Shown here one piece after another: positions 1-34,858 of a DNA stretch of 34,858 nt (within the stretch, counting starts at the first letter, position 1; every line of letters begins with the position of its first letter). The position numbers and the translations under genes are program-made. Below the pieces are notes generated by a model, which ran no database searches, had not been told where the DNA came from, and saw only the letters and a program-made list of their open reading frames with translations. The DNA lies in NCBI RefSeq assembly GCF_001408515.1, contig NZ_CYPR01000127.1, positions 1 to 34,858 of the forward strand, read 5' to 3'. The DNA comes from Jannaschia seosinensis (lineage in GTDB: Bacteria > Pseudomonadota > Alphaproteobacteria > Rhodobacterales > Rhodobacteraceae).

Positions 1-671
1 AGTGCCAGCCCCCGCCCCTCGGCAGCCTCGGTGCCAAGACGGAGAAGCGACAGGAGACGCCCGAGACAGGCCGTCAGGACGAGCCCCGCCGCCAGACGCG
101 GCAAAAGCCAAAGGGCGCTGCCCCAGCCATTCTGCCCCAGATCGCCCGCGCCCCAGACGAAGAGATGCGCAAAATAGGGACTTTCGAGGAGAACGATAGC
201 GCCGGCCACCGCACCGAGAACCAGATTGACCGCCATTCCGCCCAGCACCGCCTGCAATCCCGACAGGCCGCGTGGCCCGCAGATCGCCACAACCAGCGCA
301 AAGGCCCCCGTCGCGCCGGCCATGGCGATCCACCCGCCTTGCGCGGCGGCAACGGTGGGGGCGAGCAGCGTCATCGTGACCGTGGCGAGCCATGCGCCCG
401 ATGCCGCACCCAGCGTCAGCGGCGAGGCGAGACGGTTCTGCGTCACCTGCTGCATGAGGCTCCCCGCCACCCCGAGCGCAACCCCGGCCAGAAGCGCCAT
501 CGCCATGCGCGGCAGGTCGGCATGGAGAAACCGGGCTTCGGGGAAGCTCTCCGGCGGCGCGGCGAGAACGAGCGCAAGCATCCGTTCGGGCGCGAGATCG
601 CCCCGGAGCATGAGATGCAGCGTCAGAAGCAGTGGCAGCGCAACACCGAGGCCGAAGCGGGCGATGGTCAT
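1..671 (-). CDS. Iron-siderophore ABC transporter permease (FecCD/FhuB type), 5' part
   Basis: Inner-membrane permease that would carry siderophore iron from the periplasmic binding proteins into the cytoplasm, driven by the ATPase at 2473-3237. The reading frame starts at an ATG at 671 that overlaps the stop of the upstream binding-protein gene (ATGA) and stays open to the window edge, giving 223 codons. The translation is strongly hydrophobic. It has the FecCD-type start of the core, LPRMAMALLAGVALGVAGS followed by MQQVTQNRLASPLTLG, and further membrane segments (FALVVAICG, VNLVLGAVAGAIVLL, WLLPRLAAGLVLTACL). The 'TQNRLASPLTLG' sequence is the conserved permease loop of the family. The rest lies outside the window, so I cannot tell a single-length FecD-like protein from a double-length FhuB-like one. 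Confidence 0.85.
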   Translation of the reverse strand, partial: MTIARFGLGVALPLLLTLHLMLRGDLAPERMLALVLAAPPESFPEARFLHADLPRMAMALLAGVALGVAGSLMQQVTQNRLASPLTLGAASGAWLATVTMTLLAPTVAAAQGGWIAMAGATGAFALVVAICGPRGLSGLQAVLGGMAVNLVLGAVAGAIVLLESPYFAHLFVWGAGDLGQNGWGSALWLLPRLAAGLVLTACLGRLLSLLRLGTEAAEGRGLA

Positions 672-1561
672 TCCGCCAGCGTCACCAAGGCATCGTGGAA
701 GGCTTCGGCCGTCCGCTCGAGCGAGAGAATGCCGCCATAGCTCCAGACTGTGTCCACTTCGGCGAACCGGTTGGCGCGGATGGCCGGCAGGGCGTCCCAG
801 AGCGGGCTTTCCATCGTCGTGACCCCGGCCATGTGGGGCAGGATGGCTAGGAGCGCACCGTTCTCGACCTGCGCCAACACGTCGAGCGGCTTTTGCGTGA
901 CGCCCCAGCGGCTGGCCGGCAGGTCGAATTCGGCCGCGAAACCGAGCCGTTCGAGCGCCCGGGCCGGAAACGAGTTCTTGCCGTAAATCCAGACTGTCGC
1001 ATCGTCGTTTAACCGGATTGCCGTCGCCATGGTCGGCAAGTCACGCGCGGCGAGATCCGCGGCGATCTCGTCCAGTCGCGTTTCCATCGCGGCCAATTCG
1101 GCTCTCGCGTAATCCTCCCGGTCAAAGAGCACGGCGAGCGTTTCGAAATTTTGGCGTGCGGCCGCGACGTTGTCGTGATCCGCAGCCCAGGCGTCGAAGA
1201 CCAAGGTGGGCGCGATCCGATTCAGCTGCGCGACCTGTGCGGGGTCGAGATCCGAGGCGAGGATCACGTCCGGCTCCAGCGCCGCAATCCGCTCGAGGTT
1301 GGGCTCGGTGCGCAGGCCGACATCCACGACCGCCTCGGGGAGCGGCGGGTCGGCGACCCATTCCGCGTACAGGCCGAGTTCGGGCGCGCCGACGGGTGTG
1401 ATGCCGAGGTCGCGCACCTGTTCAATCAGCGCCCAGTCGAGTGTCACGACCCGTTCGGGCGAGGCCTCGAATGTGGTGGAGCCGTCGCGGTCCGCTACCG
1501 TGACCTGCGCGGGAGCGGGCTCCGCGACGAGGGCGAGGAGCAGGACGAGCGTCCGGATCAT
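668..1561 (-). CDS. Periplasmic iron-siderophore binding protein (second of a tandem pair)
   Basis: Substrate-binding protein of the siderophore ABC importer, 297 residues, normal for the FhuD/FecB/BtuF-like class. Residues 1-18 form a signal peptide (hydrophobic LVLLLALVAEPAPAQ). The mature protein has the class pattern: PERVVTLDWALIEQVRDLGITPVG near the N terminus, then LEPDVILASDLDPAQV, and a C-terminal lobe ending in a 'VWSYGGILSLERTAEAFHDAL' stretch. Start and stop overlap their neighbours by 4 nt (ATGA), so it is translated from the same mRNA as the permease and the other binding protein. It shares the peptide VGLRTEPNLE and overall layout with the adjacent gene at 1558-2463, which marks a tandem duplication. 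Binding in the periplasm is inferred from the family; the ligand is unknown. Confidence 0.85.
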   Translation of the reverse strand: MIRTLVLLLALVAEPAPAQVTVADRDGSTTFEASPERVVTLDWALIEQVRDLGITPVGAPELGLYAEWVADPPLPEAVVDVGLRTEPNLERIAALEPDVILASDLDPAQVAQLNRIAPTLVFDAWAADHDNVAAARQNFETLAVLFDREDYARAELAAMETRLDEIAADLAARDLPTMATAIRLNDDATVWIYGKNSFPARALERLGFAAEFDLPASRWGVTQKPLDVLAQVENGALLAILPHMAGVTTMESPLWDALPAIRANRFAEVDTVWSYGGILSLERTAEAFHDALVTLAE

Positions 1562-2463
1562 TTGGTCGTCGCCACCAGCGCGTCCGCGATCCGCTCCGCC
1601 AAGATCTCAAGCGACACGACGCCGCCGAACGTCCAGGCAAGGTCCGCCACGGCGAAGCGGCCCGCGGCCACGGCCGGGATCGCCGACCAAAGCGGCGAGG
1701 CGAAGAGCGCGTCCTTCTCGGCGAACGGGTCGATGTGGACGATGGCGGCATCCGGATAATCGGCCAAGGCCTCGATCGGGGCCGTGACGAAGCCCCAGTC
1801 GGTCGGCGCGCCAGAGGCGGCGGCGGTGAGGCCCATACCACCGATGGCCGCGGCGGCCATGGAATTGGGGCCGTGGATGCGGACCGTCGTCGGCGTCAGA
1901 AGGCGCACGGGAAGGATCGGAGGGACCTCGCCCTGCCATGCGGTGCGGACACGGTCGCCGGCGGCTTGCATGGCGGCGTCGATCTTGATCAGGCGACGTT
2001 CGGCCAGTTCCAATTTCCCGAAGGCGGCGGCGAGGTCGCGATAGGTCCGGCGGGCGGTCTCGGCATTGTCGTGAGCAGCCGAGAAGTGGTCGCGGATCCA
2101 GACCGGGGCGATGTCGTCGAGGCGCGAGGCCATGTCGATCTGCTGATCCGATCCGAGGATGAGGCCGGGCTCCAGCGCACCGAGCGCCTCAAGGTTCGGC
2201 TCGGTGCGAAGGCCGACGTCCCGAACCTCCTGCGGAAGCGCCGGCGTGCCGACCCATGTGCGGTAGCCCTCGACATCCGCCACACCGGCCAGCGGCAGGC
2301 CCAAGTCGGCGGCCATTTCGGCAAGCCCCCAGGACAGGGCCGCGACGCTTTCGGGCGGGGCGTCGAGTGAGACGGTGCCGGTATCGCCCGCCAGTTCGAA
2401 GGCGTGAGACGGGAGGGCCGCGGGAACGGCAAGAATGGCGGCTAGAGCAAGCGTGCGAAGCAT
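1558..2463 (-). CDS. Periplasmic iron-siderophore binding protein (first of a tandem pair)
   Basis: A 301-residue substrate-binding protein with a signal peptide (LRTLALAAILAVPAALPSHA, cleavage expected after about residue 21). It follows the FhuD-like layout: ESVAALSWGLAEMAADLGLP, then VRDVGLRTEPNLEALGALEP, LILGSDQQIDM, and a C-terminal LAWTFGGVVSLEILAERIADAL. It is paralogous to the next gene, sharing VGLRTEPNLE, HDNxxxAR and the GG(I/V)xSLE motif. The start is an ATG 9 nt after the ATPase stop, and the end overlaps the next gene by 4 nt. Two binding proteins for one permease usually means two ligands or two ferri-siderophore forms; that is inference, because ligand residues cannot be read from sequence alone. 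Confidence 0.85.
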   Translation of the reverse strand: MLRTLALAAILAVPAALPSHAFELAGDTGTVSLDAPPESVAALSWGLAEMAADLGLPLAGVADVEGYRTWVGTPALPQEVRDVGLRTEPNLEALGALEPGLILGSDQQIDMASRLDDIAPVWIRDHFSAAHDNAETARRTYRDLAAAFGKLELAERRLIKIDAAMQAAGDRVRTAWQGEVPPILPVRLLTPTTVRIHGPNSMAAAAIGGMGLTAAASGAPTDWGFVTAPIEALADYPDAAIVHIDPFAEKDALFASPLWSAIPAVAAGRFAVADLAWTFGGVVSLEILAERIADALVATTK

Positions 2464-2472
2464 GGGCGTCCT

Positions 2473-3237
2473 TCAGGCAATGACGGCATAGGGCGGATGA
2501 GGGGCGGGACGGTCGAGAAGCGTCATGGGCACACCCGTCAGGCCGCTCAAGACGTCCTTGTGCAGGAAGCTGCCCGGCCCGCCGTCGAAGGTGACCCCGC
2601 CGCGGTCGAGCGCGACGATCCGGTCGGCATGGCGGGCTGCGAGGTTGATGTCGTGCAGAACGACGATCACCTGGCGGTCCACATCGGCGAGGCGCCGCAG
2701 GAGCGTCATCACCTCCTCCGAATGGCGCAGGTCGAGCGCCGATGTCGGCTCGTCCAGAAGCAGGATCGGCGCGGCCTGGGCCAACAGCATCGCGATCCAG
2801 GCCCGCTGGCGTTCGCCCCCCGAAGTATCGTCGGCGAGCTGGTCCGCGAGATGGTCGGTGCCGGTTTCGGCAAGGGCGCGGTCGACGGCCTCGTGATCCG
2901 CCTGACGCCAGCGGCCGACGGCGCCGCGCCAGGGAAAGCGCCCGAGCCGGACCAGCTCCCGCACCGTCAGGCCGGCAACCGGAGGCAGCCGCTGCGGAAG
3001 ATAGGCGACGCGCCGGGCGAAATCGCGTTGACGGAATGTCGAAAGCGGATGGCCCTCCAGCCAGATCATGCCGGCGTCGGGCCGGCGCTGACGCGCGAGA
3101 CAGGACAGGAGCGTCGACTTGCCCGATCCGTTATGGCCCAGAATCGCCGTCAGCCCCGCCTGCCCGAGCGCGACACCAGGCACATCGAGTACCCGGCGCC
3201 CGCCGTGGCTTACCGTAATGTCGGCAAGTTCGAACAT
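2473..3237 (-). CDS. Iron-siderophore ABC transporter ATPase (FhuC/FecE-like)
   Basis: Cytoplasmic ATPase subunit of the siderophore importer, 254 residues, the usual size for FhuC/FecE. All catalytic motifs are visible: Walker A GHNGSGKST (about residues 34-42), Q-loop YLPQRLPP, ABC signature TSGGERQ, Walker B ILLLDEPTSALD and the H-switch VLHDINLA. The 'GRFPWRGAVGRW' stretch after the Q-loop is typical of the iron-chelate subfamily. The ATG overlaps the receptor stop by 1 nt (TGATG), so translation is coupled to the receptor gene. It is followed after 9 nt by the first binding protein. Confidence 0.93.
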   Translation of the reverse strand: MFELADITVSHGGRRVLDVPGVALGQAGLTAILGHNGSGKSTLLSCLARQRRPDAGMIWLEGHPLSTFRQRDFARRVAYLPQRLPPVAGLTVRELVRLGRFPWRGAVGRWRQADHEAVDRALAETGTDHLADQLADDTSGGERQRAWIAMLLAQAAPILLLDEPTSALDLRHSEEVMTLLRRLADVDRQVIVVLHDINLAARHADRIVALDRGGVTFDGGPGSFLHKDVLSGLTGVPMTLLDRPAPHPPYAVIA

Positions 3238-5333
3238 CAGAACTTGGTCGACAGCGAGACCGAAACCTCGCGCCCCTTGCCGAAGTAGCAGGTGCTGGTG
3301 CCGCAGAAGCTGACATGGTCCTCATCCGCCAGGTTCGTGGCAGTGATCTGCGCCTCATGGCTGTCCCAGGCATAGGCGAGACGTGCATCGTAAAGGGTGT
3401 AAGAGGGTGTTTTCTGACTGTCGGTGCCGTCCCACTTCTCGCCGGAGTAACGTATACCGGCACCCACCGACAATCCGTTGAGGCCGCCCGAGGACGGCGC
3501 CCATTCCCCCCAGATCGAGCCGAATTCTTCCGGCACATTCGCCAAGGTGAAGCCGTCGACGTTCTCGGTATCGAGGAATGTCGCGCTGACGTCGAAGCGG
3601 AAATCCCCAAAGCCCGTGACGGCGCCCAGTTCGATACCGTGCGATTGCGCCTCGCCCGTCTGAACGCTGAAGCCCGGATTGACGGGATCGGCCTCGGTCA
3701 GGTTCGACTTGGTCAGGTTCCACAGTGCGACGGTATAGAGATGCGGCGTGCCAACGGGCTGGTACTTCAGGCCGATCTCGACCTGCTCACCGCGGGTAGG
3801 CTCGAACGGGTCGCCTTGGGCGTCCTCTCCGACAATCTCCTGCCGGAAACTCTCGGCATAGCTGACATAGGGAGCGAGCCCGTTGTCGAACCTGTAAAGC
3901 AGTGCCGCGTTGCCGATCCAGGCGCTGTCCTCGGCTGAGACGGCCGCAGAACTGAAGGGACTCGATGCCTCACCGGTTTCAATCCGGCCGTAGCGCAGCC
4001 CGAGATCCAGATGCAGCCGATCGTTCAGGACCGCGTTGTTCTGCAGATAGACGCCCCATTCCTCGACGGTGTTCGCGGGTGTGTCGACGACCGCGACATC
4101 GGTGGTGCCGATATAGACGGGGTCGAAGGGATCGACGGGGCCGTTCTGTGCGCCGTAGCCCGTATCGCTGTCGTATTCGGCATCTGCGTAATTCGTCCCG
4201 AACACGGTCTGCATGTCCCAGACGCCCGCCTGCCAACTGGCGGTGGCGTAGGCATCGAGGGTCAGCGTCTGCAGGCTGTTCTCGGCGCGGTAAACGGTGC
4301 GGTCGATAGTGCCGTCGGGATTGTAGCGCGTGGGATAGTCATCGAAGGCCCACCATGCGTGGCGGTAATCGGCCTCGCCATCGAGCCAGCGCGCGCGGGC
4401 CGAGACGGACCACACGTCCGAAAACCGGTGATCGGCCAACAGGGTGACGCTGTCGCGGGTGGTATCGAAGCGGTCGAAATCCGGCTCGCCGATGAAGAGG
4501 CTGTCGTCGAGGAAATGGCCGTTCGGCGCGGGCAGGAGCGTGCCGTAGATCGAGGCAAACTGGATCAGCGGACTGCCGTCGTTTTCCTGATGAGTATAGA
4601 GCAGCGTGATCTCCGTCGCGTCGCTGGGAGCCCAGGTGATCGACGGCGCCAGCGCGCGCGCATCGTTCCGCGAGAAGTCCACCTGCGTCTCCGCGTCGCG
4701 CAGGAGGCCCACCAGACGGTACTTGAGCGTGCCGCTTGCGTTCAGGTCCCCGCCGAGGTCGAGGCCCACTTCCTTCTTCTCGTGAGAGCCGAAGCTCAGA
4801 CGTGCGAGGTTGTCGCCGGAGAAGTTGGCTGCCGTCTTGCTCTCGGTATTGACGATGCCGCCGACATCGCCGTTGCCGTAGAGGCCAGATGCGGGGCCGC
4901 GCAGAACCTCGACGCGGTCGAGCAGGAAGGGTTCGGGCTTGGCGACGTTGTAGTAGCCGTAGCGCGCCTGCAGACCGTCATGGAACGTCGTCGGATCAAA
5001 GCCGCGGATCGTGTACCAGTCGGACCGGTCGTCGAGCCCCCATTGGCCGGAATTGACGCCGGTGGTGTAGGCCAGCGCCTCCTCCACATCGTCGGCGCCC
5101 CGGGCATAGATTTCCTGTGCGGTGACGACGCTGACCGAACGGGGCGTTCGGGCGATCTCGGCGCCGGATTTGAGGAGCGTGCCGGTGGAAAGCTCGACGG
5201 CGTCACCGGCATAGCCAGGCGCGTTCTCCGCCTCGACATCCACGACGATGGTGCCGAGATCAAAGGTCTGGGCGAATGCCGGCATGGCGGCGACGAGAGC
5301 AAGGGCCGAAACCGCGAGGCGGGGATACAACAT
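3237..5333 (-). CDS. TonB-dependent siderophore receptor
   Basis: Outer-membrane beta-barrel that takes up a ferric siderophore using energy from TonB. I chose the ATG at 5333 (698 residues) because it opens directly into a signal peptide (hydrophobic LAVSALALVAAMPAFAQ), whereas the longer open frame upstream is Arg-rich and runs through the operator region. After cleavage comes a TonB-box-like TIVVDV, then the plug domain (IARTPRSVSVVTAQEI, DWYTIRGF, LLDRVEVLRGPASGLYGNGDVGGIVN). The barrel ends in VSVSLSTKF with the expected C-terminal Phe. A Cys pair in CGTSTCYFG near the end is typical of the ferrichrome/ferrioxamine-type receptor group (TIGR01783-like), which suggests but does not prove a hydroxamate ligand. 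The ATPase gene overlaps its stop. Confidence 0.93.
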   Translation of the reverse strand: MLYPRLAVSALALVAAMPAFAQTFDLGTIVVDVEAENAPGYAGDAVELSTGTLLKSGAEIARTPRSVSVVTAQEIYARGADDVEEALAYTTGVNSGQWGLDDRSDWYTIRGFDPTTFHDGLQARYGYYNVAKPEPFLLDRVEVLRGPASGLYGNGDVGGIVNTESKTAANFSGDNLARLSFGSHEKKEVGLDLGGDLNASGTLKYRLVGLLRDAETQVDFSRNDARALAPSITWAPSDATEITLLYTHQENDGSPLIQFASIYGTLLPAPNGHFLDDSLFIGEPDFDRFDTTRDSVTLLADHRFSDVWSVSARARWLDGEADYRHAWWAFDDYPTRYNPDGTIDRTVYRAENSLQTLTLDAYATASWQAGVWDMQTVFGTNYADAEYDSDTGYGAQNGPVDPFDPVYIGTTDVAVVDTPANTVEEWGVYLQNNAVLNDRLHLDLGLRYGRIETGEASSPFSSAAVSAEDSAWIGNAALLYRFDNGLAPYVSYAESFRQEIVGEDAQGDPFEPTRGEQVEIGLKYQPVGTPHLYTVALWNLTKSNLTEADPVNPGFSVQTGEAQSHGIELGAVTGFGDFRFDVSATFLDTENVDGFTLANVPEEFGSIWGEWAPSSGGLNGLSVGAGIRYSGEKWDGTDSQKTPSYTLYDARLAYAWDSHEAQITATNLADEDHVSFCGTSTCYFGKGREVSVSLSTKF

Positions 5334-5377
5334 TGTGGATGTCCGTCTTCTTATTCTTATCTTTTTAGTCGGGTAAA

Positions 5378-5402
5378 TAACACGACTAAAGGAGTCAACT
5401 AT
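5378..5402. promoter_or_regulatory. IscR type-1-like operator upstream of the receptor gene
   Basis: The plus strand holds GACT-N5-AGTC (5384-5396). The flanks extend the match: compared with the E. coli IscR type-1 consensus as I remember it, 20 of 25 positions agree, including the whole right half AGTCAACTAT. On the minus strand the same bases contain TTGACT, a good -35 hexamer for the receptor gene, so a bound protein would block transcription. A second inverted repeat, TTTAGTCG (5364-5371) with CGACTAAA (5383-5390), shares one arm. Rhodobacterales are known to use an 'Iron-Rhodo-box' attributed to IscR; equating this site with that box is my inference. Confidence 0.5.
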
Positions 5403-6432
5403 CCGCTGCCCAATATCCCGCCACGTAGCTTTCCCGCCGGTCGACGCCGTAATCCCTGCGCAACAACGTCCGTATATGCGCGGCCCGTGCCTTTTCGGCG
5501 GCGAACCAGACATGTCGGTCACCTGCGGGGCCAAGCCCCGTGCGGGCGAACTCCGCCTCGAGACACTCGCCCCGATCCCGCGCGACAAAGCGCAGGGTCA
5601 CGCCATCGGGCAGGGAGAGCGGAGGCGGGGTGCGTGCCGTCTCGACGATTACGGTCCCGCATGTCCCCGCCGGCGCGGCTTCGAGAATGCGGGTGATCGC
5701 GGGCAAGGCGGTCTCGTCCCCGGCCAGAACCAGATGACCCGCCGAGGGCATCCAGCCGCCGCCCGGCCCCATCAGCCCCAGCGCGTCACCGGGCCGTGCC
5801 TCGGCCAACCAGGCACAGGTCGCGCCTTTGCCGTGACGGTAGGCGTCGACCACCATCCGTCCGCTATCCGGATCGACCTGACGGATCGTGTATACGGCGA
5901 CGTGCAACGCATCCGGACCGTCGGGCCAGACGGGGCGACCGTCCTGCCCCACGACCGGCCAGACAGGCGCCCGATCGCGTGGCGGCAGCGCAAGCCGGAG
6001 GTGCAGCCCGTCGCGCGCGAAAGGAGCAAGATCGGGCGCCTCCAAAGTCAGCCGCCAAAACAACCCGTCCGTCTCCGTCACCGACAGTACGCGCCCCACC
6101 CGAAAGTTCGGCGGCATCTCTCCGGCTGCAGGCGCCCTATTCCACCGCAATGCCGCGGCGCAACCTCTCTCGGCGGCCTCGACCTGAGCCGCGACCGATT
6201 CCTGCAGCATGTAGGCATTCGCGGCCGACTCCGCTCGAATCTGGATCGTCAGCCCCTGCCGACCGCAGGCGAAACCGATGGACCCGATATCGGTGCAGAT
6301 ATCGATCTTCCGAGGCCGGGCATCGGTGACCTCGATCTCGAAGTCCCGACAGAACGTCACGATCCCATCGAGAAGCCGCGACGAGGCTCTGGTGGTAAGC
6401 TGCCCGTTCACGCGCGTGTCTGACCGTGCCAT
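5395..6432 (-). CDS. Siderophore-interacting protein with N-terminal DUF2218 domain (ferric-siderophore reductase)
   Basis: Flavin-dependent reductase expected to release iron from the imported ferric siderophore in the cytoplasm. The first 100 residues or so form a DUF2218-type domain (RASSRLLDGIVTFCRDFEIEV followed by an Arg/Glu-rich helical part). The FAD-binding SIP core follows: FRVGRVLSVTETDG, YTIRQVDPDSGRMVVD, then the NAD(P)H-binding part GHLVLAGDETALPAITRIL and the C-terminal HVWFAAEKARAAHIRTLLRRDYGV and YVAGYW. I chose the ATG at 6432 because GGGA sits 6 nt upstream; a GTG at 6453 in the same frame would add seven residues. It lies upstream of the receptor on the same strand, and its stop overlaps the operator at 5378-5402. 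Confidence 0.88.
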   Translation of the reverse strand: MARSDTRVNGQLTTRASSRLLDGIVTFCRDFEIEVTDARPRKIDICTDIGSIGFACGRQGLTIQIRAESAANAYMLQESVAAQVEAAERGCAAALRWNRAPAAGEMPPNFRVGRVLSVTETDGLFWRLTLEAPDLAPFARDGLHLRLALPPRDRAPVWPVVGQDGRPVWPDGPDALHVAVYTIRQVDPDSGRMVVDAYRHGKGATCAWLAEARPGDALGLMGPGGGWMPSAGHLVLAGDETALPAITRILEAAPAGTCGTVIVETARTPPPLSLPDGVTLRFVARDRGECLEAEFARTGLGPAGDRHVWFAAEKARAAHIRTLLRRDYGVDRRESYVAGYWAADS

Positions 6433-6502
6433 ATGGAATCCCGATTGAATCACTCGGGAACATTCGCTACGTCAGAATTCAGGAAAGGAAAACCCGACAA
6501 AA

Positions 6503-6535
6503 AAACTTGACTATTATCCGGCACCTCGACAATTC
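6503..6535 (+). promoter_or_regulatory. Candidate promoter and IscR half-site for the exbB-tonB operon
   Basis: TTGACT at 6507-6512 is a good -35 hexamer. The -10 region about 17 bp downstream (CAATTC) is poor, as is common in this group. TTGACTATTAT matches one complete half of the IscR type-1 consensus, and the second half is absent. The leader also shares ACCCGAC followed by an A-run with the receptor leader. The site sits between divergent genes (the reductase at 6432 and the exported protein at 6569). Low certainty. Confidence 0.3.
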
Positions 6536-6568
6536 GGCCCCGACGACCAAACCGGGAGGACCAGATCC

Positions 6569-6976
6569 ATGCGCCGAGCCGCCGCCTTTCTCGCTCTCTT
6601 CACCGCGACATCGCCCGCCTTCGCCCAGGATGCGGGACCGCTCACGGTCGAGTTGAACGCCGCCGTAGAAGGCTCCGATGGCTGCACACTGAGCTTTCTG
6701 ATCACCAATGGCGGTGAGGCCGATATCGGCAAGGCCGTGTTCGAGACGGTCCTGTTCGACACCGAGGGACAGGTCGAGCGGTTGACCCTGTTCGACTTCG
6801 GCGAATTGCCCGCCGGTCGCCCCCGCGTGCGCCAGTTCACCCTGTCCGATACGACCTGCTCCGGGCTCTCACGGCTTCTGGTCAACGGGGTGACGACCTG
6901 CGAGGCGCCGATCGAAGGCGCTTGCACCGAGGGACTGCGCCTGACGAGCCGAACAGACATCGAGATCATTGGATGA
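6569..6976 (+). CDS. Small exported protein of unknown function at the head of the exbB-tonB operon
   Basis: A 135-residue protein with a clear signal peptide (AAAFLALFTATSPAFAQ). The mature part is acidic and beta-rich in appearance, with four Cys residues (GCTL, TTCSG, TTCEA, GACTE) that could form two disulfides in the periplasm. GGAGG lies 9 nt upstream of the ATG, a strong ribosome site. The stop overlaps the exbB start (ATGA), so it is translationally coupled to the energising complex. I do not recognise a named family. From memory, small exported proteins in this position are common next to exbB in Rhodobacterales. A periplasmic role with TonB/ExbD is only an inference from position. 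Confidence 0.75.
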   Translation: MRRAAAFLALFTATSPAFAQDAGPLTVELNAAVEGSDGCTLSFLITNGGEADIGKAVFETVLFDTEGQVERLTLFDFGELPAGRPRVRQFTLSDTTCSGLSRLLVNGVTTCEAPIEGACTEGLRLTSRTDIEIIG

Positions 6977-7629
6977 GCCCGGTTCTCGACCCCCTCGCGC
7001 GCGTCGCGGAACTGGGCGGCCCGGTCGTGCTTCTGCTCATCGCGGTGGCGGTTCTGACGCTGGCCGTGATCCTCTACAAGCTGTGGCAGTTTCAGGCCGC
7101 CGGCGTCGGCCGCCACCGCGCCCTGCGCGACGCCGTCGCCGCGTGGGACCGGGGCGACAGGACCGAGGCGCGCCGTGCGCTCGACGGATCGCGCTCCTAC
7201 CTCGCGCCGGTCGTGGAATTGGCGCTCTCCGCGCCCGCCGACCCGGACGCCGCCACCCGCCTGACCGCAGAAGCGGAGACGCGGTTCGCGCGGCTCGAGA
7301 CGGGGCTCAGGTTCCTCGACTCCGTCGCGCAGCTTGCACCGCTCGTGGGCCTGTTCGGCACGGTTCTAGGGATGATCGAGGCGTTCCAGTCCTTGCAGGA
7401 GGCGGGTGCGCAGGTCGATCCGTCGATCCTCGCGGGCGGCATCTGGGTGGCGTTGCTGACCACCGCCGTGGGGCTTGCCGTGGCCATGCCGACTGCGCTG
7501 GTCCTGTCGTGGTTCGAGGGCCGGATGGACGCCGAACGCGTCATTGCGGAACGTGCCATCGCCACCATTCGTACGCCCCTCGGCGGCGCGCCTCGGGAAC
7601 GTCTCGCCGCCGAACCCGTCCATGCGTAG
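6973..7629 (+). CDS. exbB: ExbB-type proton-channel protein (MotA/TolQ/ExbB family)
   Basis: Inner-membrane pentamer-forming subunit that, with ExbD, uses the proton gradient to drive TonB. 218 residues from the ATG at 6973, which overlaps the previous stop (ATGA); a longer frame upstream reads through coding sequence of the previous gene and is unlikely. The first membrane helix is VVLLLIAVAVLTLAVILY (about residues 17-34). The family core follows: RFARLETGLRFLDSVAQLAPLVGLFGTVLGMIEAFQ, then GGIWVALLTTAVGLAVAMPTALVLSWF, which carries the two other helices and the conserved Thr residues of the channel. Its last 8 nt overlap the first exbD. Confidence 0.93.
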   Translation: MSPVLDPLARVAELGGPVVLLLIAVAVLTLAVILYKLWQFQAAGVGRHRALRDAVAAWDRGDRTEARRALDGSRSYLAPVVELALSAPADPDAATRLTAEAETRFARLETGLRFLDSVAQLAPLVGLFGTVLGMIEAFQSLQEAGAQVDPSILAGGIWVALLTTAVGLAVAMPTALVLSWFEGRMDAERVIAERAIATIRTPLGGAPRERLAAEPVHA

Positions 7630-7996
7630 CGCGCGCCGGCGCAGGCGGCTGTCGCTCACGTCCCTGATCGACGTGATTTTCCTTCTCCTGCTGTTCTTCA
7701 TGCTGACATCCAGCTTTTCCCGCTTCGCCGAGGTCGAGCTTTCGGCTGCGACGGAGGGGGCGGGTGCATCAGAACGGCCGCCCCTGTTCCTGCGCCTTGG
7801 CGCGGACGACATCAGCCTGAACGGCCAATCCCTGTCACTGGATGCATTGCCCGCCGCGCTGGCTTCCGAGGAGGATGAGACGCGGACCCTCCTCGTTTCG
7901 CTCGCGGGCGGGGTCACGGCACAACGGCTGACGGATCTTTTAGGCACCCTTCGCGGCGTGCCGAACGTCGCTCCGACGGTGCTCGGGAGGTTGTGA
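7622..7996 (+). CDS. exbD: ExbD-type protein, first copy (with the membrane Asp)
   Basis: 124-residue single-pass inner-membrane protein. A basic N terminus (RSARRRRR) is followed by SLTSLIDVIFLLLLFFML. Asp17 in 'LIDV' aligns with the essential protonatable Asp of the ExbD/TolR/MotB family. The periplasmic part (about residues 40-124) has the short ExbD fold pattern, ending in LTDLLGTLRGVPNVAPTV. I chose the ATG at 7622, 8 nt inside exbB, because it gives the canonical short cytoplasmic tail; the longer frame upstream is out-of-frame exbB sequence. The stop overlaps the second exbD start. Confidence 0.92.
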   Translation: MRSARRRRRLSLTSLIDVIFLLLLFFMLTSSFSRFAEVELSAATEGAGASERPPLFLRLGADDISLNGQSLSLDALPAALASEEDETRTLLVSLAGGVTAQRLTDLLGTLRGVPNVAPTVLGRL

Positions 7997-8379
7997 TGCG
8001 CCGTCGTCGTTCTACCGACCGTGAGCCGACGATCCCGTTGATCAACGTCGTCTTCCTGATGCTGGTTTTCTTTATGGTGGCGGGCAGCATTGCGCCGCCG
8101 CTGGACCGGGCCCTGACGCTCGTGCGCACCGATGCGCTCGAGGGCCGGGCACCACCCGATGCACTTGTGATCCGCGCCGACGGCACGCTCCGCTACCGCG
8201 GTGAAACGGTGGACTCGGCCTCTGCCTTCGCGGCCGATCTGTCCGGCGAAGCACGCGCGCAGATCCGCGTTGTGCCTGACCGCGATTTGCCTGCCGAGAC
8301 TCTGGTCGCCGTTGCGACGGAGCTACGGGCAGCAGGAGCCGAGAAGGTTCTGGTCGTGACCGAACGGGGCCTCGAATGA
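7996..8379 (+). CDS. exbD: ExbD-type protein, second copy with Asn in place of the membrane Asp
   Basis: 127-residue ExbD-family protein: basic N terminus, one membrane helix (PLINVVFLMLVFFMVAG) and a periplasmic domain ending in VAVATELRAAGAEKVLVV. At residue 17, where the first copy has Asp (LIDV), this one has Asn (LINV; codon AAC, 8044-8046). Loss of this Asp inactivates ExbD in E. coli, so this copy may be non-conducting or work only as a heterodimer with the first. I chose the ATG at 7996 (TGATG junction) because GGAGG sits 5 nt upstream; a GTG at 7993 is too close to it. The last 4 nt overlap tonB. Confidence 0.9.
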   Translation: MRRRRSTDREPTIPLINVVFLMLVFFMVAGSIAPPLDRALTLVRTDALEGRAPPDALVIRADGTLRYRGETVDSASAFAADLSGEARAQIRVVPDRDLPAETLVAVATELRAAGAEKVLVVTERGLE

Positions 8380-9329
8380 TTCCATCGTCGCTTTTCGTAA
8401 AGACCGGTGCCGCCCTCGTGTCGATCGCCGTGCTCGCGGCGGGGCTGGTGATGGGCGTTCATGACGACCCGGTGAAAATCGAGGGCGGCGGCCAAGGCGC
8501 TTCGGCGCGCCTCGGGGCGAGTTTCGTGGACTTGTCGAAGGGCACGCAGGCCGCCGATCCCATCGAGGAGACGCAGCCATCCGATCCCGTCACGCCAACG
8601 CCGCCCAACACGGTGTCGCCGAACGAATCCTCCCCTGCCGAACGGGCAAGGCCCCAAGCGGTGGCGCCCGTCGCGCCACCCGCTCCGGCGAATTCCGCCG
8701 ATGTTCTTCCGCCGGACGCCCCCGTTGTCGCTGTGCAACCCGAAGCGTCTTCAGCCGAACCGACGGCGCCCGTTCAGATGGCCAAGGTCAAGCCATTTGA
8801 GCCTATCGCCGCCGAAGCACCGAAGAAGACCGTCAGCGGCGAGGCCCCCGAGCCGGGAGTTGTCGCGACGTCGCCGCGCCCGCAGCGGCGGACGGCGGAG
8901 TTTGAAGCCAGGGTGCGCAGCACCACTCCGCCACCAAGCCAGCCAGAGCCGCGAGTCCAGCCGCAGGGTAACGCGGCCTTGAACGCGCAGGCGAGTTCGC
9001 AGACATCCAGCCGGGACCGATCTGCCAGTCCCGGCGCCGGCCAGCCTGCCGCCCGCTCTGCCGGAAACGCGGCAGCGTCGAATTATCCCGGTCACGTAAT
9101 GCAGCAATTGTCGCGCGTGCGTCGCCCCAGGATCCGGGCGCGCGGCAGCGCGACAGTGGCCTTCTCGATCGCCGCCTCGGGCGGACTGGCTTCGGCCCAA
9201 ATTGCGCGCTCCTCGGGGTCGCCCGCTCTGGACCGGGCAGCAGTACAACTCGTCCAGCGTGCCGCTCCGTTTCCCGCGCCTCCCCCGGGCGCGCAGAGGA
9301 CCTTCAGCATTAACATCGCCGGTCAGTGA
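8376..9329 (+). CDS. tonB: TonB energy-transducing protein
   Basis: 317-residue protein spanning the periplasm from the inner membrane to the outer-membrane receptor. The N-terminal anchor is TGAALVSIAVLAAGLVMGV (about residues 10-28). A long Pro/Ala/Glu-rich spacer follows (about 55-230), as in TonB. The C-terminal domain contains the marks of the TonB fold: YPGHVMQQLSRVRRP, ATVAFSIAASGGLASAQIARSS, GSPALDRAAVQLVQRAAPFPAPP and a final beta strand FSINIAG. It starts by ATGA overlap with the second exbD and ends the operon. The likely partner is the receptor at 3237-5333, inferred from adjacency. Confidence 0.92.
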   Translation: MIPSSLFVKTGAALVSIAVLAAGLVMGVHDDPVKIEGGGQGASARLGASFVDLSKGTQAADPIEETQPSDPVTPTPPNTVSPNESSPAERARPQAVAPVAPPAPANSADVLPPDAPVVAVQPEASSAEPTAPVQMAKVKPFEPIAAEAPKKTVSGEAPEPGVVATSPRPQRRTAEFEARVRSTTPPPSQPEPRVQPQGNAALNAQASSQTSSRDRSASPGAGQPAARSAGNAAASNYPGHVMQQLSRVRRPRIRARGSATVAFSIAASGGLASAQIARSSGSPALDRAAVQLVQRAAPFPAPPPGAQRTFSINIAGQ

Positions 9330-9603
9330 GGCCTGCGCCACGTCGCCGGATCAGGTCGGAGCGGACCAGATCAAGATTGGCTCGTTGCTTCCTATCAAAG
9401 GATATACCTTGGCGGCACTTGTGGACAGGAATACCGCTTGAGTCGGAGAAGGCCGGACAACATCCCATGTGTAGGCGCAGCGCTGTCGGAACCTATATTT
9501 AGATCAGTGAGAAACGCGCGAAAGTTGGTGATGCCCTGAGGGGCGGCATATCATGGCGGTGTTCAGACGCCGTCAATTCTCAGCTGAGAAAGGGATATGC
9601 CAC
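9330..9603. other. Non-coding stretch between tonB and the IS256-like transposase
   Basis: No convincing gene is seen over about 270 bp. It presumably contains the left end of the IS256-family element, but I could not fix its terminal inverted repeat. The 14-bp perfect palindrome TTCTCAGCTGAGAA lies at 9577-9590, just before the transposase ribosome site (AAGGGAT) and ATG at 9604. No clear terminator follows tonB. Confidence 0.4.
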
Positions 9604-10689
9604 ATGTCGGACGATATCATTGCCAAGCTGCCCGATCCATCCGGGTTTTCTCCAGACCCTTTGACCGAGGTCATCCGGGGCGGGGCGCGCAAGCTGATCG
9701 AGCAGGCGATCGAGGCGGAACTGGCTGCGCTGTTGATCGCGTTCACCGATGAGAAGCTCGAGGACGGCCGGGCGAGGCTGGTTCGTCACGGCCATCTTCC
9801 GGAGCGCGAATTGCTGACGGGCGTGGGACCGGTGCCGGTGAAGGTGCCGCGTGTCCGGGATCGCAAGCCGGGCGCGGACAAGATCGTCTTCACGCCCAGC
9901 ATCCTGCCGCGGTATCTGCGCAAGGCGAAATCGGTCGAGGAGCTGTTGCCCTGGCTCTACCTCAAGGGCGTGTCCACCGGTGATTTCAGCGAGGCGCTGG
10001 CCGCCCTGCTGGGGCCGAACGCCCAAGGCCTGTCGGCCAAGACCATCACACGGCTGAAGGCAGCCTGGTGGAAGGACTACGAGGCTTGGCAAAAGCGCGA
10101 CCTCGGCGCGCGGCGGTTTCTCTACATCTGGGCGGACGGCGTCTACTTCAAACCGCGCATGGCCGAGGAAAAACAATGCGTTCTGGTGGTCGTGGGTGCG
10201 GATGAATACGGTCACAAGGAGCTTCTGGCCATGACCGACGGCTTCCGCGAAAGCACCGAGAGTTGGCGCGAGGTGCTCCTTGATCTCAAGCGCCGCGGCC
10301 TGAAACAGGACCCCAAGCTGGCCATCGGCGACGGTGCCTTGGGGTTCTGGACCGCCCTGCGCGAGGTCTTCGCCACGACACGAGAGCAGCGGTGCTGGGT
10401 CCACAAGACCATGAACGTGCTGAACGCGCTGCCGAAATCAGTGCAGTCGAAGGCAAAGGCACACCTGCACGACATCTGGCAGGCCGAAACCCGTGCCGCG
10501 GCGTCGGCGGCCTTCGACTTCTTCGTCGATGCTTACGGCGTGAAATGGGACAAGGCGGCCGCCAAGCTCGTCAAGGACCGGGATGCGCTACTGACTTGTC
10601 TCACGACTTTCCCGCCGAGCACTGGAAACACATCCGGACATCGAACCCAATCGAAAGTACCTTCGCCACCATTCGGCATCGCACGAAAC
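9604..10689 (+). pseudogene. IS256-family transposase, frameshifted and truncated at the 3' end
   Basis: Mutator-type DDE transposase. The frame from ATG 9604 shows RKLIEQAIEAELAALL, RHGHLPERELLTGVGPVPVKVPRVRDR, the first catalytic Asp in WADGVYF, the second in IGDGALGFW, and the CWVHK motif. After about 10,597-10,604 the frame is lost: the expected continuation (DFPAEHW, then TSNPIESTFATIRHRT with the catalytic Glu) is read in a different frame from about 10,605 on. An 8-nt stretch stands where about 6 are expected. The gene is then cut at about 10,690 by the left end of an IS6-family element, so the C terminus is missing. It is not expected to make active enzyme. Confidence 0.85.
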
Positions 10690-11008
10690 GGTCTTGTCAG
10701 AAGAACTTCGCTTGAGGCGGAGCAGGCGGCTGGATAGCTTCCCCGCATGACCAAGCGCAGCCCCTTCAAGTACTTCAAGACCAGCTCCGAGATCATCCGA
10801 CTGGCGGTGATGATGTATGTCCGCTTCCCGCTGTCGCTTCGCAACGTCGAAGATCTACTCCATGAGCGCGGCGTCGAAGTCAGCCACGAGACGGTGCGCT
10901 TCTGGTGGCGTCGCTTCGGACCGATGTTCGCCGGTGAGATCCGGAAGCGACGCATCGAGGGTATGAAATCGAGCCGCTGGCGCTGGCACCTCGACGAGAT
11001 GTTCGTGA
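10690..11008 (+). mobile_element. IS6-family element, 5' part only (copy A)
   Basis: Starts with GGTCTTGTCAG and continues through the left end and the first third of an IS6-family transposase gene (ATG 10747). It is interrupted after the codons for DEMFV by an identical GGTCTTGTCAG left end, belonging to copy B. The encoded fragment, about 87 residues, has the N-terminal KRSPFKYFKTSSEIIRLAV and an HTH-like region (LSLRNVEDLLHERGVEVSHETV). It differs from copy B at several residues (E/D, R/H, M/L), so the two copies are diverged and not the product of a recent duplication. No catalytic Asp is left. Confidence 0.8.
10747..11008 (+). pseudogene. IS6-family transposase fragment (copy A)
   Basis: N-terminal 87 residues of a DDE transposase of about 234 residues, ending at the codons for DEMFV. 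An open frame continues to 11055, but only as translation of the left end of copy B (SLEAEQAAG). The DDE residues lie downstream of the break and are missing. Confidence 0.8.
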
Positions 11009-11804
11009 GGTCTTGTCAGAGAACTTCGCTTGAGGCGGAGCAGGCGGCTGGCTAGGCTCCCCGCATGACCAAGCGCAGCCCCTTCAAATACTTCAAGACC
11101 AGCTCCGAGATCATCCGACTGGCGGTGATGATGTATGTCCGCTTCCCGCTGTCGCTGCGGAACGTCGAAGATCTGCTCCATGAACGCGGCGTCGACGTCA
11201 GCCACGAGACGGTGCGCTTCTGGTGGCATCGCTTCGGCCCGATGTTCGCCGGTGAGATCCGCAAGCGACGCATCGAGGGCCTGAAATCGAGCCGCTGGCG
11301 CTGGCACCTCGACGAGATGTTCGTGAAGATCAACGGCGAGCAGCACTACCTCTGGCGGGCGGTCGATCATGAGGGCGAAGTGCTGGAAAGCTTCGTCACG
11401 AAGACGCGGGACAAGAAGGCCGCGCTGAAATTCCTCAGAAAAGCACTGAAGAAGCACGGGCGAGCAGATGTCCTCGTGACGGACAAGCTTCGCTCCTACG
11501 GTGCGGCTCTGAAGGACCTCGGCATGACGGACCGGCAGGAGACCGGTCGGTGGCTGAACAACCGCGCGGAGAATTCGCACCTGCCGTTCCGACGACGCGA
11601 GAGGGCCATGCAGCGCTTCCGGCGGATGCGAAGTCTTCAGAAGTTCGCCGCCGTCCACGCCTCCGTCTCGAACCACTTCAACCAAGAACGCAGCCTCTCC
11701 AGCCGAGACATCTTCAAGACCAACCGCACCGCCGCTCTCGCCGAGTGGCGCGGTCTTTGCGCAGGATAATGGCCAGGCTCCCTGCCCTTCCTGAGACTGG
11801 TTCG
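11009..11804 (+). mobile_element. IS6-family insertion sequence, apparently complete (copy B)
   Basis: About 0.8 kb from GGTCTTGTCAG (11009-11019) to a right end near CTGAGACTGG (11791-11800). The ends form only an imperfect inverted repeat by eye (CTTCTGACAAGACC against CTTCCTGAGACTGG). The same right end recurs at 34602-34615; both sites match up to TTCG and then share ATTAG after one mismatch, so the exact edge lies at 11800-11810. No 8-bp target duplication is visible, because the left flank is another IS and the right flank is prophage sequence. Confidence 0.8.
11065..11769 (+). CDS. IS6-family transposase (copy B)
   Basis: 234-residue DDE transposase, full length for the IS6/IS26 family. 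It has an N-terminal HTH region (LSLRNVEDLLHERGVDVSHETV), the first catalytic Asp in WHLDEMFVKING, a second in VLVTDKLRSYGAAL and the Glu in NNRAENSHLPFRRRE. The C terminus FNQERSLSSRDIFKTNRTAALAEW is typical of the alphaproteobacterial branch. It makes cointegrates by replicative transposition, leaving directly repeated copies, which is relevant to the same-orientation fragment at 34379-34615. Likely intact. Confidence 0.92.
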   Translation: MTKRSPFKYFKTSSEIIRLAVMMYVRFPLSLRNVEDLLHERGVDVSHETVRFWWHRFGPMFAGEIRKRRIEGLKSSRWRWHLDEMFVKINGEQHYLWRAVDHEGEVLESFVTKTRDKKAALKFLRKALKKHGRADVLVTDKLRSYGAALKDLGMTDRQETGRWLNNRAENSHLPFRRRERAMQRFRRMRSLQKFAAVHASVSNHFNQERSLSSRDIFKTNRTAALAEWRGLCAG

Positions 11805-11851
11805 AATTAGTCTGCCAGCACCGCCACATTCAAGTACTGAATCCGACCAGG

Positions 11852-11873
11852 GGCCCCGATCGGGGCCTTTTTT
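11852..11873 (+). terminator. Rho-independent terminator
   Basis: Perfect 16-bp palindrome GGCCCCGATCGGGGCC (11852-11867) followed directly by six T (11868-11873) and a further T-run. Just upstream, after the IS edge, nine sense codons (SASTATFKY) end in TGA at 11838-11840. This could be the last codons of a rightward prophage gene removed by the IS, with this as its terminator. Confidence 0.75.
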
Positions 11874-11880
11874 CTTTTTG

Positions 11881-12214
11881 TTTCAAAGGGCGTTGGCAGG
11901 CCCATCCGCCCTCCGGAGACTGGGCGCTTGCCGAAGAATGGGTCTCCGAATGGCCCGTGTCTCTCTTCGAGCGCCCCTTGATGGCGGCGGGACGGCGTGA
12001 AACATCCTCGCATTTCCAGTGGGTTGCCGCGTTCATGGGTTCGCCCCGTTCGCGAGATAATCCGGTGACGGAGGCTGACACGAAAGCGCAGGGCGGCCAG
12101 AAGGGCGGCTCCGTGGCGGCCGATCCCGAAGTCAGGCGGCAGCGCTCGAAGCGAGCCAGGACCCTGCCGGAAGTCTCTGATGACAAACAGACTTCGTGCC
12201 CATAGCCTGGCGCA
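11881..12214. other. Intergenic stretch with no supported gene
   Basis: Short open frames occur on both strands (11957-12205 plus, 11830-12186 minus), but their translations are Arg/Ser/Pro-rich and low in hydrophobic order, with no ribosome site. I see no tRNA, repeat array or clear promoter. The DUF3883 gene begins at 12215 without an obvious Shine-Dalgarno sequence. Confidence 0.45.
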
Positions 12215-13051
12215 ATGTCGAACGGGCCCTGGACGGATGAAGAGAACGACCTGATCGTCGCGGATTACTTCGCGATGCTGGCCGACGACATCTCGGCGCG
12301 CCGCTACAGCAAGGCCGAGCATCGCCGCGCGCTGCTGCCGCTGCTGAACGACCGGTCCGAAGGGTCTGTCGAGTTCAAGCACCAGAACATCAGCGCGGTG
12401 CTGAAGGGGCTCGGCGAGGACTGGATCCCCGGCTACAAGCCCGCGTTCAACTTCCAGATGACCTTGGTGGATGCCGTGGCGCGGTGGCTGGCGCTGAACC
12501 CGGCCTGGCTTGGGCGCCAACCGGGGCTGCAAACAGCCACTGCCCTACGCGAGGCGGCGCAGATCTGGATCGGGCCGCCGCCGACGCTGTCGAACCAGCC
12601 GCCCCCGCAGGAGCTGGACCAGATGCTGCACATCGCCCGAAAGTTCGACGTGGCGGGCCGGGACGAGCGCAACCGGGCCCTCGGCCGCGCGGGCGAGGAG
12701 CGCGTGCTGGCGCATGAGCGCGCGGCATTGCGGACGGCAGGACGGGACGATCTGGCCCGCAAGGTGCGCTGGGTGTCGGAGGAGGATGGCGATGGCGCGG
12801 GCTACGACATCGCGAGTTTCGCCCCGGACGGTCTGCCCCGGCTAATCGAGGTCAAGACGACGAACGGATGGGAACGCACGCCCTTCCACATCACCCGCAA
12901 CGAACTGGCGGTGGCCGAGGAGCGCCGGTCGGAATGGCGCCTGTTCCGGCTGTGGAATTTCTCACGCGAGCCGAAGGCGTTCGAACTGCACCCGCCGCTG
13001 GACGCGCATGTCTCGCTGACCGCGACGACGTTTCAGGCGAGCTTTCACTGA
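12215..13051 (+). CDS. DUF3883-type protein with a restriction-endonuclease-like C terminus
   Basis: 278 residues. The N-terminal half is helical and charged (PWTDEENDLIVADYFAML; EFKHQNISAVLKGLG). The C-terminal part (about 165-270) is the DUF3883 pattern: GRAGEERVLAHERAAL, then DGDGAGYDIASF, LPRLIEVKTTNG and FHITRNELAVAEERRSEWRLFRLWNF. The order Asp of 'GYDI', then 'IEVKTT', fits a PD-(D/E)XK nuclease core (D...E-x-K). DUF3883 domains occur in defence-type genes, so a role against competing DNA is possible but not shown. It converges on the recombinase operon, the two stops being 3 nt apart. There is no obvious ribosome site at the chosen ATG. Confidence 0.8.
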   Translation: MSNGPWTDEENDLIVADYFAMLADDISARRYSKAEHRRALLPLLNDRSEGSVEFKHQNISAVLKGLGEDWIPGYKPAFNFQMTLVDAVARWLALNPAWLGRQPGLQTATALREAAQIWIGPPPTLSNQPPPQELDQMLHIARKFDVAGRDERNRALGRAGEERVLAHERAALRTAGRDDLARKVRWVSEEDGDGAGYDIASFAPDGLPRLIEVKTTNGWERTPFHITRNELAVAEERRSEWRLFRLWNFSREPKAFELHPPLDAHVSLTATTFQASFH

Positions 13052-13054
13052 GGC

Positions 13055-13438
13055 TCAGTCGAACACCCGCTTCGGCTGTTCGTGCCACGGCAAAGCCGCG
13101 ACATCGGTCAGTTTCAGCAGGGTCACGGCGGGCACCTCGCGCTTGTAGACCAAGCGCTTGAGGACCCCCGGCGCGAGGTAGGCGAGCCGGAGCTGTCGGC
13201 TGACATGGCGTTCGGCCAGCCCCACGGCTTTCGCCAGATCGGTGACCGTGTTGAATTCGCCAGCTTCCATGCGTCGCCGCCAGCCCCACGCCCGACCAAT
13301 GGCGCGCAGAATATGCGGATCCTGTGTCCGGTCTTCGCTCGGCAGATAGGTGGCGGGCGGCATGATCTTTGGCCGACCGTTCTGCTTGCGAACCTTGAGC
13401 GGCACGAAGATCTGGATGGACTCGTCGGGTTTCATCAT
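13055..13438 (-). CDS. Small HTH (ParB-like) protein at the end of the recombinase operon
   Basis: 127 residues with a helix-turn-helix resembling the ParB/KorB DNA-binding part: FNTVTDLAKAVGLAERHVSRQLRLAYLAPGVLKRLV (about 60-97), followed by VTLLKLTDVAALPWHEQPKRVF. The N-terminal part is basic (LKVRKQNGRPKIMPP). The start ATG at 13438 overlaps the recombinase stop (ATGA), so the two are coupled. The likely role is DNA binding with the recombinase, as directionality factor or regulator. That is inference from coupling; I do not know a described function. Confidence 0.8.
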   Translation of the reverse strand: MMKPDESIQIFVPLKVRKQNGRPKIMPPATYLPSEDRTQDPHILRAIGRAWGWRRRMEAGEFNTVTDLAKAVGLAERHVSRQLRLAYLAPGVLKRLVYKREVPAVTLLKLTDVAALPWHEQPKRVFD

Positions 13439-14760
13439 TCCGCCGCCGCCTTCTTTCGTGGCGCCATCATGTCCCGCATGACGCCCGAGACGCCGTCGGT
13501 CCGGACATCGATGACCAGCCCCTCGGACGTCACGGTGACCCGGCGCACCAGCAACTGCACGATCCGGGTCTGCTCCGCCGGGAACAGCTGGCCCCAGACG
13601 TCCTCGAACGTCTGCAGCGCGGAGATCACGTCGGCCTCGGCGAAGGCGTGACCCTCGCGCGTCAAATGGGCGATGACCTGCGCCGTGATCGAGGGCGCGC
13701 GCATCACCCGCCGCAACTCGGTCACCACGGCCGCTTCCACGAGGTCGGCAGGAAGGCGGCGCGGGATGCCCTCATCGCTGGGTTCGCGATTCTTGATGAC
13801 GTCCATCGAGACGTAGTACCGGTATCGCCGCGCGCCCTTCTTCGTGCTGCTCGGGGTCATGGCGGCGCCCGTGGCCGTGAAGATCAGACCCTTGAGCAGC
13901 GCAGGCGCTTGCGCGCGGGTGTTGTTGGCGCGCTTTCGCGGGTTCTGCCGCAAGATGGCATGGACCTTATTCCACAGCTGCTCGTCGATGATGGCCTGAT
14001 GCTCGCCGGGATAGGCCTTGCCCTTGTGGACGGCGTCGCCGCGATAGACGCGGTTCATCAGCACTCTGTAGAGATATCCCTTGTCGACCAACGTGCCCTG
14101 CTTGTTGCGGAGCCCTTTGCGGCGCAGTTCACGGGCCAGCACGGTCGCTGATCCGACCTCGACGAACCTCTCGAAGATGCCCCGCACGGTGGCAGCCTCG
14201 TCTTCATTCACCACGAGCTTGCGGTCCTTCACATCGTACCCGAGCGGGACATATCCGCCCATCCACATGCCCTTCATGCGGGAGGCGCGAACCTTGTCGC
14301 GGATGCGCTCGGCCGTGACCTCGCGCTCGAACTGGGCGAAGCTGAGCAGGATGTTCAGCGTCAGCCGCCCCATGGACGTGGTGGTGTTGAAGGACTGCGT
14401 GACCGACACGAAGGTCACACCGTTGCGGTCGAAGACCTCGACCAGCTTCGAGAAATCCATCAGCGACCGCGACAGGCGGTCGATCTTGTAGACGACCACC
14501 ACATCGATCAGGCCGTCCTCGATGTCGGCCAGAAGCTGCTTGAGGCCGGGCCGCTCCAGCGTCCCGCCCGAGATGCCGCCGTCGTCATACTGGTCGCGGA
14601 CCAGCACCCAGCCCTCGGAGCGCTGGCTGGCGATGTAGGCCTCGCAGGCCTCTCGCTGTGCGTGCAGGCTGTTGAATTCCTGTTCCAGCCCTTCCTCGGA
14701 CGATTTGCGCGTGTAGATGGCGCAGCGTTGGCGGCGGATGGGATTCACGCGTTGATCCAT
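13435..14760 (-). CDS. Large serine recombinase (phage integrase type)
   Basis: 441-residue site-specific recombinase expected to integrate or excise the prophage. The N-terminal resolvase domain has the catalytic Ser in YTRKSSEEG, Arg motifs in YKIDRLSRSLMDF and FAQFEREVTAERIRDKV. The Recombinase domain follows (GGYVPLGYDV, IFERFVEVGSATVLARELRRKG, YLYRVLMNRVYRGDAVHKG). The usual zinc-ribbon position (LLKGLIFTATGAAMTP ... YRYYVSMD) has no cysteines, as I recall for an alphaproteobacterial subgroup. I chose ATG 14760, which overlaps the DUF2924 stop (TGATG) with GGGGGA 8 nt upstream; a TTG at 14763 is the alternative. Confidence 0.92.
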   Translation of the reverse strand: MDQRVNPIRRQRCAIYTRKSSEEGLEQEFNSLHAQREACEAYIASQRSEGWVLVRDQYDDGGISGGTLERPGLKQLLADIEDGLIDVVVVYKIDRLSRSLMDFSKLVEVFDRNGVTFVSVTQSFNTTTSMGRLTLNILLSFAQFEREVTAERIRDKVRASRMKGMWMGGYVPLGYDVKDRKLVVNEDEAATVRGIFERFVEVGSATVLARELRRKGLRNKQGTLVDKGYLYRVLMNRVYRGDAVHKGKAYPGEHQAIIDEQLWNKVHAILRQNPRKRANNTRAQAPALLKGLIFTATGAAMTPSSTKKGARRYRYYVSMDVIKNREPSDEGIPRRLPADLVEAAVVTELRRVMRAPSITAQVIAHLTREGHAFAEADVISALQTFEDVWGQLFPAEQTRIVQLLVRRVTVTSEGLVIDVRTDGVSGVMRDMMAPRKKAAAE

Positions 14761-15215
14761 CAATCATTCCCCCGCTTTCGTTCGCGCAACCCGAAGAAGC
14801 GGTAGCCATTCCAGCGCGTCCCGGTGATCGCTCGCGCGATCGCGGACAAGGATTTGTACGGTCGCCCCTGCCACTCGAACCCGTCGCGCAAGACCGTGAT
14901 CGTGTGCTCGACCCCATTCCATTCGCGGATCAGCCTCGTGCCGACCACGGGATTGCGAGGATCGGCGATCTGGCTCTTGCGTGTCAGGGTGCCGCTGACC
15001 TCGTCGGCCAGCAGGTCCAGCATGCGCCGGGTTTCGCGATCAGGACCGCCATACGTCAGCTCCTGGATGCGGTAGGCCAACCGGCCCTCAAGGAACGCTC
15101 GGCTGTTGTTCGGCGCCGTCGTGGCAAAAATCGTCTGCCACTCCGACTTCAACTGGGGGACGGACATGGACTTCAGCGCGGCCAGGCGCGCGGGGATGGG
15201 ATCAGGCTTCGTCAT
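14760..15215 (-). CDS. DUF2924 family protein
   Basis: 151 residues from ATG 15215, which has GGAG 6 nt upstream and overlaps the upstream small gene's stop (ATGA). It contains the DUF2924 pattern: LKSEWQTIFATTAPNNSRAFLEGRLAYRIQELTYGG, then GTRLIREWNGVEHTITVLRDGFEWQGRPYKSLSAIARAITGTRWNGYRFFGL. The C-terminal half resembles a small domain seen in many phage proteins, and DNA binding is plausible because the family almost always sits beside serine recombinases. The function is not established. An in-frame ATG at 15275 would add 20 residues without a ribosome site. Confidence 0.85.
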   Translation of the reverse strand: MTKPDPIPARLAALKSMSVPQLKSEWQTIFATTAPNNSRAFLEGRLAYRIQELTYGGPDRETRRMLDLLADEVSGTLTRKSQIADPRNPVVGTRLIREWNGVEHTITVLRDGFEWQGRPYKSLSAIARAITGTRWNGYRFFGLRERKRGND

Positions 15216-15415
15216 GCGTTTCTCCGGTGAGTTGGAGTTGCATGACGGCATTGGTCGTCGGGATAGTGTAGGCAACGTTCTCCAGTATTGTCAGATACTT
15301 CACGCCTATCCTGCCCGAGCAGCCGAACCAGCCCGAGCGCCAGCAGGCCACACAGTTCGGCGCGGCGTTCGGCGGCGGTCATCTGGTCGGGACGTAGCGG
15401 ATTGGGGCAGTTCAT
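15212..15415 (-). CDS. Small conserved protein heading the recombinase operon
   Basis: 67 residues, with a helical N-terminal part NPLRPDQMTAAERRAELCGLLALGLVRLL and a hydrophilic C-terminal tail. I remember near-identical short proteins directly upstream of DUF2924 and serine recombinase genes in other alphaproteobacterial phages, which supports it as real. Its stop overlaps the DUF2924 start (ATGA). The function is unknown. A recombination co-factor is a guess from strict gene order. Confidence 0.75.
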   Translation of the reverse strand: MNCPNPLRPDQMTAAERRAELCGLLALGLVRLLGQDRREVSDNTGERCLHYPDDQCRHATPTHRRNA

Positions 15416-15531
15416 GTCTCGGTGGCCGTGTTTGATGGTGTGCTACCGATCAAAAGCCACCCAGCCGTCCGAGGTGGGACATCTCAGCGGAACGGGATGC
15501 GGAAATGCGAACAGGGAGAGAACATCAGGGC

Positions 15532-15560
15532 TTGCCGATCACGGATTTGTCCATGATTAT
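15532..15560 (+). promoter_or_regulatory. Candidate promoter for the 749-residue protein gene
   Basis: TTGCCG (15532-15537) and GATTAT (15555-15560) are 17 bp apart, a reasonable sigma-70-like pair. They lie 46 bp upstream of the ATG at 15606, in the 190-bp gap between divergent operons. A GAGGTGAG ribosome site precedes the ATG. No clear promoter could be assigned for the leftward operon. Confidence 0.35.
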
Positions 15561-15605
15561 CGCAGGTTGAATCAATCGAGAGCAGTAGTTCATTGAGGTG
15601 AGTTC

Positions 15606-17855
15606 ATGGCGCGCAAAGCATCCCCGATCGGTCCGCATGTTCTGGCGCTGATCGAGGATGCGCGCGTCGACCTCGCCCGAGCTGCCCTTGCCGTGCGCGA
15701 GGGCGACAATGAGCCGGAATTCAAGCTGCCCGAGGACGTTCCCGACCTCGCCGACGAAGAAGCGGTCGAGGCGTTTCGGCAAGCACTTGTCGAGACGCTG
15801 TCGGATTTCGACCGCGATGACCTGCGACCTGCGGAGCAGCGATCACGAAGGATCCGGGCCCTCGCCGAGAAAAAGGGCGTCACCTCGCTCACCACCATTG
15901 TCGAGCAACAACTCGATGAGACACGGTCGCAGGAGTTTCACCGGCAGCCAGATGAGCTCTGCAGAAGCATCTGGGCATATCTCCATGAACGCGAAACCTT
16001 CGAGGATGCGGAGAGCTTTCACTTCGCCCGACAGTTCCGCGACCACGGCAAGCTCTACGACGCCTTCGAGGTCGAACTGGAGAACCAGGTAGCCCTCGAC
16101 GCGGCGGCCATCGACGAAAAGGCGCTGGCGTCCAAGATCAAGGGCATGCTCGAGCTGAAGCCCGAGATATCCTGCACGGTCAAGGCGCTCGATCTGCCTG
16201 CCACCGATACGCACCCTGCGTCCATCATGCTGATCGTCCGGCACGGTGGCCCGCTTTCGAGCGTCTACGATCACCGGCAAGACGGAAGGCGGGGAACCAT
16301 CTACTACCGACCGCCGAACGAGGCGACGCTGATCTACACGCCCTCAATGCGGCAGATCGAGGTCTGCGCGGACAGCCCCGTGGTGCGCCAAACGGTCAGC
16401 GACTCCTTCGCCGAAGTTGCGCTAGGCCACGACATCTCCCAGAAACCTCTGACCTGGAAGCGCTATAATCTTTCGCGCTTCCGCTCTTCGCTTCTCCTGC
16501 AGCCCCCTGAGATCGAAGGGTACGCGTTCGAGTTCGCGCGCGTCATCGAAGCCGAGATCCGGCTGGGAAGCTGGCGCCGCAAGCTTCAGCTCAAGGTGAC
16601 GGTCGACGATGACATCCAGGAGGTTGCCGACCGATATCTCGGGGCGCGGAACATCTTTCGGCGCGCCGAAGCGTTCAGCCGGATCACGATCGCGGTGGCC
16701 TATAACCTGATCGGCGATGACAAGCAGCGGACGCTCAATATCACGATTGCGGGCACGAAGAGCTGCAACCTGCAGAGCAAGCCCGATCCGGAGGAACGCA
16801 GCCTCGGCTTCGCGCTGCTCAAGGAATGGGGAATCCTGAGCGCGTTCAGGCAAATCGCGCATGATGACCTTCGCGCGATATTTCCCCAGCTTGTTCAACT
16901 CCACGATCGCATCGAGGACGAGGTCAGCGGAAGTTATCTGCTGGAACTCGGGCTTGACCCGAAGCGTCTCATCGAAGGCGGCCTGCTCGAGCGCCGCGAC
17001 CGTCAGGACGTGGTTCTCATCGAGGACGACGACGTCGACGGGGAAGGCGCCGTCAAGCCGTCGGCGACCGAAGGCATGATCCGCGCTGTCGGTCCTTTCG
17101 GCGAAGATGTCGGCAAGCGCCCCGCGTCGGATGTCGAGATGTTCGCGGTCAACGCTCAGTGGCTTCACGAGACGCTCATGCGCCTGATGAAGCCGCTGCT
17201 GAGCAAGCGGGCGGCGCAGATCCTGGACCCGGACCTGACCCTCGTCGGCGCGATCCAGATCGATGAGGCAGATGTGCCCGTCTATTTCGCCCGACGGCTC
17301 AATGATCCCAAAGCGGCGCAGAGACTGGATCTGATGTTGCGCGTGCGGGGCACCGCTGGAGTGGGCATCGTCTTCGCCGCGAGCGAGGAGATGCCGTCAC
17401 ATCTTGGGCCTAACGTCGTCATGCCGCTGCTGTCCCATCTCGCATCGGCGGACGAGGAAATGCTGTTCGCGCGCGACGGAATAGAACTCGCGTACCGCGA
17501 CGGTCTTTCACTCGCACGCGGGGGCGTGTCCCCGCGGGTGGTTCGGACAGGTAAGCAGTCCGGCACGCTGTTCATTCCTGGCAGGGAGCCGCTTCACCTC
17601 GCTGGGAACGATCAACTTACGATCTTCGAGCGCCTGGTGGTCGCAGCCGCGCAAGGCAGTCCCGACGTTCAGGTAAAGGCGCTGATGGAAGGCTTCGAGT
17701 CCAGAAGCCCCCAGCAGGCGTTCCGGAAGGAGACCTGGGACAGCATCCGGGACGTCTATATCGGCAAGGGTGCGAAGAACGGATATTGGCGACTGCTACT
17801 CACTGCGCAGCCGACCGAAGCCGTGGCCGAGCCAGCCGAGGAAGCGACCGTCTAA
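15606..17855 (+). CDS. Large prophage protein of unknown function, 749 residues
   Basis: I do not recognise the family. The N-terminal 170 residues are acidic and helical (LPEDVPDLADEEAVEAFRQAL; QEFHRQPDELCRSIWAYLHERETFED). The middle has beta-rich segments (TIYYRPPNEATLIYTPSMRQIEV; LNITIAGTKSCNLQSKPDPEER). An acidic linker (IEDDDVDGEGA, about residues 473-483) precedes the last third. The last 70 residues (QLTIFERLVVAAAQG ... WDSIRDVYIGKGAKNGYWRLL) look like a winged-helix module ending in an aromatic strand. No signal peptide, membrane segment or NTPase motif is seen. It has its own promoter region and a GAGGTGAG ribosome site, stands divergent to the recombinase operon, and ends inside phased repeats. 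A regulatory or DNA-associated role is only a guess. Confidence 0.85.
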   Translation: MARKASPIGPHVLALIEDARVDLARAALAVREGDNEPEFKLPEDVPDLADEEAVEAFRQALVETLSDFDRDDLRPAEQRSRRIRALAEKKGVTSLTTIVEQQLDETRSQEFHRQPDELCRSIWAYLHERETFEDAESFHFARQFRDHGKLYDAFEVELENQVALDAAAIDEKALASKIKGMLELKPEISCTVKALDLPATDTHPASIMLIVRHGGPLSSVYDHRQDGRRGTIYYRPPNEATLIYTPSMRQIEVCADSPVVRQTVSDSFAEVALGHDISQKPLTWKRYNLSRFRSSLLLQPPEIEGYAFEFARVIEAEIRLGSWRRKLQLKVTVDDDIQEVADRYLGARNIFRRAEAFSRITIAVAYNLIGDDKQRTLNITIAGTKSCNLQSKPDPEERSLGFALLKEWGILSAFRQIAHDDLRAIFPQLVQLHDRIEDEVSGSYLLELGLDPKRLIEGGLLERRDRQDVVLIEDDDVDGEGAVKPSATEGMIRAVGPFGEDVGKRPASDVEMFAVNAQWLHETLMRLMKPLLSKRAAQILDPDLTLVGAIQIDEADVPVYFARRLNDPKAAQRLDLMLRVRGTAGVGIVFAASEEMPSHLGPNVVMPLLSHLASADEEMLFARDGIELAYRDGLSLARGGVSPRVVRTGKQSGTLFIPGREPLHLAGNDQLTIFERLVVAAAQGSPDVQVKALMEGFESRSPQQAFRKETWDSIRDVYIGKGAKNGYWRLLLTAQPTEAVAEPAEEATV

Positions 17856-17898
17856 CAGCGGTCTAACATGCGGCGGGAGACGGTCTAACAAACCGCTG
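17850..17898. repeat. Phased GTCTAACA direct repeats with an enclosing inverted repeat
   Basis: Three exact GTCTAACA copies start at 17850, 17861 and 17883, spaced 11 and 22 bp, so they lie on about the same face of the helix. The first contains the stop codon of the preceding gene. An inverted repeat CAGCGGT (17856-17862) / ACCGCTG (17892-17898) encloses the others. The arrangement resembles an operator or a short iteron set upstream of the Com-like gene at 17934. Confidence 0.5.
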
Positions 17899-17933
17899 AT
17901 TACTGGAAGGGCTCCACATAGAGGAGCACTTCC

Positions 17934-18179
17934 ATGCCGACTCCCTTCCCCCCGCGCCAGGCAGCCCCGACGAGCTGGTCCGGCGCCGCGAAGACCAAGC
18001 CCACCACCCACAACTCGGAATGGCGCTGCACGCGCTGTGACAAGCTGCTCGGCGTCTGCCGGGACGGCCGCATGCACCTTCGCTTCGCGCGGGGGCACGA
18101 GTATCTCGTGGGCTTCCCGGTGCAGGCCACCTGTCGGGGCTGCGGCACGCTGAACAACGCGACCGCACCCGCGCGCTGA
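17934..18179 (+). CDS. Com-like zinc-finger protein
   Basis: 81 residues with two CxxC pairs: WRCTRCDKLLGV (residues about 30-41) and CRGCGTLNN (about 67-75). This is the layout of phage Mu Com-like proteins, where a small zinc-binding protein acts on mRNA to control translation of a downstream gene. GAGGAG lies 7-8 nt upstream of the ATG. It precedes the phage sigma-factor gene, which has a hairpin at its start codon, so post-transcriptional control of that gene is an attractive but untested idea. The Pro/Ser-rich first 25 residues have no visible domain. Confidence 0.75.
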   Translation: MPTPFPPRQAAPTSWSGAAKTKPTTHNSEWRCTRCDKLLGVCRDGRMHLRFARGHEYLVGFPVQATCRGCGTLNNATAPAR

Positions 18180-18250
18180 CACGCGCTTTCACCCAACCCC
18201 CTGAAATCGCAGAGACGCGCGACGTCCTGACCTGGCCACGAGAAGGCGCC

Positions 18251-18277
18251 GGACGCCTGGCCGCAAGGCAGGCGTCC
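18251..18277 (+). promoter_or_regulatory. GNRA-loop hairpin abutting the sigma-factor start codon
   Basis: The left arm GGACGCCTGGCC (18251-18262), loop GCAA and right arm GGCAGGCGTCC (18267-18277) pair over 11 bp with one bulged G. The ATG follows at 18279. A stem this stable would cover the normal ribosome-binding position, and no Shine-Dalgarno sequence is visible elsewhere. This suggests translational control, or a strong pause site if read as DNA or RNA alone. Confidence 0.5.
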
Positions 18278-18278
18278 G

Positions 18279-19001
18279 ATGTCTATCGCGTGGCACGAGA
18301 TCCGTGATCACCTCATGCATTCTTCTTCCAACCTTCACTTCCAGCGCAGTTTCGACGCCGTCCGGCGTGCGCAGGCTGCCCTCACACCGTTCCGGGATCC
18401 GGCGGCCCTGCTGGACGGGCTGCACGGCACGACCGGGGATCAGGGCCAGAAGAACCTGATCCTCTCCGCGCTCGTCAGAGCGGCGCAGGGCGACGGGCCC
18501 GCGTCCGACTGTGCGCTGACGTTGCTGCTGCTGGCGCTCTGGCCCGGCCTCGACGCCATCCGCCGCCGATCGATCTGGCGCAGGCTCGGCACTGCCGATG
18601 AGATCGCGTCCGACGTTCTGGCGCGCACCACCGAGGCAGTCCGCAGCCTCGATCTCAGGCGCGTCAACTGGATCGCGGCCACGGTGCTGCGCAACGTCGA
18701 GCGCGACATGATCCGCGTGCGCCGGCGCGACACGGCGCGTGAATATCTCGCCAGCTGCGCCGATCCCGACGAGGTGGCGGACAGCGGCAACAGCGGCATC
18801 GGCGCGACCGGGTACGCGCGACTGAACGGCGCCGTGCGGAAGCTGCTCGGCGACGACGCCCTGTTGGTGATCCGCGTGGCGATCGAGGGCTTCTCCCGGG
18901 CCGAGGTCGCCGTGGAACTGGGCCTGACCGAGGCTGCTGCCCGCAAGCGGTACCAGCGCGCCATGCGCCGGCTGCACGACGCCCTCGAGGAAATCCCCTG
19001 A
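18279..19001 (+). CDS. Phage-encoded sigma-70-like factor
   Basis: 240 residues. The C-terminal part is a sigma region-4 HTH: LLGDDALLVIRVAIEGFSRAEVAVELGLTEAAARKRYQRAMRRLHDAL, split here as DDALLVIRVAIEGFSRAEVA and VELGLTEAAARKRYQRAM. The middle (INWIAATVLRNVERDMIRVRRRD-like, about 128-150) resembles the end of region 2 in ECF-type factors. It would redirect host RNA polymerase to phage promoters. The ATG at 18279 lacks a visible ribosome site; a later in-frame ATG at 18315 is possible. It sits between the Com-like protein and the recombination genes, which suggests an early-to-middle switch (inference). Confidence 0.8.
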   Translation: MSIAWHEIRDHLMHSSSNLHFQRSFDAVRRAQAALTPFRDPAALLDGLHGTTGDQGQKNLILSALVRAAQGDGPASDCALTLLLLALWPGLDAIRRRSIWRRLGTADEIASDVLARTTEAVRSLDLRRVNWIAATVLRNVERDMIRVRRRDTAREYLASCADPDEVADSGNSGIGATGYARLNGAVRKLLGDDALLVIRVAIEGFSRAEVAVELGLTEAAARKRYQRAMRRLHDALEEIP

Positions 19002-19006
19002 ACCAA

Positions 19007-19039
19007 TGTCCCGATCCGGTGCCGCCGGTGGCTTTTCCC
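19007..19039 (+). repeat. Duplicated leader element, copy 1
   Basis: 33 bp beginning TGTCCCGATCCGGT and ending GGTGGCTTTTCCC, between the sigma-factor stop and the ATG at 19086. Copy 2 is at 20511-20543. The ends are identical, while the centre differs at about five positions but keeps a CCGG...CCGG pairing followed by TTTT. This fits a weak terminator, attenuator or antitermination site shared by two phage transcripts. Confidence 0.5.
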
Positions 19040-19085
19040 ATTCGAGCGCCCCGAGCGCCTTCCCTCCAACCGAAAGCAGACACGC

Positions 19086-19280
19086 ATGAACCGCACTGCC
19101 GATCTGTCGCTCGAGGATTTCAGGCGTCTTCCGGGGCTCTATCGCCGCTGGGAGCTGACCGAGGTCTGCGAGCCCAACCGCAACTATCAGATTGAGGACG
19201 CCGGCGCCCATGCCGACGGGACGCCGTTGCTGGCGATCTACGTCGCCGAGCCCGCGCCCGACGTCCGCGAGGCCGCGTGA
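19086..19280 (+). CDS. Small phage protein of unknown function
   Basis: 64 residues: a helical start LSLEDFRRLPGLYRRWELTEV, then short beta-prone segments (NYQIEDAG, PLLAIYVAEPAP). It starts 47 nt after leader element copy 1. The ribosome site is weak. No family is recognised. High third-position GC and tight packing with the next gene support that it is translated. Confidence 0.6.
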   Translation: MNRTADLSLEDFRRLPGLYRRWELTEVCEPNRNYQIEDAGAHADGTPLLAIYVAEPAPDVREAA

Positions 19281-19318
19281 TGCGCCTCCTCGATCACATC
19301 ATCCCACGGAGAACCGCC

Positions 19319-19615
19319 ATGCCGGACCAGCCGGACGACATCACCCGTCTTCGCGCCGCGAGCTACGCCCTCGAAGACCTCCCCGAAACCATTTCCCTGC
19401 CGCAGCGCCCCGGTGACGAGCCGCGCGAGCCGCTGCCGGTCGTCGAGGCGACCGTGGACGAGATCGCCTTCGTCATCGTGGAAGCGGAGCGCGAGAGCAC
19501 GGCCGCCTACCGCCGCGCCGATGCGCTGAAGCGGCTCTACAAGCTCGCCCGCGAGGCGGGGTGCATCGGCGCCGATCGCGCTGCCGCAGCGGTGACGAAG
19601 CGGGAGGGCCGGTGA
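19319..19615 (+). CDS. Small phage protein of unknown function
   Basis: 98 residues from ATG 19319, chosen because GGAG lies 7 nt upstream. A GTG/ATG pair at 19277/19280 would extend it by up to 14 residues and overlap the previous stop. The N-terminal half is Pro-rich (LPETISLPQRPGDEPREPLP). The C-terminal half is a predicted helix pair (VDEIAFVIVEAERESTAAYRRADALKRLYKLA) with one Cys. The stop overlaps the start of the Sak4-like gene by 1 nt (TGATG). Coupling to recombination genes suggests a DNA-metabolism accessory, but nothing in the sequence proves it. Confidence 0.65.
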   Translation: MPDQPDDITRLRAASYALEDLPETISLPQRPGDEPREPLPVVEATVDEIAFVIVEAERESTAAYRRADALKRLYKLAREAGCIGADRAAAAVTKREGR

Positions 19616-20490
19616 TGGCCCTCCCCATCATCGGGGCCGACGAACGGCTCGCGCAGCGCAAGGGCATCAAGGGCGTCATCTTCGGCCGGTCCGGCATCGG
19701 CAAGACCAGCCTGCTCTGGACGCTGAACGCCTCCACCACGCTCTTCCTCGATCTCGAGGCTGGCGACCTCGCGGTCGAGGGGCTGGAGATCGACACGCTC
19801 CGGCCCCGCACCTGGAAGGAATGCCGCGACTTCGCGGTGTTCATCGGCGGGCCGAACCCGGCGCTGCGCGACGAACAGCCCTTCAGCCAGGCGCATTTCG
19901 ACGAGGTCTGCGGGCGCTACGGCGATCCGGCGGTGATCGGAAAATACGAGACCGTCTTCATCGACTCGATCACCGTGGCCGGTCGTCTCTGCTTCCAATG
20001 GTGCCGCGGCCAGCCCGAGGCGTTCTCCGAGAAGACCGGCAAGCCCGACATCCGCGGCGCCTATGGGCTGCATGGCCGCGAGATGATCGGGTGGCTGACC
20101 CACCTGCAGCACACGCGCGGCAAGCATGTCTGGTTCGTGGGCATCCTCGACGAGCGGCTCGACGACTTCAATCGCAAGATCTTCCAGCCGCAGATCGACG
20201 GCTCGAAGACCGGGCTCGAGCTGCCGGGGATCGTCGATCAGGTCATCACCATGGCCGACATCGCCGATGCCAACGGCCAACCGCAGCGCGCCTTCGTCTG
20301 CCAGACACTGAACCCCTGGGGCTATCCCGCCAAGGACCGCTCCGGTCGTCTCGACAGGGTCGAGGGCCCGCATCTTGGCCGGCTGATGGAGAAGATCCAG
20401 CGCCCCGCGGCGCCTGCCTCCGAACGCCTGACCTGGCCGCCGGTGACGCCCGCCGATCCCGCCCCCGCGCAGGAGCCCGGCCATGGCTGA
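19615..20490 (+). CDS. Phage RecA-like ATPase (Sak4/AAA_24 type), probable recombination mediator
   Basis: 291 residues with Walker A GRSGIGKTS (about 24-32), Walker B TVFIDSITV (about 112) and the AAA_24-type features LDLEAGD and a conserved KPDIRGAYGLHGREMIGWLTHLQHT stretch. Family members (Sak4) promote single-strand annealing with a partner ssDNA-binding protein. The gene two places down (20592) fits that partner. GGGAGG lies 6 nt before the ATG. The Pro-rich C-terminal tail (about 270-291) is likely disordered and may bind a partner. It acts in the cytoplasm on phage DNA ends. Confidence 0.82.
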   Translation: MALPIIGADERLAQRKGIKGVIFGRSGIGKTSLLWTLNASTTLFLDLEAGDLAVEGLEIDTLRPRTWKECRDFAVFIGGPNPALRDEQPFSQAHFDEVCGRYGDPAVIGKYETVFIDSITVAGRLCFQWCRGQPEAFSEKTGKPDIRGAYGLHGREMIGWLTHLQHTRGKHVWFVGILDERLDDFNRKIFQPQIDGSKTGLELPGIVDQVITMADIADANGQPQRAFVCQTLNPWGYPAKDRSGRLDRVEGPHLGRLMEKIQRPAAPASERLTWPPVTPADPAPAQEPGHG

Positions 20491-20510
20491 GCGCCTCTCG
20501 CCACGCCCGG

Positions 20511-20543
20511 TGTCCCGATCCGGTCGCCGGGGTGGCTTTTCCC
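20511..20543 (+). repeat. Duplicated leader element, copy 2
   Basis: 33 bp matching 19007-19039 (identical TGTCCCGATCCGGT and GGTGGCTTTTCCC ends). It sits in the 101-bp gap between the Sak4-like gene and the ATG at 20592, itself preceded by AAAGGAG. Its core is CCGG-TCG-CCGG followed by GGTGGCTTTT. Confidence 0.5.
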
Positions 20544-20591
20544 CTCTGACGCCGCTGCGCGTCCCATCCTCCAACTGAAAGGAGCCGCGCA

Positions 20592-21215
20592 ATGTCCGGA
20601 CCCTGGAACGACTTTAACTCCGCCCAATCCAATACCAATGTCATCCCGAAGGGCACGCTCGCCAAGGTGCGCCTGACGCTCCGCCCCGGCGGCTTCGACG
20701 ACCCCTCGCAGGGCTGGACCGGCGGCTGGGCGCGCCGCGCCGCCACCGGCGCCGTCTATCTCGACGCCGAATACACGGTGCTCGAGGGTCCCTATGCGCG
20801 GCGCAAGGTCTGGTCGCTGATCGGCCTCTACAGCCCGAAGGGCCCAGACTGGGCCAACATGGGGCGAGGCCTTATCCGCGGCATCCTCAACTCGGCGCGC
20901 GGCGTGTCCGACAAGGACAACTCGCCCGAGGCGCAGGCGCGCCGCCGCATCAACGGCTTCGGCGATCTCGACGGGGTCGAGTTCATCGCCCGCATCGACA
21001 TCGGCACCGACACCAACGGCGAGGACAAGAACGAGATCCGCGCTGCCGTCACCCCCGATCATCGCGAATATGCCGCGCTGATGGGCACGGTCGCGCCGCA
21101 GTTCACCTCTGCCCCGGCGCAGGGCCACGCCCCACAGCAGCCCACCACGGCCACCCAGCCCAGCCAGCCCGCGTCCGCCCCCGGTGCCGCCGGTCGGCCG
21201 AGCTGGGCGCAGTAA
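20592..21215 (+). CDS. Putative phage single-stranded-DNA-binding protein
   Basis: 207 residues. It begins SGPWNDFNSAQSN and has an OB-fold-like beta pattern (IPKGTLAKVRLTLRPGG; GAVYLDAEYTVLEGPYARRKVW; VEFIARIDIGTDTNGEDKNEI). The disordered Gln/Pro/Ala-rich C-terminal tail (about 165-207) resembles the tails of SSB-like proteins, though the acidic tip is missing (it ends GRPSWAQ). Position beside a Sak4-like ATPase supports an ssDNA-binding partner role. The family match is from memory and similarity of layout, not from a search. AAAGGAG lies 8 nt upstream of the ATG. Confidence 0.65.
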   Translation: MSGPWNDFNSAQSNTNVIPKGTLAKVRLTLRPGGFDDPSQGWTGGWARRAATGAVYLDAEYTVLEGPYARRKVWSLIGLYSPKGPDWANMGRGLIRGILNSARGVSDKDNSPEAQARRRINGFGDLDGVEFIARIDIGTDTNGEDKNEIRAAVTPDHREYAALMGTVAPQFTSAPAQGHAPQQPTTATQPSQPASAPGAAGRPSWAQ

Positions 21216-21229
21216 GGGGGAGACCGGCC

Positions 21230-22918
21230 ATGCGCCTGCGCCCCCGCCAGAAGACCTTCGTCGAGCGCAGCGTGGCTGCGCTCGCTTCCCGCGGCAACAC
21301 GCTGGGCGTGGCGCCCACCGGTGCGGGCAAGGCCATCATGCTCTCGGCGGTCACCGGCGAGATGATCGGCGACGGGGCCAAGGCCTGCGTGGTGGCGCAT
21401 CGCGACGAGCTGACGGCGCAGAACCGCGCCAAGTTCCAGCGCGTGGTTCCGGGCGTCGCCACATCGGTCATCGACGCCACGGAGAAGTCCTGGAACGGCC
21501 AGGTCGCCTTCGCCATGGTGCCGACGCTGGCGCGAGCCTCGAACCTGGCCGACATGCCGCGCCTCGACCTTCTCGTTGTCGATGAGGCGCACCATGCCGT
21601 CGCCGACAGCTACCGTCGCATCATCGACCGGGTACGCGCGGCCAATCCCGATGCCCGCATCTTCGGGGTCACGGCGACGCCGAACCGGGGCGACAGGAAG
21701 GGCCTGCGCGAAGTCTTCGACAACGTCGCCGACCAGGTGCGGCTGGGCGAACTGATCGCTTCGGGCCACCTGGTGCCGCCGCGCACCTTCGTCATCGACG
21801 TGGGCGTGCAGGACGAGTTGCGCTCGGTCCGCAAGACCATGTCGGATTTCGACATGGCGGAGGTGGCGGGCATCATGGACCGCGCCCCCGTCACCGACGA
21901 GGTGATCCGCCACTGGAAGGAGAAGGCGGGCGATCGGCAGACCGTGGTGTTCTGCTCCACCGTTGCACATGCCGAACACGTCACCGACGCGTTCAGGGCA
22001 GCGGGCGTTTCCGCGGCGCTGATCCACGGCGATCTGGTGGCCGAGACCCGCAAGGCGATCCTCGCCGACTACGCGGCGGGCGACATCCGCGTCGTGGTCA
22101 ACGTCGCGGTGCTGACCGAGGGCTGGGATCATCCGCCCACCTCCTGCGTCGTGCTGCTGCGCCCCAGCTCCTACAAGTCCACGATGATCCAGATGGTCGG
22201 GCGCGGCCTGCGTACCGTCGACCCCGAGGAACATCCCGGCATCGTCAAGACCGACTGCGTCGTGCTGGATTTCGGCACCTCGAGCCTGATCCACGGCACG
22301 CTGGAACAGGATGTCGATCTCGACGGCAAGACCGAAACCGGCGAGGCGCCGACCAAGACCTGCCCTGCCTGCGAGGCGGAGATCCCGCTGGCCGCCACCG
22401 AATGCCCGCTCTGCGGCGAGGCGTTCCCGCGGGAGGACGAAGAGGTCGGTGAAGGCGGCGGTGCCGCGCCGCTCTCGGGCTTCATGATGACCGAGATCGA
22501 CCTGCTGAAGCGGTCCAGCTTCGCGTGGGTCGACCTCTACGGCACGGACGACGCGCTGATGGCCACGGGCTTCACGGCCTGGGGCGGCATCTTCTGGCTG
22601 GACGGGGTCTGGTACGCCATCGGCGGCGCGAAGGGCGAACGCCCACATCTGCTGGGCGTGGGCGAACGCACCGTCTGCCTCGCGCAGGCCGACGACTGGC
22701 TGAACACGCACGAGACCGACGAGAGCGCCTTCAAGACTCGCTCCTGGCTGCGCCAGCCGCCGACCGAGAAGCAGCTCCAGTACCTGCCGCCCGAGTGCCG
22801 CCATGACTTCGGCCTGACGCGCTACCGCGCCTCCGCGCTGATGACCTTCGGCTTCAACAAGCGCGCCATCCGGCAGCTGATCGACGCTGCGGCTGCACCC
22901 GAACGGAGGGCGGCATGA
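21230..22918 (+). CDS. Superfamily 2 DEAD/DEAH-box helicase with a zinc ribbon and altered Walker A
   Basis: 562 residues. Motif Q/I region LRPRQKTFVE and APTGAGKAI, motif II VVDEAHHA, motif III VTATPNR, motif V NVAVLTEGWDHP and motif VI QMVGRGLR define a UvsW/RecG-like SF2 helicase. A zinc ribbon (CPACE ... CPLCGEAF, about 380-402) and a C-terminal domain of about 150 residues follow. The Walker A Thr is replaced by Ala (GAGKA; codon GCC at 21331-21333), which should harm Mg-ATP binding. It could be a natural variant or an inactivating change in a decaying prophage. It lies in the phage replication/recombination block. Confidence 0.88.
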   Translation: MRLRPRQKTFVERSVAALASRGNTLGVAPTGAGKAIMLSAVTGEMIGDGAKACVVAHRDELTAQNRAKFQRVVPGVATSVIDATEKSWNGQVAFAMVPTLARASNLADMPRLDLLVVDEAHHAVADSYRRIIDRVRAANPDARIFGVTATPNRGDRKGLREVFDNVADQVRLGELIASGHLVPPRTFVIDVGVQDELRSVRKTMSDFDMAEVAGIMDRAPVTDEVIRHWKEKAGDRQTVVFCSTVAHAEHVTDAFRAAGVSAALIHGDLVAETRKAILADYAAGDIRVVVNVAVLTEGWDHPPTSCVVLLRPSSYKSTMIQMVGRGLRTVDPEEHPGIVKTDCVVLDFGTSSLIHGTLEQDVDLDGKTETGEAPTKTCPACEAEIPLAATECPLCGEAFPREDEEVGEGGGAAPLSGFMMTEIDLLKRSSFAWVDLYGTDDALMATGFTAWGGIFWLDGVWYAIGGAKGERPHLLGVGERTVCLAQADDWLNTHETDESAFKTRSWLRQPPTEKQLQYLPPECRHDFGLTRYRASALMTFGFNKRAIRQLIDAAAAPERRAA

Positions 22919-22921
22919 CCC

Positions 22922-23332
22922 ATGGCACCCTCCACCCCCATCACGGCCGAGGACCGGCGGCGGCACTGGCATCCGCGTGGGACGCTCTGTGCTGTCTGCC
23001 GGCAACCCACCCGTGGCTTTGGCTGGTTCGATCCGCACCGGTCGAAGCGGCCCCGGCCCTCGGTCTGGTTCTGCTCGATGCCCTGCCAGTCCTTCTGGAC
23101 GCGCTTGGCGCGGGAGCGTCTCACCATGGTTGACCTGACCGAGGAAGAGCGCGCCGCCGTCACCGCCACCATGAAGCGCGTGGCGCTGCTGATGGACGAG
23201 ATCGGCTGGGCCACCCCGCTTGCGGATCTGACCGAGGCGCAGGTGCGCGCGCTGATCGAGGAAGCCGTCGAGGGCTTCCGCGAGGCCATGTCCGATATCG
23301 CCCGGGCGCAGACGCCGGAGGTGCCGTTTTGA
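22922..23332 (+). CDS. Small zinc-site phage protein (DUF6511-like)
   Basis: 136 residues. Cys residues in LCAVCRQP and FCSMPCQSF (residues about 22-54) could bind zinc. The pattern RGFGWFDPHRSKRPRPSVWFCS matches what I remember as DUF6511. The C-terminal half is helical (EEERAAVTATMKRVALLMDEIGWA ... LIEEAVEGFREAMSD). The start is 3 nt after the helicase stop and the stop overlaps the nuclease gene (ATGA-type). The function is unknown; coupling suggests a role with the helicase and nuclease. Confidence 0.7.
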   Translation: MAPSTPITAEDRRRHWHPRGTLCAVCRQPTRGFGWFDPHRSKRPRPSVWFCSMPCQSFWTRLARERLTMVDLTEEERAAVTATMKRVALLMDEIGWATPLADLTEAQVRALIEEAVEGFREAMSDIARAQTPEVPF

Positions 23333-24099
23333 CCCTCGACTACAATCATCGCCCCAGCTTCGCCGACCGGGTCAACGCCGCCGTCGATCAGGCGCTCACC
23401 GCCGATCAGGCCACGCGGCCGCCCCGCGACTATCTCGGCGGATCCCGCCTCGGCCATGCCTGCGAGCGCGCCTTGCAGTTCGAGTTCACAACGACGCCGA
23501 AGGACGAGGGCCAGGATTTCAGCGGCCAGTCGCTGCGCATCTTCGCCATCGGCCATGCGCTCGAGGATCTGGCCGTCGCCTGGCTGCGCGGCGCGGGCTT
23601 CGACCTCTACACACGGAAGGGCAACCGTCCCGATGGCGGCCAGTTCGGCTTCTCGGTCGCGGGCGGGCGCATCCGCGGTCATGTCGACGGCATCATCGCC
23701 GCGGGGCCCGAACGCTTCGGTCTCGCCGTTCCCGCCCTCTGGGAATGCAAGACCATGAACGCCAAGAACTGGCGCGCTTGCGTGAAGGACGGCGTGACCA
23801 AGTCCAAGCCGGTCTACGCCGCCCAGATCGCCGTCTATCAGGCCTACATGGAAGGGACAGTCCCCGGCATCTCGGCCGCGCCCGCGCTCTTCACCGCGAT
23901 CAACAAGGATACGGCCGAGCTTCACCACGAGCAGGTCGCCTTCGACGCCGAGCTCGCGCAGCGCATGTCCGACCGCGGCGTGCGGATCCTGCAGGCGACC
24001 GACGCAGGCGAGTTGCTGCCGCGCATCGCCACCACGCCCGACTTCTTCGAATGCCGTTTCTGCCCGTGGTCCGAGCGCTGCTGGAGGCTGCCGGCATGA
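23329..24099 (+). CDS. Cas4/RecB-like PD-(D/E)XK nuclease with a probable iron-sulfur cluster
   Basis: 256 residues. Nuclease core: Asp120 in GHVDG, Glu139 and Lys141 in LWECKTM, and the QxxxY motif QIAVY (166-170). Cys45 near the N terminus plus Cys242, Cys245 and Cys251 at the C terminus (ECRFCPWSERC) give the C...CxxC...C layout of Cas4/AddB-type 4Fe-4S nucleases. It likely resects DNA ends for Sak4-mediated annealing; that link is inferred from gene order. It is coupled to the genes on both sides by 4-nt overlaps. No Cas1 or CRISPR repeats are nearby, so this is a phage exonuclease and not an adaptation gene. Confidence 0.85.
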   Translation: MTLDYNHRPSFADRVNAAVDQALTADQATRPPRDYLGGSRLGHACERALQFEFTTTPKDEGQDFSGQSLRIFAIGHALEDLAVAWLRGAGFDLYTRKGNRPDGGQFGFSVAGGRIRGHVDGIIAAGPERFGLAVPALWECKTMNAKNWRACVKDGVTKSKPVYAAQIAVYQAYMEGTVPGISAAPALFTAINKDTAELHHEQVAFDAELAQRMSDRGVRILQATDAGELLPRIATTPDFFECRFCPWSERCWRLPA

Positions 24100-26417
24100 G
24101 CGACGACGGCATCCTGCATTTCAACCCGTGGATGGACTTCAACGATGGGCCGCCGTCCGAGAACCCGTTCGGCTGCGACCCCGACCCCGAGCAGATCGCC
24201 ATCTTCCTAGGCACCGTGTTCAGCTGGTGCGAGGGGCTGATCCCGCTCCGCGGTTTCGTTGACAAGGGTCAGGGCCGGGACGGCAAGCCGCACAACATCT
24301 GGATCCCGGCCGACGACACCGCGCCGGGAAAACTCGCGACCTTCGCCGCGTGGGCGAACCGCGAAGGGGCTGCCGTCTATGTCATCCCCGGCTCAGTCGC
24401 CGAGCAGGGCCAGGCCCGCGCCGCCGACGTGCTGCAGATGCAGGCCATCGTCGTCGATCTCGACGCGGGCGATATCCCGGCCAAGCTGGACCATGTCACC
24501 CGCCACCTCGGCGCGCCCACGCTCATCATCGAAAGCGGCGGGCGCACGCCAGAGGGCGCGGCGAAGCTCCACGTCTGGTGGAAACTGACCGAACCGGCCG
24601 AAGGCGACGACCTGGCCACCCTCTGCCGCCTGCGCGGCGAGATCGCCGTGAAGGTCGGCGGCGACACGCATTTCCGCTCGGCGCACCAGCCGATCCGGGT
24701 GCCCGGCACCGTCTATCACAAGCACGGCCACCAGCGCCTCGTGCAGATCCGCGAGCATCGCGACGTCGAGGTGGACCTTGCAGACTTCGCCGAACGGGTC
24801 GCAGACATGCCGCCGCTGCCGGGCGTGGGCTTCGCCAGCGACGTTGCCGCGCCGACCGAGAAGCCCGGCATCGACGCGGTGCTCACCACGCCGGTGCGCG
24901 AAGGCGCGGTGGACGACTGGTCCCGGTTCCAGGGGGCAAGTGCCGCCATCGGCCACTACGTGCGCCTGGTGCACGAAGGCCGCCTCGACCCCATCGCGGG
25001 CTGGGAGGCGATCTGCGGCTACAACGCCGCCATGCTGCGCCCGTCCTGGCCGCTCGATCGGCTGATGGCCGAGTCCGAGCGCCTCTGGGCGCTGCATGTG
25101 AAGCGCAACGGTCCGCCGCTCCTTCGCGCGGCTCACGCCGACGCCCCGACCACCCCGCTGCCGACATTCACCCTCGGCGCGCTCCTCGACGACACGAGTC
25201 CGATGCCGGAGGACATCATCGGCCCCCGCGTGCTGACACCCGGTGGGCTCCTGGTGCTGGGCGGCGCGCCCAAGGTCGGCAAGAGCGACTTCCTGATCTC
25301 CTGGCTCGTGCACATGGCGGCGGGCGTGCCGTTCCTCGGCTTCACGCCGCCCCGGCCGCTGCGCGTGTTCTACCTGCAGGCCGAGATCCAGTATCACTAT
25401 CTGCGCGAGCGCATGCAGCAGATCGCGCTGCCCGCCGCCGTGATCGCCGCCGCGCGCGACACCTTCATCGCCACCCCGAAACTGAAGCTGCTGCTCGACG
25501 CGGAAGGCGTCGCCCGCGTGGCCGAGGCGATCCGGGCCGCATTCCCCGACGCGCCGCCCGACATCATCGTCATCGACCCGATCCGCAACCTCTTCGATGG
25601 CGGACCTGAGGGGGGCGGCGAGAACGACAACACCGCCATGATGTTCTTCCTGAAGGACCGGGTGGAGCTCCTGCGCGAGGCGGTCAGTCCGGATGCGGGC
25701 GTCATCCTCGCTCACCACACCCGCAAGGCCACCAAGCACCAGGTCAAGGACGATCCCTTCCTCGCGCTCTCCGGCGCCAGCGCGCTGCGGGGTTTCTACA
25801 CCTCCGGGCTGCTCATGCACCGGCCCGACGAGGACAGCAGTGTCCGCAGGCTGGAAATCGAGTTGCGCAATGGCCCCGCACTGCCGGGCAAGCTGATCGA
25901 CAAGGTGAAGGGCGAATGGGTCGAGCTGAACCCGCTGAACGAGCGCCTGGTGCGCAAGGAGGTCGGGGCCAAGCTCGATGCCGAGCGGCTGCGCAAGCAC
26001 GATGTCATCCTCGGCATGCTGCTGGACGAGGCGGCGAGCGAGCGCCTCTACACCGCGATGCAGTTCGCGGAGACCTTCGAGAACCGGGGCGGTCTGGGCA
26101 GCAAGCACACGATCCGCGAGCGGCTCAGCGTGCTGGCGACCAAGGGCTTCGTGAAGTTCCTGCGCGACCCCTCGGGGTTCGGCTTCCCCGTCACCCGGTC
26201 GCGGTTCGGCTATCTCTGCGTCGAGGGCATGCAGTTCGGCGTAGCCACCGATCATGTCGATCCGGCCACCGGCGAGGTCACTACCGAGGTCCGTTCGGTC
26301 CTGCCCAGCCACTTCAAATGTCCCCAATCCGGGCTCTGCCTGCAGGTCGAAAACCCCGCCGTCTGGGTCTACCCGGAGGGGCTGGATGACGACCTCACTC
26401 ATATGAGTGAGGCCTGA
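24096..26417 (+). CDS. Bifunctional phage primase-helicase
   Basis: 773 residues from ATG 24096, overlapping the nuclease stop (ATGA); the longer open frame upstream is out-of-frame nuclease sequence. The N-terminal third resembles RepB/AEP-type primases: VDLDAGD (about 118), LIIESGGRTPEG, LHVWWKL, HFRSAHQPIRVPGTVYHK. The middle is a RecA-fold AAA_25 ATPase: Walker A GGAPKVGKSD (about 388), FYLQAEI, Walker B IIVIDPI (about 490) and ILAHHTRKATK. The C-terminal 150 residues hold a winged-helix-like part (LGSKHTIRERLSVLATKGFVKFL). It primes and unwinds phage DNA. Its last codons lie inside a 20-bp palindrome. Confidence 0.85.
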   Translation: MSDDGILHFNPWMDFNDGPPSENPFGCDPDPEQIAIFLGTVFSWCEGLIPLRGFVDKGQGRDGKPHNIWIPADDTAPGKLATFAAWANREGAAVYVIPGSVAEQGQARAADVLQMQAIVVDLDAGDIPAKLDHVTRHLGAPTLIIESGGRTPEGAAKLHVWWKLTEPAEGDDLATLCRLRGEIAVKVGGDTHFRSAHQPIRVPGTVYHKHGHQRLVQIREHRDVEVDLADFAERVADMPPLPGVGFASDVAAPTEKPGIDAVLTTPVREGAVDDWSRFQGASAAIGHYVRLVHEGRLDPIAGWEAICGYNAAMLRPSWPLDRLMAESERLWALHVKRNGPPLLRAAHADAPTTPLPTFTLGALLDDTSPMPEDIIGPRVLTPGGLLVLGGAPKVGKSDFLISWLVHMAAGVPFLGFTPPRPLRVFYLQAEIQYHYLRERMQQIALPAAVIAAARDTFIATPKLKLLLDAEGVARVAEAIRAAFPDAPPDIIVIDPIRNLFDGGPEGGGENDNTAMMFFLKDRVELLREAVSPDAGVILAHHTRKATKHQVKDDPFLALSGASALRGFYTSGLLMHRPDEDSSVRRLEIELRNGPALPGKLIDKVKGEWVELNPLNERLVRKEVGAKLDAERLRKHDVILGMLLDEAASERLYTAMQFAETFENRGGLGSKHTIRERLSVLATKGFVKFLRDPSGFGFPVTRSRFGYLCVEGMQFGVATDHVDPATGEVTTEVRSVLPSHFKCPQSGLCLQVENPAVWVYPEGLDDDLTHMSEA

Positions 26418-26625
26418 CTCATATTTCTTCACCAACTGAGCACTCAACAAAATCAACGGGTTACGGGCAAATAAGAGTTAGGCCCCTAACTCATGCCCGA
26501 AGACTTCATGAAGTCCTATTCCGCAATGATTTCAGGCACTTGGCCTTCCCGGAACAGTTAGGTGTCAAACCCCCATACTACGTATGGGAGGGCCACCCCA
26601 CAGGGTTGGCCACTCCTCCCATACG
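26393..26625. repeat. Palindrome cluster after the primase-helicase (candidate replication origin or control region)
   Basis: Five inverted repeats lie within 233 bp. First, the perfect 20-bp CCTCACTCATATGAGTGAGG (26393-26412). Second, GAGTTAGG-CC-CCTAACTC (26475-26492). Third, GACTTCATGAAGTC (26502-26515). Fourth, CCCATAC-TAC-GTATGGG (26572-26588). Fifth, a large hairpin, CGTATGGGAG (26581-26590) with CTCCCATACG (26616-26625), whose stem continues through GGCCA/TGGCC. ACTCATAT is also directly repeated (26396 and about 26416). The stretch 26413-26575 is clearly more AT-rich than its surroundings. The 340 bp from 26418 to 26757 contain no convincing gene. Confidence 0.6.
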
Positions 26626-26757
26626 TCCGGGCCAGCCGCGCGCGCCGCCGTGACGCTCCCTTGTGCTTTCCGATCCGACGACGGCGGCCCCGTACCGCCA
26701 AGCACCAGACCGCCATCGTCTTCCACCACCACAGGCCACCGGCAAAGGAGACCCATC

Positions 26758-27297
26758 ATGGCTCAGCCGACTCTGATCCCGAATTGCGACGGCGCAAGGT
26801 TTGAAGCGCTGCCGCTCGACACGTCCCGCAACCGCTGCATCCTCGCGCTCGACCTCGGCACCTCGACCGGCTGGGCGATCCGCGGCCATGACGGGCTGAT
26901 CACCAGCGGCACCGTATCGCTGCGCCCGGGCCGCTTCGACGGCGGCGGCATGCGCTACCTGCGCTTCACCAACTGGCTGACCGAGATCGACCGGCTGTCC
27001 GGGCCCGTCGCCGCGATCTGGTTCGAGGAAGTTCGCCGCCACGCGGGCACCGACGCGAGCCACATCTACGGCGGGCTCATGGCCACGCTGACCGCATGGG
27101 CCGAGCTGCGCGGCGTGCCCTACGAGGGCGTCCCGGTCGGCACGATCAAGCGTCACGCCGCTGGCAAGGGCAACGCCGACAAGGCCGCGATGATCGCCGC
27201 CGTCCGCGCCCGCGGCTTCAGCCCCGCCGATGACAACGAGGCCGACGCCATCGCGATCCTGCTCTGGGCGATCGAGACGAAGGGAGGTGTCGCATGA
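26758..27297 (+). CDS. RuvC-like Holliday junction resolvase
   Basis: 179 residues. RNase H-fold nuclease with acidic residues at the expected places: Asp in ILALDLGTSTGWA (about 31), Glu in IWFEEV (about 89), and Asp/Glu in DDNEADAIAILLWA (about 158-162). It would cut branched phage DNA before packaging. I chose ATG 26758 because AAAGGAGA lies 7 nt upstream; an open frame from 26584 reads through the palindrome region and is not supported. The last 4 nt overlap the next gene. Confidence 0.85.
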   Translation: MAQPTLIPNCDGARFEALPLDTSRNRCILALDLGTSTGWAIRGHDGLITSGTVSLRPGRFDGGGMRYLRFTNWLTEIDRLSGPVAAIWFEEVRRHAGTDASHIYGGLMATLTAWAELRGVPYEGVPVGTIKRHAAGKGNADKAAMIAAVRARGFSPADDNEADAIAILLWAIETKGGVA

Positions 27298-27494
27298 GAT
27301 GGCACCCCCACGGCTACGGCGGCCGACGCCGGGATCCCGAACAGGTCAAGCGCGAGGGCTGGCACGAACAGGGTGTCCTTGCGGTCTCCGCCGATGACGA
27401 CCGCCTCACCTGGCCCGAGCGTGAACTGGTCCGCCAGCTCGGCGAAAAGCTCTACGGCCCGCGCCCTTCCGACAGGGAGGCGCGCCATGGCTGA
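27294..27494 (+). CDS. Small phage protein of unknown function
   Basis: 66 residues, basic and aromatic at the N terminus (RWHPHGYGGRRRDPEQVK), with a helical C-terminal part (TWPERELVRQLGEKLYG). It starts by ATGA overlap with the resolvase and overlaps the next gene by 8 nt. I recall very similar short proteins in related phages, but no function. Confidence 0.65.
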   Translation: MRWHPHGYGGRRRDPEQVKREGWHEQGVLAVSADDDRLTWPERELVRQLGEKLYGPRPSDREARHG

Positions 27495-27867
27495 TCGCGA
27501 ATGGACCGCCGACTGCGTCGCCGATCATTTCGAGGAGGCGTTCCGCACCCTGCGCAAGCTGCCGCCGGTGAAGGCGCAGGGTTACTTCAACACCTGGCCC
27601 GACATCGTGCGGACCAGCCGCGAGATCGCGGCGATGGAGCCGCAGCCGATGCGGGTCTGGCCCTCGGCCGCCGCGATCACCCGGCTCGAGCAGACCTTCG
27701 ACTGGGTGCTCTGGATCGAGGAGGCGGAACGCAAGCTGGTCTGGTCTCGTGCCGCCCGCGTGCCGTGGAAGCAGATCAGCGGGGAACTCGGCTGCGACCG
27801 CACGACGGCGTGGCGTCGCTGGCAACTGGCGCTGACGAAGATCGCTGCGCGGCTGAATGCGCAGTGA
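27487..27867 (+). CDS. HTH protein of the phage late-region boundary (DUF6362-like)
   Basis: 126 residues from ATG 27487, with GGGAGG 6 nt upstream. The C-terminal HTH is clear: WKQISGELGCDRTTAWRRWQLAL (about 95-117). The N-terminal part (EWTADCVADHFEEAFRTLRKLPPVKAQGYFNTWPDIVRTSREIAAM) matches what I remember as DUF6362. It lies last in the recombination block and just before a 416-bp non-coding stretch that precedes the methyltransferase-terminase block. A regulator of late transcription is plausible by position and HTH, not proven. Confidence 0.7.
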   Translation: MADREWTADCVADHFEEAFRTLRKLPPVKAQGYFNTWPDIVRTSREIAAMEPQPMRVWPSAAAITRLEQTFDWVLWIEEAERKLVWSRAARVPWKQISGELGCDRTTAWRRWQLALTKIAARLNAQ

Positions 27868-27874
27868 CTCCAAT

Positions 27875-28026
27875 GTGTTGCAACACTTTTTCCTTCGACA
27901 TCTGCAACATGATCGTGCTATTCCGAAGGCAAGATGGGGAGAGTGCGCTGGAAAGCCCGCTCTCCCCTTTGCGTTGACGGGGGCCTTCTGGACCCCGGTA
28001 TCCAGCAAGGGTCCGGCCGGGGTCCA
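27875..28026. promoter_or_regulatory. Structured leader region before the methyltransferase-terminase block
   Basis: The gap 27868-28283 has no gene but several elements. A perfect 12-bp palindrome GTGTTGCAACAC lies at 27875-27886, with a further TGCAACA at 27903, a possible operator. TCGACA near 27895 and TATTCC about 18 bp downstream are a weak promoter. The hairpin GGGGAGAG (27936-27943) / CTCTCCCC (27960-27967) is followed by TTT. The inverted repeat TGGACCCCGG (27989-27998) / CCGGGGTCCA (28017-28026) follows. This fits a controlled late promoter with an attenuator. The remainder, 28027-28283, shows nothing further that I can support. Confidence 0.4.
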
Positions 28027-28283
28027 GCCCACGGCAGTTTCCGGTTCCTTCCTGGCGATATTCGTATGCTGGCGGGCGAAGCGCGGGACATCGCCAGCGA
28101 CAGGGCCGGATTTTTGGGAAGCCACCCGGAAGCCGGAGCCACGCGCGCCCCGCGCAAACACCAATGAACGTTAGCCTTTTGACCGGGCCCCGCTGGTGGC
28201 CGCTGGGCCCCGTGTGGAGTCCAGCGCGGCATCCGGAGTCCGGAAGCCACCGGCATCCACCCGACCGAGGAACCTTGCCCACC

Positions 28284-29660
28284 ATGACGCTGAGCTTCGC
28301 CCCGGACGCGATCGAGACGTGGCCGCTGTCGCGCCTCCAGCCCTACGCGAAGAACGCGAAGGCGCACGGGCCGGACCAAGTCGCGAAGATTGCCGCCAGC
28401 ATGGCCGAGTTCGGCTGGACGGTGCCATGCCTCGTCGCCGAGGACGGCGAGCTGATCGCGGGGCACGGGCGCGTGCTGGCCGCGACGCAGCTCGGGCTGA
28501 CTGAGGCACCGGTCATCGTGCTCGGGCACCTGACCGAGGCGCAGCGCCGGGCCTACCGGATCGCGGACAACAAGCTGACGGAACTCGGCACCTGGGACGA
28601 GGCGCTGCTCTCGGCCGAACTGAACGACCTGCTGGCCGAAGACTTCAACCTGTCGCTGGTCGGGTTTTCCGATGGTGAACTCGACAAGCTGCTGGCCTAC
28701 GCCGCGGAAGACGACGGTGAAGAAGGTGGCGCCGGGGGCTCCGTGCCGCCGGTGACCATCCCCGAACCGCCGCGCAACCCGGCATCGCGGACGGGTGATC
28801 TCTGGATCCTAGGCGACCACCGGTTACTCTGCGCCGACAGCACCAGCGCGGCCGACGTGCGCCGCCTGATGAACGGCGAGCGGGCGATCCTATTCGCGAC
28901 CGACCCGCCGTATCTCGTGGACTACGACGGCTCGAACCACCCGACCCGCAACAAGGACTGGTCCGCGTCCTACGGCACGACCTGGGACGACAGTTCGCAG
29001 GGGGCCGAACTCTACGACGGCTTCATCTCGGCGGCCGTGGCCGAGGCCATCGCCGAGGACGCGGCCTGGTACTGCTGGCACGCCTCGCGCCGCCAGGCGA
29101 TGCTGGAGGCTTGCTGGGAGAAGGCGGGCGCCTTCGTGCACCAGCAAATCATCTGGGTAAAAGACCGCGGGGTCCTGACCCGGTCGCATTACCTCTGGAA
29201 GCACGAGCCCTGCTTCATGGGCTGGCGCCGCCCGAACCGCCCGCCGAAGGTGGCGGAGGAAACGCTGCCGTCGACCTGGGAGATGCCGTCCTTCGCGAAG
29301 GACGAGCGCCCCGACCACCCGACGCCGAAACCGCTCGATGCTTTCGGGATCCCCATGCGCCAGCACGTCGCCCGCGGCGGGCTCTGCTACGAGCCATTCT
29401 CGGGCTCCGGCTCGCAGATCATGGCGGGCGAGGCCAACGGCCGTCGCGTGTTCGCGATGGAGATCAGCCCGGCTTATGTCGATGTTGCCGTGGAACGCTG
29501 GCAGGCCGAGACCGGCCGCGACGCGATCCTCGACGGCGACGGTCGGACCTTCGCGCAGGTGAGGACCGAGCGGCTGGGCGACGATGCCGAGGCCCGGGCC
29601 GATACGCCGGACCCGGACGCCGCCCCAGAACCCGCGCGAAAGCGCAAGACCGCCGCGTGA
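28284..29660 (+). CDS. ParB-domain/DNA methyltransferase fusion (adenine-N6 or cytosine-N4 type)
   Basis: 458 residues. Residues 1-110 are a ParB/sulfiredoxin-like domain: LSRLQPYAKNAKAHGPDQVAKIAASM, LIAGHGRVLAATQLGL, RAYRIADNKLTE. From about 170 comes an amino-methyltransferase: GDHRLLCADS, the catalytic DPPY (about 206-209), HTQHPTPKP-like DHPTPKPLDAF, and the SAM-binding EPFSGSGSQIMAGEANGRRVFAMEI (about 370). It methylates phage DNA, probably to avoid host restriction; the target site cannot be read. I chose the ATG at 28284 because upstream codons run through the structured leader. The acidic/basic tail (about 430-458) is likely disordered. Confidence 0.87.
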   Translation: MTLSFAPDAIETWPLSRLQPYAKNAKAHGPDQVAKIAASMAEFGWTVPCLVAEDGELIAGHGRVLAATQLGLTEAPVIVLGHLTEAQRRAYRIADNKLTELGTWDEALLSAELNDLLAEDFNLSLVGFSDGELDKLLAYAAEDDGEEGGAGGSVPPVTIPEPPRNPASRTGDLWILGDHRLLCADSTSAADVRRLMNGERAILFATDPPYLVDYDGSNHPTRNKDWSASYGTTWDDSSQGAELYDGFISAAVAEAIAEDAAWYCWHASRRQAMLEACWEKAGAFVHQQIIWVKDRGVLTRSHYLWKHEPCFMGWRRPNRPPKVAEETLPSTWEMPSFAKDERPDHPTPKPLDAFGIPMRQHVARGGLCYEPFSGSGSQIMAGEANGRRVFAMEISPAYVDVAVERWQAETGRDAILDGDGRTFAQVRTERLGDDAEARADTPDPDAAPEPARKRKTAA

Positions 29661-29661
29661 C

Positions 29662-30843
29662 ATGCATGACCTGGCTTTACCTTCCTCCGGAGACGCTTCC
29701 GGGGCCGGAGACGCATGCCTATTCGGCCTCTCGCTCTGTTCCGGCGCGGGCGGGCTCGACCTCGGGCTCACCATCGCCATCCCAGGATATCGTGCTGTGG
29801 GCCATGTCGAATGGGAAACCTACGCCGCAGCCACTCTCGTGGCGCGGATGGAAGACACGTCCCTGGATCAGGCTGTTGTCTGGGACGACGTTGCCACCTT
29901 TGACGGCCGCCCGTGGCGCGGCGCGGTGGACATCGTCACTGCGGGCTATCCGTGCCAACCGTTTTCGGTCGCGGGCAAGCGCCGGGGCGCGGACGACCCG
30001 CGCCACCTCTGGCCGCATGTCGCCCGCATCATCGACGAGGTCGAGCCGCCTTTCGTCTTCCTCGAGAATGTCGCCCATCATCTCCGCCTCGGCTTCCCCG
30101 AAGTCGCCGCAGGACTGGTCGGCATGGGCTACCGCCTTGCGGCAGGCCTCTTCACGGCGGCGGAAGTCGGCGCGCCCCACAAGCGCGAGCGGCTCTTCAT
30201 CCTTGCCATCCGCGAGGGGGACGAGCTGGCCGACCCCTCGCGCCTGCTCCGGGACCCGGTCGAGTGGCGGGAACCGGACGGAGCTGCTGCGTTTGTGGCC
30301 CACGCCGAGGGCCAGTGCCAACGAGAACCGGCAAACGAAGCCGACGCCATCGCAGGCAGCGGGGCAGCACGGCATGAACCTTGCGACGACAGCAGCGCTG
30401 TGGCCGACGCCGCAGATCGACAGTTTCCGCAGTCGAGGTGGCGAGCGGAAGGACGAGAAAGGTGTGGACCGCATGGCGCGGGACTGGCCGACGCCGATGG
30501 CGAACGACGGCTGCAAGCCGAGTGCGGGCAACCGTCGGACGGCCGATCTGACCCATGCGGCTGGGATGTGGATGACGCCGACGGCGCGCGATCACAAGGA
30601 TGGCGCGACGACATTGGCGAACACGCCGGTGAACGGCCTGCTTGGCCGCCAGGTCCTGGTGACGCCGATGGCTGGGAGCGATACCTCCGAGCCGCGCCGG
30701 ACCTTGAACCCGCTGTTCGTCGAGGCGCTGATGGGCTGGCCCACCGGGTGGACCGGCTTCGCCTCTGTGGCAATGGCGTGGTCCCCTTGGTTGCGGCGCA
30801 TGCGCTGCGAGCTCTGGCGGCTGAACTGCTGGCCGATGGATGA
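29662..30843 (+). CDS. C5-cytosine DNA methyltransferase
   Basis: 393 residues from ATG 29662. Motif I LSLCSGAGGLDLGL, motif IV GYPCQPFS with the catalytic Cys (about 98), motif VI ENVAHH (about 135), motif VIII GAPHKRERLF (about 170) and, at the far end, motif X CGNGVVPLVAAHAL (about 367) are all in this frame. Between about residues 190 and 330 the sequence is an odd Ala/Asp/Gly/Arg-rich stretch with low third-position GC, while the next frame there is strongly biased (see the overlapping entry). The target-recognition part is therefore unusual. It probably protects phage DNA against host restriction. Confidence 0.82.
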   Translation: MHDLALPSSGDASGAGDACLFGLSLCSGAGGLDLGLTIAIPGYRAVGHVEWETYAAATLVARMEDTSLDQAVVWDDVATFDGRPWRGAVDIVTAGYPCQPFSVAGKRRGADDPRHLWPHVARIIDEVEPPFVFLENVAHHLRLGFPEVAAGLVGMGYRLAAGLFTAAEVGAPHKRERLFILAIREGDELADPSRLLRDPVEWREPDGAAAFVAHAEGQCQREPANEADAIAGSGAARHEPCDDSSAVADAADRQFPQSRWRAEGRERCGPHGAGLADADGERRLQAECGQPSDGRSDPCGWDVDDADGARSQGWRDDIGEHAGERPAWPPGPGDADGWERYLRAAPDLEPAVRRGADGLAHRVDRLRLCGNGVVPLVAAHALRALAAELLADG

Positions 30844-30856
30844 GGCGGCGACATGA
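30374..30856 (+). CDS. Overlapping open frame inside the C5 methyltransferase gene
   Basis: 160 codons from ATG 30374 in the +1 frame; the frame is open much further upstream, and a TTG at 30293 would add LWPTPRASANENRQ. It contains repeated WPTP/MTPTARD-type motifs (LWPTPQIDSF, DWPTPMANDG, MWMTPTARDH), then GLLGRQVLVTPMAG, LNPLFVEALMGWPTGWTG and WSPWLRRMRCELWRL. I remember these as a recurrent phage protein pattern. Third-position GC is far higher here than in the methyltransferase frame. Its stop overlaps the next gene's start (ATGA), typical of real coupled genes. The ribosome site is weak, so translation, frameshift fusion and relic coding all remain possible. Confidence 0.5.
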   Translation: MNLATTAALWPTPQIDSFRSRGGERKDEKGVDRMARDWPTPMANDGCKPSAGNRRTADLTHAAGMWMTPTARDHKDGATTLANTPVNGLLGRQVLVTPMAGSDTSEPRRTLNPLFVEALMGWPTGWTGFASVAMAWSPWLRRMRCELWRLNCWPMDEAAT

Positions 30857-31068
30857 AGCAATCCCGCCTCATGTCGCTGGTCGAGTCCGTCGCCAACGTC
30901 ATCGTGGGCTACGGCGTCGCCGTGGTCACGCAGATCCTGATCTTCCCGGTCTTCGGGCTGCACACGACGCTGGCGCAGAACCTGAAGATGGGCGCGGTGT
31001 TCACCGTGGTGAGCGTAGCGCGGTCCTATGTCCTGCGGCGGGTTTTCGAGCGGCTACGGCGTATGTGA
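30853..31068 (+). CDS. Small membrane protein (DUF7220-like)
   Basis: 71 residues with two hydrophobic segments: VANVIVGYGVAVVTQILIFPVF (about 13-34) and MGAVFTVVSVARSYVL (about 46-61), and a basic C terminus RRVFERLRRM. It matches what I recall as DUF7220, common beside phage methyltransferases. The start overlaps the stop of the overlapping frame at 30856 and lies 9 nt after the methyltransferase stop. The role is unknown. Confidence 0.75.
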   Translation: MKQSRLMSLVESVANVIVGYGVAVVTQILIFPVFGLHTTLAQNLKMGAVFTVVSVARSYVLRRVFERLRRM

Positions 31069-31183
31069 AGCGGTAGGGCGCTTGTGTAATGGATCCGAGA
31101 TTCAGTTCACGAGCTCAAAAGCTGCTGTGAGGCATTCGGCACCATGATATGCATCTCTTGAGCAGCGAGTGGGGATTCAGAGC

Positions 31184-31567
31184 ATGGTTGTTTTTCGAGA
31201 CAAGGCAGGGCGAGACATCCGAATTGAAGTGGATGGCGACTGTGCTTACGCCTATCACGACGGGAAGAAAGTTGGTGATCTGATCACAACCGGACGGCGT
31301 GAAATTGACGAACGCTCGCCAGATATTCCGGCCGAGATTACCGGTTGGGATGTGGATCCGGCTTATCGTAGAGCCGGCATCGCAACAGAAATGGTCAGCC
31401 AACTCGTAGACGAGATCGGCACGTTACTTCCCGGAAAAAGAGACAGAGGCATTGGTGGTGAGAACGCCTTAACCGATGATGGCCTCCATATCACTTTGAA
31501 GTGTCAAGAGCTTGGGTTGATCTACCCGTTCCCTGATGACGTCGATCCGTGCTCTGAGCGGATTTGA
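31184..31567 (+). CDS. Putative GNAT-type acetyltransferase, probable accessory (moron) gene
   Basis: 127 residues from ATG 31184 (GGGGA 8 nt upstream; a GTG at 31169 would add five). ITGWDVDPAYRRAGIATEMVSQLVDEIG (about 53-80) resembles motif A of GNAT acetyltransferases, with Arg-x-x-Gly-Ile-Ala as the acetyl-CoA loop. The rest is short for the family, and the C-terminal part (LTDDGLHITLKCQELGLI) is not diagnostic. Base composition is visibly lower in GC than neighbouring genes, and the gene stands apart, with 115 bp before it and a hairpin after. This fits a recently acquired accessory gene. The substrate is unknown. Confidence 0.6.
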   Translation: MVVFRDKAGRDIRIEVDGDCAYAYHDGKKVGDLITTGRREIDERSPDIPAEITGWDVDPAYRRAGIATEMVSQLVDEIGTLLPGKRDRGIGGENALTDDGLHITLKCQELGLIYPFPDDVDPCSERI

Positions 31568-31607
31568 GTGAATGGTCTAGACGAAAGTATATAGCCAGCT
31601 GCTTGGT

Positions 31608-31629
31608 CCGCCACCCTTGAGGATGGCGG
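31608..31629. terminator. Weak hairpin between convergent genes
   Basis: CCGCCA (31608-31613) pairs with TGGCGG (31624-31629) across a 10-nt loop. It lies between the stops of the rightward acetyltransferase-like gene (31567) and the leftward DUF3489 gene (31657). There is no strong T-run on either side, so terminator function is uncertain. Confidence 0.3.
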
Positions 31630-31656
31630 CCTTGGTGCTTGGGTCTATCTGCCCGC

Positions 31657-32229
31657 TCAAACAGTTGGAAGTTTGTACACCCGCCCCCGGTTTTCGACCT
31701 TCTCGGAGATCACCTCAAGCCCGAGCTTCTTCTTCAGCGCCCCGGCCATCGCGCCGCGCACCGTGTGCGACTGCCAGCCCGTCGCGGCCATGATCTCCTC
31801 GATGGTCGCGCCGTCCGGCGCGCGCAGCATGGCGATCAGCGTGGCCTGCTTGGTGCCCTCGCGCGGCGTGCGCGCCTTGGGCGCGGCCTTCCGCTCGGTG
31901 GGGGTGTCCGGCGCGGGCTCTTCGGTCGGCGCGTCCGTCGCGCCCGCAGGCGCGGTGTTCGCGTCCTCGGTCTCGATGCCGATGGCGGCGAGGCCTGCGT
32001 CTGTGGCGACCAGCGTGACACCGTGGCCGTCGCCGGTCTCGCGCCAGACGGGCTCGCCCTTGCGCAGGTCGGCGTCGACCTCCTCGAGGAAGCCCTTGGC
32101 GAGCATCGCACCGACCACCTTGGCGGCGGCCCCGCCGCGCAGGCTCTCGGGCAGCGGCAGGGCGATGTGCTCGGGCCGCTGGGCGGCGGCGCTCAGGATC
32201 AGGGCTTGGATGTCGGAAAGTTTGGTCAT
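31657..32229 (-). CDS. DUF3489 family protein
   Basis: 190 residues. The N-terminal part (residues 1-80) looks winged-helix-like: LSDIQALILSAAAQRPEHIALPLPE, GGAAAKVVGAMLAKGFLEEV. A Pro/Ala/Thr-rich linker (about 90-123) follows. The C-terminal 65 residues are the DUF3489 pattern: REGTKQATLIAMLRAPDGATIEEIMAATGWQSHTVRGAM, KKKLGLEVISEKVENRGRVYKL. The second domain is itself a winged-helix-like DNA-binding module. It is transcribed opposite to the terminase genes with the next minus-strand gene. Phage or plasmid regulatory use is plausible; no function is established. Confidence 0.85.
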   Translation of the reverse strand: MTKLSDIQALILSAAAQRPEHIALPLPESLRGGAAAKVVGAMLAKGFLEEVDADLRKGEPVWRETGDGHGVTLVATDAGLAAIGIETEDANTAPAGATDAPTEEPAPDTPTERKAAPKARTPREGTKQATLIAMLRAPDGATIEEIMAATGWQSHTVRGAMAGALKKKLGLEVISEKVENRGRVYKLPTV

Positions 32230-32319
32230 CGTCGTCTCCCGTATCGGGGCGCGCGGGATGCGGGCCCTTCTACGAGGTCGAGCCCGCCAGTCGGCGGGCG
32301 GGACCGGGAGCGGGTCGTC

Positions 32320-32544
32320 TCACTCGGCGTATTCGCCTTCCTTGAAGGCGCTGTCGGTGATCTTGCGCAGCTTGGCGCGGTAGTGGTTCAGGGTGCCGAC
32401 ATGGCCCCAGTTGATCTCGTCGGGGCTAGTCTCGAAATGGTCGGCGCTCAGGGCGGCGAGCCGCTCCAGCATCGCATCGATCTCGGTCTTCGCGGCGATG
32501 AAGGCGTCGAGGGCTTTCGTGTTGTCGGTCGCGCGGCGGGACAT
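32320..32544 (-). CDS. Small protein (DUF6900-like)
   Basis: 74 residues from ATG 32544, with AAGGAG about 9 nt upstream; an in-frame ATG at 32628 has no ribosome site and runs into the divergent promoter region. The sequence ALDAFIAAKTEIDAMLERLAALSADHFETSPDEINWGHVGTLNHY is mostly helical. I recall it as DUF6900, usually paired with DUF3489. It shares a leftward transcript with that gene (gap about 90 bp). The function is unknown. Confidence 0.7.
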   Translation of the reverse strand: MSRRATDNTKALDAFIAAKTEIDAMLERLAALSADHFETSPDEINWGHVGTLNHYRAKLRKITDSAFKEGEYAE

Positions 32545-32607
32545 CGGGCTGGCTCCTTGGGTCGAGTTGCATCGCTTCGTTGGAGTGACGTTCGCTCTCT
32601 CCGGCGC

Positions 32608-32626
32608 GCTTATCAACTCGATAAGC
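32608..32626. promoter_or_regulatory. Inverted repeat between divergent genes, possible operator
   Basis: GCTTATC (32608-32614) and GATAAGC (32620-32626), perfect 7-bp arms around AACTC. It lies in the 113-bp gap between the leftward DUF6900-like gene (start 32544) and the rightward terminase small subunit (start 32658). Placement suits control of one or both. Confidence 0.4.
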
Positions 32627-32657
32627 ACATGATTCTGAATGATAAACGGAGCCGTCG

Positions 32658-33254
32658 ATGCAGGGCATGAGCGAGCGCCAGTACGCCGCCCATGTCGGGC
32701 TGTCGCGGGGCGCGATCCAGAAAGCTAAGACGGCCGAGCGGCTGGTCCTATATCCGGACGGCAGCATCAACGCGGCGGCCAGCGACGCCAGACGTGCCGA
32801 GACGACGGACCCGTCGAAGACGAGAAAGCCGCCCGCGCCGAAGCTGAAGCCCGTCCCCGAGGCTGCCGTGGCCGCCGTCGGCGACACGCTGCGCGAACAG
32901 GGTCTGGCGGTTCCAGCAGTCGGCGGCGGCACGACCTTCCTGCAGGCCAAGACCGCGAACGAGGTGCTGAAGGCGCAGGAGCGGCGCATCCGGCTGCAGA
33001 AGCTGAAGGGGGAGTTGATCGAGCGGGCCCGCGCGCTGGCGCTGGTGTTCCGGCTGGCGCGGGAGGAACGGGACGCGTGGGTAAACTGGCCTGCACGCGC
33101 CGCGGCGCTGATGGCGGCCGAGCTCTCCGCGTCGTGCCGCAACGCGACAGGCCAGCAGATCACCGTGGAGCCAGCCGCGATGCAGAAGGTTCTGGAAAAA
33201 CATGTACGCGCCCACCTCGACGAACTCGCCGAGGTCCGGCCCGACTTCCGGTGA
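32658..33254 (+). CDS. Terminase small subunit
   Basis: 198 residues. The N-terminal HTH, SERQYAAHVGLSRGAIQKAK (residues 5-24), is of the Nu1 type that recognises the packaging site. A Pro/Ala-rich linker (about 45-75) follows. A helical region (TANEVLKAQERRIRLQKLKGELIERARALALVFRLAREERDAW, about 98-140) and a C-terminal part (ATGQQITVEPAAMQKVLEKHV, LDELAEVRPDF) are typical of small terminases paired with GpA-type large subunits. It overlaps the large subunit by 53 nt. Confidence 0.83.
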   Translation: MQGMSERQYAAHVGLSRGAIQKAKTAERLVLYPDGSINAAASDARRAETTDPSKTRKPPAPKLKPVPEAAVAAVGDTLREQGLAVPAVGGGTTFLQAKTANEVLKAQERRIRLQKLKGELIERARALALVFRLAREERDAWVNWPARAAALMAAELSASCRNATGQQITVEPAAMQKVLEKHVRAHLDELAEVRPDFR

Positions 33255-34380
33255 TGATGACGCACTGACGGACTTCGACGGCGCGGGCGAGATCCTGCGC
33301 GCCTGGGGCAACGGGCTGCGGCCCGACCCGGACCTGACCGTTTCGCAATGGGCGGACCGGCACCGAATGCTCTCGGGCCGCGCCTCGGCGGAGCCCGGGC
33401 GATACCGCACTGTTCGCACGCCCTACATGCGCGAGATCATGGACCGGTTGTCGCCGGGCGATCCCTCGCAAAGGGTCGTGTTCATGAAGGCCGCGCAGGT
33501 CGGGGCGACCGAGGCTGGGAACAACTGGATCGGGTTCGCCATCCACCAGGCGCCGGGGCCGATGCTGGCCGTCCAGCCGACGGTGGAACTGGCCAAGCGC
33601 AACTCGCGCCAGCGGATCGACCCGCTGATCGACGAGAGCCCCGAGTTGCGGGAGCGGGTGAAGCCCGCGCGCTCGCGCGACGCCGGCAACACGATGCTGT
33701 CGAAGGAGTTCGCGGGCGGCATTCTGATCATGACTGGCGCGAACTCGGCGGTCGGGCTGCGCTCGACCCCGGCGCGCTACATCTTCCTAGACGAGGTCGA
33801 CGCCTATCCCGCCTCGGCCGACGAGGAAGGCGATCCGGTCACGCTCGCCGAAGCGCGGTCGCTGACCTTCGCCCATCGTCGCAAGGTGCTGCTGGTCTCG
33901 ACGCCGACCATCCGGGGCCTGTCGCGGATCGAGCGAGAATACGAGGCCAGCGACCAGCGGCGGTTCCACGTGCCGTGCCCGCATTGCGGCGCGATGCAGT
34001 GGCTGAAATTCGACCGGCTGCGCTGGCAGAAGGGCCGCCCGGAGACGGCGGAATATCACTGCGAGGGCTGCGACACGCCCATCGCGGAGCATCACAAGAC
34101 GGCGATGCTGGAGGGCGGCGAATGGCGGGCGACCGCCACGGCCGCCGATCCGACCACGGTCGGGTATCACCTCTCCGCACTCTATTCGCCGATCGGCTGG
34201 CTGAGCTGGGAGCGGATCGTGCGGGCATGGGACGCGGCGCAGGGTTCGGACGAGGCGATCAAGGCGTTCCGCAACACGATCCTTGGCGAGACATGGGTCG
34301 AGACCGGGGAAGCGCCGGACTGGCAGCGGCTCTACGACCGGCGCGAGAGGTGGACATCCGGCACCGTGCCCGCGGGCGGG
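33202..34380 (+). pseudogene. Terminase large subunit (GpA type), truncated by an IS6 fragment
   Basis: About 393 phage-encoded codons. The ATPase domain is present: VSQWADRHRMLSGRASAEPG, VVFMKAAQVGATEAGNNW (the Walker-A-like stretch of GpA), MLAVQPTVELAKR, Walker B YIFLDEVDAYP, VLLVSTPT and a zinc site CPHCG ... CEGCD. The gene then reads WTSGTVPAGG and breaks; normal homologues continue into the nuclease domain (a GADVQ-type motif). After 34380 the frame runs through IS6 sequence to 34605, adding about 74 unrelated residues. Without the nuclease it cannot cut concatemers. It may still be transcribed. Confidence 0.88.
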
Positions 34381-34615
34381 AGAATTCGCACCTGCCGTTC
34401 CGACGACGCGAGAGGGCCATGCAGCGCTTTCGGCGAATGCGAAGTCTGCAGAAGTTTGCCGCCGTCCACGCCTCCGTCTCGAACCACTTCAACCAGGAAC
34501 GCAGCCTCTCCAGCCGAGACATCTTCAAGACCAACCGCACCGCCGCTCTCGCCGAGTGGCGCGGTCTTTGCGCAGGATAATGGCCAGGCTCCCTGCCCTT
34601 CCTGAGACTGGTTCG
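34379..34615 (+). mobile_element. IS6-family element, 3' fragment (copy C)
   Basis: Matches the last third of IS6 copy B, from AGAATTCGCACCTGCC (34381, equal to 11570 on) through the stop and the right end CTGAGACTGG (34602-34611). It is in the same orientation as copies A and B. Several substitutions separate it from copy B (for example around 34430-34460), so it is a diverged copy. The frame equivalent to the transposase encodes NSHLPFRRRERAMQRFRRM and LAEWRGLCAG. The left two thirds are absent, so it cannot make transposase. Confidence 0.88.
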
Positions 34616-34621
34616 TATTAG

Positions 34622-34858
34622 CCCGCATAATTCATGAAGCTGCGGACTTGTGCTCCGTGGGATGGTTTCCCCGGTCTCGGTTTTCTTGCGCGCACCCGGT
34701 GTTTGCGTCCGGTTGGCATGCCGGCCGGTGACTTGGGTCTTGGGCGATACGGGTTGATGTTTCTGGGTTTGTCGGGGCGCATGCGTCAGGCTGTTTTCGG
34801 TGGGGCGAGGGCGTCGAAGAGAAGGAGGAGAAGTCCCTTTCGGGGACACGATGCCGGC
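34622..34858 (-). mobile_element. 3' end of another insertion sequence (IS1380-like), running off the window
   Basis: Immediately after the IS6 right end, a sequence beginning CCCGCATAATTCATGAAG looks like an IS terminus. On the minus strand, a frame open from the window edge to a TGA at 34786-34788 encodes 23 residues ending LLFDALAPPKTA, which I recall as the C terminus of IS1380-family transposases. The remaining 160 bp would be its 3' non-coding end. The family assignment rests on this short tail only. Confidence 0.5.
34786..34858 (-). CDS. Transposase C terminus (IS1380-like), partial
   Basis: Last 23 codons of a gene entering from the right edge: a basic stretch CPRKG, then LLLLLFDALAPPKTA and stop. 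Too short for motif analysis. The call depends on recognising the C-terminal peptide. Confidence 0.45.
   Translation of the reverse strand, partial: PASCPRKGLLLLLFDALAPPKTA

What the first reader, a model, noticed from the sequence alone, without database searches (positions are those of the whole stretch)
30255..30856. Two frames of one stretch both look like genuine phage protein: C5 methyltransferase and an overprinted WPTP-repeat frame
Seen: in the methyltransferase frame the N-terminal motifs (I, IV, VI, VIII) and the C-terminal motif X (GNGVVP) are intact. From about 30255, however, codon bias flips: third-position G/C is very high in the +1 frame and mixed in the methyltransferase frame. 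The +1 frame encodes repeated WPTP/MTPTARD motifs and LNPLFVEALMGWPTGWTG, and ends with an ATGA overlap to the next gene. Known, from memory: both C-terminal patterns recur in phage proteins. Inference: a dual-coded region, with either a separate nested gene or a programmed frameshift giving two methyltransferase isoforms.
Basis: partly seen in the sequence, partly recalled or inferred. Interest (0 to 1): 0.7.

Follow-up and report, generated by a model that had tools for sequence, protein, structure and literature searches.

The report
Two full-length proteins, one methyltransferase gene
One stretch of prophage DNA appears to encode two overlapping proteins of almost 400 amino acids each: a DNA-methylating enzyme core and, one base out of step, what looks like its target-reading partner built of swappable modules, an arrangement that recurs in many very different phages.

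Summary
Frame 0 (alpha, 29662-30843) has cytosine-5 methyltransferase motifs I-VIII and X. The +1 frame (beta) runs from ATG 29666, four bases after alpha's ATG, to TGA 30856. In 95 aligned sequences selection sits on frame 0 in the core, on +1 from about 30220 to 30700, and on frame 0 again at motif X; each frame is full-length in 119 of 122 measured relatives. Alpha has no detectable target-recognition region or motif IX; that stretch is predicted disordered. Beta ends in a weakly motif-IX-like element behind an array of 'WPTP' cassettes that are lost, replaced and re-ordered as units between relatives. The motif lies in +1 in 70 of 85 divergent viral loci. Best reading: a two-subunit methyltransferase of the M.EcoHK31I kind with beta as a modular specificity subunit; not a programmed frameshift. 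Nested beta frames are already annotated in some phages; ten searches of the held library found no paper on the pattern or the cassettes. Expression and activity are untested.

The parts
29662..30843 (+). alpha: catalytic C5-methyltransferase subunit, frame 0 (393 aa); motifs I-VIII and X, no detectable recognition region or motif IX
29666..30856 (+). beta: +1-frame overlapping gene (396 aa), proposed specificity subunit
29658..29668 (+). TGA stop of the upstream gene, alpha ATG (29662) and beta ATG (29666), sequence TGACATGCATG: double start
   Evidence: ATGnATG(A/C)C in 122 of 123 near loci with motif I located; sequence
29734..30205 (+). region where frame 0 is the selected frame: motifs I (29734), IV GYPCQPF (29944), VI, VIII (30178)
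30262..30663 (+). alpha residues 201-334: predicted disordered, freely changing
30227..30295 (+). beta cassette U1 (WPTPRACSG...)
30296..30400 (+). beta cassette U2 (WPTPRASAN...)
30401..30484 (+). beta cassette U3 (WPTPQIDSF..., 84 nt); cleanly absent in L310, L311, L312, L316, L318, L446
30485..30568 (+). beta cassette U4 (WPTPMAND...)
30569..30655 (+). beta cassette U5 (WMTPTARDHKDG...)
30656..30703 (+). beta cassette U6 (short, VTPMAGSD...)
30704..30754 (+). motif-IX-like element of beta, LNPLFVEALMGWPTGWT
30769..30786 (+). alpha motif X (GNGVVP), frame 0
30853..30856 (+). ATGA: start of the DUF7220 gene overlapping the beta stop
   Evidence: ATGA in 90 of 95 aligned sequences

Best explanation
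The locus encodes a two-subunit cytosine-5 DNA methyltransferase written in two frames of the same DNA. Alpha (frame 0) binds the methyl donor and does the chemistry (motifs I-VIII and X). Beta (+1 frame) supplies what alpha lacks: a target-recognition region made of tandem WPTP cassettes, closed by a motif-IX-like element. Here translation probably enters both frames from adjacent ATGs just after the upstream stop codon; in many other phages beta seems to start inside alpha from its own ribosome-binding site. Each frame is selected for sequence where its own subunit needs it and need only stay open elsewhere. Cassettes are lost, replaced and re-ordered as whole units, which would let a phage change or add target sequences. 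Shown: the switch of the selected frame, both frames near-always full-length, complementary motif content, cassette exchange. Inferred: that both proteins are made, bind each other and methylate DNA, and that cassettes set the target.
For: Substitution classes on a tree of 95 sequences, window included (inferred changes per potential change, transitions/transversions): core 29726-30219, frame-0-silent 4.8/2.4 against +1-silent 1.2/0.46; 30220-30700 reversed, 1.2/0.36 against 5.8/3.8; 30701-30843 back, 2.7/1.8 against 0.94/0.33. Inferred frame-0-silent changes that make a +1 stop in the core: 2 on 29 potential, against 27 on 36 in the upstream control gene. In 30220-30700 a +1-silent third-base T that would stop frame 0: 2 of 2105, elsewhere 608 of 7169; control gene 259 of 4734 and 1149 of 15636. 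Alpha 365-395 codons in 119 of 122, beta 368-400 in 119 of 122. Beta begins MxWLY[LI]P in 119 of 122. Permutation: +1 open with P<=0.002 in 20 of 25 validly tested loci. Alpha matches canonical enzymes at I-VIII and X and skips the region between; residues 201-334 predicted disordered. Beta's best profile match to canonical enzymes is motif IX (P=0.013; 0 of 300 column shuffles reach its score). IX-like motif in +1 in 70 of 85 loci, frame 0 in none. The +1 frame matches phrog_1008, named DNA methyltransferase, E=1.5e-15. Cassettes.
Against: No expression, binding or methylation data. The beta fragment of a homologue folded alone gave no confident fold (pLDDT 66.9, pTM 0.26); no PDB sequence match beyond chance, no Pfam match in 85 members, no NCBIfam match for the three betas tried. 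The IX match has an HHalign probability of only 3.4%; one shuffle scored 21.2 against 21.6, and 61 of 300 shuffles had their best match starting in the same template stretch. In the first 60 bases of beta neither frame is clearly the selected one. The count of Leu/Val codons before A that end in G (0 of 123, against 551 of 2878 before other bases; control 792 of 879 and 2113 of 4023) rests on seven codon columns, two of which give 116 of the 123, so it is weak alone. Early stops exist: alpha short in L253, L291, L319; beta short in L079, L285, L314; L068; one of 75 sequences with a +1 stop at 30197; L450's beta ends within the IX element. infers 10 changes that make frame-0 stops and 6 that make +1 stops between 29726 and 30700, 1 that makes a +1 stop before that, and 10 that make +1 stops in 30701-30843. 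14 of 85 divergent loci show no motif by my pattern. The window's own cassettes are not among the 26 shared types. I see no clear ribosome-binding site before the double ATG (by eye).
Confidence: 0.75

Rival explanations
1. Programmed frameshift: ribosomes slip from frame 0 into +1 near 30220-30260, fusing motifs I-VIII to the WPTP part, and the unshifted product is a second isoform.
For: The selected frame changes abruptly at 30215-30227 with no conserved start codon at that point. Stop avoidance in +1 over the core rests on few sites.
Against: The +1 frame has a conserved start at 29666 and is full-length in 119 of 122 measured relatives, which a fusion would not need. Divergent loci have a +1 start with a Shine-Dalgarno-like stretch inside alpha (61 of 89, expected 26.3). 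A fusion would lack motif X, which stays in frame 0 and would need a second shift back. No slippery site was searched for systematically.
Confidence: 0.08
2. Beta is a separate overprinted phage protein with a function unrelated to methylation (for example a DNA mimic or a host-takeover protein).
For: No match in Pfam, NCBIfam or PDB sequences; three of its four PHROG matches are of unknown function; the fragment did not fold confidently alone.
Against: Beta's end resembles the one motif that alpha lacks, mostly 62 nt before motif X, and beta's constrained part lies over the region that alpha lacks. Of the 10 loci read, 9 show the beta motif; 8 of these (one is the window itself) have alpha in the frame below, and the ninth (L454) is a fragment.
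Confidence: 0.12
3. Ordinary single-chain methyltransferase; the +1 frame is open only because of high G+C and the amino acid make-up of frame 0.
For: In the window alone, permuting frame 0 leaves the +1 frame open in 6.6% of shuffles.
Against: From 30220 to 30700 frame 0 is the freely changing frame. Loci of 40-55% G+C show the same arrangement. Alpha has no detectable recognition region.
Confidence: 0.02

Closest known systems
M.EcoHK31I (two-polypeptide C5-methyltransferase, YGGCCR)
   Same: Large subunit with motifs I-VIII and X, small subunit with motif IX (passages of PMC3404938); called naturally split in PMC3439449 (passage). That its small subunit is nested in another frame of the large one is my recollection of Lee et al. 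1995, which is not held.
   Different: PMC3404938 places the predicted recognition domain in the large subunit; here it appears to lie in beta as an array of swappable cassettes. Beta overlaps alpha over almost its whole length and starts 4 nt after it. Three E. coli copies opened lie among phage-like genes with no gene annotated as a restriction enzyme in the stretch shown.
M.AquI (alpha and beta polypeptides)
   Same: C5-methyltransferase split into two polypeptides (PMC3404938 passage).
   Different: Its small subunit carries motifs IX and X; here X stays in alpha.
Multispecific C5-methyltransferases of Bacillus phages (SPbeta/phi3T type; recalled)
   Same: Several adjacent recognition modules of a few dozen residues.
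   Different: As recalled, those are single chains in one frame; here the modules lie in a second polypeptide in another frame.
Nested 'Mte8-like' or second methyltransferase CDSs in Escherichia phages K1G and K1H and Paenibacillus phage Bloom
   Same: Same two-frame arrangement, both frames annotated in public records.
   Different: Annotation only; beta there begins inside alpha.

Membership tests
C5 cytosine DNA methyltransferase (PF00145) | Catalytic motifs I, IV, VI, VIII | tested here: met
   PF00145 E=2.4e-34 over profile 4-167 of 324; M.HhaI 12-175; confident core fold
C5 cytosine DNA methyltransferase (PF00145) | Motif X | tested here: met
   hhalign to canonical enzymes, alpha 364-389 on 227-252, E=8.6e-5, probability 60%
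C5 cytosine DNA methyltransferase (PF00145) | Recognition region and motif IX in the same chain | tested here: not met
   alpha skips canonical positions 101-226; residues 201-334 predicted disordered
M.EcoHK31I-type two-subunit methyltransferase | Large subunit with I-VIII plus X | tested here: met
M.EcoHK31I-type two-subunit methyltransferase | Small subunit with motif IX | tested here: inconclusive
   best match of the beta profile is motif IX, P=0.013, but probability 3.4% and 61 of 300 shuffles favour the same template stretch
M.EcoHK31I-type two-subunit methyltransferase | Small subunit encoded in another frame of the large one's gene | tested here: met
   for this locus; that M.EcoHK31I has it is recalled
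M.EcoHK31I-type two-subunit methyltransferase | Both polypeptides needed for activity | not testable with these tools
   needs biochemistry
M.EcoHK31I-type two-subunit methyltransferase | Sequence homology to M.EcoHK31I beta | not tested
   its sequence was not found; copies opened in E. coli genomes lie among phage-like genes
Programmed-frameshift gene | No independent start; each frame needed on one side of the slip only | tested here: not met
Multispecific phage methyltransferase | Tandem exchangeable recognition modules | tested here: inconclusive
   modular exchange shown; that modules recognise DNA is untested

The most novel reading that the evidence does not exclude
A widespread class of phage methyltransferases keeps its target-reading heads as a library of exchangeable WPTP cassettes in a second reading frame of the catalytic gene: an HsdS-like specificity subunit overprinted on its own catalytic subunit. 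Recombination then edits specificity in one frame while only having to leave a disordered linker open in the other.
Probability: 0.55. Interest if true: 0.87.

Novelty: new variant of a known kind. Interest (0 to 1): 0.74.

Why it matters
If true, many 'DNA cytosine methyltransferase' genes in phages and prophages are annotated with half their enzyme missing: of 14 annotated loci that I opened and found to have both frames, 11 list only one of them and 3 list both. It would explain why the recognition region of the annotated protein looks degenerate, give a large natural set of modules to decode, and provide an unusually clean case of two almost fully overlapping genes that divide one enzyme between two frames.

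Tried and rejected
Programmed frameshift and the chance-open-frame reading: set aside (see rivals). Fold of beta alone (compact homologue L358, 75 sequences): no confident fold, so no structural search was made with it. Beta profile against PDB sequences: only a chance match. A possible sliding-clamp motif (QLTLF) at the start of many betas lies under frame-0 motif IV and may be a by-product; not claimed. A viral scan with the Synechococcus gene found no relative. A scan meant for beta of L199 used alpha's frame by an off-by-one slip; its 9 loci are alpha relatives. Search for M.EcoHK31I through plasmids and E. coli genomes: the places opened lie among phage-like genes (I opened 2 of 15 plasmid records and 4 of 68 E. 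coli records).

Mistakes found: the permutation test read the wrong frame for five loci (window, L004, L217, L239, L302), giving P=1; redone (0.066, 0.059, 0.010, 0.0002, 0.0425). Two of the 32 loci (L165, L162) were not found by the pattern, leaving 25 valid there; they include related loci (L166, L179, L184) and the test uses the longest +1 segment of each gene, which favours openness. Near-locus counts: of 160 loci, 37 were dropped because my motif I pattern did not find the gene; one search used a longer pattern (122 found). The 89 loci are 70 plus 19 that I picked for having beta. In one search cassette pairs were compared without gaps at equal length only; 4 of the 26 types had no such pair, and several of the other 22 have one.

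Papers: ten searches found none describing this arrangement in phages; the library lacks most subscription journals. I saw passages of PMC3404938, PMC3439449, PMC6456624 and PMC5582158 and listings of the rest.

Full report
What was checked. In the window the frame-0 gene (alpha) runs from ATG 29662 to TGA 30843 and matches PF00145 only over profile positions 4-167 of 324. The +1 frame is open across the whole gene and matches phrog_1008, named DNA methyltransferase, and phrog_27243, of unknown function. GC at third positions over 30255-30700 is 0.83 in +1 and 0.62 in frame 0; in the core 29726-30219 it is 0.80 in frame 0 and 0.76 in +1.

Which frame is selected. Column diversity among the window and 80 viral relatives is highest at frame-0 third positions over most of 29725-30205 (in 29785-29844 all positions are low), at frame-0 first positions, which are +1 third positions, over 30265-30685, and at frame-0 third positions again from 30745. 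Parsimony on a tree of 95 unique sequences (window and 94 relatives, 4883 inferred changes) gives the same in substitution classes: frame 0 constrained in the core, +1 constrained over 30220-30700, frame 0 again around motif X; in 29666-29725 neither frame is clearly favoured. Codon by codon, +1 constraint begins at 30221-30227, at the first WPTP.

Both frames stay open. Of 160 near loci, 37 were not placed by my motif I pattern and one (L308) lacks the double start; of the 122 measured, alpha has 365-395 codons in 119 (short in L253, L291, L319) and beta 368-400 in 119 (short in L079, L285, L314). In one search, 79 of 80 alphas reach the usual stop (L068 stops early). Inferred frame-0-silent changes that would stop +1 in the core number 2 on 29 potential, against 27 on 36 in the upstream control gene. 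In 30220-30700 a silent +1 third-base T that would stop frame 0 occurs in 2 of 2105 cases against 608 of 7169 elsewhere; in the control gene the figures are 259 of 4734 and 1149 of 15636. A further count, Leu or Val codons before A ending in G (0 of 123 in the core, 792 of 879 in the control), rests on seven columns, two of which give 116 cases, and is weak alone. One search also infers 10 changes making frame-0 stops and 6 making +1 stops between 29726 and 30700, and 10 making +1 stops in 30701-30843, where beta's length varies by a few codons. Three other genes of the window have 16, 6 and 19 stops in their +1 frames; this gene has none. Permuting synonymous codons of frame 0 gives P=0.066 for the window; permuting the +1 codons and watching frame 0 gives P=0.0004.

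Where beta starts. The sequence is TGACATGCATGACC: the upstream gene's stop, alpha's ATG (29662), beta's ATG (29666). ATGnATG(A/C)C is present in 122 of 123 near loci with motif I located, and beta begins MxWLY[LI]P in 119 of 122. Eighteen read MTWLYIP; in those of them that one search prints, alpha has histidine for proline there, a conservative change in beta and a drastic one in alpha. Beta's TGA overlaps the DUF7220 start as ATGA in 90 of 95. A closely spaced pair of starts is also seen in Acinetobacter phage ABMM1 (L168, 4 nt), phage C75C1 (L169, 7 nt) and Synechococcus phage Yong-M2-251 (L163, 7 nt). In many other phages beta seems to start inside alpha, shortly before motif IV: of 89 divergent loci chosen for having beta, 61 have a start codon with a 4-nt Shine-Dalgarno-like stretch in +1, against 26.3 expected from synonymous shuffles, and 3 and 0 in the other frames; with ATG or GTG and 5 nt the figures are 30 against 9.0.

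How widespread. Four lacked a recognisable core with motif I. Of the other 85, 70 have the LNPxWVEWLMGFP-like motif in +1, none in frame 0, one in +2 (L396) and 14 none by my pattern; the distance to motif X is mostly 62 nt where X was found. The arrangement is also in phages or prophages of Klebsiella, Komagataeibacter, Lacticaseibacillus, Paenibacillus, Escherichia and Synechococcus. In 25 validly tested loci the +1 frame is open with P<=0.002 in 20. Of 60 genomes searched (the window's own and relatives), 9 carry the beta profile.

What each protein is. The alpha profile matches M.HhaI 12-175 strongly and motif X weakly. Against 19 canonical methyltransferases from related genomes it aligns to I-VIII and X and skips the region between. 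The predicted alpha fold has a confident core (mostly about 90), residues 201-334 below 50, and confident helices at motif X; Foldseek's best PDB matches are M.HaeIII and M.HhaI over about 170 columns. The beta profile's best alignment to the canonical enzymes is ungapped and falls on motif IX (beta 94-112 on 202-220), P=0.013, HHalign probability 3.4%. None of 300 column shuffles scored as high, but one came close (21.2 against 21.6) and 61 had their best match starting in the same template stretch. So alpha and beta together plausibly hold the full set of parts; the IX assignment is suggestive, not proven.

Cassettes. Beta is an array of units, mostly 23-50 residues, that mostly begin WPTP. 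In five near relatives (L310, L311, L312, L316, L318) unit U3, 84 nt, is cleanly missing; L446 from the same genus lacks it too. In the window it lies between two copies of TGGCCGACGCCG. In L445, also from the window's genus, U2-U4 are replaced by one different unit while the core, U1, U5 and the end keep 88-92% DNA identity (U6 79%); L450, from the same family, lacks U1 and has another unit for U5, and its beta stops within the IX element. From 84 divergent betas (83 loci and the window), 245 units fall into 108 clusters; 26 types occur in at least three betas, at more than one position and often with different neighbours; none of the window's units is among the 26. Within a type beta is more alike than the alpha frame in 21 of the 22 types that could be compared, with one tie. 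This is the behaviour expected of exchangeable recognition modules; that they read DNA is inferred.

Mechanism and rivals. The simplest reading is a two-subunit enzyme with two starts. A frameshift does not explain the conserved beta start, the open +1 frame through the core, or motif X in frame 0. An unrelated overprinted protein does not explain why beta's end resembles the one motif alpha lacks.

What is known. PMC3404938 (passages) describes M.EcoHK31I as two polypeptides with motif IX alone in the small one; PMC3439449 (passage) calls it naturally split. That its small subunit is nested in another frame is recalled from Lee et al. 1995, which is not held. Phage records K1G, K1H and Bloom already annotate the nested frame, and PMC5582158 (one passage) lists an 'Mte8-like' gene among genes divergent between phages. 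Hence a new variant of a known kind. The parts I found in no paper are the cassette array in beta, the near-complete overlap and the breadth in phages.

Limits. No expression or activity data; beta's fold is unresolved; M.EcoHK31I itself could not be compared; relatives are not independent.

Noticed in passing
28164-29660: Upstream gene: ParB-like N-terminal part joined to an N6/N4 methyltransferase (phrog_498, E=4.6e-128), so a second DNA methyltransferase directly precedes the dual-frame one.
   Followed up: partly
30853-31068: DUF7220 gene (71 aa) starts within beta's stop codon (ATGA); possible translational coupling to beta.
   Followed up: partly
L196 1458-2435, L205 1449-2434, L396: Loci in which the frames of the two halves are exchanged or shifted within the gene; sequencing error or decay, not resolved.
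   Followed up: partly
L454 (G009 contig C5): Fragment of a beta (152 open codons) with no alpha core found in the frame below: probably a decayed copy.
   Followed up: no
L409 (G000 contig C154:7073-8068): The host genome also has a C5 methyltransferase that matches PF00145 over nearly its full length, on another contig.
   Followed up: partly
starts of many betas, e.g. L166, L198, L212, L332: Beta often begins with QLTLF, which resembles a bacterial sliding-clamp-binding motif (recalled), but it lies under frame-0 motif IV.
   Followed up: no
L164 (Acidovorax phage Alfacinha1, 2036-3169): The public CDS named methyltransferase follows beta's frame, not the catalytic one.
   Followed up: partly
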